Source: Phycisphaerae bacterium (GTDB taxonomy: Bacteria; Planctomycetota; Phycisphaerae; Phycisphaerales; UBA1924). From it: a DNA stretch of 64,000 nt. The position numbers and the translations under genes are program-made. Below are positions 1 to 64,000 of this stretch, piece after piece. Position 1 is the stretch's first letter. Each line of letters starts with the position of its first letter. The notes below the pieces were generated by a model. That model was not told the DNA's origin. It searched no databases and saw only the letters and a list, made by a program, of their open reading frames with translations. The DNA is taken from assembly GCA_014192545.1 (NCBI GenBank), contig BJHL01000001.1:482380-546379 (forward strand), in the 5' to 3' direction.

Positions 1-99
1 AGCGTTCGCAAGCTGCGCCTGCGCAACACCAACTGCACCCGCAGCCATCGCCAGCACACTACATCCAACTCGCATCCAGCTACACACGCGCGTGGTCAT
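1..99 (-). CDS. Secreted protein, N-terminal 33 residues only (runs off the window)
   Basis: Reading the minus strand from an ATG at 99 gives MTTRVCSWMRVGCSVLAMAA followed by GAVGVAQAQLANA. This is a typical signal peptide: Arg near the start, a hydrophobic stretch, and an A-Q-A cleavage site. A clear Shine-Dalgarno (GAGGAG) lies about 9 bases upstream. The frame is open to the window edge. The mature protein is outside the window, so its function cannot be told. Confidence 0.6.
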   Translation of the reverse strand, partial: MTTRVCSWMRVGCSVLAMAAGAVGVAQAQLANA

Positions 100-268
100 A
101 CAGGTCACTCCTCATTGCAGCATGTCTGTACGCAACTTGACCGGGTACAGCATACCAAAATATGCGAGATTGCCAAGAACAATCCGCGCAACTGCTCACG
201 CGGCTCGCAACCCTGCCATTCGTTTGTATTTCAGTTGGTGTGCATCGCCCTACAACGCCTACCGCGCC

Positions 269-3200
269 CTACCGCGCCCCGCCCCGCTCGCGCAGCGTCG
301 CAATCGCATCATTCGTCGCAACATCCTTCGCCACATCAAACGCCACCCGCAGCCCAACGTCTGCAAACCCCCGCAACGCATCGCCGCTCGTCGCCGCAAC
401 CGCCCCATCACCGCTCATCGTCATCGCCGACCCACCGATGATGACCGGCCCGCCCGACCCATCACCTCCGCGCACCCACTCCGCAACATTCCCGCGCACG
501 TTCGCAAACTTCGCCGCTTCCAGCCCGCGATCCACCGCCCAAAACCACAAAACTCCATCACTCGCTTCCGCCGCCTGCGAATTGCTCCAATTCGTATCCC
601 CGCGCGGGTTCGCCGCCCGCATCCCCACGCGCTGCGCAAACGCATCCTGCACGCGCCACGTCTCATCCGGCAAATTACTCAGCACACCCGCACTCGCCGC
701 CGCCGCATCGCGCCACTCCGCCTCCGTCAGCAATCGGCAATGCATCGCCTCCGCAATCGCCTCCGCCGCCTTCGCCGAAACATAATTCATGGGCGACTTT
801 GGCCCTGGTCCATCGCCCACCAGCCCCGGCGCAATCGCCGGCACCTCACCACTCGCCAGCGGCGCATGCCACGCACGCGGCACCACAATCTCCGCTCGCT
901 TCGCATTCGCCCAGCTCCACGCACGCGGCCCAACCCGCGGATCCGCCGCCGGATCAAACTGCCACAACAAAGGCAATATCGCCGCTGCCGCCGCTTGATT
1001 GCGCAGCACCGCCATCACTTCCCCCACACTCACTTCACTCCGCGCGATGTACACCGCCGCTTCACGCTCGGCACCATCCCCCTTCACGTGCCGCACAAAT
1101 TCCACACTCTCCCCCGCCGGACTCACAAATCGCACCGATTCCGCCGTGATCCCCGCCGCAACCTTCCAACCCGCCTTCGCAGGCCCCGCCGTCCCAATCC
1201 ACTCGCGCGTCCCCGCCTGCTGCGCAATTGCATCTCGCGAAAGCGCCGCCAGCGCTCGAAGCTGCTTCGCATCCGCCCACGTCTCCAGCGCATCACCCGC
1301 CGCATCAACGCGCTCCACAAACTTCTTCGCTTGCTCCATCAGCGCATCATCGCTCGCGCCCTCACTTATCGCCCGCCGCAATCTTGCCGCTTCCAACCGC
1401 GCCTGCGCCCGCTGCCACACCGGCACATTATCTCCCGCGCGCTGCGGCGGCTGCGCATCAAGCTGCTTCGCCAACTTCTCGCGCTCCATCACGCTCGCAT
1501 CATCACTCGCGACATCCTTTGCATCACCCGCCGCCGCAATCCAAGCATCACGCGCCCTTCGCGAAGCTTCCTGCTCCAGCGCCGCTCTCGCCCCCGCCGC
1601 AGGCACCTGTGCAATCGCCGGCTTCACCATGCTCGCATACGCATCCGCCAACGTCTCAGCCGGCACGCCCTCACCCGTCATCCGCCGCCACGCCTGCATG
1701 ATTTCCGCCACGCGCTTGCCCGTCGTATCCGCACTCGCCGCCCGCATCGCCTCCAGCAACTTCTCCGTCGGCACCTGCGTCACTTCACGCACCGCCTCCA
1801 GCCGCCGAATCTCTTCCCCCGCCGCCGCTCGCACGTTCAGCCGCTCCGCCGCCGCCACCAGCGCAGCATGCGTCGGCGCAAGCTGCTCCCACGAATCTCC
1901 CCGCGCCAGCCCCGCCCGTGCACTTGCCTGCAGCGCCGGCACACTGTCAACCGGCCCAAGCTCACCGCCATCGCCCGTCAGCGCCTTCACCACATTTTCT
2001 AACTCACCTGCCGCCGCTTCAATACTCGCTCGCTCCGCGCCGTCACGCACCAACACCGCCAGCCCCGTCGCTCGCTCACGCCTCGCGTTCTCAATCGCCC
2101 GCGCCAAGAGCGCCGACTCACTCGCACCAGCCTCACGCGTGCTCGGCTTGGTCTTCGCCAACACACCCATCGCAATTTCATACCCATCCTGCTCGCGATC
2201 AAGTCGCTCACGCACCCGCACCAGCCCATCGCGCGGATTGATCTTCGTCAGCCGCGTCCGCCACGCATCCGCCACCGCTCGCTGAGCCTCATCCAAATCC
2301 GCCACATCCGGCTCACGCTCACGAATCACCGCCAGCACATTCCCCGCCAGCTCACTCTGCGTCGCCGCCACAAATCGCGCAACCTCCCTCGCTTCATCCT
2401 GAGGCTGCGCACCCGCATCAATCACCGCCGCCGCCCTCGCCGCCAATCCGTCAGGCAGCGAAACGCCTTGCTCGCTTGCTTCGCGCTCCACCGCGCTCAT
2501 CGCATCGCGCAGCGCCGCCGCCGTAATGACATCCCCGCTCACAGCCCGTTCATCACGCACATTCACACCCGCCCCACCCGCCCGCGCCCCATCACGCGCC
2601 TTCGCAAACACCCCCGAAGGCGAAGCCTCTTCCCCAAACCCGCTCCCTCGCGTCAGCACAATCCCAATCGCCGTCACAACCACCATCGCCCCGCCAATGG
2701 CAAGCAGCGCGACACTGCGCCTGCTCAACCGATGCGGCTCTCTCGCCGCTGGCTGCGCACCGCGCGTGCGTTTGCCCAGCGTCGTCTGCAACTGCTTCAC
2801 TCTCGCCATCGTCGCACTCGTTGGTGCCTCGCGCCCCGCCAAACTATCCTTCACCGTCGCATCACGCACCGCCGCCCACCGCTCGCTGCGACCATAACCA
2901 ACGATCACATCAACAAACGAATCCTTATCTCGCTCCATCAGCACGATGGGCACCGCCGGATCAACCTGCTCTCGCAGCGCCGCCAGCCACAACCGCGCAT
3001 TCTCCAGCGCCCTCGCATCATTCACCAATCGAGGCAGCCGCACACACGCACCCACATCGCCCTTCTCATCCGGCACCAGCTTCTCGCTCAGCAGTTCCAT
3101 CGCCGCCGCCACTTTGCTCGCATCCGCCTGTGCAAGCAGCGCCCCATCACTCACACTCGCGCGAGGCGACCCAACAACCAACGCAAGCGTGTCCTCAATC

Positions 3201-3643
3201 TGCCTCGCCGCTTCACCCAGCGACAGCCCCACAAGCTGCCGGCTTCGCGTCTGCGTCACCATCTCCTGCACCGCATACAGCCTCGCCGGCGCAACCTCGC
3301 ACAACCAGCTCGCATCCACCGGCTCAGCGTGCGCCATCGCAATCATGGGCCAGCCAGTCTTGCCCTTGCCATCGCCGCTGTTCCACACGCGGGCAACACA
3401 AACCCCCGCACCAGTCGCAACCAAGCAATCATGCGCAAATGCCACACGCCCCGCCTCGGCGACCTGCTCAAACGCCCCCAATTGCGCCGCCCGCTGCAAC
3501 CCCCGCGTCCACAACACGTCGCGAGCTGCCGTCACCGCCGCCGCCTGCACGGGCGAATCTTCAACGAAATCAGGCCAAGCCGGGTGCTTGCCCATGGCCA
3601 GCACACTGATCTTGACATCGGAATGACGACTCTTTCGTGCCAT
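269..3643 (-). CDS. TagF-like N-terminal domain fused through a membrane helix to a formylglycine-generating-enzyme (SUMF1)-like domain
   Basis: A 1124-residue protein. Residues 1-155 carry GKHPAWPDF near the start and a later SGDGKGKTGWPMI segment. These recall TagF/ImpM-like proteins and the planctomycete 'GKHPGWDDH' family that accompanies phosphatases and kinases; this is resemblance, not a search result. One transmembrane helix spans about 311-331. A long Ala/Glu/Arg-rich, probably helical region follows. The last roughly 200 residues hold LLTEAEW, NVRGNVAEW, GGSAM and a final GLRVAF, the signature of the FGE-sulfatase/SUMF1 fold. The predicted topology is a cytoplasmic TagF-like part and an extracytoplasmic SUMF1-like part. 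No other type VI genes are nearby, so a secretion role should not be assumed. The ATG at 3643 is the first start of the open frame. Confidence 0.75.
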   Translation of the reverse strand: MARKSRHSDVKISVLAMGKHPAWPDFVEDSPVQAAAVTAARDVLWTRGLQRAAQLGAFEQVAEAGRVAFAHDCLVATGAGVCVARVWNSGDGKGKTGWPMIAMAHAEPVDASWLCEVAPARLYAVQEMVTQTRSRQLVGLSLGEAARQIEDTLALVVGSPRASVSDGALLAQADASKVAAAMELLSEKLVPDEKGDVGACVRLPRLVNDARALENARLWLAALREQVDPAVPIVLMERDKDSFVDVIVGYGRSERWAAVRDATVKDSLAGREAPTSATMARVKQLQTTLGKRTRGAQPAAREPHRLSRRSVALLAIGGAMVVVTAIGIVLTRGSGFGEEASPSGVFAKARDGARAGGAGVNVRDERAVSGDVITAAALRDAMSAVEREASEQGVSLPDGLAARAAAVIDAGAQPQDEAREVARFVAATQSELAGNVLAVIREREPDVADLDEAQRAVADAWRTRLTKINPRDGLVRVRERLDREQDGYEIAMGVLAKTKPSTREAGASESALLARAIENARRERATGLAVLVRDGAERASIEAAAGELENVVKALTGDGGELGPVDSVPALQASARAGLARGDSWEQLAPTHAALVAAAERLNVRAAAGEEIRRLEAVREVTQVPTEKLLEAMRAASADTTGKRVAEIMQAWRRMTGEGVPAETLADAYASMVKPAIAQVPAAGARAALEQEASRRARDAWIAAAGDAKDVASDDASVMEREKLAKQLDAQPPQRAGDNVPVWQRAQARLEAARLRRAISEGASDDALMEQAKKFVERVDAAGDALETWADAKQLRALAALSRDAIAQQAGTREWIGTAGPAKAGWKVAAGITAESVRFVSPAGESVEFVRHVKGDGAEREAAVYIARSEVSVGEVMAVLRNQAAAAAILPLLWQFDPAADPRVGPRAWSWANAKRAEIVVPRAWHAPLASGEVPAIAPGLVGDGPGPKSPMNYVSAKAAEAIAEAMHCRLLTEAEWRDAAAASAGVLSNLPDETWRVQDAFAQRVGMRAANPRGDTNWSNSQAAEASDGVLWFWAVDRGLEAAKFANVRGNVAEWVRGGDGSGGPVIIGGSAMTMSGDGAVAATSGDALRGFADVGLRVAFDVAKDVATNDAIATLRERGGAR

Positions 3644-3825
3644 CGCAGCTACAACTCATTCACGTGTGCAATTCGTGTGCGCCAAGCAGGCACCTGCCAC
3701 ACCGCTCACAGGCCAACCCGCCGCCGTCACGCCCGTGATCATCACAAGTACATCATACGAAGCTCAACGCGCTGCCCATGTCCGCACGCCGCTCGCCACC
3801 GCGTGCGAATACACGTCCACACGCA

Positions 3826-4533
3826 TCACGCAACACCCAAGTACGCCTTGCGTACCTCGTCACTCTTCGCAAGCTCCTTCGCGTCCCCTTCCATCGCAAT
3901 CGCGCCCGTCTCCAGCACATACGCCCGGTGCGCAATCTGCAATGCCATGTGCGCATTCTGCTCCACCAGCAAAATCGTCGTGCCCCGCTGGTTGATATCA
4001 CGAATGATCTTGAAAATCGTCTGCACAATCTGCGGCGCAAGCCCCAGGCTCGGCTCATCCAGCAGCAGCAACTTGGGCCGCGCCATCAGTGCCCGTGCAA
4101 TTGCCACCATCTGCTGCTCGCCCCCGCTCAGCGTGCCCGCCACTTGCTTCAGTCGCTCGCGCACCCGCGGAAACAGCGTCAACGCCATCTCGCGATCCTT
4201 CGCAATCTCGCTGTGATCATGCCGGATATACGCCCCAAGTTCCAAATTCTCCTCCACCGTCATCAGCGGAAAAATCCCGCGCCCCTCCGGCGCGTGACTC
4301 ATCCCCAGCTTCACAATCTCATGCGCCGCCAGCTTCGCAATGCTCTGCCCCTCATACGCAATCGTCCCCGCCTGCGCCTTGACCAATCCCGAAATCGCCC
4401 GCAGCGTCGTCGTCTTCCCCGCGCCGTTGCTGCCAATCAGCGTCACAATCTCGCCACGCTCCACGCGCAGCGACACACCATGCAACGCGCGAATCGCGCC
4501 ATACGACACCGACAAATCACGCACTTCAAGCAT
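3826..4533 (-). CDS. livF: Branched-chain amino-acid ABC transporter ATPase LivF
   Basis: A 235-residue ABC ATPase and last gene of the liv operon. It shows Walker A GSNGAGKTT, signature LSGGEQQM, Walker B LLLLDEPSLGLAP and the switch His in LLVEQNAH. The LGLAP and VEQN wording is typical of LivF rather than LivG. The ATG at 4533 (MLEVRDLSVSYG) is preferred over the upstream in-frame start because GGGAGG lies just upstream and it overlaps the end of livG by 8 bases, which implies translational coupling. With LivG it powers uptake of Leu/Ile/Val-type substrates or another amide through LivHM. Confidence 0.95.
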   Translation of the reverse strand: MLEVRDLSVSYGAIRALHGVSLRVERGEIVTLIGSNGAGKTTTLRAISGLVKAQAGTIAYEGQSIAKLAAHEIVKLGMSHAPEGRGIFPLMTVEENLELGAYIRHDHSEIAKDREMALTLFPRVRERLKQVAGTLSGGEQQMVAIARALMARPKLLLLDEPSLGLAPQIVQTIFKIIRDINQRGTTILLVEQNAHMALQIAHRAYVLETGAIAMEGDAKELAKSDEVRKAYLGVA

Positions 4534-5326
4534 GCGACACCTCCCCACTCGGCTCCCCGCTCCCCTCCACGCCCAAGTACGCCTCAATCACCTTCGGATC
4601 CGCCTGCACCTGCTTGGGCGTGCCCACGCTAATCACCTGCCCATGATCCAGCACCGTAATCTGCTCGCAAATCTCCATCACCAGTCCCATGTCGTGCTCA
4701 ATCAGCAGCACCGCAAGCCCAAAGCGATCGCGAATCTCACGAATCGTGTTCGATAGCGACTTCTTCTCACTCGGATTCATCCCCGCCGCCGGCTCATCCA
4801 GCAGCAACACCTTCGGCTCCGTCGCCAACGCCCGGCAAATCTCCAGCCGCCGCTGATCGCCATAAGGCAGGTTCTTGGCCTGCTCATCCGCCATGCGCGC
4901 CAGATCAAAAATCGCCAGCAGTTCCATCGCCCGCCGCTTCATCGCCTCTTCCTGCGCCACAAATCCCGGCGTGCGCAGCAACGTCGCCAACAGCCTGTGC
5001 GTCCCTCGCACATGACTCCCCAGCATCACGTTTTCCAAAACCGACAACTCGCCAAACAGCCGAATGTTCTGAAACGTGCGCGACAACCCCGCCTTCGCAA
5101 TCTGGTGAGGCCGCAGCCCATTGATCGTCTGCCCCGCCAGCTTCACGCTCCCCGTCTGCGGCGTGTACACGCCCGTAATCAAATTAAACGCCGTCGTCTT
5201 CCCCGCGCCGTTCGGACCAATCAATCCATACAGCACGCCCGCCGGCAACTGCACCGTCAAATCCTGCACGGCCTTCAACCCGCCAAACGTAATGCCAATG
5301 CCCTGCGCATCCAGAAGAAAGCTCAC
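4526..5326 (-). CDS. livG: Branched-chain amino-acid ABC transporter ATPase LivG
   Basis: A 266-residue ATPase with Walker A GPNGAGKTT, an FNLITGVYTP segment, Walker B VLLLDEPAAGMNPSE and LIEHDMGLVM, all characteristic of LivG. The likely start is the GTG at 5326. It overlaps the livM stop as GTGA and has a near-perfect AAAGGAGG about 6 bases upstream; the longer frame from 5380 lies inside livM and lacks such a site. The partner ATPase is livF immediately downstream, overlapping by 8 bases. Confidence 0.95.
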   Translation of the reverse strand: MSFLLDAQGIGITFGGLKAVQDLTVQLPAGVLYGLIGPNGAGKTTAFNLITGVYTPQTGSVKLAGQTINGLRPHQIAKAGLSRTFQNIRLFGELSVLENVMLGSHVRGTHRLLATLLRTPGFVAQEEAMKRRAMELLAIFDLARMADEQAKNLPYGDQRRLEICRALATEPKVLLLDEPAAGMNPSEKKSLSNTIREIRDRFGLAVLLIEHDMGLVMEICEQITVLDHGQVISVGTPKQVQADPKVIEAYLGVEGSGEPSGEVSHA

Positions 5327-6423
5327 GGCGTTCCTCCTTTGCCCACAGGCTGCTTGCGATCGCCGCGCGACAAATCCCAAATCTCCTTCACGCCAAACAG
5401 CCCCTTGGGCCGCACCAGCATCATCACAATCAGCAAGAGCGCATACAGCACCAGCCGATACTGCTGCAAATCACGCAGCAACTCAGGCATCAACACCAAG
5501 ATCATCGCTGCCAACACCGACCCCGATACTGATCCCAGCCCGCCAAGCACCACCATGATGATGATGTCAAACGACCGCTGAAAACCCGCATCGGTCGGAC
5601 TCGGATTCACGCCCGTGTGCGAATACAACGCACCCGCAACCCCACCAAAAAACGCCGCCAGCACAAACGCCCGCACCTTGTACTTGGTCAGGTCCACACC
5701 CATCGCGCGCGCCGCAATCTCGTCTTCCCGAATCGACAAAAACGCCCGCCCGCTGCTGCTGGTCTTCATTCTGTACGCAATCACACACGTAATCGCCACA
5801 AACAGCCAAATCCAAAACAAATTCGCATACGCCGGCGTGCCCGCAAATCCCGTCGCGCCATTGAACCCAAAGAACGACACGATCGGACTCGCCTTCACCG
5901 CCGCCGCATCACTCACTTGCTTGGGCGTTAGCTCCAGCAACACCCGAATAATCTCGCCAAACCCCAGCGTCACAATCGCCAGGTAATCGCCTCGCAATCG
6001 CAAACTGGGCAGCCCAACCAGATACCCCGCGCCCGCCGCCGTACACGCCCCGGCAACCAGCCCCGCCAACATCAGCAGCGTGCCCTGAACCGCAAAGTTC
6101 GGGTCACCCACGCTGCCATGCAAAATCAGCGAGCCGTAATACGTCACCCCCGCGCCAATGTACCCGCCAATAGCCATGAACCCCGCATGCCCCATGCTGA
6201 ACTGGCCCGTAAAGCCGTTCACAATGTTCAGCGACACCGCCGCCACAATGAACACGCCCATGCGCTGCAGCACACTCTCCCAATATTCATTGACGAGCAA
6301 AGGCGAAACAAAATGCACCGCCAGCGCCAACAGCACGCACACCACCCAAGGCACAAACACCGCCACAGGCCGAAATGCCCGTGCCGGCGAAATCTCCGAA
6401 ATGTGCTGAGCAAGCGTCTTCAT
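5323..6423 (-). CDS. livM: Branched-chain amino-acid ABC transporter permease LivM
   Basis: A 366-residue integral membrane protein with many hydrophobic segments. It has the LivM hallmarks GFTGQFSMGHAGFMAIGGY, GLPSLRLRGDYLAIVTLGFGE and the coupling motif SIREDEIAARAMGVD. The C-terminal LVRPKGLFG is also typical. It pairs with LivH to form the channel. It lies between livH, from which it is separated by an 86-base gap holding a heptamer repeat array, and livG, with which its stop codon overlaps. Confidence 0.95.
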   Translation of the reverse strand: MKTLAQHISEISPARAFRPVAVFVPWVVCVLLALAVHFVSPLLVNEYWESVLQRMGVFIVAAVSLNIVNGFTGQFSMGHAGFMAIGGYIGAGVTYYGSLILHGSVGDPNFAVQGTLLMLAGLVAGACTAAGAGYLVGLPSLRLRGDYLAIVTLGFGEIIRVLLELTPKQVSDAAAVKASPIVSFFGFNGATGFAGTPAYANLFWIWLFVAITCVIAYRMKTSSSGRAFLSIREDEIAARAMGVDLTKYKVRAFVLAAFFGGVAGALYSHTGVNPSPTDAGFQRSFDIIIMVVLGGLGSVSGSVLAAMILVLMPELLRDLQQYRLVLYALLLIVMMLVRPKGLFGVKEIWDLSRGDRKQPVGKGGTP

Positions 6424-6445
6424 ACTACCTATTCACCAACCCATT

Positions 6446-6509
<64 letters not shown>

Positions 6510-7787
6510 CTACACCTTCTCCGTCACCGCCCTCCCCAAGAGCCCATTCGGCCGATACAACAAAACCGCAATCAGCAAGGCAAACACATACACATCCTTC
6601 AGCGGCGCATACGCCCACCCGCCAAAGAGCTCGATTGCCGCAATCAAAAACCCGCCCAGCACCGCTCCGCGCACATTCCCAATTCCCCCCACCACCGCCG
6701 CCACAAATGCTTTGAGCCCCAGCAGCACCCAAATCCCGTGCGCCGTCTGATTCAGCCCCGGATACTTCATCGGATACAAAAACGCCGCACTCGCCGCCAG
6801 CACCGCGCCCAGCACGAACGTAAAGCTGATCACAAAATTCGTATTGACGCCCATCAGCGCCGCCGTCTCGATATTGTGCGATAGCGCCCGCATCGCCGAC
6901 CCCAGCTTCGTGCGGAAAATCAGCAGTTGCAGCCCCACCATCAGCGACAAACTCACCACCACAATAATGACTTCAATCAGCCCGATCGGCACGCGCGGAC
7001 TGCGAATCAATTCATACGTCGACCCCTGCAACTCCGCCGCCGTCCGCCGAGGTGTCGTGCGAATCTCAGTGCCAGGCTCAAACGTTCCCGGCTCTGCATC
7101 CAAATTCAACTTCTCAACCACCACGCGCGTTGTGCCATCCGCATTCGCCACCGTCCGCGTCACATCCAGCCGATACTGCCGCCCCTCGCTAAATGTCACC
7201 GGCTTATCAAACACAACCGTGCCACGCATCGCCCCGCCCGCCAAATTGCCCGACTGCATCACGCTCTCATTGAGCACCACATTCTCAATCAGCTTCGGCA
7301 TGCTCTTAGGCGAAGCCCCAAACGGCACCGTCGCCAGCGGATCACCCGCCTGCGTCACCGTCTGCCCATCTTTGATCGATGTCTTCTCAGGCCCGCGCGC
7401 AACCGCCGGCCCAGTGATCTGTCCCACATTCTGCAGCAGCAGCGAAACACCAATCGCCGTAATGAGCACATTCAGCCGCGGAGCCTTGCGCAATGGCCGA
7501 TACGCAAATCGCTCGATGCAATACCCCACCACGCCGCACACCGTCACCGCCGACAAAAACGCCACCACCACCACCCACCAAGGCGTCACGCCCGACGGAT
7601 CCGCGATTTTGTTCAGCACCACCACCGACACCGTAAAACTCGTCCACGCCCCCAGCACAAACACATCACTATGCGCAAAGTTGATGAACTTCAGCACGCC
7701 ATACACCAGCGTGTACCCCAGCGCAATCAGCGCGTACAAACTCCCCACGGCGACCGTCGCGATGAGTATCTGAAAAAACTCGTCCAA
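6510..7787 (-). CDS. livH: Branched-chain amino-acid ABC transporter permease LivH, with a large extra domain
   Basis: A 425-residue permease. The N-terminus (SLYALIALGYTLVYGVLKFI, NFAHSD) and the C-terminal half (SHNIETAALMGVN, GLKAFVAAVVGGIGN, LYRPNGLLG) are canonical LivH. Between the third and fourth hydrophobic blocks, at about residues 133-262, is a hydrophilic insertion of roughly 110-130 residues with beta-rich character (VVFDKPVTFSEGRQYRL, VVVEKLNLDAEPG). Canonical LivH is about 300 residues and has only a short loop there. The insertion is probably extracytoplasmic and could contact the binding protein. It is the second gene of the operon, after livJ and its terminator. Confidence 0.93.
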   Translation of the reverse strand: MDEFFQILIATVAVGSLYALIALGYTLVYGVLKFINFAHSDVFVLGAWTSFTVSVVVLNKIADPSGVTPWWVVVVAFLSAVTVCGVVGYCIERFAYRPLRKAPRLNVLITAIGVSLLLQNVGQITGPAVARGPEKTSIKDGQTVTQAGDPLATVPFGASPKSMPKLIENVVLNESVMQSGNLAGGAMRGTVVFDKPVTFSEGRQYRLDVTRTVANADGTTRVVVEKLNLDAEPGTFEPGTEIRTTPRRTAAELQGSTYELIRSPRVPIGLIEVIIVVVSLSLMVGLQLLIFRTKLGSAMRALSHNIETAALMGVNTNFVISFTFVLGAVLAASAAFLYPMKYPGLNQTAHGIWVLLGLKAFVAAVVGGIGNVRGAVLGGFLIAAIELFGGWAYAPLKDVYVFALLIAVLLYRPNGLLGRAVTEKV

Positions 7788-7871
7788 GTGGCAAGTCCTG
7801 AGTAGAAGGTGGGGAGTTTAGCAGCAGAACCTCCCCAAGCCCAAACCCCAACTCCGACCCCCGAACCACAA

Positions 7872-7907
7872 TAAAAAAAAAGACGGGCGAGATTATTCTC
7901 GCCCGTC
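7872..7907 (-). terminator. Intrinsic terminator after livJ
   Basis: A perfect 10-bp stem (GACGGGCGAG/CTCGCCCGTC, loop of six) is followed on the minus strand by a run of nine U. It lies between the binding-protein gene livJ and the permease gene livH. Partial termination here would give more binding protein than membrane components, a usual arrangement in ABC importers. Confidence 0.9.
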
Positions 7908-7912
7908 CAACT

Positions 7913-7958
7913 CACTTCGTCACTTCGTCACTCCGTCACTTCGTCACTTCGTGACTTC
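7913..7958. repeat. Octamer repeat array (GTCACTTC type) at the livJ stop codon
   Basis: About five degenerate units of GTCACTTC/GTCACTCC directly abut the livJ stop codon on the minus strand. Related arrays, read in the other orientation as GAAGTGAC, follow the GH15 gene (12952-12989) and rplI (39971-40008). Confidence 0.7.
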
Positions 7959-9227
7959 TCACTGTGCCTCCACCGTCGTCACATACGTCGGCATCGGCGG
8001 GTTGCCCGCCATCTCCACCACCACCGCGCTCTTGGTCGCATTGCGATTCGCATCAATCGTGATCTTGCCCGTCACGCCCAGGAAGTCCTTCGTCGCCGCA
8101 ATCGCATCACGCACGGGCTTGCCATCCGTGCTCTTGGCTCGCTCCATCGACTCAAACAAAATCTTGGCTGCGTCATAGCCCAGCGCCGCCAAACCATCAG
8201 GCGTGGCCCCACCAAACTCCGCGCGATACGCCTTGATGAATTCCTGCACGCGCGCATCAGGCTGGTCCGGCGCGTAGTGATTCGTGTAATAGCTGCCTTC
8301 GATCGCATCGCCCGCGATCTTCGCGAGTTGGTCGCTGTCCCAGCCATCGCCGCCCAGCATGGGCTTGGTAATGCCAAGTCGGCGGGCCTGAATCGCGATG
8401 TTGCCCACGTCGGTGTAGTAACCAGGAATGTAAATCACATCCGCACCCGCGCTGCGAATGCTGGTGAGCTGGCTCGTAAAGTCCTGCGCGCCGCCCGTGT
8501 AGTTCTGCTTGGTCGCAATCGTGCCGCCCATGCGCGTGAAGTTCAGTTCAAACTGCTCGGCCAGTCCCACCGCATACGCCTGCGCTTGGTCCACCAGCAC
8601 CGCTGCCTTGCCAGCTTTCAGATTCTCGCGTGCAAACTTCGCCCCCGCCAAACCCTGAAACGGATCAATAAAGCACACGCGGAAAATGTAATCGCCAATC
8701 TCCGTCACCTTCGGATTCGTGCTGCTGGGCGTAATCATGGGCACGCCTGCTTCCTGACACACCGGCCCAGCCGCCAAGCTCAGCTTGCTGGCCACTTCGC
8801 CCAGCACCGCCGTCACCTTGTCGCTCTTGACCAGCCGCTCGACTGCGAGCTTGGCTTCGCCCGCATCGCCGCGCGTGTCATACTCCTTCAGTTCAATAGG
8901 CTTGCCCAGCACGCCGCCCTTGGCATTGACTTCCTTGATCGCCAGCCGAATGCCGTTGCTCGTGCTTTGGCCAAACGTGGCCTCGCTCCCCGTCAGCGAG
9001 CCAAAGTGCCCGATAACAATCGCCTTCCCACTCGGAGCTGCCGCCGGCGCGCTCTCGCTCTTGGCACTCTCGGGCTTAGCCGCCTCAGTCTTGGCCGCTT
9101 CAGGCTTCGCCGGTGTCGTCGCTGCAGTATTCGCCGCCGGTGCCGCTTGCTTCTTATCGCACCCAAGCAATCCCAAACTCAGCAAGCCACCCGCCAGCCA
9201 GCCCAACGTCATTCTCGCACTCAACAT
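7959..9227 (-). CDS. livJ: Branched-chain amino-acid ABC transporter substrate-binding lipoprotein
   Basis: A 422-residue periplasmic binding protein of the Leu/Ile/Val receptor type: IVIGHFGSLTGSEATFGQST, GIRLAIKEVNAKGG, a DTRGD segment, TPSSTNPKVTE and DVIYIPGYYTDVG. The start at 9227 (MLSARMTLGWLAGG) gives a lipoprotein signal with lipobox LLGC, and AAAGGA lies about 11 bases upstream. After the Cys comes an Ala/Lys/Glu/Pro linker of about 50 residues built on repeated EAAK/ESAK units, tethering the domain to the membrane. It is first in the liv operon. The substrate cannot be fixed from sequence; relatives bind branched-chain amino acids, amides or urea. Confidence 0.93.
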   Translation of the reverse strand: MLSARMTLGWLAGGLLSLGLLGCDKKQAAPAANTAATTPAKPEAAKTEAAKPESAKSESAPAAAPSGKAIVIGHFGSLTGSEATFGQSTSNGIRLAIKEVNAKGGVLGKPIELKEYDTRGDAGEAKLAVERLVKSDKVTAVLGEVASKLSLAAGPVCQEAGVPMITPSSTNPKVTEIGDYIFRVCFIDPFQGLAGAKFARENLKAGKAAVLVDQAQAYAVGLAEQFELNFTRMGGTIATKQNYTGGAQDFTSQLTSIRSAGADVIYIPGYYTDVGNIAIQARRLGITKPMLGGDGWDSDQLAKIAGDAIEGSYYTNHYAPDQPDARVQEFIKAYRAEFGGATPDGLAALGYDAAKILFESMERAKSTDGKPVRDAIAATKDFLGVTGKITIDANRNATKSAVVVEMAGNPPMPTYVTTVEAQ

Positions 9228-9407
9228 CAAACTCGTCCTTTCTTCAACCGCGCAAGGTTTTGCAACAACACCTTTTCGCGACGAACTTCCCATGTTTTCT
9301 CGGGCTTCGCGTCCCGCTTCCAACCAACTCCCAACACAATACCAGACTTTGACCGCAAGCACCAATCCCAAACGCACCAAATACTGGTGCTTTATGTTCA
9401 AAAGTCC

Positions 9408-9436
9408 TTGACCAAAGCCACACATCGATGGATAGT
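9408..9436 (+). promoter_or_regulatory. Possible sigma-70-type promoter upstream of the GH15 gene
   Basis: TTGACC, 17 bases, then GATAGT, in the 378-base gap between divergent livJ and the GH15 gene. Nothing else was recognised in this gap. The leader from here to the GH15 start would be about 165 bases. The match is moderate. Confidence 0.3.
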
Positions 9437-9605
9437 CTACTCACCAAGTCCCCGTCGCACAGGAAAGGGTCCACGTGTGGTCGGCGGCTTGTCGAGTGGG
9501 TGGGTTGGACAACTCAGACCCTAGGAATGCACCAGTCAGCCGGCGCGGGGTCATCCTGCGTCCGCACGCTGGTCCTGTCGAGTAAACGAATAGGAGATCG
9601 TGTTC

Positions 9606-12600
9606 ATGACCGTTGCGCATCGATTGTTCACGCTGGCCGGCCTCGCCCTGACTGCGACCGCCGTTGCCCAGCCCGCTTTCATCGGGCATACGCCAACCCA
9701 GCAAGTCTTCGGCGAGCCCAGCGGCATCACTAACCGCGAACCCGATGCAGTCCGCACGGGCGAACAAGTCGATCTGTGGGTCAAAGTCGGCCCAAGCTTC
9801 AGCTACGACGTCGTCCTGATCTACTACACCGTTGACGGCACCAGCCCCGTCGGCGCCAACGGCGTGCCCAGCAACTCCAGCACCCGCGTCATCCGCAGCA
9901 GCACCAATCCCAGCCAGTTCGCGTTCATCCGCAACCAGCCCAACGGCATCGGCGGCAACGACGATTGGTGGCGCATCCGCATTCCCGACGCCGACGCGCG
10001 CGCGTACGGCCGGACCATCAACTATCGCATCGCTGCTTGGCGCACCGGCGGCGGCGGCTTGCCCGTGGGCGAGCAGAACACACCCGTGTACAACTACCGC
10101 GTCCTGGCCCCCTGGCCCGGCGCAGGCTTCGGCCAGCCCAACCCCGGCGCCGGCTACCCGCCCGTGCAGTTCTGGAAAGAAGAAGCCTTCATCGGCAACA
10201 CCTTCACCGCTGCGATGCTCGACCAAAACGGCACGCTGTGGGACATGTACTTCCCAACGCCAGGCGGCGTCCAAGGCGTGGGCACCAAGAACGAAGGCTA
10301 CAGCGAACAAGCTGACACCTTCCCCGCTGGCCTCTCCTCCGAAAAACGCGGCCAAATGCACCTCAACCAAGCCATGGTGGGCATCCGCAGCGATCGTGAC
10401 AACGTGACGCACTGGCTCAGCAACCCCAGCGGCGTGAGCTTCAACAACGTCACGCAGAGTTACCTGAGCGACGAAACCAACACCGTTCGCACCACGCAAA
10501 CGCTCTTCGCCAACGGCAACAACATCGCCGTCACGCAAAGCGACTTCGCTCCCGCTGGCATCGACTTCCCCGATGGCCTCGCCGGCACGGGCGAGCAAAA
10601 GCACATGCTCATCAAGCGCATGACGCTGTGCAACAACCTCGCAACGGCGCAAGACGTCACCGTGTACTACTACATGGACCCCGCCCTCAACGGCGGCGAC
10701 CAATACGACGCGATGTTCTGGGATGCGGCTCGCGGCGCGATGACTGCCTTCGACAAGACCACCCGCACTGTCACGGGCACGGGGCCTTTCATCAGCGATC
10801 CCAACGAATACAACATCACCACCTTCGGCAACATGCAGAAGAACATCGCCTTGTACCTCACCGCGGCGATGAAGGTCGATGGCCAACCTGCCAACGAAAA
10901 CTGGCGCGACACCAGCGGCGACCAAAGCCAAGGCTGGATCGCTCGCCGCGTCACGCTGCCGCCGGGCGTTGATGTGAGTGTCGAAATCATGATGGCCGGC
11001 GCGCACTTCCGCCCTGAACCCATCACCGCGCCCATGCCCGGCAGCGACGGCGTGTACGACAACGAAATCGTGCCGATGCTCGACTGGTTCTACGCCAGCA
11101 ACATGGCAACCACGCAAACCACCACCGACACCTACTGGGCCAACTGGCTCAATAACGGCGTCACGCTCGACACGCCCGACGCGCGCTACGACAAACTCAT
11201 GAAGCGTGGCCTCTTGGGCACCGCGCTGCACCAAGACGGCGTACACGGCGGCATCGTTGCTGGCTATCACAACGGCGCGTATTACTACGTCTGGCCGCGT
11301 GATGCCATGTGGGCGGCGGTCACGCTGGCTCGCACGGGCCACTTCACCGAAGCGCGCCAAGCCATCGACTGGATGCGCGTTTCCAGCTATCGCGATTTTG
11401 AAGCCTGGGGCCGCAAGGGCTTCTGGAAGCAAAAGTGCACGACCGACGGCTTCACCGTCTGGGGCGCGCCGCAGATTGACGGCACCGCCGTCTTCCCGTG
11501 GGCTGTCCAGTTCCTCGACAACCTGCAGGCCGATACCGCGTACCTGAACCTCAACTACTCCGCCGTGCGCGACAGCGTTTTGGCGATGACCACCGACAGC
11601 AGCGACAGCCGACTGCGCTGGGAAGAAGCCTTCAACCTGACCTACAGCAACAACCTGTGGGAAGACAGCTACGACACGTTCATCTTCAGCAACGCCAACG
11701 TGCACCGCGGCCTCAAGGACGCGGCGAAGATCGCAACGACCCTGGGCTTTGCGAGCGACGCCAACGACGCCAACACCCGCGCAGGCTGGGTCAAGAGCGG
11801 TCTTGACGCGCGCCTGAACTGGGACGGCGAAAACACCGACATCAGCCAACTGGGTATCGTCTATCCGTTCGAGGTTTATAGCCCGACCGACTTCAATTCC
11901 ACGCGCGTGATGGATCGCATCAACGGCGTGCGCCGCAAGTTCAACAACGCTCACCCCACGGCTGAGCCGCTGGTGAACTACGCGGGCTTCCCCAACGACG
12001 GTTACGGCTGGACCGATCTCATCAACCGTTATTGGGGCGATGGCTACTGGGGCGGCGGCCCGCACGGCGCGGGTCCGTGGTTCTTGACGACGATGTGGTA
12101 CGGCGCGTACTACGCCGTGCGGCAGGACCTGAGCCCCGGCACGGGCGATATCGACAACCACAAGTATCGCCTTGATCTGCTGCTCAACCGCGTGGGGCCT
12201 GTGGGCCTTGGCGCCGAGCAGATTGGCGCACGATTCGTTGACAACAGCAAGCCCGGCTCGCTGCTGTATCCGGGTCAGAACGATTTCATGCTGCAAACCG
12301 CGTGGCCCAACGCGTGGGAAAGCATGAGCTTCTTTACCGACTCGCTGATGCTCTTCCTGGACTACACGCCCAGTGCGCGCACCAACACCATGACCTTTGA
12401 ACCCAAGCTGCCCAGCACTTGGAACACCATGACCTACAACAACGTGCGGATGCAGCCCAGCCCGCTCGCTCCGGTTCACTCCATCGACGTCACCGTCTCG
12501 CGTGACGCTTTCGGCGAGACGCACACTTTCAATAACGATCTGGGCATCGCCGTCAACGTCGGCACGGTCATTCGCACCGACCTGACCAAGCCCATCCGCA

Positions 12601-12944
12601 GCGTCACTCGCAACGATGTTGCACACCCCTACACCCTCGACGCCGCCACGGGCCGCGTGACGATCGCCGCGAACCCGCTCGAAAGCGGCTCGCTGAACGC
12701 TCAAACCGTCTACCGCGTGCAATACGACATCTGCGACAGCATCGACTTCAACAACAACGGCGTCTTCCCCGAAGACCAAGACGTCGTCGACTTCTTCGAC
12801 GTTCTCGCCGGCGGCAACCCCGCGACGTGCGATGTTGTCCTGGGCTGCCAAGACATCGACTTCAACAACAACGGCGTCTTCCCCGAAGACGAAGATGTGG
12901 TTGCGTTCTTCCGTGTGCTGGCTGGTGGCGGCTGCACGGAGTGA
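9606..12944 (+). CDS. Secreted glycoside hydrolase family 15 (glucoamylase-like) protein with two dockerin-like modules
   Basis: A 1112-residue protein. The ATG at 9606 has AGGAG at a good distance; the GTG at 9600 is too close to it. The signal peptide is MTVAHRLFTLAGLALTATAVAQ. A beta-sandwich-like N-terminal half is followed by an (alpha/alpha)6 GH15 domain with GGIVAGYHNGAYYYVWPRDA, QIDGTAVFPWA, NLWEDSYDTF (probable general acid Glu686) and GLGAEQIGARF (probable general base Glu871). Residues 1043-1112 hold two copies of the CDxIDFNNNGVFPED module ending VLAGG. The role would be hydrolysis of alpha-1,4 or related glucans outside the cytoplasm, with the modules docking or anchoring the enzyme. 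The exact substrate is uncertain. The gene ends in a terminator. Confidence 0.9.
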   Translation: MTVAHRLFTLAGLALTATAVAQPAFIGHTPTQQVFGEPSGITNREPDAVRTGEQVDLWVKVGPSFSYDVVLIYYTVDGTSPVGANGVPSNSSTRVIRSSTNPSQFAFIRNQPNGIGGNDDWWRIRIPDADARAYGRTINYRIAAWRTGGGGLPVGEQNTPVYNYRVLAPWPGAGFGQPNPGAGYPPVQFWKEEAFIGNTFTAAMLDQNGTLWDMYFPTPGGVQGVGTKNEGYSEQADTFPAGLSSEKRGQMHLNQAMVGIRSDRDNVTHWLSNPSGVSFNNVTQSYLSDETNTVRTTQTLFANGNNIAVTQSDFAPAGIDFPDGLAGTGEQKHMLIKRMTLCNNLATAQDVTVYYYMDPALNGGDQYDAMFWDAARGAMTAFDKTTRTVTGTGPFISDPNEYNITTFGNMQKNIALYLTAAMKVDGQPANENWRDTSGDQSQGWIARRVTLPPGVDVSVEIMMAGAHFRPEPITAPMPGSDGVYDNEIVPMLDWFYASNMATTQTTTDTYWANWLNNGVTLDTPDARYDKLMKRGLLGTALHQDGVHGGIVAGYHNGAYYYVWPRDAMWAAVTLARTGHFTEARQAIDWMRVSSYRDFEAWGRKGFWKQKCTTDGFTVWGAPQIDGTAVFPWAVQFLDNLQADTAYLNLNYSAVRDSVLAMTTDSSDSRLRWEEAFNLTYSNNLWEDSYDTFIFSNANVHRGLKDAAKIATTLGFASDANDANTRAGWVKSGLDARLNWDGENTDISQLGIVYPFEVYSPTDFNSTRVMDRINGVRRKFNNAHPTAEPLVNYAGFPNDGYGWTDLINRYWGDGYWGGGPHGAGPWFLTTMWYGAYYAVRQDLSPGTGDIDNHKYRLDLLLNRVGPVGLGAEQIGARFVDNSKPGSLLYPGQNDFMLQTAWPNAWESMSFFTDSLMLFLDYTPSARTNTMTFEPKLPSTWNTMTYNNVRMQPSPLAPVHSIDVTVSRDAFGETHTFNNDLGIAVNVGTVIRTDLTKPIRSVTRNDVAHPYTLDAATGRVTIAANPLESGSLNAQTVYRVQYDICDSIDFNNNGVFPEDQDVVDFFDVLAGGNPATCDVVLGCQDIDFNNNGVFPEDEDVVAFFRVLAGGGCTE

Positions 12945-12951
12945 AGAAGAG

Positions 12952-12989
12952 AGTGACGAAGTAATGAAGTGACGGAGTGACGAAGTAGA
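12952..12989. repeat. Degenerate GTGACGAAGT array after the GH15 stop codon
   Basis: Imperfect units GTGACGAAGT, AATGAAGT, GACGGAGT, GACGAAGT start within ten bases of the stop codon and precede the terminator. This is the same family as 7913-7958 and 39971-40008. Confidence 0.65.
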
Positions 12990-12992
12990 TTG

Positions 12993-13022
12993 AGCCCTGG
13001 CGGGTGACGCTGGGGCTTTTTT
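12993..13022 (+). terminator. Intrinsic terminator of the GH15 gene
   Basis: AGCCCTGGCG pairs with CGCTGGGGCT (10 bp with two G-U pairs, loop GGTGA), followed by six T. Confidence 0.85.
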
Positions 13023-13190
13023 CTGCGCTTGATTTTGTGCATCGCTGATTGCGCTTGCGATATGCGGTTGGCGCGACCACCAGAGCAGTTGGTCGTAGCG
13101 CAGGTAGCGGTTGTACGCGAGTGTTGAGAGATCGAAGTTGGCGGCGCAAAGGTCGCGCAGCATGTCGGTGTCGTAACTGGTCAGTTGCAT
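13023..13190 (-). pseudogene. Possible remnant of a small gene with a strong ribosome binding site
   Basis: An ATG at 13190 on the minus strand is preceded by GGGGAGGGGACAC, a strong Shine-Dalgarno. It begins MQLTSYDTDMLRDLCAANFD and continues LSTLAYNRYLRYDQLLWWSR, which looks like a natural small helical, perhaps DNA-binding, protein. The frame has no stop of its own: it reads through the terminator hairpin and on antisense through the GH15 gene to 9441. The likeliest reading is a gene whose 3' end was lost. The rest of the gap to 13384 holds only a palindromic repeat. Confidence 0.35.
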
Positions 13191-13354
13191 GTGTCCCCTC
13201 CCCGGTTGCCGCGCGCGAGGAACTTCTCGCGCGACTGGTGAGTTATACCAGAGCGGCGAGGAGATACAAGCGGGAAAAGGGGGAGTGACTGGGAATGGGC
13301 GCACACTTGCGGTGAGTGGGCGCGAGATTTCTTTGTCCGCGCGGGGGACTGCTC

Positions 13355-13383
13355 GCTGCCGCCCGGGACGGACGGCCTACTGG
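13355..13383. repeat. Palindromic repeat, CTGCCGCCCGGGACGGACGG type
   Basis: GC-rich inverted repeat ending in CCTACTGG, immediately downstream of the membrane-protein gene at 13385. Related copies lie at 35619-35650 and 42100-42131. Confidence 0.6.
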
Positions 13384-13384
13384 T

Positions 13385-14005
13385 TCATTGCGCGGCGGCC
13401 GGTCGCGTGAGTCCATCCGCTGTCCACAGCGCATCAAACGCGCGGAGCGAGCGCTCGTTGCCGAATGTTGCGATGAATCGTCGCACAGATCCGCGAGCAA
13501 CGCCTGCCAGCGCGATCGTTATCACACCGCCGAGGGCGACTGTGAGCAATGCGAAGACATCACCAAGCTTTTGCTGCGCGATCGCGATGGGTGTGGTGTC
13601 ATGCGTGACCGCTGCCCAGCGATAGACGAACCAAATCACGCACGCAACGCCGCAAGCCGCGACGATCATCGCTAGTCGTTTTGCGCCCACTACACCGGGC
13701 ACAAGCAACGCGAATACAAAACTCAACCCCGGAGCTATGAGTAGGAACCACAACCAATCAGTCAGGTAGTCCCACGGTACCACGCGATCCCAGCCGCCGA
13801 ATTCCGCGAACGCACGCTGTGCCGCATCAAGTCGCTTCGCTGGCACCGGCTTCCACACACCGTGCGGCGCATCGGTCAGAACGACTATGCGATTGGCAAA
13901 TGGCCACGACATCGCGAACGCCGTTGACTGCGCCATCGCGCCGATTGCACCACCAGCGATCGCAATCGTTGTGGCCAAACGAACGATGCGCGAACCAATC
14001 GCCAT
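13385..14005 (-). CDS. Membrane protein of unknown function
   Basis: 206 residues with four hydrophobic stretches: an N-terminal one (residues about 5-30, TTIAIAGGAIGAMAQSTAFA, which could be a signal anchor), then WLWFLLIAPGLSFVFALLVPGVVG, LAMIVAACGVACVIWFVYRW and VFALLTVALGGVITIALAGV. The soluble stretch at about 40-85 (VLTDAPHGVWKPVPAKRLDA) is probably extracytoplasmic. The family was not recognised. It sits 27 bases downstream of the helicase gene on the same strand and may be cotranscribed with it. Confidence 0.65.
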   Translation of the reverse strand: MAIGSRIVRLATTIAIAGGAIGAMAQSTAFAMSWPFANRIVVLTDAPHGVWKPVPAKRLDAAQRAFAEFGGWDRVVPWDYLTDWLWFLLIAPGLSFVFALLVPGVVGAKRLAMIVAACGVACVIWFVYRWAAVTHDTTPIAIAQQKLGDVFALLTVALGGVITIALAGVARGSVRRFIATFGNERSLRAFDALWTADGLTRPAAAQ

Positions 14006-14032
14006 CTCTACCCTCGCTCGATTAGTTGGTAC

Positions 14033-15613
14033 TCAGCGGCGCTTGACGCCTTTGATCATCATCTTTGGCGGCAGCTTCGTGGGGACGATGCCGCCGGGGA
14101 ACTTGGTGGGGTCGGGGGCGGCGGTGTTCGCTACTGGCAGCACGGGCTTGCCGGTTTCCATGCGGTTGATTTTTTGCTGCGGCGGCGGGGCTGGGGTTGG
14201 GGCTGCGCCGGGGGCTTGCACAACCGTCAGGCCACCTTGGGGGCGGCCGTTGGTGGGAGCGCGGAAGCCGTCGGGTGGGGTTTCGCGGGGTTCAAAGTCG
14301 GGGTATTCGAGCTTGGGGACTTCGGCGTTGATGAGCAGCTCGATGTTGGTAAGCAGTTCGCCTTGGTCGGGCGTGACGAAGCTCCACGCGACGCCATCGC
14401 GACCAGCGCGGGCGGTGCGACCGATGCGGTGGACGTAGACCTCGGGGTCTTCGGGCAGGTCGAAGTTGATGACGTGGGTGATGCCTTCGACATCGATGCC
14501 GCGTGAGGCGAGATCGCTGGCGACGAGGACGGTCATTTTGCCGCCGCGAAGCTGCTGCATGGTGCTGTTGCGCTTGCTTTGGCTCATGTCGCCGTGGATG
14601 GCGCGGGCTTCGATGCCGCGGGCGGAGAGGCCTTCGGCGATTTCGTCGACGTGGCGCTTGAGGCGGCAGAAGACGATGGTGAGGGCGGGTTCTTCGTGGC
14701 GGAGCAGGTGCAGGAGGAGGCGCTTCTTGTCCCAGTGATTCACGGGGAGGTAGAACTGCTTGACCATGTTGACGGTCAGGCTGCCCGAGTGCACGATGAT
14801 CTTTTTGGCCTCGGGCTTCATGTGGGTGCGAGCCAGCCGCTCGATGTCGGGGCTGATGGTCGCGCTCACGAGAACCGTTTGGTGATCTTGCTTGATGCCG
14901 CCGAGGATTTTCTTGATGTCGTCGCGGAAACCGATGTCGAGCATGCGATCGACTTCATCGAGGACGACGTGCTTGACGTTCTTGAAGTGGATGTGCCCGC
15001 GTTCGAGCATGTCCATGATGCGGCCTGGCGTGCCGACGATGATTTGGCAGCCTTTTTCGAGCTTGGTAGCCTGCGCCTGGATGCCTTGGCCGCCGTAGAC
15101 GGTGACGGCGCGGATGGGGGTGAAGCGGCCGATGTCTTCGATTTCGCCGGTGATTTGAATGGCGAGCTCGCGCGTGGGGGCGAGGACGAGGGCTTGGAAG
15201 GGGACGTCGCGCTCGAGCTTGCAGAGGAGCGGGATGCCAAAGGCGGCGGTTTTGCCGGTGCCGGTTTTGGCTTGGCCGATGACATCGCCACCTTCCATGA
15301 CGGCGGGGATGAGGCCGGCCTGGGTCTTGGTGGGATATTTGAAGCTGCAGGCTTCGATGCCCTTCATGACGCTGTTGCGCAGGCCCAGGTCGGCGAAGGT
15401 TTTGGAGGTGTCGAAGGTGTCGGAGAGATCGCCGTCGCCTGCGGTTTTCTTGGGCGCGGTGGGGTCTTCGATTTCGCCGATGTGGACGGGGGCGGGGAGG
15501 TCGCTGGCGTCGGCCGCGCTGTGGTTGGCGTGGTCGGCGTGGGGGGCGCGATCAGCGGGGTGGTTGGCGGCGGGCTGGGGGTTGTCGTTGAACAGAGCGT
15601 CGAGGTGGTCCAT
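14033..15613 (-). CDS. DEAD-box family ATP-dependent RNA helicase (motif II reads DEVD)
   Basis: A 526-residue helicase. It has the Q motif (F.DLGLRNSVMKGIE, YPTKTQA), motif I AKTGTGKTAAFGIP, Ia PTRELAIQI, Ib TPGRIMDML, motif II VLDEVDRMLDIGF (DEVD instead of DEAD), motif III SAT, motif IV IVFCRLK, V ASDLASRGIDV and VI HRIGRTARAGR. A Pro-rich tail of about 90 residues follows. The start is uncertain: the ATG at 15613 is chosen, but the frame opens upstream to a TTG at 15712, and neither has a Shine-Dalgarno. The N-terminal 75 residues are low-complexity (His/Asp/Pro-rich). Relatives such as RhlE/CsdA unwind rRNA or mRNA structure in ribosome assembly and cold adaptation. Confidence 0.93.
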   Translation of the reverse strand: MDHLDALFNDNPQPAANHPADRAPHADHANHSAADASDLPAPVHIGEIEDPTAPKKTAGDGDLSDTFDTSKTFADLGLRNSVMKGIEACSFKYPTKTQAGLIPAVMEGGDVIGQAKTGTGKTAAFGIPLLCKLERDVPFQALVLAPTRELAIQITGEIEDIGRFTPIRAVTVYGGQGIQAQATKLEKGCQIIVGTPGRIMDMLERGHIHFKNVKHVVLDEVDRMLDIGFRDDIKKILGGIKQDHQTVLVSATISPDIERLARTHMKPEAKKIIVHSGSLTVNMVKQFYLPVNHWDKKRLLLHLLRHEEPALTIVFCRLKRHVDEIAEGLSARGIEARAIHGDMSQSKRNSTMQQLRGGKMTVLVASDLASRGIDVEGITHVINFDLPEDPEVYVHRIGRTARAGRDGVAWSFVTPDQGELLTNIELLINAEVPKLEYPDFEPRETPPDGFRAPTNGRPQGGLTVVQAPGAAPTPAPPPQQKINRMETGKPVLPVANTAAPDPTKFPGGIVPTKLPPKMMIKGVKRR

Positions 15614-15757
15614 GGCGAGGGGCTGGGGTACGAGTTGGGATTCGATGCACTCGACGTCATTGGTCGGGCGCGTGAGGCGGGGGCTAGTTGTGGGCACGGC
15701 GAGTACGTCCAATCAGTTGTCAGAGCATTACTTACAAACGACAATGATTTCCAGCGA

Positions 15758-15778
15758 GGCTTCCTGAGATTGGAAGCC
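15758..15778 (-). promoter_or_regulatory. Hairpin in the putative leader of the helicase gene
   Basis: A perfect 7-bp stem (GGCTTCC/GGAAGCC, loop of 7) lies about 145 bases upstream of the helicase ATG. There is no U-run. A structured long leader would fit a cold-shock-type helicase, but this is weak evidence. The rest of the 15614-15999 gap shows nothing recognisable. Confidence 0.2.
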
Positions 15779-15999
15779 ACGCAGGAACGCTCCCGGCACT
15801 CGGCATGGGGCGACAAGCACGACCGAGGGGGGTGCCTGTTGCCTGACGCCGAATGCCGCTTCTCTATCTTTCGGGCAGAACCGCTGCGGGTGATGAAACT
15901 CGCGGGAGCGGAGCCCGTTGAGAAACTGTCGCTGGATAGTAGGCGGGCGGGGTTTGTGGGGATGGGGGTGCGATTTGCAAGCGCCATGGGCGTTTGTGG

Positions 16000-16028
16000 T
16001 TGCGCGATGGTGGGCGATGCGCTATATT
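16000..16028 (+). promoter_or_regulatory. Probable promoter of the DNA methyltransferase gene
   Basis: TTGCGC, exactly 17 bases, then TATATT. It lies 70 bases upstream of the ATG at 16098. Confidence 0.45.
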
Positions 16029-16097
16029 GGCGTTGCCTGCCGCATGGAAGCGGTGTGGAAAGTTTTGGGTTTGGTGCTGACTGAAGCGTTAAGACGT

Positions 16098-17063
16098 ATG
16101 CCGACCGCGACTGAGAAGAGTTCTGGGAAGAAGCCGCGCGCGCCTAAGGCGGGGAAGTCGCCGATTGTGGTTGAACGGGATGGGTGCAGTGCGAACGCGT
16201 ATGTGGGAGACTGCCGGGAGATTTTGCCGGGGTTGGAGGCGGTTGCGAAGAGCCAGGTGAGTCTGGTTTTTGCGGATCCGCCGTTTAATTGGAATCGGGC
16301 GTATGACCGCTGGGATGACAAGATGCCCGAGCGCGAGTACATCGATTTCACGTATGCGTGGATCAACTTGTGCGTGCGGGCACTCAAGCCGGGCGGGAGT
16401 TTGTGGATCAATATTCCGGATGACTGGGCGGCGGAGATTACGGCGTTTTTGAAGGGGCGATTTGAGGGGACTCCCGGTGTGCCGGCGTTGGCGGCGGCGA
16501 TGCACATGGAGAATTGGTGCGTGTGGCACTACCGGTTTGGGCAGAACACGACCAAGCGGTTTATCAATAGCAAGGTGCATGCGTTGCATTTTGTGAAGGC
16601 TGGGGGCGAGCCGACTTGGAATGCGCATGAGGTGCTGGAGCAGAGTGATCGGGCGGCGATTTATGATGATCCGCGGACCAAGAGCAAAAAGGATGGGATG
16701 CCGCCTGGGCTGCGGGTGCCCATGGATGTGTGGTATGGGCAGTTTTGGGGGCGGGTGCAGGGGAACAACAAAGAGCGGCGTGGATACCACGATAATCAGT
16801 TGCCCGAGGTGTACTTGGAGCGGGTAATTCGGGCGTGCAGCAATGAGGGGGACTTGGTTTTGGATCCGTTTTTGGGAAGTGGCACGACGGGGGTGGTTGC
16901 GCTGGCACTGAAGCGGAATTTCATTGGGACGGAGTTCAGTGAAGAGAATGCGAAGAGCGCTTGTGAGCGGATAAAGATTGGGCCGTATCGCGTGATGGGG
17001 GAGGCGCGTGGGACGAGTTCGGCGATTTTTGAGCATCGAAGGAAAAGTGAGCGCACGGGCTGA
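16098..17063 (+). CDS. Site-specific DNA methyltransferase (N6-adenine or N4-cytosine, beta class), no partner nuclease
   Basis: 321 residues. Motif IV is FADPPFNWNRAYDRWDD, and the AdoMet-binding motif I region is near the C-terminus (DLVLDPFLGSGTTGVVALAL, then FIGTEF). The order IV - recognition domain - I places it in the beta class of the N6_N4_Mtase family. The DPPF tetrad fits N4-C or N6-A methylation; the base and site cannot be told. The basic N-terminus (KSSGKKPRAPKAGKS) may bind DNA. No restriction endonuclease gene is adjacent. The stop codon TGA lies inside the palindromic repeat that follows. Confidence 0.88.
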   Translation: MPTATEKSSGKKPRAPKAGKSPIVVERDGCSANAYVGDCREILPGLEAVAKSQVSLVFADPPFNWNRAYDRWDDKMPEREYIDFTYAWINLCVRALKPGGSLWINIPDDWAAEITAFLKGRFEGTPGVPALAAAMHMENWCVWHYRFGQNTTKRFINSKVHALHFVKAGGEPTWNAHEVLEQSDRAAIYDDPRTKSKKDGMPPGLRVPMDVWYGQFWGRVQGNNKERRGYHDNQLPEVYLERVIRACSNEGDLVLDPFLGSGTTGVVALALKRNFIGTEFSEENAKSACERIKIGPYRVMGEARGTSSAIFEHRRKSERTG

Positions 17064-17077
17064 GAGCCCGTGCCACC
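17053..17077. repeat. Palindromic repeat (GCACGGGCT arms, CCACC tail) overlapping the methyltransferase stop codon
   Basis: Arms GCACGGGCT and AGCCCGTGC around GAG, followed by CACC. The methyltransferase stop codon falls in the loop. The copy at 26691-26715 is the same apart from one loop base (GAA), and a half copy lies at 25612-25630. Confidence 0.75.
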
Positions 17078-17118
17078 AGAGGCAAAGGTGCCAATGAAGG
17101 CATGTGAAGGCAACTGTC

Positions 17119-18147
17119 ATGGCGAAGAAGCCGGCGAAGGTTGAGGTGGAGAGTGTGGCGGCGGGTGATGCGTTGCCTCGCATGGCGATCATTACGGGGC
17201 CGGAGTCTTACATGCGCACTATGGAGACGCAGAAGATTCGCGATGCGCTGGTGAAGAAGCATGGGGAGGTTGAGACGTTTGTGTTTGATGGGGGCAGTTC
17301 GCAGGCGGTGGAGGTTTTGGATGAGTGCCGGTCGTTTGGGCTGATGGCGACGCACAAGTTGATCATTGTGGATAACGCGGCGGAGTTGGTGAAGGAGCAC
17401 AGCAGGCCGCTGTTTGAGAAGTATGCGGAGCAGCCGGTTGAGAGTGCGACGCTGATTTTGCGGGGTGAGAAGTGGTTTGCGGGGAAGCTGGATAAGTTGG
17501 TGGACAAGGTCGGGGTGGTGGTCAAGTGCGAGGAGCCGGCGCCGGCGGTGGCAATTGACTGGGTGGTGACGCACGCAAAGAAGGCGCACAAGGCGAGCAT
17601 TGATAAAGAGACGGCAACTGTGCTGGTGAATCGCGTGGGGGCGACGTATGGCAAGTTGGATACGGAAATCGCGAAGCTGGCAGCGGCGGCGGGGATGAAC
17701 GATGCGGGCGAGGCGAATGCGATCACGCGGCAACTTGTCGCGCAGTTTGTGGGTGTTTCGCGTGAGGAAGAAGCGTGGAACATTCAGAAGACGCTGCTGA
17801 CGGGGAATCCGGATGCGGCGTTGCAGCACTTGCGACACATTTTGGATGTGTCGCGGCAACCCACGCCGGTGGTGATGTATGCGATGCTGGACCTGGCGCG
17901 CAAGCTGCATGGCGTGACGGCGGGGCTGAAGGCGGGGGCGAATCTGTTTCAGCTTGCCAAGCCTTTGAAGTTGTGGGGGCAGAGCCAGGAGGTGATTGTG
18001 CAGGCGGCGAGACGCTTGCAGCCCGCACAGACGCTGGCGTTTTATCAATCGGCGGTGGAAGCTGACGTGCGCAGCAAGAGCGGGCTGGGGGAGGCGGATC
18101 GGTCGATGGAAATGCTGGTGGTGAAGCTGTGCAGGATGTTGCGATGA
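17119..18147 (+). CDS. holA: DNA polymerase III subunit delta
   Basis: 342 residues matching HolA: ITGPESYMRTMETQKIRDAL at the N-terminus (the P-loop-like region is degenerate, as usual for delta), FGLMATHKLIIVDNA, then a C-terminal collar domain with LARKLHGV and LWGQSQEVIVQAARRL. Delta opens the sliding clamp as part of the clamp loader. The ATG at 17119 has AAGG at a good distance; the GTG at 17104 is the alternative. It lies 55 bases after the methyltransferase and probably has no tight coupling to it. Confidence 0.85.
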   Translation: MAKKPAKVEVESVAAGDALPRMAIITGPESYMRTMETQKIRDALVKKHGEVETFVFDGGSSQAVEVLDECRSFGLMATHKLIIVDNAAELVKEHSRPLFEKYAEQPVESATLILRGEKWFAGKLDKLVDKVGVVVKCEEPAPAVAIDWVVTHAKKAHKASIDKETATVLVNRVGATYGKLDTEIAKLAAAAGMNDAGEANAITRQLVAQFVGVSREEEAWNIQKTLLTGNPDAALQHLRHILDVSRQPTPVVMYAMLDLARKLHGVTAGLKAGANLFQLAKPLKLWGQSQEVIVQAARRLQPAQTLAFYQSAVEADVRSKSGLGEADRSMEMLVVKLCRMLR

Positions 18148-18288
18148 GAAGAGGGCGGAGATTACCCTGACAAATTCCGGCCAGAAAGTGGCTGTGTTTG
18201 CTGGCGGAGTGGCTTCACTCGCGCCCAACGTCTATCCTTGCGACCCTTCGCCGGGCACGTGTTTGCCTTGCGGCGGTATTGGCTTTGA

Positions 18289-19752
<1,464 letters not shown>

Positions 19753-19756
19753 GAAA

Positions 19757-19790
19757 TAGGCACTAGGGACTGGGCACTAGGCATTAGGGT
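19757..19790. repeat. GGGACTGGGCACTAGGCATT-type repeat after atpD
   Basis: A short degenerate copy (CACTAGGGACTGGG..CATTAGGG) of the heptamer family seen at 21645-21704, 22475-22504, 25073-25102, 27461-27506 and 27532-27560. It lies between the atpD stop codon and the terminator. Confidence 0.65.
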
Positions 19791-19796
19791 GAAGAC

Positions 19797-19828
19797 AAAC
19801 CTCGCGAGAAGTCGCGGGGTTTTTTGTT
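19797..19828 (+). terminator. Intrinsic terminator of atpD
   Basis: AACCTCGCG pairs with CGCGGGGTT around AGAAGT, followed by a T-rich run (TTTTTGTTTG). Confidence 0.85.
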
Positions 19829-19861
19829 TGTTTACAATCGCTTGGCCGCCGGACGGCGTGA

Positions 19862-20488
19862 TTAGGGCACTTCGTGCTCCAATTTTGCTGAGCGAGAGAT
19901 TTTCTCGAGCAGCTGGAACCGAAGTTCGGCGGACTTTGCTTCGGACGAGTCGGGTGGAAGCAACTTGAGCAATTGGCCGTGAATCCAGACTCGTCCGATC
20001 GCGACTTGGACGTACGTTGATGGTATCGACTTGGCAGGATCAACACCCAGATCACGACGCATGGACTTCATCGCGCCGGCGAATACAGCGTCAACTTTGT
20101 TGAGCAGGGCTAGCTTTTGCTCATTGTTCTGAAATTGCGGACAGAGCCGCAATGCTGCGTCAATGGCATGCAGCGGCTCCGTGACTTTTCGAATGACCAC
20201 GCCGTCGAAAGCGAGCGTTACCTCATCAAAATTGACGTATTTGAGTTGATGGAAGTGTTCACTGTCGGTCGCGAGCAACGAAGTGCAAGTATTACTGAGC
20301 GTCTCACTGCATTCGTCGACGCGAGGTGTGGACCAGAATGTCCGGGCACACGCTTTGGCTTGTTCTTGTGCTTCCGTCGATGCGGACTCGCGAGCAGTAA
20401 CATCGGGTGATGGATGGGCTTGATCTTTGCAAGAAGCGAAGACACAAATCGGCAATGCGAGCAGCGGCAGCAAGAAGCGGTGTTGCAA
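19862..20488 (-). CDS. Lipoprotein of unknown function
   Basis: 208 residues. It starts at a TTG at 20488 supported by AAGGAG 9 bases upstream. The signal peptide has lipobox VFASC. The mature part is hydrophilic with several Cys (CARTFW, DECSETLSNTC, LRLC) and no recognised domain. It is convergent with atpD. Base composition is less GC-rich than its neighbours, with A/T-ending codons common, which may indicate weak expression or transfer. Confidence 0.7.
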   Translation of the reverse strand: MQHRFLLPLLALPICVFASCKDQAHPSPDVTARESASTEAQEQAKACARTFWSTPRVDECSETLSNTCTSLLATDSEHFHQLKYVNFDEVTLAFDGVVIRKVTEPLHAIDAALRLCPQFQNNEQKLALLNKVDAVFAGAMKSMRRDLGVDPAKSIPSTYVQVAIGRVWIHGQLLKLLPPDSSEAKSAELRFQLLEKISRSAKLEHEVP

Positions 20489-20637
20489 GACAATTCTCCT
20501 TGAAAAGTCGCGGGTTGCACAGGCGTTTTCCCCTGTCCTTGTGGGTGGCTAAGCGATGAATATGCTTCGTAATCGACGGTATGTGCGGCTGGAACGTGGG
20601 AACTTGACTGGCGGATGGGGAGTCAATTCAATTGCGT

Positions 20638-21636
20638 ATGGCTTTGATACAGGTACAACAACTGACCAAGCGGTTTGCTTCGCGAGGCGATAGCGGTGTG
20701 CGCGAGATTGTCGCGGTGGATGGGGTGACGTTTAGCGTGCAGCCTGGCGAAGTGGTGGGGTTTTTGGGGCCTAATGGTGCGGGCAAGAGTACCACTATGA
20801 AAATGATCACGGGGTTTTTGTCGCCTACGTCGGGCTCGGCGAAGGTCGCCGGGTTTGATGTGCAGACGCAGACGCGCGAGGCGCAGCGTGAGCTAGGGTA
20901 TTTGCCGGAAGGTGCGCCGGCGTATCCGGACATGACGCCTGAGAGCTTTTTGGCGTTTTGTGCGGATGCGCGCGGGATGAAGGGGGAGGCGAAGAAGAAG
21001 GCCATTGAGAAGGCCGTGTCGCGAACGAATTTGCAGGGGGTTTTGCGGCAGAGCGTGGAGACGCTGAGCAAGGGATTCAAACGGCGGGTGGGGCTGGCGC
21101 AGGCGATTATGCATGAGCCACGGGTGCTGATTATGGATGAGCCCACTGACGGGCTTGATCCGAATCAGAAGCATGAGGTGCGGGCGCTGATTCGTGAGAT
21201 GGCGCGTGAGGGTGGCAGCGAGAAGGGGAAGGCGATTGTGCTGAGCACGCACATTCTGGAAGAAGTGGATGCGGTCTGTTCGCGCGTGGTGATGATTGCG
21301 AAGGGGAAACTTGTTGCAGATTGCTCGCCGGCGGAGTTGCTCGCGAAGAGCCGGTATCACAATGCGGTGACGGTGACGGTGCGGACGCCTGCGGGGGCAC
21401 GGGTGCGGGAAGATTTGATGGGGCTGGCAGGGGTGAAGAATGTGGAGATAGCAGAAGACCAGACGCGCGAGGGAGCCGCGACGAGTTGGACGGCGGTGCC
21501 TCACGAGGCGGATTTGGGTGCAGCACTGGCGCCGAAGATTTTGGAATTGTGCAAGCAGCGTGGGTGGAATGTGGATGCGATTCGGATGGAGACGGGGCGG
21601 CTGGATGATGTGTTTAGGGAGATGACGGTGGGGTAG
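20638..21636 (+). CDS. ABC transporter ATPase, GldA/CcmA-like
   Basis: 332 residues: Walker A GPNGAGKSTTMKMI, GYLPEGAPAYPDMT, the signature LSKGFKRRVGLAQAI, Walker B VLIMDEPTDGLDPNQ and the His loop STHILEEVD. A C-terminal domain of about 110 residues follows, as in GldA-type exporters. With the next two genes it forms a GldA-GldF-GldG-like set, which drives gliding in Bacteroidetes but is widespread in non-gliding bacteria with unknown substrate. The ATG at 20638 is preferred over the TTG at 20632. Confidence 0.9.
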   Translation: MALIQVQQLTKRFASRGDSGVREIVAVDGVTFSVQPGEVVGFLGPNGAGKSTTMKMITGFLSPTSGSAKVAGFDVQTQTREAQRELGYLPEGAPAYPDMTPESFLAFCADARGMKGEAKKKAIEKAVSRTNLQGVLRQSVETLSKGFKRRVGLAQAIMHEPRVLIMDEPTDGLDPNQKHEVRALIREMAREGGSEKGKAIVLSTHILEEVDAVCSRVVMIAKGKLVADCSPAELLAKSRYHNAVTVTVRTPAGARVREDLMGLAGVKNVEIAEDQTREGAATSWTAVPHEADLGAALAPKILELCKQRGWNVDAIRMETGRLDDVFREMTVG

Positions 21637-21644
21637 AAGGCATT

Positions 21645-21704
21645 GGGGACTGGGGACTGGGGACTGGGGACTGGGGACTGGGGACTGGGGACTGGGCATT
21701 AGGG
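21645..21704. repeat. Seven perfect GGGGACT heptamers, ending GGGCATTAGGG
   Basis: Seven exact 7-base units begin nine bases after the ATPase stop codon and lie inside an apparent operon, 46 bases before the permease start. A short segment related to the GAAGT octamer family (ACTTCGTTACTTC) follows at 21716-21740. Confidence 0.9.
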
Positions 21705-21750
21705 TAAAGGCGGAGACTTCGTTACTTCTTTACTGCTTCTGGAGGTTCAT

Positions 21751-22482
21751 GTGGCTGGATGGAATGCGGTATTCAAGCGGGAGTTTGCGGGGTATTTTGC
21801 GACGCCCGTGGCTCTGGTTTTTATTGTGATTTTTTTGGTGTTGGCGGGGGTGTTTACGTTTGAGCTGGGCGGATTTTTTAATCGCGGGCAGGCGGATTTG
21901 CGGCCATTCTTTGATTTTCATCCGTGGTTGTATCTGTTTCTGGTGCCTGCGGTCGCGATGCGGTTGTGGGCCGAGGAGCGGCGGACGGGGACGATGGAGC
22001 TTTTGCTGACGCTGCCTATCGCGCCGTTTGGGGCGGTGCTCGGAAAGTTCCTGGCGGCGTGGGCGTTTGTGGGGCTTGCGCTGGCGCTGACGTTTCCGAT
22101 TTGGTGGAGCGTGAACTTTTTGGGTGAGCCCGACAACGGCGCGATTTTCTCGGGGTATGTGGGCAGTTTGCTGATGGCGGGCGGATTTTTGGCTATTGGT
22201 AGCGTGATGAGTGCGTGCACCAAGAGTCAGGTGGTGGCGTTCATCTTGACCATTGTGGTGTGTCTGGTGTTGCTGCTGGCGGGGCTGGGGCCTGTGGTGA
22301 ATTTCATCAAGGGATGGATGCCAGCGGGGGTGGTGGATGCGATTACGGGGCTGAGCTTTTTGACGCGGTTTGAGAACATCAGCCGAGGCGTGATTGAGCT
22401 GCGGGATGTGTTGTATTTTGTCTCGCTGATGGGGGTGAGTTTGGTGGTGACGACGTGGGTGCTGGAAAGCAAAAGGCACTAG
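21751..22482 (+). CDS. ABC transporter permease, GldF-like
   Basis: 243 residues, ABC-2 type, with six hydrophobic segments. It starts at a GTG at 21751 with GGAGG just upstream. The KREFAGYFATPVA opening and WAEERRTGTMELLLTLPI motif are typical of GldF/NosY-type permeases. The stop codon TAG is part of the heptamer repeat that follows (CACTAGGGACTGGGG). It forms the membrane channel for the preceding ATPase. Confidence 0.9.
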   Translation: MAGWNAVFKREFAGYFATPVALVFIVIFLVLAGVFTFELGGFFNRGQADLRPFFDFHPWLYLFLVPAVAMRLWAEERRTGTMELLLTLPIAPFGAVLGKFLAAWAFVGLALALTFPIWWSVNFLGEPDNGAIFSGYVGSLLMAGGFLAIGSVMSACTKSQVVAFILTIVVCLVLLLAGLGPVVNFIKGWMPAGVVDAITGLSFLTRFENISRGVIELRDVLYFVSLMGVSLVVTTWVLESKRH

Positions 22483-22568
22483 GGACTGGGGACTGGGCAT
22501 TAGGGGGAAGGCACTTCGGCACTTCGGCACTTCGGCACCTCGTACTTCGCACTCTGGCACTTCTGGAC
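22475..22568. repeat. Two repeat types between the permease and GldG-like genes
   Basis: A GGGACTGGGGACTGGGCATT segment supplies the permease stop codon. It is followed by GGCACTTC octamers (three exact, then degenerate to about 22568), filling the whole gap up to the next start codon. Confidence 0.75.
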
Positions 22569-22575
22569 TTACACC

Positions 22576-24477
22576 ATGACTCGCAAACTTGGATTAGCTC
22601 TTGCGGTTGTTCTGGCGCTTGTGGCGTTTGTCGCTTTCAATGTGGTCACGGGGCGGGTGCTGAGCGGGGCGCGGGTTGACGTGACGCAGAACAAGCAGTT
22701 CACGTTGACGACGGGTAGCCGGGCGATTGCAAAAAGTCCGGTTGAGCCGGTGAAGCTGAAGTTTTATTACACGCCGGATTTTGCGCGCGGGCAGGCGGTG
22801 ATTGAGACGTATGCGAAGCGCGTGCAGGAGATGCTGGAGGAGTATGCGCGCGAGAGCGGCGGCAAGGTGACGCTGGAGATCATCAATCCGAAGGCCGACA
22901 CGCCCGAGGAGGATGCGGCGGTGGCGGCGGGGCTGACGGGTGTGCCGGCGGGGCCTGGGGGTGAGGCGTTTTACTTTGGACTGGTAGGCACGAACACGAT
23001 TGACACGCGCGAGGTGATTGCGTTCTTTGATCCGTCGAAGGAAGAGTTTCTGGAGTATGACATCAGCAAGTTGCTGAGCAGTTTGGCGAACCCCAAGAAG
23101 CGGACGGTTGGTTGGATCAGCAATTTGCAGTTGGAAGGCGGATACACGATCAATCCGCAGACGCGGCAGCCATCGCCCACGCGGCAGTGGGCGGTGTTGG
23201 ATGAGATCAAGCAGTTGTACACCGTGAAGAAGCTGGATGCGAACATTGTCGCGATTCCCGATGACATTGATGTGCTGATGGTGGTGCACCCCAAGGGACT
23301 TGGGGACAGTGCGCAGTATGCGATTGATCAGTTTGTTTTGCGGGGCGGGCGGCTGATGTTGTTTGTTGATCCGCTGTGCGAGATGGAAACGGGTGAGCCG
23401 GGGATGGATGCTTCGCAGCGGTCGAGCTCGCTGCCTGCGCTCTTGAGTGCGTGGGGCGTGGAAGTGCCGACGGATCAGTTGGCGGCAGATCAGGACATTG
23501 CGCTGCGGGTGATGGTGGGCAGCCGAAACAATCCAGAGCAGGTACCTTATGTGTTGTGGCTGGAAGCCAAGGGGGATTCACTCGCGAAGGATGATGCGAT
23601 TACGGGGCAAGTGAAGAACGTGAACTTTGCGAGCGCAGGCGTGCTGAAGAGTTTGCCCAAGGTTGAAGGTGAAACGCGCGCGGTGACGGTGACGCCCATC
23701 ATTACAACATCGGCACGCGGCGCGACGATGAGCACGGTGACGCTGGGGATGCAGCCGGACCCCAAGAAGATGTTTGCGGAGTTTGTGCCGGGTTCAGAGA
23801 AATTGACGCTGGCGGCGAGGTTGTCGGGCAAGGCGAAGACGGCGTTTATCGGCGGGCCGCCCGCGAATGCGGATGGGCAGCCGATTGCTGATGCGGCGAG
23901 CCAGATCAAGGAAAGCGCGAGCGGCATCAATGTGCTGGTGTTTACGGATGTGGATGTGCTTGGCGACCGGATGTGGATGCAGGAGCAGAACTTTTTGGGG
24001 ATGCGGAGCATTCGCAAACTGGCGGACAACAGCGACATGACGCTGGCGGCGGTGGACAACTTTGCGGGATCGGATGATTTGATTGCGGTGCGGGCACGGC
24101 AGAAGAGTGCGAGGCCGTTCACGCGCGTGCAGGAGATTCAGCGCACGGCGGAGCAGAAGTATCAGAAGGAAGAGGTTGCGCTGAACAAGAAACTGGAAGA
24201 GACGCAGCAGCGATTGACGCAGTTGCAGACGCAGCAGGGCGATGCGCAGACCGGCGGGCTGGTGTTGACGCCTGAGCAGCAGGCGGAAGTTGACAAGTTC
24301 CGCAAGGAAATGGTTTCGACGCGGGCGGAACTTCGCAACGTGAAACGCGGGCTGCGAGAGGACATCGAGAAACTTGATACAACGATGCGCGTGGTGAATA
24401 TCGCGGCGATGCCGCTGGGAGTGATTGGGGCGGCGCTGGTGATTTGGGGGATTCGCAGCGTGCGGCGGCGGGGGTGA
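22576..24477 (+). CDS. GldG-like ABC transporter auxiliary protein
   Basis: 633 residues. An N-terminal membrane helix (LGLALAVVLALVAFVAFNVV) is followed by VDVTQNKQFTLTTGSRAI, the hallmark of the ABC_transp_aux/GldG family, then a large extracytoplasmic domain. At about 525-595 is a coiled coil (EIQRTAEQKYQKEEVALNKK, LEETQQRLTQLQ), and a C-terminal membrane helix (VVNIAAMPLGVIGAALVIWG) ends the protein in RSVRRRG. The topology, with both ends in the membrane, is as expected. It is the third gene of the ABC set. Confidence 0.88.
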   Translation: MTRKLGLALAVVLALVAFVAFNVVTGRVLSGARVDVTQNKQFTLTTGSRAIAKSPVEPVKLKFYYTPDFARGQAVIETYAKRVQEMLEEYARESGGKVTLEIINPKADTPEEDAAVAAGLTGVPAGPGGEAFYFGLVGTNTIDTREVIAFFDPSKEEFLEYDISKLLSSLANPKKRTVGWISNLQLEGGYTINPQTRQPSPTRQWAVLDEIKQLYTVKKLDANIVAIPDDIDVLMVVHPKGLGDSAQYAIDQFVLRGGRLMLFVDPLCEMETGEPGMDASQRSSSLPALLSAWGVEVPTDQLAADQDIALRVMVGSRNNPEQVPYVLWLEAKGDSLAKDDAITGQVKNVNFASAGVLKSLPKVEGETRAVTVTPIITTSARGATMSTVTLGMQPDPKKMFAEFVPGSEKLTLAARLSGKAKTAFIGGPPANADGQPIADAASQIKESASGINVLVFTDVDVLGDRMWMQEQNFLGMRSIRKLADNSDMTLAAVDNFAGSDDLIAVRARQKSARPFTRVQEIQRTAEQKYQKEEVALNKKLEETQQRLTQLQTQQGDAQTGGLVLTPEQQAEVDKFRKEMVSTRAELRNVKRGLREDIEKLDTTMRVVNIAAMPLGVIGAALVIWGIRSVRRRG

Positions 24478-24521
24478 ACGTTGAAGCCGTGATGGTCAAG
24501 GCGTGAGTATGCTGGGCTGCT

Positions 24522-25100
24522 ATGAAGTATGTTGATCCAAGGCCGGTTGAGTTGGTGACGCCGCGGCTGGTGCTGCGGAATTTTGTGATGGAGGATGTCG
24601 CGCGGGTTGCGGAGATTGCGAATGACCCGCGCGTGGCGGACACGGTATTGAGCATTGCGATGCCGTATGAGGTATCACATGCGGAGGAGTTTTGGAAGAA
24701 GCAAGATGTGTGGTGGCGCGAGGGGAAGGCGTTTGTGTTTGCGATTGCGAAGCGCGGCGTAGAGGGGAGTGAGGGAATCGTTGGGTTTACCGGGCTGCAT
24801 GTGCGCGGGGCGGATGACAGTGCCGAGCTTGGATATTGGTTGGGGCATGCGTATTGGAATTTGGGTTACGCGACCGAAGCAGCGCGGGCGATTTGTGAGT
24901 GGGGGTTTGCGACGCGCGGGCTGCACCGGATATTTGCGCATCACATGGCGAACAACCCGGCGAGCGGGCGCGTGATGGAGAAGCTGGGCATGCAGCACGA
25001 GGGATTGCTGCGCGAGCATGTGAAGAAGGGGAGTGAGTATCGGGATGTGCATGTGTTTGGGGTTTTGAAAAGGGATTGGGGATTGGGGATTGGGCATTAG
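24522..25100 (+). CDS. GNAT-family N-acetyltransferase, RimJ/RimL-like
   Basis: 192 residues: LVTPRLVLRNFVMEDVARVA at the start, AELGYWLGHAYWNLGYATEA (acetyl-CoA pyrophosphate loop region) and HHMANNPASGRVMEKLGM. These are standard RimJ/RimL-type N-terminal or small-molecule acetyltransferase features. The last nine residues, RDWGLGIGH, and the stop codon are encoded by the GGGGATT repeat array, so the C-terminus is repeat-derived. Confidence 0.88.
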   Translation: MKYVDPRPVELVTPRLVLRNFVMEDVARVAEIANDPRVADTVLSIAMPYEVSHAEEFWKKQDVWWREGKAFVFAIAKRGVEGSEGIVGFTGLHVRGADDSAELGYWLGHAYWNLGYATEAARAICEWGFATRGLHRIFAHHMANNPASGRVMEKLGMQHEGLLREHVKKGSEYRDVHVFGVLKRDWGLGIGH

Positions 25101-25102
25101 GG
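25073..25102. repeat. GGGGATT heptamer array coding the GNAT C-terminus
   Basis: Three GGGATTG-type units, then GGGCATTAGGG. The terminal CATTAG gives His-stop of the preceding gene. Confidence 0.8.
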
Positions 25103-25238
25103 CATGGGGCTCGATAACTGTTTGGTTGCGCATGGTGTGCGCGAAAGTGTCCACAATGGGTCCACAAACGGGCGGCTTCGGCGAGATAGTGGGGATTTGG
25201 CGTTGCCTTTGGGCGGTTTTGCGATAGGCTGTTGCCGC

Positions 25239-25601
25239 ATGGATGCCGTGAATACGAATCCTCTTTCGTTTCGGTTGGCGAGCGCGTATGGCGTGACGCC
25301 CAAGGCTGGCGTGAACGTTGCCGGTAAGGTGGCTGGCTCTGTTGCAGGGTCGGCGTCCCCCACTTCTTCGAATGCGGCGGGTGCGATCATGTCGACGCGG
25401 ACTGATCGCGTGGATGAGACGCTGGCGCGGATTCGGCCGCTGGTTGGGGCGACGGTGCCGGGGGCGATTGATTTTTCGGCGAGTGTGCCACAGCAGAGCA
25501 GCGGGCTGGGGGGCGGGCTGGCGATGTATCGGCATCCGTACGACAAGAACGTGGCGGCGACGGGTGTGGAAAGTGGCAAGGCGATTGATGTGACAGGGTG
25601 A
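25239..25601 (+). CDS. Small protein of unknown function
   Basis: 120 residues from an ATG at 25239. It has a Gly/Ala/Ser/Val-rich middle, then STRTDRVDETLARIRPLVGA, a PGAIDF segment, and an ending MYRHPYDKNVAATGVESGKA then IDVTG. The coding pattern (strong G/C in third positions, ordered C-terminus) suggests a real gene. The family was not recognised, and there is no signal peptide or membrane segment. The start is not supported by a Shine-Dalgarno. Confidence 0.55.
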   Translation: MDAVNTNPLSFRLASAYGVTPKAGVNVAGKVAGSVAGSASPTSSNAAGAIMSTRTDRVDETLARIRPLVGATVPGAIDFSASVPQQSSGLGGGLAMYRHPYDKNVAATGVESGKAIDVTG

Positions 25602-25611
25602 TTGTGCGTGG

Positions 25612-25676
25612 TGGCACGGGCTTTTAGCGTGTGCGTTTGCTGCTTTGGGAACAGGCTAAAGGCCTGTTCCACCGAT
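25612..25676. repeat. Two palindrome-family copies between the small protein and the YeiH-like gene
   Basis: A half copy (GGTGGCACGGGCTTTTAGC) is followed by a full palindrome with arms GGAACAGGC/GCCTGTTCC and a CACC tail at about 25648-25673. The arms differ from the GCACGGGCT copies but the layout is the same. Confidence 0.55.
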
Positions 25677-25693
25677 TGAAAACTCGCTGGGCA

Positions 25694-26674
25694 CTACCTG
25701 AGGACGAGCGCGGTCGCTGAGGCGAGGATCAGCCAGAGGATGATCGCTTGCGCGAGTGCGCGCCAGCCCATTCCTTTCAGGGCGGCTTTGCTGACGGCGG
25801 CGCCGATGAGGAAGAGGGCGAGTTGGAAGCCGCAGGATGTGACGAGTTTGATTTCGCTGCTGAATTGTGCGAGGGCGGGGATGAGGGTGCGCAGCAGGCT
25901 GGCGAGAATGAACAAGCCAATGAACCAGGGCCATTGCATTTTGGGTTTGGCGGTTGCGTCAGTTTGCTGGCGATCGCGACGTGCGGCCCACCAGGCGGCG
26001 GCGAGGGTGATGGGGATGATCCACAAGACGCGTGTGAGTTTGACGACGTTGGCTTGGTCGAGGGCGGTGCTGGTTAGCGCATCAGGTGCATTCACAGCGT
26101 GATAGCCCTTGGCGACCGCGCTGACGCTCGCCATGTCGTGAATGGCGACGCCTGCCCATGTGCCGAAGGCGTGGTCGCTCAGGTGCAGTGCGTGGCCCAG
26201 GCTTGGCAGCGTGAAGACGCCGACGGCGTTGAGGGTGAAGACAACGGCGGTGGCCATGGCCATGTCGGAGCTTTTGGCGCGGATTGCGCTGCCGACGCTG
26301 GCGATGGCGCTGCCGCCGCAGATGGCGGTGCCGCTGGAGATGAGCAGGGAGAGGTCACGGCCTACGCCCAAGAGTTTGCCGAGCAGGAGGCCCAAGGCGA
26401 GAGCGCCGAAGATGGTGGCGATGGCGAGAGCGAGGCCGTCGATGGCGGCGTGGGCGAGTTGTGAGATGTCGAGGCGAAGTCCCAGGGCGACGATACAGGC
26501 TTGGAGGAGCCAGCGTGAGAGTGATTTGGTTTGGTTGGGCCAGCAGGTGAGGGAGAGCAGCGCGAAGACGATGCCGACGGCGAGGGCAATTGCGCCGGTG
26601 TAGGCGTTGGGCCAGGGGGCGGCGCAGAGGGCGGCGGCGAGGAGGAAGAGGGTTTGTTGGAGGCGTGGGGGCAA
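25694..26674 (-). CDS. YeiH-like UPF0324 membrane protein (putative anion/sulfate exporter)
   Basis: 326 residues and about ten hydrophobic segments. Family landmarks are GLRLDISQL near the third helix, ISSGTAICGGSAIASVGSAI (family signature), FGTWAGVAIHDMASVSA and the later TRVLWIIP. Relatives in the Cons_hypoth698 family are proposed to export sulfate or related anions, but the substrate is mostly unproven. The gene is followed closely by a repeat and sits upstream of queC on the other side of a palindrome. Confidence 0.88.
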   Translation of the reverse strand: MPPRLQQTLFLLAAALCAAPWPNAYTGAIALAVGIVFALLSLTCWPNQTKSLSRWLLQACIVALGLRLDISQLAHAAIDGLALAIATIFGALALGLLLGKLLGVGRDLSLLISSGTAICGGSAIASVGSAIRAKSSDMAMATAVVFTLNAVGVFTLPSLGHALHLSDHAFGTWAGVAIHDMASVSAVAKGYHAVNAPDALTSTALDQANVVKLTRVLWIIPITLAAAWWAARRDRQQTDATAKPKMQWPWFIGLFILASLLRTLIPALAQFSSEIKLVTSCGFQLALFLIGAAVSKAALKGMGWRALAQAIILWLILASATALVLR

Positions 26675-26690
26675 GAGCGGAGGTTAGTCG

Positions 26691-26715
26691 CACGGGCTGA
26701 AAGCCCGTGCCACCG
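26691..26715. repeat. Palindromic repeat (GCACGGGCT arms) between queC and the YeiH-like gene
   Basis: Arms GCACGGGCT/AGCCCGTGC, loop GAA, tail CACC. It has one difference from the copy at 17053. Confidence 0.75.
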
Positions 26716-26723
26716 GTTGCAAC

Positions 26724-27464
26724 TTAGGCGTAGCGCGTGGGGTCGGGAACGTCAGCGTGCAAGAAGCCTTCGCGGCGGATTTGGCAACTGTCGCAGTGGC
26801 CGCAGGCGAAGGTGCTGGAGTCGCGGGTGATGGGGTCGTAGCAACTGTGGGTGAGGGAGAAATCAACGCCCAGCGATGTGCCGGTGGTGATGATTTGGGC
26901 TTTGGTCATGTTGATGATGGGGGCGTGGATGCGGAGGCCTTGCTCGCGGTGAGCGGCCGCTTCAACGCCTAGTTTGGTTGCGAGATTCGCGGTGCGTTCA
27001 AAGCTCTCGATGAAGGCGGGCCGGCAGTCGGGGTAGCCTGAGTAGTCGACGGCGTTGACACCGATGTAGAGATCGCGGGCGGTGACAACTTCGGCGTAGC
27101 CGATGGCGAGGGAGAGGAACGTGAGGTTGCGCGCGGGGACGTAGGTGATGGGAATGGCGTCATCGTCGCGCGAGGTTGTGCTTGCGGTGGATTCGTCGTG
27201 GACGTCGCGGTCTTTGGGGACTTCGAGGGCGTCGCTGGTGAGAGCGGAGCCACCGATTGCGCGCAGGTCGAGGGGGATGATTTTGTGGGAGACGGCGCCG
27301 AGTTGTTTGGCGACGGCGGCGGCGGCGAGGAGTTCGTGGCGGTGGCGCTGGCCGTAGTCGATGGAGAGGGCGTGGACAGCAAAGCCGTCACGCTTGGCGC
27401 AGGCGAGGGTGACGGCGGAGTCGAGGCCGCCGGAAAGGAGGAGGATGGCTGAGGGAAGAGGCAT
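26724..27464 (-). CDS. queC: 7-cyano-7-deazaguanine (preQ0) synthase QueC
   Basis: 246 residues. The ATP-pyrophosphatase P-loop is [14 protein letters not shown], with [27 protein letters not shown] and [16 protein letters not shown]. The zinc-binding Cys cluster is CYDP and [14 protein letters not shown]. It converts 7-carboxy-7-deazaguanine to preQ0 for queuosine tRNA modification. The other que genes are not in the window. The ATG at 27464 lies inside the CCCTAATGCC heptamer repeat; since the P-loop starts at residue 7, no downstream start is possible. Confidence 0.95.
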
Positions 27465-27560
27465 TAGGGATTAGGGATTGGGGATTAGGGATTGGGCATT
27501 GGGGGGACGGGAACATCGGCTTGCGTTTACACCAATGCCCAATCCCCAATGCCTAGTCCC
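27461..27560. repeat. Two facing heptamer arrays between queC and trmB
   Basis: At 27461-27506 are GGGATTA/GGGATTG units ending GGGCATTGGGG. At 27532-27560 is the inverted version (ACCAATGCCCAATCCCC, then ATGCCTAGTCCC). The first supplies the queC start codon and the second the trmB stop codon. Confidence 0.8.
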
Positions 27561-28305
27561 TTTTCTTCAGCACACACGCGTGGGGCGGGCGGTCGACGCA
27601 CATTTTTCGTTCGTAGTTGGTGGCAACGGTTTGGCCTTCGCCGACCCATGCTGGCGGAGTGAAGGCGAGTTCGTCGAAGGGCTTGCTGGGCATGGGCCAG
27701 AGATCGCGCACTTGTTGGGGCACTTGCGTCCAGCGGTCGGGGTTGGTCCACACGTCAAAGTGTTCGCGGTCCCAGGCCCAGAGTTCGTCGTGGTCGGTCA
27801 CGATGCGGAGTTCGCCGCCTGGGATGAGGACGCGCCAGGCTTCGGCGAGGAAGCGGTGCTGGATGACGCGATTTTTGTGGTGCTTGGCTTTGGGCCAGGG
27901 ATCACTGAAGTACAGGTGAATGACGTGGGCGACGGCGTCTTGCACGCGCCAGCGGAGGAAGTCGCCGGCGTCGGTGTGCAACATGCGGACATTGGCGGCT
28001 TGGACGCGGCGCAGGCGGTCGGCGGTGTAGAGGTAGTACTCGCGGGCCCACTCGATGCCCAGGAAGTTGGTCGCGGGTTCGTGCTGGCTGGTTTCGAGGA
28101 TGAAGGTGCCTTTGCCGCAACCGATTTCGATTTCGAATCGGCGGGTTGGGTCTTTGAACCATGCGCGCGGGTCGAACTGTCCGGCGCGTGGACTGGACAT
28201 GGCAGCATCGGGCAGGGGCGGCAGTTCGCTGCCTGGGCCGATGGTGATGCCGATGGCGCCGAGGGCGTCGTCGAGAGTTCTGCCGCGACCGAGATCGAAG
28301 GACAT
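27553..28305 (-). CDS. trmB: tRNA (guanine-N7-)-methyltransferase TrmB
   Basis: 250 residues. The AdoMet motif is FEIEIGCGKGTF, followed by NFLGIEWAREYYLYTADR and the TrmB signature LYFSDPWPKAKHHKNR. Near the C-terminus are FDELAFTP and ATNYERK. It methylates G46 in the tRNA variable loop. A 45-residue N-terminal extension before the core is unremarkable. The stop codon lies in the inverted heptamer repeat. Confidence 0.93.
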   Translation of the reverse strand: MSFDLGRGRTLDDALGAIGITIGPGSELPPLPDAAMSSPRAGQFDPRAWFKDPTRRFEIEIGCGKGTFILETSQHEPATNFLGIEWAREYYLYTADRLRRVQAANVRMLHTDAGDFLRWRVQDAVAHVIHLYFSDPWPKAKHHKNRVIQHRFLAEAWRVLIPGGELRIVTDHDELWAWDREHFDVWTNPDRWTQVPQQVRDLWPMPSKPFDELAFTPPAWVGEGQTVATNYERKMCVDRPPHACVLKKRD

Positions 28306-28320
28306 GGGGGGCCTGGGGGA

Positions 28321-28375
28321 GGGGACGGAGAACGGAGAACGGGGAGCGGAGAACGGGGGGAGCGGGGGCGGGGGG
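28321..28375. repeat. GGAGAAC/GGGGAGC heptamer array between trmB and the thioredoxin-like gene
   Basis: Degenerate units GGGGACG, GAGAACG, GAGAACG, GGGAGCG, GAGAACG and then G-rich sequence, ending at the stop codon of the thioredoxin-like gene. It is the same family as 6446-6509. Confidence 0.65.
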
Positions 28376-29740
28376 TTACTTGATGGGGTTGGCGGTGGCT
28401 ACGGGGGTGGCGGCGAGGCTTCGGAGGGACTCGGTGATTTGGGTGGCGGCTTCGTCGCTGGTTTCGCCAGAGATGGTGAGGCGAATGATGCCTTCGCGAT
28501 CGATGACGATGGTGGTGGGATAGACGGCGACGTCGTAGAGCTTGGCGACTTCGTCGGCGTTGATGAGGTGGGTGTATTTGTTACCAGCGGCGGCGAGTTC
28601 GCTGGCGGCGTTGGCGTTGTCGCGCTCGCGGACGCTCAGGGCGTAGAGCTTGACATCACCTGCAGCGGTCGCGGCGGGGGCGAGCTTGGTGTGCCAGTCT
28701 TTGCAGGGCAGGCACCAACTGCCGAAGAACTGGAGGACGACCGCGGAGCCTTTGAGATCGCTGAGTTTGACTTTTTCGCCTGCGGGCGTGGAGAGTTCAA
28801 AGTCGGCGGCGGCTTTGGGGCCGGCGGGGATGGGGTCGCCTTGGGGCGTGACGGGATCGCGCGCGGGCTTGACGGGCTCGGTGGGAGGCGTGCTCATCGG
28901 GTTGGGTTCGACGAGCGGGGATTTTTCTTCGACGGGTGTAACCTGTCGCTGCACGACGGCGGGGCGTTCTTCCTTGAAGCCTTCGGGCACGTCGACCTTG
29001 ATCATGTCTTCGTTGATGTCCGGGGGCGTGTTGCGGTCGACGCGGACGTTGCTGAGTTCGACGCGAACGATGCCTTCGGTCATGCCGGTTGATTGGACTT
29101 CGCGCATGCGGGGCAGGCCATCGCTGCGGGCGAAGGCCCAGCGGACGGGGCGCTTGTTGCGATCGGTGATGAGAACCACATCGCAGACTTCGCCGGCGAT
29201 GGTCTTTTCACCTTCGAGCGTGAACTCGGCGAGCGCGAGTTCGGCGGAGAAGGGTGAGGCGCTGAAGGCTTCGCTCATGCGGGCGTTCATGGCGGAGGCG
29301 ACACCTGGACCGAGCAGACCTTTGCCGGCTTTTTCTTCGACTTTCTTGTCGGCGAACTTCACGAGCTCGATGCTGCCTGACTTCCAGGCAACGTCGAGTT
29401 GCTGCTCGGCTTTGTCTTTGGTGAAGGTGCCTTTGGCGCGGCTGATCCAGCCAGCGTGCAGCGAGCCAGCGAGGCGAAGCTGCGTGATGCTCAGGGTCAT
29501 GTCGTGCGTGTAGTTGGCGAGCATGCTGGTGGCGGGGCCTGTGCCAGCTTTGTCGAGCACGGTCAATTTGGCGTCGTACATGATGCCTTGGACTTTGGCG
29601 ACTTCGTCGGCGGCGCGTTGGAAGGCGGCTTTGCCGTCGGTTGCGGGTGCGGTCGCGGCGGCTTCTTGGTGTGCGATGGCGGGCAGGCCAGCGGCGGCGA
29701 AGAGTGACAAGGCGAGGATGAGAGCACGCGGGGTGAGCAT
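28376..29740 (-). CDS. Secreted protein with a C-terminal TlpA/ResA-like thioredoxin domain
   Basis: 454 residues. The signal peptide is LILALSLFAAAGLPAIAHQE. Residues about 30-260 form a domain resembling DUF2092/LolA-type outer-membrane-lipoprotein folds (FTLEGEKTIAGEVCDVVLIT), a common pairing in planctomycetes. A Pro/Thr/Glu-rich linker at about 270-310 leads to a thioredoxin fold with FFGSWCLPCKDW (redox CxxC) and the cis-Pro segment VAVYPTTIVIDREG. It is probably an extracytoplasmic thiol oxidoreductase; the partner is unknown. Confidence 0.85.
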   Translation of the reverse strand: MLTPRALILALSLFAAAGLPAIAHQEAAATAPATDGKAAFQRAADEVAKVQGIMYDAKLTVLDKAGTGPATSMLANYTHDMTLSITQLRLAGSLHAGWISRAKGTFTKDKAEQQLDVAWKSGSIELVKFADKKVEEKAGKGLLGPGVASAMNARMSEAFSASPFSAELALAEFTLEGEKTIAGEVCDVVLITDRNKRPVRWAFARSDGLPRMREVQSTGMTEGIVRVELSNVRVDRNTPPDINEDMIKVDVPEGFKEERPAVVQRQVTPVEEKSPLVEPNPMSTPPTEPVKPARDPVTPQGDPIPAGPKAAADFELSTPAGEKVKLSDLKGSAVVLQFFGSWCLPCKDWHTKLAPAATAAGDVKLYALSVRERDNANAASELAAAGNKYTHLINADEVAKLYDVAVYPTTIVIDREGIIRLTISGETSDEAATQITESLRSLAATPVATANPIK

Positions 29741-29832
29741 GGGCGATCCTTTGGCAGAGACTTGTTGGGACGGGCCGCGAGTGCGCGGCGGGTTGACGTG
29801 AGACTTGTGACTGTAACGGGCAAACTTTGGTT

Positions 29833-30711
29833 TTATTCTTTGGGTTCGATGTCGCTGGAGGGCGCAGGCGGGGTTGGCGGTGCGGCTCCGCGGCCCAGCA
29901 GTTGGGCGAGGGCTGCGCCGGGGTTGTCTTGACGCATCAAGTGTTCGCCGACGAGGGCGATGCGAACACCCTGCTTGCGAAGTCGGAGCAGGTCGCCGGC
30001 GGTTTTGATGCCTGATTCACTAACAAGTATCGAACGATCTTCGACGAGTTCGGTGAGGCGCAGGGTGTGGTTGAGATCGACCTGCATGCTGGAAAGGTCG
30101 CGATTGTTGATGCCCAAGAGGCCGTAACTGGCGTGGGGGAAGCCCACGTGCGGGCGGACGCGCAGGAGATTGTCGAGACTGTGGACCTCGAGCAGCACGG
30201 TGAGCTGGAGCTGCTGGGCGAGGATTTGCATATCGACGATTTCGGCTTCCGTGAGGCATTCGGCGATGAGCAGCACAGCATCGGCACCGGCGGCGCGGCT
30301 TTCCCAGAGTTGGAACGGGTCAATCAGGAAGTCTTTGCGGAGAACTGGGAGCGATACCCGATCCTTGATTCTCTGGATGTATGACAAGTGGCCGCCAAAG
30401 AAACGTTCGTCGGTCAAGCAGGAAATCGCTGCTGCGCCGTTGCGTGCGTATTGGTCGGCGAAGTCTTCGGGTACGAAGTCTGAGGTGTCGTACGAAGGGC
30501 GAATCCAGCCGGCGCTGGGGCTCTTACGCTTGACTTCAGCGATGATGGCGGTGTGCTGCGTGTTGGCGTGCCGGGTAACGGCAGCGAAGAAGTTTCTGGG
30601 CGGCTCTTGCTGTGCGACGAGTGCTTCGAGTTCGCCAAATGCGATTGCTTCTTTGGCGCGAGCGATTTCCTCGCGCTTATGGGCGACGATGACCGCGAGG
30701 GTTTCAGGCAT
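29833..30711 (-). CDS. trpC: Indole-3-glycerol phosphate synthase TrpC
   Basis: 292 residues from the ATG at 30711. Catalytic and ligand motifs of the TIM barrel: IIAEVKRKSPSAG, AISCLTDERFFGG, LPVLRKDFLIDPFQ, LLIAECL, LLEVHSLDNLLR, LLGINNRDLSSMQVD and ILVSESGIK. It closes the indole ring in tryptophan synthesis. The Pro-rich tail after GEHLMR is longer than usual. The trp neighbours are absent. Its start codon overlaps, in the opposite direction, the proposed start codon of the CPBP gene (CATG at 30709-30712). Confidence 0.95.
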   Translation of the reverse strand: MPETLAVIVAHKREEIARAKEAIAFGELEALVAQQEPPRNFFAAVTRHANTQHTAIIAEVKRKSPSAGWIRPSYDTSDFVPEDFADQYARNGAAAISCLTDERFFGGHLSYIQRIKDRVSLPVLRKDFLIDPFQLWESRAAGADAVLLIAECLTEAEIVDMQILAQQLQLTVLLEVHSLDNLLRVRPHVGFPHASYGLLGINNRDLSSMQVDLNHTLRLTELVEDRSILVSESGIKTAGDLLRLRKQGVRIALVGEHLMRQDNPGAALAQLLGRGAAPPTPPAPSSDIEPKE

Positions 30712-31729
30712 GTTCTGTGACAAGGCATCGATTCTTGGCAAGCCCGCGGTGTTTGGCATGGGCCTGACACTGTTGTTTGTTGCTCCTGCGCTGGCGCAGG
30801 GAAACGAGGGGACGGTCGATAACGTACGCGATGCGTTGACGCAGGCCGGCACGGCGACCAAGAACGCGGGCGAGAGCTTTTGGGATTTGGTGAAGAGCAA
30901 CCCGTGGAAGTATGGTCACTTGATGGCGGCGGGGCTGGTGGTGGTCATTCTGCTGATTGCAGATGTGATTCGGCCTGGGTCGCTGGAGCGGGCGGGAAAG
31001 CGGAGTGTGGAGCCGCATAATTGTTTGTTGTGGTTTGCGTGCGCGATGATTGTGTATTGCGCCATGCTGCTGGGTGCGGGGCTGATGCAGTTCATCCCGA
31101 CGGAGTATCGCGGCGGCGATGATGCACTGAAGGTGCAGGCATTGCAGCAGGGGCTGACGTATCTGTCGGCGATTGTGACGGGACTGGTGTTGTGCAACTT
31201 GGTGAACGCCGGAAGTAAAGGCGCGGGGCTGACGTTCACGGCGCGGTCGCTGGCGTGGGGAGCGGCGGGACTGATTTGCGCGTGGCCTGTGGTGCAAGCG
31301 GCGGGCATCGGCTTTAGCATGTTGCACGAGTATCGCACGGGAACCGAAATCACGCAGCAGGCGGCGCATCCGACATTGCAATTGCTACTGGATAATCAGA
31401 ACAATCCGTGGGCGTGGAGCATCGCAATTCTCGCGATCATTGGTGCACCAGTTGTCGAAGAGATCATGTATCGCGGGTTTCTGCAAAGCGCGATTTTGAA
31501 GCTGACGGGCAAGCCTTGGCTGTCGATTGTCATTACCTCGGGCTTGTTCATGGGGGCACACATGCTGCCCAACACGAACATTCCGTGGTACAGCGCGGCG
31601 ACGGTGGGCGTGCTGGGGTTGTGCATGGGCATTGCGTTTGAACGCACGAAGGATATCGGGGTGCCGATCACGATGCATGTGTTGTTCAATCTGGCGAATG
31701 TGGTTTTGACGGTGATGTTTGTGAAGTGA
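30710..31729 (+). CDS. CPBP-family intramembrane metalloprotease
   Basis: 339 residues if read from the ATG at 30710 (signal-like MFCDKASILGKPAVFGMGLT, LLFVAPALAQ). A shorter start at 30758 would leave a short but still usable signal peptide. There are about seven further hydrophobic segments. The CPBP/Abi motifs are present: EEIMYRGFLQ (motif 1, two Glu and Arg), LFMGAHM (motif 2, F..xH) and MHVLFNLAN (motif 3, H...N). Family members are Rce1-like proteases, often of unknown substrate, some linked to bacteriocin immunity. GAGGG lies 8 bases before the ATG at 30710, inside trpC. Confidence 0.85.
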   Translation: MFCDKASILGKPAVFGMGLTLLFVAPALAQGNEGTVDNVRDALTQAGTATKNAGESFWDLVKSNPWKYGHLMAAGLVVVILLIADVIRPGSLERAGKRSVEPHNCLLWFACAMIVYCAMLLGAGLMQFIPTEYRGGDDALKVQALQQGLTYLSAIVTGLVLCNLVNAGSKGAGLTFTARSLAWGAAGLICAWPVVQAAGIGFSMLHEYRTGTEITQQAAHPTLQLLLDNQNNPWAWSIAILAIIGAPVVEEIMYRGFLQSAILKLTGKPWLSIVITSGLFMGAHMLPNTNIPWYSAATVGVLGLCMGIAFERTKDIGVPITMHVLFNLANVVLTVMFVK

Positions 31730-31870
31730 GGGCGAAGTACCCGAGTGCGGGAGTACACGAGTATCGCAGCCGCACTTGGGACGCATGTTCGATGGCCCGT
31801 GTCCCGGCGGGCGTATTGTGGTGCGGGTCGTGTTTTCACGCTTGAACTCGCCAAAGGCCGAACCTTCCAC

Positions 31871-32506
31871 ATGCCACCAGTCTTCAGTGAACGCCAATCG
31901 CAGAATCTTGTGCCGCTGGGCGGGTTTGTGGCGTTGTACATGCTCGGCTTTGGCGGCTACGCCCTCTCGCAAGGCAACAAAGAGTTTCTGTTTTACGGCT
32001 TCATCATGCTGGTGCTCATCGGGCTGGTCATGTACATGCACAGCAAGGTGAAGTTCACCATGGCCGTGTTGTGGCTGCTGGCGTTCTGGGGCTTTTTGCA
32101 CATGGCGGGCGGCACCATTCCCATTCCGCGCGAGTGCATGGCGAGCACAGTGCCGCCAGTAGGCACGGGCAACGTGCTCTACAACTTCCGCGCGTTTTCA
32201 TGGACGCCCAAGTACGACCAGTTCGTGCACGCCTTCGGATTCTTCAGCGCAACCCTCGCCGCGTGGGAAGCTCTGCGCGTGAGCACATACAACAACATGC
32301 GGCCCACGTTTGGCGCACTGTTCGCCATCGTCTGCGTCGGCATGGGCCTGGGCGGCCTCAACGAAGTCGTTGAGTTCATCGCCGTGCTGACGATTCCCAA
32401 CACCAACGTGGGCGGCTACGAAAACACCGGCTGGGACCTGGTGAGCAATCTGGTGGGCTGCATCTTCGCGGCGGTGGTGATACCGCTGAGGTCGACGCGG
32501 CGGTGA
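31871..32506 (+). CDS. DUF2238 (YjdF-like) membrane protein
   Basis: 211 residues and six hydrophobic segments, with the conserved features of the family: a helix ending in GFLHMAGG, YDQFVHAFGF, GLGGLNEVVEFIAVL and the C-terminal GGYENTGWDLVSNLVGC. The function of the family is unknown. The ATG at 31871 (MPPVFSERQSQ) is chosen because the upstream frame is not protein-like; there is no good Shine-Dalgarno. C-ending codons are more frequent than in the flanking genes. Confidence 0.8.
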   Translation: MPPVFSERQSQNLVPLGGFVALYMLGFGGYALSQGNKEFLFYGFIMLVLIGLVMYMHSKVKFTMAVLWLLAFWGFLHMAGGTIPIPRECMASTVPPVGTGNVLYNFRAFSWTPKYDQFVHAFGFFSATLAAWEALRVSTYNNMRPTFGALFAIVCVGMGLGGLNEVVEFIAVLTIPNTNVGGYENTGWDLVSNLVGCIFAAVVIPLRSTRR

Positions 32507-32528
32507 GGGGTTTAGTGGGAAGACATAT

Positions 32529-32600
32529 TCACCACGAAGACGCAAAGAGCACAAAGAAAGACAGGTTCACCGCAGAGTCGCGGAGGACGCGGAGGAAGAC
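32529..32600. repeat. CACCACGAAGACGCAAAGAG / CACCGCAGAGTCGCGGAGGA-type repeat
   Basis: Two related phrases of degenerate AAAGA/GGAGGA hexamer-like units. This looks like the CGCAGAG-type intergenic repeat found in many bacteria outside the well-studied groups. The rest of the 32507-32806 gap holds one further palindrome (CCGATCCGCTGC..GCGGGTCGG, 32646-32672) and the repeat at 32703. Confidence 0.6.
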
Positions 32601-32702
32601 ATGGAAGATATTGGGCGGGGCGGCGGAGTGGCGAACAACGTGCCACCGATCCGCTGCTTTGAGCGGGTCGGTGCGGATCGTGAACGGACGATGTAATCAG
32701 TT

Positions 32703-32736
32703 CGCATCGGGCTGCAAAGCTAGCCTTATGGCACGA
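32703..32736. repeat. Degenerate copy of the CGCATCAGGCTGCAAAGCC palindrome
   Basis: Differs at about four positions from the copy at 33327-33360, same orientation. Confidence 0.6.
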
Positions 32737-32806
32737 TAGAGAGTGACGCTATCTTCCGGGCCGGGTGCAGGCCCAGCAACGACACACGCAAGAAGGAGAC
32801 TCCGCC

Positions 32807-33310
32807 GTGCCGAAGAAAAAGCAGACCCTTTGGCTGGTCAAGGACAGTGACAAGGCCATCAACTGGTGTCAGTGCAAACTGAGCGTGGCGGGTCGGTTTC
32901 CGCAGGCGAATTGCCCGTGGTGCGGCTGTGGATGGCTGCTGTCGTGCGCATTCTGTCGCAAGTGCTTCACGTTCGGGCGGTTCGAATGGTTCGACGAGTC
33001 CCTAGAAGCGCTCGCGAAACGGCTGGCGACGGCCGCGAGGGGGCCGCGAGTGGACGATGAAGATGTCACCGAGATGGCCCGGTTCATGGAGTGGGCCGCA
33101 GAGGGGTTTGAGGCGGGCGACCGCGTCGTCGTGATTGACTATCAGCTTTTCCGCGTGGACGAGCATGGGCCCTTCGAGTTTGAGGGGGCGTTTGCGCGTC
33201 ACAAATTGGACGTGTTACCGCAAGTTCGCGAGTTGGAGGAACCGGGGACGCTCGTTGCGACACTCGGCGACATGGAGTACTGGGTGGAGCGCGAGTTGCC
33301 GGATGAGTGA
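32807..33310 (+). CDS. Zinc-ribbon-like protein of unknown function
   Basis: 167 residues. It starts at a GTG at 32807 with AAGGAG 8 bases upstream. The N-terminal part has a dense Cys cluster (WCQCKLS, CPWCGCGWLLSCAFCRKC), most likely binding one or two zinc ions. The remainder is acidic (RVDDEDVTEMARFMEWAAEG; VVVIDYQLFRVDEHGPFEFE) and has no recognised fold. It is flanked on both sides by CGCATCAGG palindromes, so it may belong to a repeat-bounded island. Confidence 0.7.
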   Translation: MPKKKQTLWLVKDSDKAINWCQCKLSVAGRFPQANCPWCGCGWLLSCAFCRKCFTFGRFEWFDESLEALAKRLATAARGPRVDDEDVTEMARFMEWAAEGFEAGDRVVVIDYQLFRVDEHGPFEFEGAFARHKLDVLPQVRELEEPGTLVATLGDMEYWVERELPDE

Positions 33311-33326
33311 GGCGGATGGGGCGGGT

Positions 33327-33360
33327 CGCATCAGGCTGCAAAGCCAGCCTGATGGCACGA
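33327..33360. repeat. 33-bp palindromic element, perfect inverted partner at 35458
   Basis: Bases 33327-33359 are the exact reverse complement of 35458-35490. The element has imperfect arms CATCAGGCT/AGCCTGATG around GCAAAGCC. It sits between the zinc-ribbon gene and the first PEP-CTERM-like gene. Confidence 0.8.
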
Positions 33361-33401
33361 AGACTTGATGCCACCTGCCGAACTGCTGGCGGATTGACAC
33401 A

Positions 33402-33437
33402 AAATTCACTTGACTGGGTGAATTTGCCGGAGATACT
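33402..33437 (+). promoter_or_regulatory. Promoter with an operator-like palindrome over the -35
   Basis: Perfect half sites AAATTCAC (33402-33409) and GTGAATTT (33418-33425) flank TTGACTGG. The TTGACT (33410-33415) can serve as -35, with GATACT 16 bases downstream (33432-33437) as -10. A dimeric repressor bound here would cover the -35. It would drive the gene at 33505. Confidence 0.45.
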
Positions 33438-33477
33438 AGTTTCTCCGCGTGGTGCCAGTGTTGACACCGCTCTGCGG

Positions 33478-33501
33478 TTCGGGCGAGAGCCCGAGGAGAG
33501 A
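33478..33501 (+). promoter_or_regulatory. Leader hairpin with GAGA loop next to the Shine-Dalgarno
   Basis: TCGGGC-GAGA-GCCCGA (stem with a GNRA-type tetraloop) is followed directly by GGAGAGAG, three bases before the ATG at 33505. A similar leader (GGGC-AAGA-GCCC then AAGGAGAGAGAG) precedes the truncated gene at 35403. Confidence 0.5.
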
Positions 33502-33504
33502 GCC

Positions 33505-34440
33505 ATGTCCGTGAAGTCCATCATTAGCGTGGCCGCGATCGCGGCCGTTACCGGTTTGGCGGGCACATCTGCCCTGGCCCAAATCACCATCCCCACCGTC
33601 CCCATCGGCAACCCAGGGAACGCGCCGGACCCGACCACGGGCAACCGGTTCGGTTCGGTGTCGTACACTTATAACATCGGTGCCACCGAGGTGACCAACG
33701 CGCAGTACGCGGCGTTCCTGAACGCCAAGGCCGCGTCGGACCCGTTCGCCCTGTACAACACGAGCATGGCCGGCTCCTTCGGCGGCATCACTCGCTCCGG
33801 CTCAGCGGGGTCGTACACCTACAGCACTGTCAGCGGTCGCGCGAACAACCCCGTGAACTTCGTCTCCTTCTGGGATGCGACGCGCTTCGCCAACTGGCTG
33901 CACAACGGCCAGGGCAGCGGCAACACCGAGACCGGCGCGTACACGCTGACCCCCGGCGGCATCAGCGCCAACACCATCACCCGCAACGCGGGCTGGCGGT
34001 GGGCGGTGACCAGCGAGAACGAGTGGTACAAGGCGGCGTACCACCAGCCCGCCAGCGCGGGCGGCGACAGCGACAACTACTGGCTGTACCCGACCCAAGG
34101 CAACACGATCACGACGGCGCAGGCCAACTACTTCGGCAACGGGATCAACAACACCCTGCCCGTGGGCTCGTACGCAGCCAACTACTACGGCACGTTCGAT
34201 ATGGGTGGCAACGTGTGGGAATGGAACGAGGCGATCATCTTGGGTTCCAACCGCGGCCTTCGGGGCGGGTCGGTCAGCCTCGACGACAGCTCCCTGCGGG
34301 CCGGCACCCGCCCCGACGTCTTCAACCCGTCGGTCGAGGGCAGCTTCGTCGGCTTCCGTGTCGCCGCCATCCCCACCCCCGCCTCCGCCGCCCTGCTCGC
34401 CCTCGCCGGCCTCGTCGCCGCTCGTCGTCGCCGGGCGTGA
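33505..34440 (+). CDS. Secreted SUMF1-fold protein with PEP-CTERM-like anchor
   Basis: 311 residues. Signal peptide SIISVAAIAAVTGLAGTSAL ending AQ. An FGE-sulfatase/SUMF1 domain is shown by YNIGATEVTNAQYAAFLNA, VNFVSFWDATRFANWL, WRWAVTSENEWYKAAYH, YGTFDMGGNVWEWNEAI, RGLRGGSV and SFVGFRVA. The C-terminus PTPASAALLALAGLVAARRR is a planctomycete-type PEP-CTERM sorting signal (Pro motif, helix, basic cluster). The two Cys of true formylglycine-generating enzymes are absent from the mature domain, so a structural or binding role is more likely than catalysis. SD and start are excellent. Confidence 0.88.
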   Translation: MSVKSIISVAAIAAVTGLAGTSALAQITIPTVPIGNPGNAPDPTTGNRFGSVSYTYNIGATEVTNAQYAAFLNAKAASDPFALYNTSMAGSFGGITRSGSAGSYTYSTVSGRANNPVNFVSFWDATRFANWLHNGQGSGNTETGAYTLTPGGISANTITRNAGWRWAVTSENEWYKAAYHQPASAGGDSDNYWLYPTQGNTITTAQANYFGNGINNTLPVGSYAANYYGTFDMGGNVWEWNEAIILGSNRGLRGGSVSLDDSSLRAGTRPDVFNPSVEGSFVGFRVAAIPTPASAALLALAGLVAARRRRA

Positions 34441-34579
34441 GCGGGTTCGACCACCTTCACCTTGACCACCGCGCGGCCGGCCAGTACCGGACCGGCGACT
34501 CCCGTCTATCGCCGCACTCAACTGTCCCCATCCCCCATCCGCCCCGGCCAACGCCGCGGCACACAAGAGAGAGATTCCC

Positions 34580-35251
34580 ATGAAGACCGCCATCCTCCCC
34601 GTCCTTGTCCTCCTCGCCGCCGCGTCCTCCGCGAACGCATGGATCGTCCCGGTGACCCGCCGCAGCGGGATCACCGTCCAGGATTCACTGAACTGGAACC
34701 AGTTCGCCAACTGGGAGTGGATCACCACGAACAACACCCGCTCCGCCTCGACCGCCAACGGCATGGGCGTCGCCCTTTCCTCCAACGGGTGGACACGCCG
34801 CTACCAGCAGGGAAACAACTACTTTGGCGGCTTCGCCGGTGGCGATGCGCTTCTCTACCAGACCGCCTATCCGAGCCATCAGCGCATCGACTTCTCAGAG
34901 CCCGTCCAGGCGTTCACCGTCCAGGTCAGCGCGGGCTTCGGAAGTGGTGGCAATCCCTACGGCGGCCAGTACATCGCCAACGTCCGCGTCTACGACACCC
35001 TGAACAACCTGCTCGCCGACTACAGCAGCCCGACGTGGCGCATGTACGACACATTCGGCGGCATCCTCACGCCTCCGGTCATGGGCGCATTCAGCTCCGA
35101 ACGCAACATCGGACGTGTCGACATTGGTGTCACACTCGGAGGCGGGGGCGGCAGCATGATCAACCGCGTCGACCTGTTCATCCCGGCTCCAGGAACCGCG
35201 GCCGTCCTCGGTCTCGCCGGCCTCGTCGCCGCTCGTCGTCGCCGGGTGTGA
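34580..35251 (+). CDS. Secreted protein with PEP-CTERM-like anchor, unknown function
   Basis: 223 residues. The signal peptide is MKTAILPVLVLLAAASSANA. The mature domain is rich in Asn/Gly/Ser/Trp (GVALSSNGWTRRYQQGNNYF; RIDFSEPVQAFTVQVSAGF) and looks like a beta-sandwich that PEP-CTERM proteins often carry. The C-terminal anchor is PAPGTAAVLGLAGLVAARRR. The 3' end and the 45 bases after the stop are nearly identical to those of the previous gene, so the two ends share a recent origin. Confidence 0.78.
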   Translation: MKTAILPVLVLLAAASSANAWIVPVTRRSGITVQDSLNWNQFANWEWITTNNTRSASTANGMGVALSSNGWTRRYQQGNNYFGGFAGGDALLYQTAYPSHQRIDFSEPVQAFTVQVSAGFGSGGNPYGGQYIANVRVYDTLNNLLADYSSPTWRMYDTFGGILTPPVMGAFSSERNIGRVDIGVTLGGGGGSMINRVDLFIPAPGTAAVLGLAGLVAARRRRV

Positions 35252-35296
35252 GCGGACTCGACCACCTTCGCCTTGACCACCGCGCGGCCGGCCAGC
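35215..35296. repeat. Direct repeat of the 3' end and downstream flank of the PEP-CTERM genes
   Basis: The segment coding LAGLVAARRRR plus the stop and about 45 bases (GACCACCTTCGCCTTGACCA, CCGCGCGGCCGGCCAG) repeats 34404-34485 with few changes. No hairpin with a U-run follows. Confidence 0.75.
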
Positions 35297-35402
35297 GTCG
35301 GCCGCGCGGCTTCACCCCAGCGCGGTCGCGCCGCGACCGCCACGCGCTTCGTGATCGCGGGCCACGCCCGCACGACCCGGGCAAGAGCCCAAGGAGAGAG
35401 AG

Positions 35403-35486
35403 ATGTCCATGACTGCCTGCACCCGCGCCGCCGCGGCTGGTGGCATCACTCTCCCCGCGTGCCATCAGGCTGGCTTTGCAGCCTGA
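35403..35486 (+). pseudogene. Truncated gene: conserved leader and signal start, cut by a palindromic element
   Basis: An ATG at 35403 has the same strong leader as the first PEP-CTERM-like gene (GGGCAAGAGCCC, AAGGAGAGAGAG). It reads MSMTACTRAAAAGGITLPAC, HQAGFAA, stop. The last nine codons and the stop come from the 33-bp palindromic element at 35458-35490. It looks like a third secreted-protein gene of which only the first 19 or so codons remain. Confidence 0.5.
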
Positions 35487-35490
35487 TGCG
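35458..35490. repeat. 33-bp palindromic element, inverted copy of 33327-33359
   Basis: Exact reverse complement of the earlier copy. It terminates the truncated reading frame. Confidence 0.8.
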
Positions 35491-35835
35491 GGGGACGACG
35501 GGAAACAGGGCAGTCACGCTGCGGGTCGAGATGACGGACTCGCGGGTGGCAGGAGCGTGGGTAGAAGGGTGTAGAAGTCGCCGGGGACCGGCGACCTATC
35601 CCGGACCTATCCGGGAACGCCTGCCGCCCGCGATGGGCGGCCTACTTCCCCCACCCCCAACACTTTCACAACAAACCCGCTTGCACCGGCGGCCAGCTTG
35701 TGGTACGCTTTGGGCGGCCCCGGTTGGTTCATGGGTCTGTTATTCCCGCTGCGGGTGTCGTGGCGGCGCAGGTCTCGCGGGCGAACGTGTGTCGCTTGCA
35801 TATCGCAACTACCGCCGGGTTGATGGAGTATTGAG
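35491..35835. other. Gap upstream of ssb
   Basis: 345 bases without a convincing gene. It holds a CTGCCGCCCGCGATGGGCGG palindrome at 35619-35650 (same family as 13355 and 42100) and a direct repeat of CCGGGGACCGGCGACC / CCCGGACCTATCC character just before it. No clear promoter was found for ssb. Confidence 0.5.
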
Positions 35836-36324
35836 ATGCCGAATCTGAACAAAGTCATGCTCATGGGAAACATCACGCGGGATATCGAGCTGCGGACGAT
35901 TCCGTCGGGACAGTCAATTGCGCAGATCGGGCTGGCGATCAATCGCTCGTGGACATCGGCCGATGGCGAGAAGCGCGAGGAAGTGACGTGGGTGGACTGC
36001 GAAGCGTGGGGCAAGACGGCGGAGATCATGCATAAGTACCTGGCCAAGGGTCGGCCCGTGTATATCGAGGGGCGGCTGAAGCTGGACCAGTGGGACGACA
36101 AAGAAAGCGGCCAGAAGCGCAGCAAGATGAAGGTTGTGATCGACGCGTTCCAGTTCATTGACAGCAAGGGCGGCGGCCAAGGTGGCGGCGGTGGTGGCGG
36201 CGGCGAAGAAGGCGGATATGTGCAGACGCCATCGCGTACGCCGGGGCGTGCGGCGAACAACCCGCGGCCAGCGGCTCCGCGGGCGCAGGCGGAAGAGATG
36301 AACCCGGATGACATTCCGTTCTGA
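35836..36324 (+). CDS. ssb: Single-stranded DNA-binding protein
   Basis: 162 residues. OB-fold N-terminus: MPNLNKVMLMGNITRDIELR, GLAINRSW, WVDCEAWGKTAEIMHKYLAK, GRPVYIEGRLKLDQWDD. A Gly-rich linker follows, and the acidic tip is MNPDDIPF, which recruits replication and repair partners. GGAG lies 8 bases before the ATG. In most bacteria ssb lies between rpsF and rpsR next to rplI; here rplI is 3 kb downstream with four unrelated genes between, and rpsF/rpsR are absent. Confidence 0.95.
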   Translation: MPNLNKVMLMGNITRDIELRTIPSGQSIAQIGLAINRSWTSADGEKREEVTWVDCEAWGKTAEIMHKYLAKGRPVYIEGRLKLDQWDDKESGQKRSKMKVVIDAFQFIDSKGGGQGGGGGGGGEEGGYVQTPSRTPGRAANNPRPAAPRAQAEEMNPDDIPF

Positions 36325-36344
36325 GTTTCCGATGAGGGACGTTT

Positions 36345-36464
36345 CCCGACGCCGGACCTGAGGCTTGGCGACGGTCTGGATGGATGTGCGGTGGGCGAGC
36401 GAGTTGTTGGTAGGTGGTTGGCGTTTGATCCGGACCTTCGCGGAGCCTCAGGTCCGGCGTCGGG
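36345..36464. repeat. Pair of inverted 35-bp repeats between ssb and the pYEATS gene
   Basis: 36345-36379 and 36430-36464 are inverted copies (about 30 of 35 match) of CCGGACCTTCGCGGAGCCTC then AGGTCCGGCGTCGGG. A third copy, direct relative to the second, lies at 39047-39081. Each copy also has internal dyad symmetry (CCGGACCT/AGGTCCGG). Confidence 0.75.
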
Positions 36465-36488
36465 GGGTGGGTAAAACGGAGGTGGGCG

Positions 36489-37595
36489 ATGGCGGATGGT
36501 GATGGTCAAGTGGATCCGTCCGCGGGGGCGCCGGCGTTGCCGCTGGCCGAGCTCAACTCGCGCGAGCACAAGCTGGTGAAGCGCACCATCGCTTGGCTTT
36601 TCGCGACAGCGATTTTCTTTTTCATTGTGATGGTCGCAGTTGTCACGATGGCGGGGATGATCAAAGGCAACCACAACGAGAAGGCGTGGAACTTTTTGCT
36701 GATCGCACCGGCGGGGCTTGCGCTGGGGGGCTTTTGTGGGTTTCTGTACGCGGCGATCAAAGATGAACTCGCGCGGTTGGGCGGGTTTATCAAGATCGTG
36801 CAGGCGTTGCTTGGCGGCATTGTGGCGTATGACGCGGCGCAGGGGAGCAGTGGCAACATTGCCAAGCTACTGCGAAGTGTGCATGCGGCGTGCGGCGAGC
36901 AATTTTCGACGGGCATGGTGCTGATTACGTTTCTGGGGTTTGTTGCGCTGGGCATGATGATCATGTACATCACGCGCACCACGCTGCTGAATCCGATCAT
37001 TGCGAAATTTGCTGCCCAGCTTGGCGGGTTTGAGGGCGTGCAGGCAATTGCAGAGTTTGGAGTGGGTGGCAAGCCACCTGCGGCTGGCGGAAATCAGCCG
37101 CCCAATTTGCCGGCAACGAATGGGGCGGGCAAGGACGGGCAGCAAGCCGGTGATGGCGGCGCGTCGAAGCCGGTGACCGCAAGCAACCCAGCGCAACCGA
37201 CGAGCGAGTCGGCGAAGAACGTGAAGAGAGAATCGCCTCAGATGGACCCGGACGATCCGCAGAAGGGTCGTTGGGGCGGGCAGCGTTCGGCGAATGGGCG
37301 CGTGCTGAGTGCGACTGTGGTGGCGACGGGGAACAAGGACTTGTATCGCGTGACGTTGCGAGTGTCACGCGCGGGGGCGAGCACTCCCGCGTTGCGTGGC
37401 GATGTGCGATTCCACTTGCATCCGACGTTTAATCAGCAGGTGGTGAATGTGCCGGGCAACGGCGAGACGGCGGACTTGGTGCTGATTGCGTTCGGGGCGT
37501 TTACGGTTGGTGTGGAGGCGGACAATGGGGCGACGCGGTTGGAGCTGGATTTGGCGGAGTTGAATGAGGCGCCGATGGAGTTTCGCTCGCGGTGA
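36489..37595 (+). CDS. Membrane protein with a probable C-terminal prokaryotic YEATS (pYEATS) domain
   Basis: 368 residues. Four hydrophobic segments are grouped in two pairs: WLFATAIFFFIVMVAVVTMA, NFLLIAPAGLALGGFCGFLY, then LLGGIVAYDAA (weak) and MVLITFLGFVALGMMIMYIT. A Gly/Pro/Asn/Lys-rich linker covers about 195-250. The final 110 residues contain VRFHLHPTFNQQVVNV and VLIAFGAFTVGVEADNGATR, which fit the pYEATS pattern (Y/F-x-LHPTF ... FTV.AE). In the published family pYEATS is proposed to be a ligand-binding module of prokaryotic stress or conflict systems. Assigned by motif only. Confidence 0.65.
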   Translation: MADGDGQVDPSAGAPALPLAELNSREHKLVKRTIAWLFATAIFFFIVMVAVVTMAGMIKGNHNEKAWNFLLIAPAGLALGGFCGFLYAAIKDELARLGGFIKIVQALLGGIVAYDAAQGSSGNIAKLLRSVHAACGEQFSTGMVLITFLGFVALGMMIMYITRTTLLNPIIAKFAAQLGGFEGVQAIAEFGVGGKPPAAGGNQPPNLPATNGAGKDGQQAGDGGASKPVTASNPAQPTSESAKNVKRESPQMDPDDPQKGRWGGQRSANGRVLSATVVATGNKDLYRVTLRVSRAGASTPALRGDVRFHLHPTFNQQVVNVPGNGETADLVLIAFGAFTVGVEADNGATRLELDLAELNEAPMEFRSR

Positions 37596-38218
37596 GCGGG
37601 GCGAACGCGGAGATGGTTTGCAGGCGGTCGTGCAACATGCTCCACTGGCGGAGACCGCGTGCGGGGAAGCGCGTGCGAGGAAGATGGGTGTTATGGCGGA
37701 AAAGAACGCTGCACCCAAAATGTTCATGTCGCTGCCAATGACGCAGAACACGAGCAACATCGCGCTCAGTGATAGACATGCGCACGCTACGCCGAACGTG
37801 AAGTAAAGGCGCGGCGCGGGCGAAAAGGTCACATCGCACACTTCTTGCAACGCGCATGCGAACCAGCACGCGACACATGCCAATATGGAACTGGCAATCG
37901 CAGCGGCAACGAGCGTCGCGGCGGAAGTGCTGAGATGCGCAGACGCAAAGCAACGCTGCTGGTGAGAGAACATAAACACTTGATGAACCCGGACAAGATA
38001 GTCGTCCAGGTTTTTTTATCTTGCCGTGAAGCATGTAGATTCGTCTGCATGCGAATATTTCAGCAATTTCAATATCATGCCTAAATGAGTTCGTGTTGCA
38101 TCTTGTACCGCGAACTGGGCGATTACACATCAGTTGCGTCCGAAAAGTGAAACCGAAGGCGTGCGCGATTCTCGCGGCATGCCGGTGATATCGCTCGGGC
38201 TGCCTTTGGAGACTCACC
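37596..38218. other. Gap between the pYEATS and fasciclin genes; possible small membrane protein on the minus strand
   Basis: 623 bases. On the minus strand an ATG at 37973 opens MFSHQQRCFASAHLSTSAAT, then three hydrophobic stretches (LVAAAIASSILACVACWFA; LYFTFGVACACLSLSAMLLV; MNILGAAFFSAITPIFLA). The frame ends only at 37365, about 230 bases inside the pYEATS gene. There is no Shine-Dalgarno and codon use is flat, so it is left as a possibility. The stretch 37980-38200 is AT-richer than its surroundings and probably carries the fasciclin promoter. Confidence 0.35.
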
Positions 38219-38629
38219 ATGGCTGACATTGTTGATACTGCTGTTGCAAACGGTTCTTTCAAGACTCTGGCTGCCGCTGTTGGCGCCGCCGACCTCATCA
38301 GCACGCTCAAAGGCCCAGGTCCTTTCACGGTGTTTGCGCCGACTGATGCAGCCTTTGCGAATCTGCCTGCTGGCACCGTTGAATCACTGCTTAAGCCTGA
38401 GAACAAGGCGAAACTTGCTGGCATTCTGACGTATCACGTCGTTGCCGGCAAGGTGCTCGCTGCGGATGTGGTGAAGCTGACTCAAGCCAAGACCGTGCAG
38501 GGCCAATCTGCACAGATTGAGGTCAAGAACGGCAAGGTTCTGGTTGATGCAGCAAACGTGACTGCGACGGACATCATCTGTGACAACGGCGTGATCCACG
38601 TCATTGACGCGGTGATCTTGCCCAAGTAA
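38219..38629 (+). CDS. Single-domain fasciclin (FAS1) protein, apparently without signal peptide
   Basis: 136 residues covering one complete FAS1 fold: [20 protein letters not shown], the H1 region [17 protein letters not shown], the YH motif [15 protein letters not shown], and the H2 region [26 protein letters not shown] places a Shine-Dalgarno before the ATG. Most bacterial FAS1 proteins are secreted adhesion modules. Here the domain begins at residue 3, so no export signal is encoded unless the start is wrong, and the upstream sequence offers no better one. A strong terminator follows. Confidence 0.92.
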
Positions 38630-38731
38630 CTGACTGCGGCTGCACTTTGACGACGAAGTAACGCCACGCGGTTCAATCAAAGTTGGTGCCCCTCGCGTCA
38701 AGCGATCTTGCACTTCCTGTTCGTTCTCAAC

Positions 38732-38761
38732 GGTGCCACCTGGTTGGCACCGCTTTTTTTT
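38732..38761 (+). terminator. Intrinsic terminator of the fasciclin gene
   Basis: GGTGCCA-CCTGGT-TGGCACC, then GC and eight T. It is about 100 bases after the stop codon and just before the next ATG. Confidence 0.88.
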
Positions 38762-38772
38762 AGGAGTTTGCT

Positions 38773-38970
38773 ATGTCCCCAGCCACGCAACGTGTTTTGT
38801 CAAACATCTGTTTTGTCGCAGGGTTTGTGTCCATCGCCGCATCGATTGCTATCTGGAACTTTTACAAAGCCGACGACGCGGGCCACGCGGAGCGGTTTGG
38901 CATTTTCGTCGGGTTGTGGGCACCGACGTTCTTGATTCTGTCGGGTAGGCTCAAGCCTCACGCGGCGTGA
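38773..38970 (+). CDS. Small two-helix membrane protein
   Basis: 65 residues from an ATG with AGGAG 7 bases upstream. Two hydrophobic segments: ICFVAGFVSIAASIAIWNFY and FGIFVGLWAPTFLILSGRL, joined by a short polar loop (KADDAGHAER). The family was not recognised. It starts directly downstream of the terminator, so expression needs either read-through or a promoter within the hairpin region. Confidence 0.65.
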   Translation: MSPATQRVLSNICFVAGFVSIAASIAIWNFYKADDAGHAERFGIFVGLWAPTFLILSGRLKPHAA

Positions 38971-39046
38971 ATGTCTGCGATTCCTGTGCACGCCATACCC
39001 GCTGTTTGGTATCGGTTGTGTTGTCCGTGGATCCGCAGTGGTTCAT

Positions 39047-39081
39047 CCGGACCTTCGCAGAGCCTCAGGTCCGGCGTCGGG
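39047..39081. repeat. Third copy of the CCGGACCTTCGCAGAGCCTC repeat
   Basis: One base different from 36430-36464 over 35 bases. It lies in the 259-base gap before rplI, where nothing else was recognised. Confidence 0.75.
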
Positions 39082-39229
39082 CGTTGGGACGGCCTAATAT
39101 CTCGACCCACCCGGTTGCGGCTTTTCATCGCGTGTTGCGGTGTTTGGCTGCTAACTCAACGAACGATCGGCTCCTCCCGCCCTTTTCGGCGGCAAAGCAG
39201 CCGGAGCCGAATCGTTGGAGGACAGCGTC

Positions 39230-39973
39230 ATGGCGAAGAACGTCTCCCTTTTGCTCATTGAAAACGTCGACAGCGTCGGCATCGTCGGCGATGTGGTCAG
39301 CGTGCGCATTGGTTATGCCCGCAACTTCCTGCTGCCGCGCAACCTTGCCACCAAGCCCAGCGATGATCTGGTCAAGCAACTTGCTGGCAAGCGCGCGGAT
39401 GCTGAGAAGCTGGTTGCGGCTCAGCGCAAAGATCGCGAAGCGATGGCTGGCAAGCTCAACGGCGTTGAGATTGACATCGTTCGCTCGTGCAACGACATGG
39501 GCATCTTGTACGGAGCGGTTACGCAGCAAGATATCGCGACGGCGCTGCTTGCCAAGGGCTTCAAGGTTTCGCCGCGTGATGTGCGCATGAGCCAGACCAT
39601 CAAGCGCATCGAGAACGCTGATGTGCACGTGAAGCTGGCGAAGGATTTGGACTCGTTGGTGAAGGTGCATGTGAAGCCTGATCGCGAACTGCCCAAGGAT
39701 GCGGGCGGCGCGTCGGCTGGTGATGCGGCTCCGGAAGCTGCGGGCGCTGGCGAAGGCAAGGGCAAGCGTCGCGATGCACTGAGCATGGCTCTGGAAGCGG
39801 CGAACAAGCCCACCGACAAGACCGGCTGGGGCACCGACAAGAAGGTCGCCGCGGCTGCCGAAGCTGAAGCCAAGGCCGACAAGAAGAAGGCTGATAAGGG
39901 CGAGAAGGCCGAGAAGGGCGGCGACAAGGCTGAAAAGCCCGCGAAGGCTGAGAAGGCTGCGAAGAAGAAGTAA
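39230..39973 (+). CDS. rplI: 50S ribosomal protein L9 with a long Lys/Ala-rich tail
   Basis: 247 residues. The L9 signature is LLLIENVDSVGIVGDVVSVR, IGYARNFLLPRNLA, followed by the connecting helix and a C-terminal RNA-binding domain (IDIVRSCNDMGILYGAVTQQ, DIATALL). Typical L9 is about 150 residues; the last 90 or so here are a disordered, charged tail made of KAEKA/KADKK-like units. GGAGGA supports the ATG at 39230. L9 binds the L1 stalk base of 23S rRNA. The stop codon is the first triplet of a TAACGAAG repeat. Confidence 0.95.
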   Translation: MAKNVSLLLIENVDSVGIVGDVVSVRIGYARNFLLPRNLATKPSDDLVKQLAGKRADAEKLVAAQRKDREAMAGKLNGVEIDIVRSCNDMGILYGAVTQQDIATALLAKGFKVSPRDVRMSQTIKRIENADVHVKLAKDLDSLVKVHVKPDRELPKDAGGASAGDAAPEAAGAGEGKGKRRDALSMALEAANKPTDKTGWGTDKKVAAAAEAEAKADKKKADKGEKAEKGGDKAEKPAKAEKAAKKK

Positions 39974-40008
39974 CGAAGTAACGAAGTTACAGAGTGACGA
40001 AGGAATGA
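39971..40008. repeat. TAACGAAG / GTGACGAAG array at the rplI stop codon
   Basis: Degenerate octamer units TAACGAAG, TAACGAAG, TTACAGAG, TGACGAAG, GAATGAG. The first unit provides the rplI stop. Confidence 0.7.
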
Positions 40009-40012
40009 GAAT

Positions 40013-40041
40013 GAAAACCGGTCGCGTGGGCGACCGGTTTT
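40013..40041 (+). terminator. Intrinsic terminator of rplI
   Basis: AAAACCGGTCGC-GTGG-GCGACCGGTTTTTT, a 12-bp stem with a T run. Confidence 0.93.
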
Positions 40042-40108
40042 TTGTTGCTTGATGCGTTGTGGGCACGCACGCTTCGCGCGCTGCTTGCGAGCGTGGCTTG
40101 TGCTTTTC

Positions 40109-40618
40109 TTACTTCAATCGAGCAAGCAGGTCGCTCATCGCCGCTTGCCACGCCTTTTTATCGGCTGGCTCGGCGTCGGCCCACAGGTCATGCAACTCGC
40201 CGGCGTCGCGAATCTTGGCGACTGCACGAATCGCGAGTTCACGCGCGCTGTTGTCGGTCAGTTGCTTTTCTTTCGCGCCTTTGCCCTTGGCCCATTTGCC
40301 GATGATCGCCGACGAGAGTTCGTCATCATCACTCGCGAACTCTTTGTGAGGCTTGCCGTAGATCGCTGCGAGCACTTCGGCTGCGGCAACCGCATCGCAC
40401 GCGAGATCGGCGTCGAGATAGCCGCCTTCTTCGTCGTCCTCTTCGGGCATGTCGTCCATGTCGGTCGAGGCCGAATCAACCATCGCGAGCGGCCCCAAGA
40501 TGAGCGCGATCTTGCCGGGCTCGTCATCATCACCCACGCCTTCGCCAGCGTCGGCGAGTCCATCGAGATAATCAAGTGCGGTGTCGTTGTCGAATGAACC
40601 AGCTCCCCATGCGCCCAT
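40109..40618 (-). CDS. DUF4259 domain protein
   Basis: 169 residues. It opens with MGAWGAGSFDNDTALDYLDG, the defining N-terminal motif of DUF4259, and continues with an acidic stretch (DDMPEEDDEEGGYLDADLAC), AAAEVLAAIYGKP and a C-terminal DADDLWADAE-like helix (LHDLWADAEPADKKAWQAAM). The ATG at 40618 has AAGGAG 8 bases upstream. The family function is unknown; some members sit near toxin-immunity loci. Confidence 0.85.
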   Translation of the reverse strand: MGAWGAGSFDNDTALDYLDGLADAGEGVGDDDEPGKIALILGPLAMVDSASTDMDDMPEEDDEEGGYLDADLACDAVAAAEVLAAIYGKPHKEFASDDDELSSAIIGKWAKGKGAKEKQLTDNSARELAIRAVAKIRDAGELHDLWADAEPADKKAWQAAMSDLLARLK

Positions 40619-40702
40619 GTGATGCTCCTTGTGAAACGCGGAGTGCAACGAGTGTGACGTATGAACTTGCGACGATAGCACGCTCATGCGCGAGGCGCGC
40701 GT

Positions 40703-40972
40703 TCACTCTTCCACCGGCCCATCCGGCACGCGATTGAGCGCGGCTTCCCACCACATCGCTGCGCGAGACATGCCGTGGGGGCGTTGTTTGAGCGAGTCGA
40801 ATCCGCCCGAGTATGTGCCGTCTTCGTTCTCTCGCACGACGCGAATGGGAATGCGCGGCAGCGGCGTTTTGTTGTGGATGGCCTCAGTCAGCCAAGCGGA
40901 ATGGACCGCGCGGGCGACCTCACCGGGGTTGTCGCCGCGTGCGCGGAGGGAGAAAAGGCGGGACCAGAACAT
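40703..40972 (-). CDS. Small protein of unknown function
   Basis: 89 residues: MFWSRLFSLRARGDNPGEVA, RAVHSAWLTEAIHNKTPLPR, IPIRVVRENEDGTYSGGF. It has mixed charge, no membrane segment and no recognised family. There is no clear Shine-Dalgarno. It is kept because it is protein-like and ends 84 bases upstream of the DUF4259 gene on the same strand. Confidence 0.55.
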   Translation of the reverse strand: MFWSRLFSLRARGDNPGEVARAVHSAWLTEAIHNKTPLPRIPIRVVRENEDGTYSGGFDSLKQRPHGMSRAAMWWEAALNRVPDGPVEE

Positions 40973-41145
40973 GGGGAAATCTTCGATGCAAGTGGCGAAC
41001 TGGTGCCAGACAAGAGGCGGATTTGTTCAAATTCTAGCCCGAGAGCTTCTTTGGGTACCTTCGATCAGCGCGAGCTCTATCTTCTTTCGATCTGCCACAC
41101 TCAGTTACGGCTCGCTGCTCGCGCTGCGTCGCAGGCGCTGACGCT

Positions 41146-41514
41146 TCACGCCTCTTCCATCGTCACTTTCAAGCTCTTGCTCCGAAACTGCTCGCAGTAC
41201 AGCTCCGCACGCTCCTTGTGCGTGACCAGCAGCAGCGCAACGCCGGTTTCGTGGGCTTCGATTGTCACCTTCACGCTCTGCTCAATCGAAAGCGGCGTGA
41301 TCTGCACGACTGACTTGATAACATGCTCCACCGAGTTCACGTCGTCGTTATGCAGCAGCACCTTGAAGGGCGGCAACTTGTCGAGCTTGCGATCTGGCGG
41401 AGCGGGCGCGGGCCGATCTGCAACGGCGGTCGCGGGGCCAGCGGGCTGGGGCGCTTGCTCGGGCTCCGGTGCATTCGGCGGGGGCTGGACGGGTTGTTCG
41501 TTGTTCTCAGCCAT
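41146..41514 (-). CDS. clpS: ATP-dependent Clp protease adaptor ClpS
   Basis: 122 residues. A Pro/Ala/Glu-rich N-terminal tail of about 50 residues is followed by the ClpS core: FKVLLHNDDVNSVEHVIKSV (the conserved N-D-D of the N-degron pocket), then AHETGVALLLVTHKERAELY (His of the pocket) and CEQFRSKSLKVTMEEA. It delivers N-degron substrates to the ClpA/ClpC unfoldase. The ATG at 41514 is the first in a plausible position; the frame upstream is open but not protein-like. Confidence 0.93.
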   Translation of the reverse strand: MAENNEQPVQPPPNAPEPEQAPQPAGPATAVADRPAPAPPDRKLDKLPPFKVLLHNDDVNSVEHVIKSVVQITPLSIEQSVKVTIEAHETGVALLLVTHKERAELYCEQFRSKSLKVTMEEA

Positions 41515-41610
41515 GGGCAATCGTTGGCACCGTCGCGGCCTGAAGCCAGCACAAACGAGGTTGGCACAAGTTTGGTAACGATCAATCTGCATTCTTGACG
41601 ATAACCAAAC

Positions 41611-42036
41611 ATGCCCGCAACCCTGCCGCACATCATGATCGTCACCGGTGCCCACCTGTCCGCCGAGGTCTATGACCGGCCCTTGGCGTATCGCCTGCAG
41701 GCGACGATTTTGCGGGCCCTCAAAGACGACGAGGTTGTCGAGCCGCATCGCAAGGTCATTGTGTGCAGCGATGTGTGGTATCTGAATCAGAACCATCTGC
41801 GTGCTCTGCCCACCATCAGCATCGGCGGGCCCAGCGTGAATGCTTTGACGGCGTATCTCGCCAGCCGACTGCCCAGCGTGCTCGCGATTGACAACACGAT
41901 GATCATTCAGCTTGATGATCGCGATTGTCCGGTGGCAACGTGCTGGGGAATTGACGCCAGCACCACAGCGGCGGCGATTGAAGCGTTTGAAGAGAAGTAT
42001 CTCGAGCACTTTTTGAGTGGGACGGGTGTGATGTGA
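41611..42036 (+). CDS. Conserved-looking protein of unknown function
   Basis: 141 residues, divergent from clpS. Features: PHIMIVTGAHLSAEVYDRPL, VIVCSDVWYLNQNHLRALPT, ISIGGPSVNALTAYLASRLP, a CWGID segment and FEEKYLEHFL. The GGPSVNALTAYLA stretch looks like a nucleotide- or phosphate-binding loop in a small alpha/beta fold, but that is a guess. There is no signal peptide. Confidence 0.65.
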   Translation: MPATLPHIMIVTGAHLSAEVYDRPLAYRLQATILRALKDDEVVEPHRKVIVCSDVWYLNQNHLRALPTISIGGPSVNALTAYLASRLPSVLAIDNTMIIQLDDRDCPVATCWGIDASTTAAAIEAFEEKYLEHFLSGTGVM

Positions 42037-42099
42037 TCTGATGTGGTGTGGTTCAGTCGACTGACGCGATTGCTTGCATGCCTTGGACATTGCAGGAAA

Positions 42100-42131
42100 G
42101 CCTGCCGCCCGGGACGGGCGGCCCACCGAAG
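42100..42131. repeat. Palindromic repeat, CTGCCGCCCGGGACGGGCGG type
   Basis: The best copy of the family in the window, followed by CCCACC. It abuts the terminator of the dockerin-like gene. Confidence 0.65.
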
Positions 42132-42162
42132 AAAACACCCCGTCGCGTGCAGGCGACGGGGT
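42132..42162 (-). terminator. Intrinsic terminator of the first dockerin-like gene
   Basis: Stem ACCCCGTCGC/GCGACGGGGT, loop of six. Downstream on the minus strand is TGTTTTC. The same hairpin with a better U-run follows the gene at 51015, and the next 45 bases are also shared. Confidence 0.82.
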
Positions 42163-42215
42163 ATTCATGTGTGAGAATGAGTCGAAGGCTTACGCCCTCG
42201 TGCTCTCATGAACGA

Positions 42216-44312
42216 TTACTGGGGGCATTCGCCGCCAGCGAGGACGTTGAAGAAGTCGATGACATCCTGGTCTTCGGGGAAGACATCGTTGTTGTTGAAG
42301 TCGATGTCGTTGCATTCGGGGCAGTCAGCGCCGGCGAGAACGGCGAAGAAGTCAATGACGTCTTGGTTTTCGGGGAAAACCTCGTTGTTGTTGAAGTCGA
42401 TGTCGTCGCACGTGGGACCACTGCCGCAGTTTGGATCCCCTGGGAGGCCCACTGTCACCACCGCCGTACGACTCACAAACTCGCCGCATGCGATCGCGAC
42501 GGCACGCACTGCAAAGCCGCTACCCGTCAGGAAGTTCGAGAACGTCACTGTGCTTGTATTCGTTCCGCTCACGTTGCCGATCGTCGCCACTTGGAAGATC
42601 AACTCGCCATCTTCAAGACGACGCCAAAAGAACCCGCCTTCGCCGTTGTCCCGACCAAACTCCCAGGCCCAGCTCAGTGCGCCCTCGCTCGAAGCATTCG
42701 CTGTGAACGTCAGCGTGTTTGGGCCGCCACAGATCGTTTGGTCAGCAGGCTGCGTCGAGAACGTTGCGCCGGCACAATCGCCGCTCACGGTTTCGAGCAC
42801 CCACATGTTGCGGCCGCTGTCGCATGCCCAGCCGTCAAAGCTCGAAGGCAGCACGATGATGCGATACGTGCCTGCATCAAGCCCGCGATTAATCGTGACT
42901 GGCGCGCAGAGGTCATCGAAGTAAAAGCCGTTGTCCACAAAGAACTCTGTGGTGCCAGAGCAGTCGCCGTCTCGCAAACTCTGCACAATCGCTGCTGCAG
43001 GCAACTGCGAGCGAAGCACAAGCCCCACATTGCGCCGCTCGCTGATGGTGAACTCAAACCAATCTTTATCACGAAGCTGGCCCGTACTGAAGAACGTGCC
43101 ACTGAGCGTCTGTCCCAATGAAATCGTCTCAAACGCGGGCGGCGCGCTGTTGCACCCGCCGTTGTTGTCACTCCCACATGCTTCGCTTTCAGCAATCGCG
43201 CCCGCCGGAATCGTGAGCGGACATGCTGCAGGAATCATGCGGACAATGAGCCCCATGTCGCCCGTACCCCCAGCAAAGATGCCAAGCGAGAACAGAATCT
43301 CCTGCCCTTGCACTGCATCGAGAATGAAGAACACGCTATCATCAAAAACGATGCTTCCGCCTCCTGCGCACCGCAGCACGCTGCCGTTGCACGCGCTGTA
43401 CTGCGTGAGGATGGGAGTCGCCGCACCACCCGCTCCGCCCGTCGCTTCGATGTAGACTTTGCCCGTGCTGGTTGGTGTGAAGCTAAACCAAATGTCCTTC
43501 GGCTGCAGCGCAGGCTCAGCAAAGGGATAGCAAGGCGTCGAAGCATCGTTGAGTGCTCCCGCGTTGCTGCCTTCCCACGCAGGCTCGCTCCCCACACTCT
43601 CTGTCAGCACGAGAGGCGACGAGCATTGGTCGTTGCTCGGGGGCGGGAGCGGCGTCGTGTTGCCTACGGAGAAGCTCAGATCAAACAAATCAAACGGAGA
43701 GAAGCTCACCGGAAAGCTGCCCGTCGTCGTCACGTTCCAGTTTGTTGCTCCAATTGTCGCGAGATTCGCAGGGCCCGCCACCACCGCAAGCCAATATGTG
43801 CCCGCCGCGAGCGTTGGGCCATCCTGCCCTTGCAGAGCAGGCGTATCAGGCGGATTGCGAAATGCTGTGCTGCCAAAGCTCAGCCCTGCTGCGATTCCAG
43901 GAGGAAAACTTCCGTCGGTATCGTCGCTCGCAATCAGGTTGCCCAGATTGTCGTAGAGCGCAATCAGCGGGTCCTTCGTGCTTGGGTCAGGCTCGGTGCT
44001 TGTGATGCGCGTGTCGATGTCAAAGAAAAGTTCGCCGCTGATGGGAGCCGTCAGCTCGAAGCGAATCCACTTCACCGTCACCGTCTCGCCTCCGGAAGGG
44101 TCAAACGCTCGGTCGGTGTCGCCCACATACTCCTGCGCGCTGGGAGGACTGGAAGGTGCCTCAAATGCGCCCGCATCGACGAACGTCGCGGGCTGCGCGA
44201 GCGCAGTACCTGCGGCCATGCTCACGATACCTACCAAACTCAGCAAAGCACCTTGAAGTTTGCCCGCAACACCAGACGCACTTCGAAACGATCTCGAACC
44301 GATATAGTCCAT
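42216..44312 (-). CDS. Secreted multi-domain protein with two dockerin-like modules (copy 1)
   Basis: 698 residues; the ATG at 44312 has AGGAG 8 bases upstream. The signal peptide ends GIVSMAAGTALAQ. The body holds three beta-sandwich blocks resembling bacterial pre-peptidase C-terminal (PPC) domains (WIRFELTAPISGELFFDIDT; DIWFSFTPTSTGKVYIEATG; DWFEFTISERRNVGLVLRSQ) and an Ig-like domain (QPADQTICGGPNTLTFTANA). The C-terminus carries two CxDIDFNNNxVFPEDQDVI modules ending VLAGGECPQ. There is no catalytic domain, so it is probably a structural or adhesive surface protein. It is nearly identical to the protein at 45659 and divergent from the regulator-like gene at 44502. Confidence 0.85.
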   Translation of the reverse strand: MDYIGSRSFRSASGVAGKLQGALLSLVGIVSMAAGTALAQPATFVDAGAFEAPSSPPSAQEYVGDTDRAFDPSGGETVTVKWIRFELTAPISGELFFDIDTRITSTEPDPSTKDPLIALYDNLGNLIASDDTDGSFPPGIAAGLSFGSTAFRNPPDTPALQGQDGPTLAAGTYWLAVVAGPANLATIGATNWNVTTTGSFPVSFSPFDLFDLSFSVGNTTPLPPPSNDQCSSPLVLTESVGSEPAWEGSNAGALNDASTPCYPFAEPALQPKDIWFSFTPTSTGKVYIEATGGAGGAATPILTQYSACNGSVLRCAGGGSIVFDDSVFFILDAVQGQEILFSLGIFAGGTGDMGLIVRMIPAACPLTIPAGAIAESEACGSDNNGGCNSAPPAFETISLGQTLSGTFFSTGQLRDKDWFEFTISERRNVGLVLRSQLPAAAIVQSLRDGDCSGTTEFFVDNGFYFDDLCAPVTINRGLDAGTYRIIVLPSSFDGWACDSGRNMWVLETVSGDCAGATFSTQPADQTICGGPNTLTFTANASSEGALSWAWEFGRDNGEGGFFWRRLEDGELIFQVATIGNVSGTNTSTVTFSNFLTGSGFAVRAVAIACGEFVSRTAVVTVGLPGDPNCGSGPTCDDIDFNNNEVFPENQDVIDFFAVLAGADCPECNDIDFNNNDVFPEDQDVIDFFNVLAGGECPQ

Positions 44313-44355
44313 GACAAGCACTCCTGTTCATCGCACTCCAGCACCAGCAACACGA
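42222..44355. repeat. Segmental duplication, copy 1 (partner 45662-47795)
   Basis: 2.13 kb aligned at a constant offset of 3440 bases. In the stretches compared, differences are confined to a dinucleotide in the dockerin region (cysteine-codon neighbourhood) and about ten bases at the start-codon end. Beyond the boundaries the flanks diverge at once. Confidence 0.92.
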
Positions 44356-44362
44356 CATCGTT

Positions 44363-44390
44363 AAGATATCGAAATTCCAGAATGCGCCAA
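44363..44390 (-). promoter_or_regulatory. Possible promoter of dockerin-like copy 1
   Basis: On the minus strand: TTGGCG, 16 bases, TATCTT, giving a leader of about 45 bases. It lies in the AT-rich 189-base gap shared with the divergent regulator-like gene, and just outside the duplicated block, so copy 2 lacks it. Confidence 0.35.
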
Positions 44391-44501
44391 GAACTATTTT
44401 AAAAACTTTTCAGAAATTGGACACCTATCGATACTAATCCCAACAAAAACCGTCTTGATCCCGCCCTCGCCGAGCGTGTTGTCCAGCGCGTACAAGTCAG
44501 T

Positions 44502-45614
44502 GTGACGGCGCTCGTCAACAGCTTGCCTGCCCGAAACAGGTCGGCGACGGGGCTGTCGCGTTGGTTGTCGCTCAAGGTGCCGCTGTGCTACCGGTTCATT
44601 GCCAGCGCGTCGGGTGGGGCGGATGCGAGTGCGGCACTGAAGGCGATGCCTGGGGTACAGGGGTTTCACATGGTTCTGGACGCGTGCGCGAAGGCGGAGG
44701 TGGAGCCGCATTTGCTGCAGCCGGTGTACGCCGCGGTCAATGAACTTGAGGATCTGATTGCCCAAGGCGGGGGCAGTCTGCGGAAGCTTTTGGATGAGCT
44801 CAACGCAGGCACGACGGCGGCAGACGAGGTTTCCCCCAGTGACAAGCACGAGGGACGGCGGGCGGTGTTTGAGCGCATGCGGAATCTGCTGGACTGCTCT
44901 ATGGAGGGGGTGGTGGCAGTGCGGATCTACAGCCCTGCGAAGGAGCCGATGTTCGCGGGTGATCTTGATCTGTGCGCTGCGCTGGGACGGGTGGGTTTCC
45001 TGCGTCGAACGGCGGCGATGCCATTTGTCCTGAGCATCAACGCCGATGGGTTTGCACAGATGCAGGCACAGCAGCAGACGTGCCTGATTGAAGAATTCTG
45101 TTCGAAACCGACTCCAAGAACCACGCTGGACTCACGCGATGACTCCACCATAGTGATCGTGGACATGGAGTTTGAGCAGCGGGCTCCGTTTGATGTGTTC
45201 GTCGGACCTCTGCGGGCGACACACCTGGGCGAAGACAGTCCGCTGGGATCTCAAATTTTCAGTCGGCTGGCGATCAACTGCCCGTCACGCTGGCTGCTTC
45301 ATGACATCTTTCTTCCGCGAGAGTGGATGGCCAACAAAATGTTGCGCACGGGCGTGTACATGAGTTCGGTGCAGACTTCGCACCGCCATGTGGCAGGGCA
45401 GTGGTACGCCCGTCTGCCGTTCACGCATACGCCTGGGATGCTGGGACGGGGTTTGGGGCAAGTCGACTCGGATCTGTATCCGCGCCAGCGGGAACTGTGC
45501 GAATGGACGTTCAAGGCCGCGGGGCTTGATCCGGCGGATTATGTCGGCTTCCGGCTTGAGGTACACTATCCCGTGCTGTTCACTTACTACACGTTCTTCA
45601 CAAGCGCGGAGTGA
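44502..45614 (+). CDS. Unrecognised protein with N-terminal HTH-like segment, paralogue of 49325
   Basis: 370 residues; not a family I recognise. It aligns along its length to the protein at 49325: an N-terminal helical segment (TGLSRWLSLKVPLCYRFIAS) matches the other's helix-turn-helix-like LVAHLGIDKSTASRVVRGL; then AALKAMPGVQGFHMVLDACA / TSLREFPSGEGLRSVVAACQ; RRAVFERMRNLLDCSMEGVV / RRAAFNSHCYLQGIWVEAAV; and a C-terminal LDPADYVGFRLEVHYPVLFT / WDPRDFERHRLEIEYPLAFV. The GTG at 44502 is the first canonical start, but the frame is open and protein-like from 44403 (LDPALAERVVQRVQ), so the true start may be non-canonical. It is probably a cytoplasmic DNA-binding regulator with a large sensor or effector domain. 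Divergent from copy 1 and convergent with copy 2 of the dockerin-like gene. Confidence 0.7.
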   Translation: MTALVNSLPARNRSATGLSRWLSLKVPLCYRFIASASGGADASAALKAMPGVQGFHMVLDACAKAEVEPHLLQPVYAAVNELEDLIAQGGGSLRKLLDELNAGTTAADEVSPSDKHEGRRAVFERMRNLLDCSMEGVVAVRIYSPAKEPMFAGDLDLCAALGRVGFLRRTAAMPFVLSINADGFAQMQAQQQTCLIEEFCSKPTPRTTLDSRDDSTIVIVDMEFEQRAPFDVFVGPLRATHLGEDSPLGSQIFSRLAINCPSRWLLHDIFLPREWMANKMLRTGVYMSSVQTSHRHVAGQWYARLPFTHTPGMLGRGLGQVDSDLYPRQRELCEWTFKAAGLDPADYVGFRLEVHYPVLFTYYTFFTSAE

Positions 45615-45658
45615 GCGAAGTCCGTCGCGTTGTGCCGCTTGCGTTCAAGCGATCAGCG

Positions 45659-47752
45659 TTACGGGCATTCGCCGCCAGCGAGGACGTTGAAGAAGTCGAT
45701 GACATCCTGGTCTTCGGGGAAGACATCGTTGTTGTTGAAGTCGATGTCGTTGCAGGCGGGGCAGTCAGCGCCGGCGAGAACGGCGAAGAAGTCAATGACG
45801 TCTTGGTTTTCGGGGAAAACCTCGTTGTTGTTGAAGTCGATGTCGTCGCACGTGGGACCACTGCCGCAGTTTGGATCCCCTGGGAGGCCCACTGTCACCA
45901 CCGCCGTACGACTCACAAACTCGCCGCATGCGATCGCGACGGCACGCACTGCAAAGCCGCTACCCGTCAGGAAGTTCGAGAACGTCACTGTGCTTGTATT
46001 CGTTCCGCTCACGTTGCCGATCGTCGCCACTTGGAAGATCAACTCGCCATCTTCAAGACGACGCCAAAAGAACCCGCCTTCGCCGTTGTCCCGACCAAAC
46101 TCCCAGGCCCAGCTCAGTGCGCCCTCGCTCGAAGCATTCGCTGTGAACGTCAGCGTGTTTGGGCCGCCACAGATCGTTTGGTCAGCAGGCTGCGTCGAGA
46201 ACGTTGCGCCGGCACAATCGCCGCTCACGGTTTCGAGCACCCACATGTTGCGGCCGCTGTCGCATGCCCAGCCGTCAAAGCTCGAAGGCAGCACGATGAT
46301 GCGATACGTGCCTGCATCAAGCCCGCGATTAATCGTGACTGGCGCGCAGAGGTCATCGAAGTAAAAGCCGTTGTCCACAAAGAACTCTGTGGTGCCAGAG
46401 CAGTCGCCGTCTCGCAAACTCTGCACAATCGCTGCTGCAGGCAACTGCGAGCGAAGCACAAGCCCCACATTGCGCCGCTCGCTGATGGTGAACTCAAACC
46501 AATCTTTATCACGAAGCTGGCCCGTACTGAAGAACGTGCCACTGAGCGTCTGTCCCAATGAAATCGTCTCAAACGCGGGCGGCGCGCTGTTGCACCCGCC
46601 GTTGTTGTCACTCCCACATGCTTCGCTTTCAGCAATCGCGCCCGCCGGAATCGTGAGCGGACATGCTGCAGGAATCATGCGGACAATGAGCCCCATGTCG
46701 CCCGTACCCCCAGCAAAGATGCCAAGCGAGAACAGAATCTCCTGCCCTTGCACTGCATCGAGAATGAAGAACACGCTATCATCAAAAACGATGCTTCCGC
46801 CTCCTGCGCACCGCAGCACGCTGCCGTTGCACGCGCTGTACTGCGTGAGGATGGGAGTCGCCGCACCACCCGCTCCGCCCGTCGCTTCGATGTAGACTTT
46901 GCCCGTGCTGGTTGGTGTGAAGCTAAACCAAATGTCCTTCGGCTGCAGCGCAGGCTCAGCAAAGGGATAGCAAGGCGTCGAAGCATCGTTGAGTGCTCCC
47001 GCGTTGCTGCCTTCCCACGCAGGCTCGCTCCCCACACTCTCTGTCAGCACGAGAGGCGACGAGCATTGGTCGTTGCTCGGGGGCGGGAGCGGCGTCGTGT
47101 TGCCTACGGAGAAGCTCAGATCAAACAAATCAAACGGAGAGAAGCTCACCGGAAAGCTGCCCGTCGTCGTCACGTTCCAGTTTGTTGCTCCAATTGTCGC
47201 GAGATTCGCAGGGCCCGCCACCACCGCAAGCCAATATGTGCCCGCCGCGAGCGTTGGGCCATCCTGCCCTTGCAGAGCAGGCGTATCAGGCGGATTGCGA
47301 AATGCTGTGCTGCCAAAGCTCAGCCCTGCTGCGATTCCAGGAGGAAAACTTCCGTCGGTATCGTCGCTCGCAATCAGGTTGCCCAGATTGTCGTAGAGCG
47401 CAATCAGCGGGTCCTTCGTGCTTGGGTCAGGCTCGGTGCTTGTGATGCGCGTGTCGATGTCAAAGAAAAGTTCGCCGCTGATGGGAGCCGTCAGCTCGAA
47501 GCGAATCCACTTCACCGTCACCGTCTCGCCTCCGGAAGGGTCAAACGCTCGGTCGGTGTCGCCCACATACTCCTGCGCGCTGGGAGGACTGGAAGGTGCC
47601 TCAAATGCGCCCGCATCGACGAACGTCGCGGGCTGCGCGAGCGCAGTACCTGCGGCCATGCTCACGATACCTACCAAACTCAGCAAAGCACCTTGAAGTT
47701 TGCCCGCAACACCAGACGCACTTCGAAACGATCTCGAACCGATATAATCCAT
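45659..47752 (-). CDS. Secreted multi-domain protein with two dockerin-like modules (copy 2)
   Basis: 697 residues, almost identical to the protein at 42216. The substitutions seen are E-to-A next to the last-but-one module (CPECND to CPACND) and loss of the final Gln. It has the same signal peptide, PPC-like blocks, Ig-like block and two dockerin-like modules. The ATG at 47752 keeps the AGGAG site. Only about 40 bases of the copy 1 upstream region are retained, so it probably depends on a different promoter or on read-through from the gene at 47861. Confidence 0.85.
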   Translation of the reverse strand: MDYIGSRSFRSASGVAGKLQGALLSLVGIVSMAAGTALAQPATFVDAGAFEAPSSPPSAQEYVGDTDRAFDPSGGETVTVKWIRFELTAPISGELFFDIDTRITSTEPDPSTKDPLIALYDNLGNLIASDDTDGSFPPGIAAGLSFGSTAFRNPPDTPALQGQDGPTLAAGTYWLAVVAGPANLATIGATNWNVTTTGSFPVSFSPFDLFDLSFSVGNTTPLPPPSNDQCSSPLVLTESVGSEPAWEGSNAGALNDASTPCYPFAEPALQPKDIWFSFTPTSTGKVYIEATGGAGGAATPILTQYSACNGSVLRCAGGGSIVFDDSVFFILDAVQGQEILFSLGIFAGGTGDMGLIVRMIPAACPLTIPAGAIAESEACGSDNNGGCNSAPPAFETISLGQTLSGTFFSTGQLRDKDWFEFTISERRNVGLVLRSQLPAAAIVQSLRDGDCSGTTEFFVDNGFYFDDLCAPVTINRGLDAGTYRIIVLPSSFDGWACDSGRNMWVLETVSGDCAGATFSTQPADQTICGGPNTLTFTANASSEGALSWAWEFGRDNGEGGFFWRRLEDGELIFQVATIGNVSGTNTSTVTFSNFLTGSGFAVRAVAIACGEFVSRTAVVTVGLPGDPNCGSGPTCDDIDFNNNEVFPENQDVIDFFAVLAGADCPACNDIDFNNNDVFPEDQDVIDFFNVLAGGECP

Positions 47753-47795
47753 GTCGAGCACTCCTATAAATCGCACTCCAGCACCAGCAACACAA
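45662..47795. repeat. Segmental duplication, copy 2
   Basis: Partner of 42222-44355. At its 3' side the flank (GCTTGCGTTCAAGCGATCAG, then CGTTACGGGCATTC) is instead shared with the 3' end of the third dockerin-like gene at 47840-47870. Copy 2 is therefore a mosaic of two sources. Confidence 0.9.
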
Positions 47796-47860
47796 CAATA
47801 CCACATCGTGCAGTAAACTTGAGAATGAGCGGTCTGCCGCTTGCGTTCAAGCGATCAGCG

Positions 47861-49186
47861 TTACGGGCATTCGCCGCCAGCGAGGACGTTGAAGAAGTCG
47901 ATGACATCCTGGTCTTCAGGGAAGACCCGGTTGTTGTTGAAGTCGATGTCGTTGCAGCTGGGGCAGTCGTCGCCAGCGAGGACGTTGAAGAAGGCAATCA
48001 CGTCCTGATCCTCGGGGAAGACGTCGTTGTTGTTGAAGTCGATGTCGTCGCAGCCAGTGGGAACTGTCAGATCAACAAAGAACGCTTGCTCTCTCCCCTG
48101 CGGATTGCGACCCTGACCCACGATCGACTTGCCGTCGCCCGAAATGTCGGTCGCTACCAGCAACTTCCACCCCGAAAGCGCCTCGCTCAGCCCGTAGGTC
48201 CACTCAAGCTCATTCTGCAGATCTCGAAAGCCCACGCCCGCTTTCCAGATCCACGCACGCGTGCCCGGAGTGCCGAACTGCAAATACTCGCCGACGACCA
48301 CCGACCCGTCGCGGCTCACCGCCCGAGCGAACGAACTGCCGAAGTTGCCCGGGGCGTCCTCATCGAGTGCCTGCACCCCCTCGGCCGCAGTCCAGCGGAA
48401 CGCCTTCATTTGAAAACTTTGCGCAAAGACGCCTACCGCCACCGACCCGTCAAAGTTCAGGTCATTCACACCCTGGAAGTTGCTGTCCGTCACCGGCAAG
48501 AGCAGCGTTGGAACCCCGTTGCGGATAATCACCGGCGCGTACCCATCATACTGGCCCGACATGGTCGCAATTTGCCGCGCCGAACCCGCGAGAACCTGGC
48601 CGTCACCGCTCATCGTGTTGAAGTAGTAATAGCCCGTCGGAACCTGCGCAGGCCGCGCAAATATCGTTCGCTGACCGGTCTGCGGCCGGAACGTGAACAT
48701 GTCGCCTTGGTCCGGGTAAATCCCTCGGATACCGCCGTACACCTGCGCATCGTCCGAAAGGCCAAAGAACAAGCTGTTCCAGATACCCTGTTCGTCACGC
48801 AGTTGCGGGATCAGATCCTCATACCCGTTCGCGGCCGACCACCGCCACGTGTCGCCGAGCACCACGCTCCCGTCCGCCGAGATGCCCACGGCCGGATAAA
48901 GCGACTGAAGCTCGGGCGTGATAACTACCGGGGCAGTGCCTGGAGACCATCGCACCACAAACCGCGGAATCGCCCCGTCGATGAACCCAGATTGGTACCC
49001 AAGACTTACCACAAACCGCCCGTCATCGCTGATGCGCACGCCGGAGTAACCACCTGAACCGCTCACGATGCAGACGTTCTGATTACACCCGGGCTCCTCG
49101 CCGATGCCGGGCATCGGAACAAACATCTGGGCGAGCACCGTGGTGCTGGTCATGACAATCGAAGCGAGCGCAAGAAACTGCTGCAT
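47861..49186 (-). CDS. Secreted HAF-repeat (propeller-like) protein with two dockerin-like modules
   Basis: 441 residues; ATG at 49186 with GGAGAG upstream. The signal peptide is MQQFLALASIVMTSTTVLAQ. The body is built of repeats of about 45 residues with the cores ISDDGRFVVSLGY, ISADGSVVLGDTW, MSGDGQVLAGSAR, LNFDGSVAVGVFA, VSRDGSVVVGEYL and ISGDGKSIVGQGR, the pattern of 'HAF' extracellular repeats that fold as a beta-propeller. Two dockerin-like modules follow (CDDIDFNNNDVFPEDQDV; CNDIDFNNNRVFPEDQDV). It is divergent from the second regulator-like gene across 138 bases. Confidence 0.82.
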   Translation of the reverse strand: MQQFLALASIVMTSTTVLAQMFVPMPGIGEEPGCNQNVCIVSGSGGYSGVRISDDGRFVVSLGYQSGFIDGAIPRFVVRWSPGTAPVVITPELQSLYPAVGISADGSVVLGDTWRWSAANGYEDLIPQLRDEQGIWNSLFFGLSDDAQVYGGIRGIYPDQGDMFTFRPQTGQRTIFARPAQVPTGYYYFNTMSGDGQVLAGSARQIATMSGQYDGYAPVIIRNGVPTLLLPVTDSNFQGVNDLNFDGSVAVGVFAQSFQMKAFRWTAAEGVQALDEDAPGNFGSSFARAVSRDGSVVVGEYLQFGTPGTRAWIWKAGVGFRDLQNELEWTYGLSEALSGWKLLVATDISGDGKSIVGQGRNPQGREQAFFVDLTVPTGCDDIDFNNNDVFPEDQDVIAFFNVLAGDDCPSCNDIDFNNNRVFPEDQDVIDFFNVLAGGECP

Positions 49187-49324
49187 GAGTGGGCTCTCCA
49201 AAGGAAAATGTGGGGTTCTACGCAGCCGACACATGTCTTTCGCAGCCCAGGACCGTCCAGATCTTCTCTAAGAGAAAATTTTCCCCAAATTCCATGGCCC
49301 GCCCCGTCGCGCTACCCTTATCCC

Positions 49325-50590
49325 GTGCCAGCCAAGACCCTCCAATCAGCCCTCCTTGCGACCACCACCGTCCGCCAAGAGATGCGAACACTCCTCGAGA
49401 GCGTCGGCATTCCCGCCCCCAGAGTCCGAGAACTCGTCGCGCATCTGGGTATCGACAAGTCCACCGCCAGCCGCGTCGTCCGAGGACTGTGCGCAACCGA
49501 TCCCGCTACCTCCCTGCGCGAATTCCCCTCTGGCGAAGGACTGCGATCCGTCGTCGCCGCGTGCCAGCAGCACGGAGTGACCGACGCCGACGCACGCCGT
49601 GCCAAACTTTGTATCGCCGCCCTCGAGTCCCAGATCCGCTCGCTGCCAGGCGGACGTGCCGGACTGGCCACCGTCCTCGTCGGCGCCACCCCCAACCGCT
49701 CTGGCGACCGAACCATCGCCTCCAGCGTCTCCCGCGAACGTGCCGCGCGACGAGCGGCATTCAACTCCCACTGCTACCTCCAAGGCATCTGGGTCGAGGC
49801 AGCCGTCCACGGTTGGTTCCTTCACCCTGGCACCGCCCCGGGCCGCGCGCACCAAGCGATGATGAACGCCACGGTCGGACTGCGCCGGTTGCGAACCGGC
49901 CCCCCGATTACCGTCGGTGGCGTGTACGGCTCACCCCTGAACGAGACCGCCCCGACACGCATCTGCCTCGACGGCAGACCCATCGGTGATGATCCCACCA
50001 GCGCGCTGCTGCGGGAATTCTGCGACGGCCCCGTGGACAGGCTGCGGGCGGAAAAGAACGACCGTGCGTACATCCTCTGGATGGACAGTAGCGACCCGCC
50101 GCTCGATACACCCGCCACGATCGCCCTCGGAATGAAGTACCTCGACTTCATTGAGACCCACAAGTCGGATCGCTTTCACTTCGCCGCCACGACCTACACG
50201 ATCCGAAGACCCACACGACTTCTGGTCATCGAGGTCCTCGTGCACGCCGACCTTGTCGGACTCGGCGGACCCAGCCTGCACATCACGCTCCTTCCGCAAA
50301 GTCTCCCCGATCCCATCGGCGGGCCGCCCCGCAATCGTCGCGAAATCCTCGATACGAATGCCGCGTTCGTGCCCATGGGACGCGGCTTCTCTCGCCCCGG
50401 CACGCCCCACAGCGACACCTACCTGCCGATGCTTCAGCACGCCATGCGCGAACTCGGTTGGGATCCCCGCGACTTCGAACGACACCGCCTCGAAATCGAA
50501 TACCCGCTCGCGTTCGTCGGCACACAGGTCTGGTTCGAACTCCAGGAATCCCCGCCCTCGGCAGGCGGCACAACTTCGAGAATCAGTTGA
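49325..50590 (+). CDS. Unrecognised protein with N-terminal helix-turn-helix, paralogue of 44502
   Basis: 421 residues from a GTG at 49325 (VPAKTLQSALLATTTVRQEM); the next start, ATG at 49382, is also possible. At residues 37-57 is a clear helix-turn-helix pattern, RELVAHLGIDKSTASRVVRG, with the STASRVV recognition helix seen in LacI- and MarR-like repressors. The roughly 350 residues that follow match no family I know, but align block by block to the protein at 44502. There is no signal peptide or membrane segment. It is divergent from the HAF-repeat dockerin-like gene. A terminator hairpin lies at 50858. Confidence 0.72.
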   Translation: MPAKTLQSALLATTTVRQEMRTLLESVGIPAPRVRELVAHLGIDKSTASRVVRGLCATDPATSLREFPSGEGLRSVVAACQQHGVTDADARRAKLCIAALESQIRSLPGGRAGLATVLVGATPNRSGDRTIASSVSRERAARRAAFNSHCYLQGIWVEAAVHGWFLHPGTAPGRAHQAMMNATVGLRRLRTGPPITVGGVYGSPLNETAPTRICLDGRPIGDDPTSALLREFCDGPVDRLRAEKNDRAYILWMDSSDPPLDTPATIALGMKYLDFIETHKSDRFHFAATTYTIRRPTRLLVIEVLVHADLVGLGGPSLHITLLPQSLPDPIGGPPRNRREILDTNAAFVPMGRGFSRPGTPHSDTYLPMLQHAMRELGWDPRDFERHRLEIEYPLAFVGTQVWFELQESPPSAGGTTSRIS

Positions 50591-50857
50591 CCACGTGCCA
50601 AAGGCTGCCGGCTTTGCTGCTGCATCTGGCGTACTGGAGTGGGCGGGGACATTGGTCCGATCGCCGCTGATAGTGGACGCGTCGGCACCAACGCGGACCA
50701 TGAGGCCACGCAGTTCTCGTGGCTGCTCGTTGCGCCGGCTCGCTGGGCCGAAACAAAGTGTGTGCGCGTGGTGACAAGCACCGATCACGATCTCGAAGAG
50801 ATGCGAATGTGCAAGATGTTCGTGCGTCACACGATGGCGTGCCACGCAAACCGCGCC

Positions 50858-50891
50858 AACGACCGCTGCTTTGAGCGGTCGGTGCGTCTTT
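50858..50891 (+). terminator. Probable terminator of the second regulator-like gene
   Basis: CGACCGCT-GCTTTG-AGCGGTCG, then GTGCGTCTTTT. A similar palindrome (CCGATCCGCTGCTTTGAGCG) stands at 32646, without a T-run. Confidence 0.65.
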
Positions 50892-50921
50892 TCGTATCTA
50901 CACAGGATTGTGGCTTCAATG

Positions 50922-50954
50922 AAAAATACCCCGTCGCGTGCAGGCGACGGGGTA
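50922..50954 (-). terminator. Intrinsic terminator of the gene at 51015
   Basis: Stem TACCCCGTCGC/GCGACGGGGTA, loop of six, followed on the minus strand by five T. Same hairpin as 42132-42162. Confidence 0.88.
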
Positions 50955-51014
50955 TTCATGTGTGAGAATAAGTCGAAGGCTTACGCCTTCGTGCTCTCAT
51001 GAGCGATCAGTCAA

Positions 51015-53954
51015 TTACTGGGGGCAGGTGCCGCCAGCGAGGACGTTGAAGAAGTCAACCACGTCTTGGTCTTCGGGGAAGACGCCGTTGTTGTTGAAGT
51101 CGATGTCTTGGCAGCCCAGGACTGCATCGCAGGTCGTGGGGTTGCCGCCGGCGAGGACGTCGAAGAAGTCAACCACGTCTTGATCTTCGGGGAAGACGCC
51201 GTTCTGGTTGAAGTCGATGCTGTCGCAAGCGACGATGCCGTTGGCGAGGTCCAAGTCGGCTTGGTTGATGACGCCGTCGCAGTTGATGTTGCCTTGAGCC
51301 CAACCACCGTTGGTGCCCAGGTTGGCCGTGACGATGGCCACGTCGGCAGCGTCGCGCACGCCGTCGAGGTTCACGTCACCAGCAACCGTGCCCAAGACGA
51401 CCGTGAGCAGTTCGTCAAGGTCGGCACAGTTGATGACCAGGTCACCGTTGATGTCGGCTGAAAGGTCAGCGCGAGCAGCTTCGGCGGTTTCGGTCGCCCA
51501 GTCAATGTTGGTGTCCGTCGCGCTGAGGATCTGCGTGCGGACGTAATCAAGGTCAACCGCGTCGATGCGGTTGTCGGTTGCAGCAGCAACGCCGTCGTTG
51601 CCGTCAGCACCGATGGGCAGCCAGCCGCGGGTCGTGCCCGTCACGCTGTTCGCAACGTCACCGCGAGCATCGCCAGCGGCGTAGGGCTTGCCGGTGGCGA
51701 GAACGGTGCCGAAGAAGTTGCCACCAAAGGCGGTGTCAACTGCGGTGAAGCCAGCCTTGCGGTCAAGCTTGCCGGTAGCGGGGTCGATGGCCAGACCATC
51801 GGCCCAGTAGCGGACGTCCATGCGATCGGCATTGGCGCCCACGCGACCGAAGTTGCCGTCGCCGCTGAAGTCACCGAGGATTTCGATGCTTGCCTTGCTG
51901 CCGGCGTTCCAGGTCACGGTTGCGCCATCGTTACGGTCGGTCCAAGCAGCGATGAGGCCAGCCGCGTCGTTGAGGTTGCGGAGGCCGTCGTTGTTGAAGT
52001 CGCCCATCACGCGGTTGAGGCTGAGTGCGCCGCTCAGAGCTGCGCCGTAGCCAACCGTCGTGCCATCTTGCAGCGTGAAGGTCGTGGCTGCGCCGGTGGT
52101 GCCGTCGCTGTAGGTTTGACCAGTCACACGGCGAGGAGCCTGACCGACGTTACCGGCAGCGCCAGCAGCGCCGTTGCCGCTGGTGCCGAAGGCTTGGTAG
52201 CGTGCTTGTGAGTACACGACCGTGCCGCGGATGTTGTCTTGCGTGAACTGGACGCGGCCGCTGTTGAGGCCGAAAGTGACGCCGTCGTTGCCTTGGAGGT
52301 AGTCAGTTGCGGTGAGGGGAATCAGCAGCGTTGCAGCGAATTCGCCGGGGCTGAAGAGGTTGATGGGGTTGGTGGGGTTGGCGTTGAAGGCGTTGATCGA
52401 ACGCGTGATGTTGTTGAGGAACTCAGCCGAGCTGTTGTTGTCCATGTTGGCAGCAACGGGGAACTGAGCGCGGAGAGCGTTCTCCGCAGTGATTTCAGCG
52501 GGGGTCAGGCCGCTCCAGCCGTAGCCACCGTCAGCGGCGGGGGCGAGGAGGGGGTTGCCGATGGTGGCGAAGATGGCCTTGCCACCGATTTGCCAGCCGT
52601 CAACCGTGCGAGCGACGCCCGTGCTGGGGTCGATTTCGCCGCGGAGGCCGTTGTCGAGGATGGTGTTGCCAGCCTCGCTGCCGCCGTTGCTGCGGGGACG
52701 GATGAAGTCACCGGTGCGGCCGTTGAGGTTCTTGGAGACTGAGAGGATGTCGCAGAAGGGGGCTTCGCTCGTGCGCCAGCTGTCGCCACCGACGTAGCCG
52801 ATCGTGAGGCGGTGGTAGCGAACGGTTTCGCGCACGTTGCCGGTGCCGTTCTTGTTGCTGGGGAGCCAGCTCGGGCCGGGGGTGTCGGTCGCGGCGCTGT
52901 TGTTCACGTTGCCCACGTACTCGCCAATGCCCCAGCTCGGATCGACGCCGATGCTGTTCATGAAGGCGTTGTGCGTGCCCGAGCCGACGTCACGGTTGAT
53001 GAAGTGGATGTTTTCGCCGGTGCTGGTACGACCAGTCAGAGCCAGGTGCTGAAGGTCGGTGAAGGTGATCTGCGAGATGCCCACGCCGAAGTTGGCGATG
53101 GGGGCGATGGGTGCCCAAGCGATCTGCGTATCGAAGATCGTGTTGTCGTTGGCTTGGCTGGGAACGCCCGTGTAGAGGTTCAGGGGCGACGCACCGAGGT
53201 TGACCAATGCGTTGCTGCCACCAGCACCCGATGAGCCACCTGTGCGGTTGACGTTGGTGCGGGGGTTGGTGCCGTAGCCGACTTGACCAGGACTACGCGA
53301 AGCCAAAGCATCGCCAGCCGTGCCAGCTTGGATCGTCCAGAGCGTGGGGACGTCAACGGGAGCGGCAGTGTTCTGCATGCCCGTGTTCGCGCCGGGGTTC
53401 ACGTTGCCACCTTGCCAAGCAGCCGCGCGGTACTTGTTGACACCGCTGGTGATTGCGCGGAAAGGAGCCGCACCGGGGTTGGCGGTGGTGTGGATCCAGC
53501 TGACTGCACCGCTGGGGAGACCGCCTGAGCCCAAGAACTGCTGAGCATTCACGAAGGCGGGGTTGGTCAGTGCCGAGCTCATGCTGGGCAGGGTGCTGTT
53601 AGCGGAGTTGGGGGTGAATTCGCCGCCAGCGCCCTTGCCGCCCCAATCAACCAGCTCTTGCACGCCCGAGACGCTGCCGACAGCGCGGTACTGGACGATG
53701 TAGTAGTTGCCCGGGAGGTAGCCAGCGCCTTGGGCGGTGGTGGGCAGCAGGTCGATGAGCGGATCGAACGCGGGCGTACGCACGGTATCGCCGTCAACGT
53801 CGATGAAGTCGTTGGCAACTTGGGGAGCTTGCAGCAGGTTCTGCAGCAGCGTTGCACCGTAGAGGTTGACAACATACGGAGCCTGGGCATTAGCAACGCT
53901 CACCGCGCCGCCGCACGCCGCAATCATCAAAAGGGCCTTGGTCGAATTCTTCAT
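51015..53954 (-). CDS. Large secreted protein: phosphate-binding-protein-like N-terminus, one EF-hand-type dockerin and two GC-type dockerin-like modules
   Basis: 979 residues from the ATG at 53954 (MKNSTKALLMIAACGGAVSV, then ANAQ). The N-terminal half (VNLYGATLLQNLLQAPQVAN; HFINRDVGSGTHNAFMNSIG; VRETVRYHRLTIGYVGGDSW) recalls PstS-type periplasmic binding proteins: the RDVGSGTH segment fits their ligand loop (R..GSGT). At about 665-860 are scattered calcium-loop-like segments (GDFNNDGLRNLNDAAGLIAA; GDFSGDGNFG; VDLDYVRT). A classical dockerin-like pair follows (GDVNLDGVRDAADVAIVTAN; GNINCDGVINQADLDL). The last 70 residues are the CDSIDFNQNGVFPEDQDVV and CQDIDFNNNGVFPEDQDVV modules. It probably functions at the cell surface; ligand unknown. 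AT-poor and strongly expressed in style. Confidence 0.8.
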   Translation of the reverse strand: MKNSTKALLMIAACGGAVSVANAQAPYVVNLYGATLLQNLLQAPQVANDFIDVDGDTVRTPAFDPLIDLLPTTAQGAGYLPGNYYIVQYRAVGSVSGVQELVDWGGKGAGGEFTPNSANSTLPSMSSALTNPAFVNAQQFLGSGGLPSGAVSWIHTTANPGAAPFRAITSGVNKYRAAAWQGGNVNPGANTGMQNTAAPVDVPTLWTIQAGTAGDALASRSPGQVGYGTNPRTNVNRTGGSSGAGGSNALVNLGASPLNLYTGVPSQANDNTIFDTQIAWAPIAPIANFGVGISQITFTDLQHLALTGRTSTGENIHFINRDVGSGTHNAFMNSIGVDPSWGIGEYVGNVNNSAATDTPGPSWLPSNKNGTGNVRETVRYHRLTIGYVGGDSWRTSEAPFCDILSVSKNLNGRTGDFIRPRSNGGSEAGNTILDNGLRGEIDPSTGVARTVDGWQIGGKAIFATIGNPLLAPAADGGYGWSGLTPAEITAENALRAQFPVAANMDNNSSAEFLNNITRSINAFNANPTNPINLFSPGEFAATLLIPLTATDYLQGNDGVTFGLNSGRVQFTQDNIRGTVVYSQARYQAFGTSGNGAAGAAGNVGQAPRRVTGQTYSDGTTGAATTFTLQDGTTVGYGAALSGALSLNRVMGDFNNDGLRNLNDAAGLIAAWTDRNDGATVTWNAGSKASIEILGDFSGDGNFGRVGANADRMDVRYWADGLAIDPATGKLDRKAGFTAVDTAFGGNFFGTVLATGKPYAAGDARGDVANSVTGTTRGWLPIGADGNDGVAAATDNRIDAVDLDYVRTQILSATDTNIDWATETAEAARADLSADINGDLVINCADLDELLTVVLGTVAGDVNLDGVRDAADVAIVTANLGTNGGWAQGNINCDGVINQADLDLANGIVACDSIDFNQNGVFPEDQDVVDFFDVLAGGNPTTCDAVLGCQDIDFNNNGVFPEDQDVVDFFNVLAGGTCPQ

Positions 53955-54154
53955 GGCATGATCTCTCTTTGCAAAGTCGACACTATTCTTGCAAGCTGCG
54001 CACGAACGCAACTTGGCACCACCACGTTGGAGCGCACAGAGCGCACCATCGCACCCCTAGTAAAGCACAATGTCCAATTAGGTCTTGTCAAAATCGCGCT
54101 GAGATTGCGCGAACTCTACAAGCACCAGTTGACTCGCTGCACACTGCCGCTGCG

Positions 54155-54184
54155 CAACAAAACAAGCCGGAGCGACTCCGGCTT
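54155..54184 (-). terminator. Intrinsic terminator of the prepilin-like gene
   Basis: AAGCCGGAG-CGA-CTCCGGCTT, then GTTTTGTTG on the minus strand. Confidence 0.82.
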
Positions 54185-54207
54185 GCTGTCTTGCTGAATA
54201 ACACTGC

Positions 54208-55281
54208 TTACGGGTTGGCCGGCAGCACCTGATCCACGCCGTTGTCGCCGCTGATGCTCCAGAACTTCTCACCCCAGAGCTTCTTCTTAACCGTTTGCGA
54301 CACAAAGGTGTTCTCAACGTGGCCATCGACGAAGACGAAGTTGCTTGAGCCACCCACATCGTCCTTGCCGGTGTGATGGCGACCAACAGCCATCAAGCCA
54401 CTAAAGGCATTGGCAATGATGCCTTCGGATGCATCCTTGGTGAACTTGGTCTGGCGCCATGTGCTCGCATCCAGATCGGGATACCGCCAAGTTGCGGCGC
54501 CAGTTGACGAGATCGGGGCATCTGTGGGCCGGTCCGCACGATTACCAGGGCGGGTGAAGGGCGTGAGCGGACGGTGGGACTTCATGCGGTTGTTGTCATT
54601 GGGGTCACGCATCGACTGCCAGTTCACGCCGTACGCAAGCTCAGCACCCAGGATTGTTCCTGAAGCACCACGCGCACTGCCGTCAACGAGCGAAACATCA
54701 ACGAAGCGGTTCACGCGGGCGTTACCAGCTTCAGAGAAGAACTTGTTCCGCGGGAAGAGGGCATCGTTGCCGCCGTATGCAATGCGCTTGACCTGACGAT
54801 CCACAGGCGTTGCGCCAGGGCTGGCTTGGTTACCACCCAAGGCCTCTTGTCCGGGTTCCCAGTCTTCGGGGTTGCTGCCGGGGTTCGTACGCGGTGCGCC
54901 ACCATTCGGCAACGACGGGCACTCGAAGGCTTCTTCGGGAACTTGGCCGTCGTTGAAAAGGAAGTACGACCAGTGGATATAGCCGTTAGCCGGGTCGGTC
55001 CCTTGTTGGTCTGCAAGACGCCACGCGAAGCTGGAGGGATCGGGGTCACGGGCGTACAGGTATGAGGCCGGGAACGTCTTGTACGTCACCGTGTAGATCG
55101 AGACGCCTTGGCCAACTGCGCGAATGTTCGCTTGGCACTTGAGCTGGCGAGCACTTTCACGCGCCGCGCCGAGCGAAGGCAGCAGAATGCCGATCAGCAA
55201 AGCGATGATGGCGATTACGACAAGCAGCTCAATGAGCGTAAAGCCGCGAGTGGAACGACGTTGGGTCATCTGGGCGAGCAT
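54208..55281 (-). CDS. Type II secretion/type IV pilin-like protein (planctomycete major prepilin type)
   Basis: 357 residues. The prepilin peptidase site and N-terminal helix are [20 protein letters not shown], then [20 protein letters not shown]. This N-terminus is shared with the DUF1559 group and other planctomycete pseudopilins. The C-terminal [11 protein letters not shown] ('H-X9-DG' type ending) is also typical. It is processed at Gly-Phe and probably assembled into, or exported by, a pseudopilus. The start is uncertain between 55281 and 55269; neither has a clear Shine-Dalgarno. It lies downstream of the M16-like gene on the same strand and has its own terminator. Confidence 0.85.
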
Positions 55282-55512
55282 GGAGAGTGTCCGTCCATTG
55301 GCTCAACATCACGCAGCGACACGCTTGCGGAAATTGAGATGGGGTTTCAAGTGGATGTATATTCCCATGCTGCGTCGATCTTCGCGTTCACATTGTGTGA
55401 AGATGAAGTGAAGATGTATTGACAATCCTGTGAATGTAAAGAAATTGTTACGTCTTTACAAAGATCGCGTCATTTCTGCCGTCTTTTCAACACCCAATCA
55501 CGGGGTTGTAAA
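55282..55512. other. AT-rich gap upstream of the prepilin-like gene
   Basis: 231 bases, clearly more AT-rich than the rest of the window at 55370-55510. On the minus strand TTTACA followed 16-17 bases later by TACATC/ACATCT may be a promoter. No gene is seen. Confidence 0.4.
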
Positions 55513-57057
55513 TCAATTATCCCGTTTTACCGGTACTGACTCGACCGGTGCCGCGCCCGCCGTCGCGGGACGCAGCACGATACTCGTCGCAGGGTCGCCG
55601 TTCACGATTGCCTGCAACTGATCGCGCACCTGCTCGGGCGTGACTTGCATCACGATGCCCGGCACGGTCATCAACTTGCCCGTGTCAATCCCTGTGTAGG
55701 CGTACGACTCAAGAATCAATCCCCAGACGCCTTCGTTGATCAATCGATCCTGCCACAGCTTCTGTTGCGCGGCCTGCGCTTCAAGCATTTCGCCTTCGGT
55801 GGGTCCTTGCTGGGCAAACGCCCGCAATTCGCTGAGCATCAGCGCGTGAATCTCATCAGCCTTCGCCGGCGGCGCAGTCGCCACGCCGACAAACAGCCCC
55901 ATGCCCGGGAATGTCGACGCTGGATTGAGCGTCCACGAAATGCCGCCACGCGTCTCGCGATCAGGCAACACTTCCTTGAGCTTCGCATCAAATCGCCGCG
56001 TTGCAATGCGCGCCGCCATCTGCAGCGGCAACATGCGGTCGTAATCCTGCTCATCACACGCCCAAAACGACCACGAAACCACCGCACGTGGCGTCACGCT
56101 GGGCATCGCGCGATCAACAGTCACTGTCGAAGTCGACTTGACGATGCGCCGCAAATCAGCGTTCGTCGCCGTCGTCACGAGCGGTCGCTCAGGCAGCGAC
56201 GCAAAGTATCGCTGTGACAACTCAAAGACCATTTCGCGTGGCACCCTGCCCACAAAGCCGACTTCAATTGGCGCAGTCGCGATAAGTTTTTCAAGCCACG
56301 CCTGTGCTTTCTCAACCGTAATCGCTTCGACCTGCTCGCGCGTCAATCCACGCCCGCGTACGTCATCTTTCGGAAAAATTGCATCTGCCATCACATGCGG
56401 AAACGCCGAGCGCGTGCCGCGCATGCGCGAATCAATCTCTTTGAGCTGCTCTTGCTTCCACGATTCGATCGCATCGGCCTCAATCACCGGCTTGGTGAGC
56501 AGCCAGTACGCCAATTGGAACTGCATCTCGATATGCACATTGTCGCCTGCGACTGTCAGTCGGGCGTAATCGCCCGCCACTTCGCCCGTTGTGCCAACGT
56601 TCCAACCCTTGAGTTTGGCTTTCAGTTCCGTGTGACTCAGGTCCTTGGTTGCTGGCTTCTTCCACGCCATCATCGCCGCTTCGGTCAGTCCGCGGGTGCT
56701 GGCATCCTCTTGCAGACCGCCGCCATACAAAGCAACTTGAATTTGTCCCGTCTGCTTTTCATTCGGAAAATACCGGTGCGACACGCGCACGTTGTTCGTC
56801 AAAACACCCGTCCACATCGACGCTGAAAACACTTCCGTCTGCTCGCGCCACTCGCCAAAAGCTGGCCGCTGATCCATCGGAATCAGCCATCGCTCTTCGA
56901 CGCGCTTGGGCTGCGTGGGTACAACATCCGTCGGCGGCGGCACGACCTGCGCGCTGGCAGACAGTGAAAGGGCCAGTGAAAGGGCCAGTGAAAGGGCCAG
57001 CGAAAGAACCAACGACATCGCACCTGCACACAGCTTCACGTTGTTACCCAGCGTCAT
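55513..57057 (-). CDS. M16-family peptidase-like protein lacking the zinc motif
   Basis: 514 residues from the ATG at 57057 (AAGGA upstream). The signal peptide core is a repeat, LVLSLALSLALSLALSLSAS. The body follows the M16 (pitrilysin/processing peptidase) plan: an N-terminal lobe with RYFPNEKQTGQIQVALYGGG, then DVRGRGLTREQVEAITVEKA, FVGRVPREMVFELSQRYFAS and a C-terminal lobe with MAARIATRRFDAKLKEVLPD. The catalytic HxxEH expected near residue 130 is replaced by TRGLTEAAMMAW, so it is probably an inactive, structural or partner subunit. The next gene upstream is the helicase-nuclease. Confidence 0.75.
   Translation of the reverse strand: MTLGNNVKLCAGAMSLVLSLALSLALSLALSLSASAQVVPPPTDVVPTQPKRVEERWLIPMDQRPAFGEWREQTEVFSASMWTGVLTNNVRVSHRYFPNEKQTGQIQVALYGGGLQEDASTRGLTEAAMMAWKKPATKDLSHTELKAKLKGWNVGTTGEVAGDYARLTVAGDNVHIEMQFQLAYWLLTKPVIEADAIESWKQEQLKEIDSRMRGTRSAFPHVMADAIFPKDDVRGRGLTREQVEAITVEKAQAWLEKLIATAPIEVGFVGRVPREMVFELSQRYFASLPERPLVTTATNADLRRIVKSTSTVTVDRAMPSVTPRAVVSWSFWACDEQDYDRMLPLQMAARIATRRFDAKLKEVLPDRETRGGISWTLNPASTFPGMGLFVGVATAPPAKADEIHALMLSELRAFAQQGPTEGEMLEAQAAQQKLWQDRLINEGVWGLILESYAYTGIDTGKLMTVPGIVMQVTPEQVRDQLQAIVNGDPATSIVLRPATAGAAPVESVPVKRDN
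56963..57010. repeat. 12-base tandem repeat inside the signal peptide of the M16-like gene
   Basis: Three exact AGTGAAAGGGCC units and one degenerate unit encode the (Leu-Ala-Leu-Ser) repeats of the hydrophobic core. Being in-frame (12 bases), gain or loss of units would change only the length of the signal helix. Confidence 0.88.
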
Positions 57058-57120
57058 ACTTCTTCCTTCGTTCTTCCAAATCTCGTTCTTCCAACTCTGT
57101 CTGACTCGCATCAGCAAGCT

Positions 57121-60100
57121 CTATCCAAGCAACCTGCAGGGCCCGTTGCAATCACTCGCGCGGGTGAACTCACCCGCCAACATGCCGCGAACCGCTTTGT
57201 CGATCCGGTCGCGAACCTTGTCCAGCCGCATCGCTTCAAACGGCAACACGCCGCGCTGGCCCACAGCCAGACACCAATATTCGGCTTGACCGCCCGCCAA
57301 GGTTCGACCTTCTTGAGCTTCGCCAGTTCCATCACCAGTTTCTGACCCAAACCCGTGCGCAACCGCCATCGCATACACGCCCAATTGCAAGTCATCGCGC
57401 TTGGGCTCAAGCAGCTTGTTCCACGCCCGCCCGGCTTTGTAATCAATCACGCGGAATCCGCCGCTCGACAACTGGTCCACGCGATCAATCTTGGCCGTAA
57501 ACGAGTGCTGCGCGCCATCCACAACGTACGGAAACACAACAACCCGTTCGGTTTCGAGCACCATCGCCGACTCATCGTGGAGCATGCGATAGCACGTTGT
57601 CAGTTGAGCCGACAATTGCCCCAGTTGTTCGCCCAAAATGCCGTCGCGCTCTTGCAGATTCGCCATCGCCAGCTCGCGCAGCAACGCCGACTTGCCCAGT
57701 CGCAGCAAATCATGCAGCGCAGGCTTGGTCGTCCCCTCGGCATCAGCCAGCGCCCACGCCTGATAAAACTTTTCCAAAGCCGCATGAGCCGCATTGCCCA
57801 ACTGCTGCGGATCACTCTCGCCCTCGCTCAGCCCCACAACATATTTCAGATACCAACACCGCGGGCAACGCTCATACGCATCAATAGACGAAAAACTCAG
57901 CCGCAGCGGCGGCACCAGCGCCCGCATGCCGCCCGCGTTCGCACCATCCGCCCGCACTTGCCGATTTCTCGCCTGCAGCGCGCGCGTCAACGTCGCGAGC
58001 AGCGCGTCCTGTGCAGTTTCGTCCCCCTCGCCACTGGCCATGGCTCGCAGCGATGCTTCATCAACGCCCTTCTCCACGCCCGCAATCATCGCGAGTTGCG
58101 TCGCGGTTGTCAGCAGCGTTCGCTGTGCCTGCGCCAGTGCACCTGGCTCGCTCGCGCCCACAGTTTCCGCCTGTTCGCACGCTGCCGCTGCCTGCAAGCG
58201 TGCTTCGCGCCGCATCGCTTCATACACATCGCTCGCGTCACCAGCTTGCTCGCTCGCATCCGTCAAGTCATCGCGAGATGCCACAACCACGCCGCCGCGC
58301 CGAGCCTGCTCAAGCACGTCTTTCGCATGCACCCGCGTCACGGGCAATCCCACCGGCGCATCCAGCGTCAGTTCATCAAAGAAATGCATCGCCGCCGATG
58401 ACCGCTTGCCCTTGTGCTTGGCCATCACAATCAGCCGCCGCTTCGCTCGCGTGCACGCCACGTAAAACAGCCGGCGTTCCTCGTCCTGATGCGTCGAGAC
58501 TTCATCAAGCATCGCCACTTCATCCAGTAGCCCAGGGGGCAACTGCGACTCGCTGCCATCGCGCTGCTTGCTCGGAAATCCGTTGGGCGGATTGACTCGG
58601 CACACAAAAACCGTGTCAAATTCCAGACCCTTGCTGCTGTGAGCAGTCAGCAGTTGCACCTTGCCCGGCGCGTCATCGCCAACATCGCTGGCATCGGTCT
58701 GCTCGTCATCGCGTTCCGTCGCTTGCTCAACATCGCCCAATCTTCCAACACTGCGAAAACCCGGATCAACCTCTTGCAGCTCTTGGAAGTACTTCCAAAA
58801 GCTCCGCAAATCACCGGGCGGCTCAAAGTTCACGCGCCGCGAACGCGCGAGCCCCAGCAGCGTGACCAGCGCACTCACCCGCGCCGCTCGCTGTCGCTGT
58901 GGCAGCAGTTCCGCATGCGCGACGCCCGTCCGCAGCATGATCGCTTCCAGTGCTTCGTCACCAGGCAGTGCGAGCAGTTCCTGTCGCATCGCTTCATGCA
59001 GCGCAAGCACGCGCATCGCCGTCAGCGCAGGCACCGATTGCTGCTCTTGCGTTTGTTCTTGCAACTGGCCCCGCAGCCACGCCGCATACTCGCCCGGATG
59101 TTCAACGCCCTCAGCCCCCAACTCCGCACGCTTGCGCACATCGCGATACGCCAGCTCCCACCGCATCACCGTTTGTGCATCAAGCCCGTAAGGGGCCCTC
59201 GTCAGAATCCTTCGCACACACCACGTTACATCAGGCGACAGACACCACTGCACCCACGCGAGCACGTCTTCCACGCCCGCGTCATCCAGCACGCCAAGCT
59301 CGCGCCTTCGCTCCCACGGAATCCCTTCCAGCGACAACGTGCCCGCAACATGATCCAGGTGCGTGTGCGTGCGCGCAATCACCGCATACTCGCTCCACTT
59401 CACTTTCTCGCCCAGTGCCAGCCGCTGCTTGCGATCCATCGCAATCATCGCCGCAATCAGCGGTGCGTCACCCTTCTCATCGTCCATGCTCACCAGTTCA
59501 ACGCTGGAAAGTCCCGCATTCTCACGCGGCTGCATGGTCTTGTCGGGCTTGAAGCGATGATGCGCCCGCGAAATGATCGCATTGCCCGTTTCGATGATCG
59601 CATTGCCCGAGCGATAGTTCGTGCCCAGCGTGATGACTTCGTGCGATGACCACACTTGCGCAAAGCGTTCAAACGCAAACTGATCCGCCCCGCGAAACGC
59701 GTAAACCGCCTGGTCATCATCGCCCACGACAAAGATCGACGAACCCGTCGCCTGAGGCGGGCACAACAACTTCGCCAGCTCAATCTGCCCTGCGTTGCAA
59801 TCCTGAAATTCGTCAATCACCAGTGCCTTGATTTCACTCTGCACCAGCGCCCGCACAGCCGCATGCTCGCGCAGCAACATCACAGGCAGCAAAAGCAGAT
59901 CATGAAAACTCATCCAGCCGCGCTTCCAACTTTCGCGCGACACAAAGTCATACGCCCGCGTCATCTGCTCAAAGTGCGCCAGTTCCTGCATCGCCACTTC
60001 GAGAGGCCGATCATTCTGCTCACCAAGAAACGCCTTCGCGCCATTCTCGCGTTGCTCTGCGGCGAATGCAATCGCTCGCTTGGGCAACACACCCCTGTCC

Positions 60101-60621
60101 GCCATCGCACTGCAAATCGCTTCAATGCGCCCGGCAATTGCGCCAAGCCCCTCGCTGCGCAAGTTGGGAAACAAATCGAGTGACTCAATTGCCTGCTTCA
60201 CCAGTCTTCTGCGTTGCGCCGGATCAATCATCACCAGTCGCGAAGGCAATCCCAATTCCGCCCCAAATCGCCGCACCAGCGACGCACCAAGCCCGTGCAG
60301 CGTGCTCGCCCGCACGCGTTCTGCCGCCACGGGCGACAGCAACTTGCCCAGCCGCTCGCGCAGCTCGCGCGCCGCCTTCACGGTAAATGTCGCCGCCACA
60401 ATCTGCTGCGGCTCCACGCCCTTCTCGCGCACCAGCCACGCGATGCGCTGCGTAATGACGCGCGTCTTGCCAGTACCAGGCCCCGCCAGCACCACCAGCG
60501 CCTTGCCCTCATGCGTCACGCACCGCGTCTGCGCCGTGTTCAATCCTTGCAAAAGCGTCTCAGCAACTTTCACTTTGCCTTCACCACCTAACAGCGACAT
60601 GTCCGCGTCTCGCTTGGCCAC
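57121..60621 (-). CDS. UvrD/PcrA-type superfamily 1 helicase fused to a PD-(D/E)XK nuclease domain
   Basis: 1166 residues. Helicase motifs: I VVLAGPGTGKTRVITQRIAW, Ia AATFTVKAARELRER, II VIDEFQDCN, III VVGDDDQAVYAFRGA, IV YRSGN, V LLTAHSSKGLEFDTVFV, VI RRLFYVACTRAKRRLIV. After a charged linker comes a RecB-like nuclease: SFSSIDAYERCPRCWYLKYV, TAKIDRVDQ (Asp) and FRVIDYKAG (D-x-K). Cys residues in CPRC and the final CNGPC suggest an AddB/Cas4-type iron-sulphur cluster. It is probably a double-strand-break processing or repair enzyme. A GTG start at 60621 has GGAG upstream. Confidence 0.9.
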   Translation of the reverse strand: MAKRDADMSLLGGEGKVKVAETLLQGLNTAQTRCVTHEGKALVVLAGPGTGKTRVITQRIAWLVREKGVEPQQIVAATFTVKAARELRERLGKLLSPVAAERVRASTLHGLGASLVRRFGAELGLPSRLVMIDPAQRRRLVKQAIESLDLFPNLRSEGLGAIAGRIEAICSAMADRGVLPKRAIAFAAEQRENGAKAFLGEQNDRPLEVAMQELAHFEQMTRAYDFVSRESWKRGWMSFHDLLLLPVMLLREHAAVRALVQSEIKALVIDEFQDCNAGQIELAKLLCPPQATGSSIFVVGDDDQAVYAFRGADQFAFERFAQVWSSHEVITLGTNYRSGNAIIETGNAIISRAHHRFKPDKTMQPRENAGLSSVELVSMDDEKGDAPLIAAMIAMDRKQRLALGEKVKWSEYAVIARTHTHLDHVAGTLSLEGIPWERRRELGVLDDAGVEDVLAWVQWCLSPDVTWCVRRILTRAPYGLDAQTVMRWELAYRDVRKRAELGAEGVEHPGEYAAWLRGQLQEQTQEQQSVPALTAMRVLALHEAMRQELLALPGDEALEAIMLRTGVAHAELLPQRQRAARVSALVTLLGLARSRRVNFEPPGDLRSFWKYFQELQEVDPGFRSVGRLGDVEQATERDDEQTDASDVGDDAPGKVQLLTAHSSKGLEFDTVFVCRVNPPNGFPSKQRDGSESQLPPGLLDEVAMLDEVSTHQDEERRLFYVACTRAKRRLIVMAKHKGKRSSAAMHFFDELTLDAPVGLPVTRVHAKDVLEQARRGGVVVASRDDLTDASEQAGDASDVYEAMRREARLQAAAACEQAETVGASEPGALAQAQRTLLTTATQLAMIAGVEKGVDEASLRAMASGEGDETAQDALLATLTRALQARNRQVRADGANAGGMRALVPPLRLSFSSIDAYERCPRCWYLKYVVGLSEGESDPQQLGNAAHAALEKFYQAWALADAEGTTKPALHDLLRLGKSALLRELAMANLQERDGILGEQLGQLSAQLTTCYRMLHDESAMVLETERVVVFPYVVDGAQHSFTAKIDRVDQLSSGGFRVIDYKAGRAWNKLLEPKRDDLQLGVYAMAVAHGFGSETGDGTGEAQEGRTLAGGQAEYWCLAVGQRGVLPFEAMRLDKVRDRIDKAVRGMLAGEFTRASDCNGPCRLLG

Positions 60622-60637
60622 ACATCACTCCCGCACG

Positions 60638-61630
60638 CTACGCCTTTTTCTTGCAATACAAATGCACCGCCATGTTGTGATACACCCGCGTCTCCGGTCC
60701 ATCGGCACCCGGAATCGAAAAGTCTGCTTCTTCATACTGCAAACCGCTGGCAGCTTCTAACGCCGCTGCATCCGCAGCTTCCGCCGCGAGCAGTTCTTCC
60801 ATCTCGGCAGGCGACATGTATGCACTCTCATCATGATCGCCGCGAGCGAAGTCATCGTTGTGATCAGACCCGTGATCAGACTCGTGATCAGACTCGTGAT
60901 CGTCGTCTTCAAACTCGAACTCATCAAACTCGTCATCTGGCTCAGGCGTCCGCGCCTTACCACCGGCCTTGCCACCCGCATTCTTCTCGCCCGGCTTGCC
61001 GCCTTTATCTGCCTTGCCACGTGCCTCATCGCGTTCGCGCTGCCGCTGCTCGCGTTTCCATTCCTCTCGCTCGTTGGCTTTCTTACGAAAAACCTTCTCC
61101 GTCATCTCCATGCCATCGCTGGGCTGCTCCTGCCCCGCAACTTCAAATCGCAATGGCGTGGGCGTGCGCAACACCAAAAATCCAGTGTCATCAAGCAGCT
61201 CAATCAGCTTCGCCATCTGCGCCTTCACGCGTTCAAACCCCGCGCGATCTCGCACCAACGGATAAGGCGGATCCAAAAACGCCAAGTGCAAGGGCCTCGG
61301 CGCCCGCGCCAGCGCCGCCGGCCCCAGCGCATCCGCCACCAACACCTCACACCGATCTTCACACCCCAAGGACGCCACATTGCTGCGCAAAATCTCGGCG
61401 ATGAATCGATCCTTCTCGACCATCACGCACTTGCGCGCCCCGCGCGACACCGCCTCAAGCCCAATGGCACCCGTTCCCGCGAACGCATCAAAAACCGTTG
61501 CGTCCTCATAGTGCCCGCGCAACTGCTGAAACAGCGATTCCTTCACGCGATCGGGAATCGGCCGAGTCACACTGCCATCTGGCGGCGTCTTCAGCACGCG
61601 ACGTCGAAACTCTCCACTGATAATGCGCAT
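60638..61630 (-). CDS. rsmD: 16S rRNA (guanine966-N2)-methyltransferase RsmD with a large acidic insertion
   Basis: 330 residues against about 185 for typical RsmD. The core is clear: MRIISGEFRRRVLKTPPDGS, TRPIPDRVKESLFQQL, VFDAFAGTGAIGLEAVSRGA, LAFLDPPYPLV. Before the last strand (VYHNMAVHLYCKKKA) there is an insertion of about 130 residues: a charged helix (EREEWKREQRQRERDEARGK), a Gly/Lys stretch, and an Asp/His/Ser-rich repeat (DHESDHESDHGSDHNDD, 12-base DNA units at 60861-60905). It methylates G966 of 16S rRNA. It follows the lipoprotein gene by 43 bases on the same strand. Confidence 0.93.
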   Translation of the reverse strand: MRIISGEFRRRVLKTPPDGSVTRPIPDRVKESLFQQLRGHYEDATVFDAFAGTGAIGLEAVSRGARKCVMVEKDRFIAEILRSNVASLGCEDRCEVLVADALGPAALARAPRPLHLAFLDPPYPLVRDRAGFERVKAQMAKLIELLDDTGFLVLRTPTPLRFEVAGQEQPSDGMEMTEKVFRKKANEREEWKREQRQRERDEARGKADKGGKPGEKNAGGKAGGKARTPEPDDEFDEFEFEDDDHESDHESDHGSDHNDDFARGDHDESAYMSPAEMEELLAAEAADAAALEAASGLQYEEADFSIPGADGPETRVYHNMAVHLYCKKKA

Positions 61631-61673
61631 CGCACCATCATAGTAATGCCCACCCCCGCCCGCATGCTCTTCT

Positions 61674-62306
61674 TCAGGGCTCAACCACGAAAACATCCTG
61701 CAAAACCCGCCGATTTCCGCTCGCGTCAGGCACGCCCGTCAGCGTTACCCGCAGCCGCAGCTTTGCCGGCGCTCCCGCCCGCAAGGTCTCGTCGCGCAGC
61801 CACTGCCCCACCCACGCCGGCGCCAGCAGCCGCAGCCGATATGTCCGCGTGTCCCATTCAAACCGCCGCGAATTCTCTTTCGGGTCCAGCATCTCCGTCG
61901 CGCTCCAAGCCACCGCCGGAGCCTGCTCAAAACCCGTTCCCATCGCCCCGCCCGGCAGCACACCCCCCGCCACACTGCGCGTCAATTCCACATCGAGCTT
62001 CCCCAGCCCCTTCACCAAATCGCCATACGCATCCCGCACTTCCACATGCAGCACCAAACTCGTCTCGCCGCGCTCGCCCGCCGCCGGCGCATCAATATGC
62101 GTCAGCGGATGCACCCGCATGGCCACCGGCCCAAACGGCCCCTCACATGCCCCACTACTCGCATCACCACTTGACCCGCCACCAGTCGCCGCGCCCGGCA
62201 CCTGCCCGCGCTGCACCACCACAGGCCGATCCACCGCGCAGCCAGCAAGCATCCCAGCAGTCGCCAGAAAGATCACCCCCCACAACGCGCAAATTCGATT
62301 CACCAT
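61674..62306 (-). CDS. Lipoprotein of unknown function
   Basis: 210 residues from the ATG at 62306. The signal peptide has lipobox MLAGC (Cys at about 22). A Gly/Ser-rich linker precedes a beta-rich domain: VAMRVHPLTHIDAPAAGERG, ETSLVLHVEVRDAYGDLVKG, WDTRTYRLRLLAPAWVGQWL and RLRVTLTGVPDASGNRRVLQ. It resembles a lipid-anchored immunoglobulin-like fold; the family was not identified. Confidence 0.72.
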   Translation of the reverse strand: MVNRICALWGVIFLATAGMLAGCAVDRPVVVQRGQVPGAATGGGSSGDASSGACEGPFGPVAMRVHPLTHIDAPAAGERGETSLVLHVEVRDAYGDLVKGLGKLDVELTRSVAGGVLPGGAMGTGFEQAPAVAWSATEMLDPKENSRRFEWDTRTYRLRLLAPAWVGQWLRDETLRAGAPAKLRLRVTLTGVPDASGNRRVLQDVFVVEP

Positions 62307-62407
62307 TCCCCAGTCTAATCCACCAGAAGTACCCAAATAACTTGGCCCGCCTCAACACCCGGGCTTTTCCTGTCGATGCGAATTCCAATCTTTTTCCGGA
62401 GTTCGCC

Positions 62408-64000
<1,593 letters not shown>

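What the first reader, a model, noticed from the sequence alone, without database searches (positions are those of the whole stretch)
12732..12941. 'GC-type' dockerin-like modules on five unrelated secreted proteins
GH15, two PPC/Ig-type proteins, a propeller-type protein and a binding-protein-like protein all end in two 30-residue modules with D-x-N-x-N-G-like calcium loops and VLAGG. Even the DNA (GACATCGACTTCAACAACAA) is nearly identical between genes. No obvious cohesin partner is in the window. The modules may be a sorting or anchoring tag rather than a cellulosome part.
Basis: partly seen in the sequence, partly recalled or inferred. Interest (0 to 1): 0.55.

Follow-up and report, generated by a model that had tools for sequence, protein, structure and literature searches.

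The report
Genome-wide private dialect of dockerin-like tags
More than a hundred unrelated secreted proteins of this bacterium end in the same small calcium-loop docking tag, and each related species spells that tag in its own way, which suggests that every species keeps a private plug for a shared, still unidentified socket on its surface.

Summary
Five window proteins end in a pair of 30-residue modules framed by cysteines. In the whole genome 119 ORFs carry the module and 107 end in the pair; three carry it near the N-terminus. AlphaFold2 predicts a dockerin fold (pLDDT 93.9); all 14 PDB fold matches come from dockerin entries, though none reaches E 0.001. Pfam's dockerin model and NCBIfam's GC-type dockerin model (NF041540) do not recognise the window modules. 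NF041540 tags occur in 61 of 61 family genomes but are almost absent from the three genomes where this dialect abounds. The main new result: tags follow the genome, not the gene. In 21 ortholog pairs the tags are no more alike than shuffled partners (58.7% vs 59.0%). The nearest tag lies in the same genome for 216 of 217. The GH15 body carries its host's dialect in 9 of 10 copies compared. Best reading: a lineage-specific form of the GC-type dockerin tag that docks secreted proteins to one co-evolving receptor. No cohesin over cut-off exists in the genome, so the receptor is unknown and docking is inferred, not shown.

The parts
9600..12944 (+). GH15 protein (start codon uncertain) with C-terminal tag
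   Evidence: Pfam PF00723 E 4.3e-10; body found in 12 of 61 family genomes
12732..12818 (+). tag module 1 of the GH15 protein
   Evidence: module HMM 60.4 bits
12846..12935 (+). tag module 2 of the GH15 protein
   Evidence: module HMM 59.7 bits
42216..44321 (-). secreted Ig/galactose-binding-like protein, copy A of a tandem duplicate
   Evidence: PF23759 E 1e-6; 99.6% DNA identity to copy B over 2135 bases
42321..42410 (-). tag module 1, copy A
   Evidence: module HMM 59.6 bits
42225..42314 (-). tag module 2, copy A
   Evidence: module HMM 64.9 bits
45659..47806 (-). secreted Ig/galactose-binding-like protein, copy B
   Evidence: PF23759 E 1.1e-6
45761..45850 (-). tag module 1, copy B
   Evidence: module HMM 59.6 bits
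45665..45754 (-). tag module 2, copy B
   Evidence: module HMM 64.9 bits
47861..49234 (-). HAF-repeat (propeller-type) secreted protein
   Evidence: NCBIfam TIGR02913 23.1 bits over cut-off 22.65
47963..48052 (-). tag module 1 (pair modelled by AlphaFold2)
   Evidence: module HMM 58.8 bits; pLDDT 93.9
47867..47956 (-). tag module 2 (pair modelled by AlphaFold2)
   Evidence: module HMM 68.0 bits; pLDDT 93.9
   Evidence: no family over cut-off; sub-threshold Dockerin_1 upstream of the tag
51141..51227 (-). tag module 1
   Evidence: module HMM 59.8 bits
51024..51113 (-). tag module 2
   Evidence: module HMM 65.6 bits

Best explanation
The module pair is a dockerin-like docking tag. After Sec export, two near-identical calcium loop-helix modules fold into one small domain at the end of the protein, probably closed by disulfides between the four framing cysteines. 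The two-fold-like face of this domain binds, without covalent linkage, to one receptor type shared by all tagged proteins on the cell surface or in an extracellular matrix. Because more than 100 tags must fit the same receptor, tag and receptor drift together, which gives each lineage a private dialect. The genome in hand has one dialect; its relatives use others of the same GC-type dockerin system. Shown here: the genome-wide distribution and position of the tag, four conserved cysteines, a predicted dockerin fold, genome-specific dialects. Inferred: calcium binding, disulfide pairing, the receptor, attachment, and co-evolution with the receptor.
For: Genome-wide repertoire: 138 matches, 119 ORFs with a module, 107 with the pair at the C-terminus. 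Predicted fold: 14 of 14 Foldseek hits with E<=10 come from dockerin entries, best VIA Z 7.0. Near-symmetric modules: 77.7% identity between the two modules of one tag, as expected for the dual-mode, species-specific dockerin binding described in PMC12484212 (passages). Genome dialects: in 21 orthologs tag identity is 58.7% vs 59.0% for shuffled partners (704 of 1000 shuffles as high), while bodies are 27-81% identical; nearest tag in the same genome for 216 of 217; GH15 tails closest to their own genome in 9 of 10 copies compared. Reciprocal distribution: NF041540 in 61 of 61 family genomes but only 4, 1 and 3 matches in the three genomes with over 100 matches to this dialect. Synonymous sites are well diverged while residues stay about 75% identical, which points to selection on the protein. 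The pair can also sit directly behind the signal peptide, in two beta-helix proteins. Choice-of-anchor bodies.
Against: No receptor found. Cohesin: none over the Pfam cut-off in the own genome, 5 of 61 family genomes; the cohesin+HYR adaptor family is in 5 of 61 and absent from G000 and G161. Foldseek E-values are weak (best 0.2) and the tool warns that Z under 8 may mean only a common arrangement. No coordinates were available, so disulfide geometry and calcium sites were not measured. Signal peptides were judged by a crude rule only: 81 of 107 against 85 of 359 control ORFs. One sampled genome, G160, shows no clear dialect (28% within).
Confidence: 0.62

Rival explanations
1. The tag is a secretion signal: it is read by an outer-membrane export machine, in the manner of type IX C-terminal domains, rather than by an attachment receptor.
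For: The tag is C-terminal in nearly all cases and attached to very diverse bodies, most with a Sec-like signal by a crude rule. A shared machine would also explain genome dialects.
Against: At least two G000 proteins carry the pair right behind the signal peptide, not at the C-terminus. The predicted fold is dockerin-like. SprA_N has no match in the genome, but the control set did not ring either, so this is no proof of absence.
Confidence: 0.14
2. The tag is a covalent sorting signal: a sortase-like, exosortase-like or rhomboid protease cuts at it and links the protein to a surface polymer or lipid, perhaps through the last cysteine.
For: Conserved cysteine within a few residues of the stop; two exosortases over cut-off in the genome.
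Against: Nearly all tags end 0-2 residues after the last module, with no hydrophobic helix or basic tail. A gene two places from one exosortase has an ordinary IPTP..hydrophobic..RRRR tail, so exosortase seems to have its own kind of substrate. The pair can be N-terminal. Dockerin fold prediction. Sortase and rhombosortase enzymes were not searched.
Confidence: 0.1
3. The tag is only a stabilising calcium/disulfide cap without receptor, and its likeness within a genome comes from gene conversion or cassette copying.
For: An 11-gene long-linker subgroup has a same-codon rate of 0.79 and one pair reaches 0.97, so copying happens. Similarity is slightly higher for neighbours within 3 kb.
Against: For the bulk, the same-codon rate is 0.615-0.620, near the 0.586 expected from module codon usage, so most tags are not recently copied. 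Residue identity remains about 75%. Beyond 3 kb there is no steady fall with distance. A free cap would not need the same dialect on over 100 proteins.
Confidence: 0.14

Closest known systems
NCBIfam NF041540 dockerin_GC, GC-type dockerin domain-anchored protein
   Same: Paired loop-helix modules at the C-terminus of many secreted proteins per genome, ending at or near a cysteine; found in 61 of 61 genomes of the same family. The same GH15 body carries tags of the window kind or of the relatives' kinds.
   Different: The model does not match the five window proteins at E<=1. The window dialect has cysteines at both ends of each module (104 of 107 tags with all four) and a loop one residue longer than the PDB dockerin it aligns to.
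Type I dockerin (Pfam PF00404) and cellulosome cohesin-dockerin docking
   Same: Predicted dockerin fold; species-specific recognition and two-fold symmetry are known there (PMC12484212, passages).
   Different: No Pfam match for the module; no cohesin over cut-off in the genome; the cargo is not a cellulase set.
'Planctosome' cohesin/dockerin complex proposed for freshwater Planctomycetes (PMC6461901, passages)
   Same: Non-cellulosomal dockerins in Planctomycetes; a cohesin+HYR protein like the proposed adaptor exists in some relatives, e.g. G159.
   Different: The adaptor family is in 5 of 61 genomes and absent from G000 and G161. The paper proposes peptidase complexes; here the cargo is much broader.
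PEP-CTERM/exosortase, type IX CTD and LPXTG sorting tags
   Same: C-terminal tags shared by many unrelated exported proteins (recalled).
   Different: Those signals have a transmembrane helix and basic tail or an Ig-like CTD (recalled); this tag has no such helix and tail and can sit at the N-terminus.

Membership tests
GC-type dockerin (NF041540) | model score over 29 bits | tested here: not met
   no match at E<=1 on the five window proteins; the genome has 4 matches at E<=0.01
GC-type dockerin (NF041540) | paired C-terminal modules on many exported proteins, with a terminal Cys | tested here: met
   107 paired tags; Cys after module 2 in 107 of 107
Dockerin type I (PF00404) | Pfam gathering score on the module | tested here: not met
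   no hit on the modules of the five window proteins; only a sub-threshold hit upstream in one of them
Dockerin type I (PF00404) | dockerin fold: two loop-helix motifs | tested here: met
   by prediction only: pLDDT 93.9, helices 17-27 and 49-59; 14 of 14 Foldseek hits from dockerin entries but best E 0.2; VIA Z 7.0, rmsd 2.2, 57 aligned
Dockerin type I (PF00404) | calcium-type acidic/Asn residues in both loops | tested here: met
   by sequence only: D5, N7 and D17 at 0.99-1.0 in both modules of 71 tags; binding not measured; loop one residue longer
Dockerin type I (PF00404) | cohesin partner in the same genome | tested here: inconclusive
   no PF00963 match over cut-off in G000, best E 0.035; a divergent cohesin could be missed
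PEP-CTERM / exosortase substrate | PEP motif, transmembrane helix and basic tail at the C-terminus | tested here: not met
   108 of 119 ORFs end 0-2 residues after the last module; tails read
Type IX secretion cargo | SprA translocon in the genome | tested here: inconclusive
   no match to PF14349, but no control genome rang either
LPXTG / sortase substrate | sortase in the genome | not tested

The most novel reading that the evidence does not exclude
Each lineage of this planctomycete family runs a private docking code: one fast-evolving receptor that is not a Pfam-recognisable cohesin reads a dockerin-fold tag on over 100 secreted proteins, and the whole tag repertoire is rewritten together as the receptor drifts. 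It would be a species-barcoded surface assembly system with a new receptor class and cargo far beyond polysaccharide enzymes.
Probability: 0.35. Interest if true: 0.82.

Novelty: new variant of a known kind. Interest (0 to 1): 0.6.

Why it matters
If true, the 107 paired-tag ORFs (69,598 residues of stop-to-stop frame, about 5.7% of the genome's length at most) are routed through one unknown receptor. The dialects give a direct way to find it: it should be present across the family, exported, and its binding face should differ between lineages in step with the tag. It would also supply a set of possibly orthogonal dockerin-like tags for protein assembly.

Tried and rejected
Cohesin as partner: PF00963 is below cut-off in G000. 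The two weak hits are a 214-aa protein (cohesin E 0.016) and a lipoprotein-like protein with four DUF11 domains. The DUF11 protein, with tandem beta-sandwiches and a lipobox-like cysteine, is a possible receptor only by guess. Three tandem cohesins in G157:C283 sit on a 3.6 kb contig with TP-rich linkers, perhaps mis-binned. The cohesin+HYR adaptor family was rejected as general receptor. Exosortase as processor was considered and disfavoured. The SprA search is uninformative. Plasmids: no tblastn match to the tag. Recent DNA homogenisation was rejected for the bulk of tags, accepted for a subgroup. The first class-level search with the G000 profile found only G000 (1 of 150), which looked like an orphan until NF041540 was searched.

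Literature searched: 'GC-type dockerin' 0 papers; dockerin with PEP-CTERM 0; with 'concerted evolution' 0; with Phycisphaer 4 (listing only apart from PMC6461901); with Planctomycetes 24 (listing); two further listings. I read passages of PMC6461901, PMC11557425 and PMC12484212. Most subscription papers are not held.

Limits: A1 was built from 36 of the 107 pairs (the window query and 35 of 44 representatives); tags lacking the first cysteine were among the rows left out, so its invariant first Cys is biased (the full count is). G161 and G159 tags are samples (61 and 35 pairs) taken from the best matches to the G000 profile, which works against finding dialects. Other genomes are represented by 3-5 tags each; locus L277 of G160 showed no tag and L279 of G193 repeated L257, and both were left out. 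The GH15 tail of G160 (L251) was read but not put into the comparison; three more GH15 loci (L245, L247, L249) do not reach a C-terminus. Stop-to-stop frames were used, so lengths are upper bounds. Ortholog pairs are reciprocal best hits among fetched loci only.

Full report
What is there. The window lies at G000:C1:482380-546379 of a 3.66 Mb, 15-contig genome. Five proteins end in a pair of modules with the pattern C-x-x-I-D-F-N-N-N-x-V-F-P-E-D-x-D-V-x-D-F-F-x-V-L-A-G-G-x-C. The tag search of the genome gave 138 matches at E<=1. From 67 stretches plus the window, a module profile found 119 ORFs with at least one module; 109 have two and 10 have one at a stricter score. With a combined profile 107 G000 ORFs have the pair at the C-terminus. 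In 108 of the 119, the last module ends 0, 1 or 2 residues before the stop. All four framing cysteines are present in 104 of 107 pairs; the other 3 lack only the first.

Organism. A same-genus genome, G161, shares four contig lengths with MAG H1_MAG_00021 (Planctomycetaceae bacterium, JAIYDA); that they are the same is an inference. The other named carrier is an uncultured Phycisphaerales MAG (CALLYM).

Cargo. Pfam on the 107 tagged ORFs (74, 33) shows propeller repeats, subtilases, reprolysin- and matrixin-type peptidases, Ig domains, kelch, sugar dehydrogenases, di-haem peroxidases, alpha-amylase, GH16 and GH15. NCBIfam on the first 74 shows the choice-of-anchor families TIGR05002 (4 members) and NF041940 (3 members). 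A crude Sec-signal rule is met by 81 of 107 against 85 of 359 untagged ORFs.

Fold. AlphaFold2 on the pair of 47864-48058 with 34 sequences gave pLDDT 93.9, pTM 0.79 and two helices. Foldseek against the PDB returned 14 matches with E<=10, all from dockerin entries (judged by entry title and chain length), the best at E 0.2, none at 0.001. VIA-align gave Z 7.0, rmsd 2.2 over 57 residues for 6kgc_B. The profile search of PDB sequences returned two distinct sequences, both of the same dockerin, E 0.45 and 0.96, with one extra residue in the module's loop. The two modules of one tag are 77.7% identical in G000 (71 tags with two full modules).

Relation to the GC-type dockerin. NF041540 matched no window protein at E<=1; among eight proteins of relatives it matched two over cut-off and a third weakly. 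G000, G161 and G159 have 4, 1 and 3 such matches but at least 101, 101 and 151 matches to the window dialect profile. The window dialect is therefore a replacement for, and presumably a derivative of, the classical tag.

Dialects. Sampled tags look alike within a genome and different between genomes. Mean identity of random pairs: G000 74.7%, G161 75.8%, G159 80.4% within; G000-G161 59.7%, G000-G159 43.9% between. For 21 G000-G161 ortholog pairs with coverage over 0.6 (of 24 found), bodies are 27-81% identical (mean 52.1) but tags 58.7%, against 59.0% for shuffled partners. The nearest tag is in the same genome for 216 of 217. The GH15 body occurs in 12 of 61 genomes. Eleven tails were read and ten compared: nine are closest to their own genome's tags and one, G167:C103, is not. 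G196 and G193 agree more weakly (40% and 49% to own). G160 shows no clear dialect (28% within). These observations weaken a universal rule.

Selection or copying. At sites with the same residue the same codon is used in 0.620 of comparisons, against 0.586 expected from module codon usage and 0.496 from body usage. Pairs with unrelated bodies average 0.615, with no steady decline with distance beyond 3 kb. Protein-level constraint thus explains most of the likeness. The 11-gene long-linker subgroup at 0.79 shows that cassettes also spread.

Position. In L284:5111-6613 and L285:1528-3144 the pair lies just behind the signal peptide of beta-helix proteins; L036:1-873 also has it near the start of its frame. 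This argues against a signal that must be C-terminal.

Partner. Cohesin over cut-off: none in G000, 5 of 61 genomes in the family. Cohesin+HYR adaptor: 5 of 61, not G000 or G161. Two exosortases are present. The receptor remains unknown, and docking is the inference that best fits fold, position independence and dialects.

Verdict. A real, genome-scale, lineage-specific variant of the GC-type dockerin tag. The new element is the concerted, genome-private dialect on over 100 unrelated proteins; I found no description of it in the searches named in Tried and rejected.

Noticed in passing
window 42223-44357 and 45663-47797: Recent tandem duplication of a whole tagged gene: 2135 bases at 99.6% identity.
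   Followed up: yes
window 51249-51383 (-): The binding-protein-like protein has a second, type-I-like dockerin stretch (sub-threshold PF00404) just upstream of its terminal tag.
   Followed up: partly
window 6451-6506, 7912-7963, 21644-21696, 27459-27504, 28325-28356: Several short arrays with 7- or 8-base units of different sequence.
   Followed up: no
window 33327-33359 and 35458-35490: Perfect 33-base inverted repeat, arms about 2.1 kb apart.
   Followed up: no
window 36345-36471 and 39042-39088: A GGACCT..CAGGTCCGGCGTCGGG-type element repeated in direct and inverted copies.
   Followed up: no
L240 (G167:C103): GH15 copy 76% identical to the window protein with an IDFNNDG-type tag, unlike the rest of G167: mis-binned contig or gene transfer.
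   Followed up: partly
G195 (unnamed family genome, no locus): Only 3 NF041540 matches and none to A1, yet 165 first-look candidates: perhaps another dialect seen by neither model.
   Followed up: no
L150 (G157:C283): Frame of 611 residues with three cohesin domains and TP-rich linkers on a 3.6 kb contig; contamination or a true scaffoldin.
   Followed up: partly
L283:9344-10135 (-), near exosortase L283:6387-7394 (-): PEP-CTERM-like tail (IPTP, hydrophobic stretch, RRRR) near one of the two exosortases.
   Followed up: partly
L099:1411-3015 (-): Lipoprotein-like protein with four DUF11 beta-sandwich domains and a chance-level cohesin hit.
   Followed up: partly
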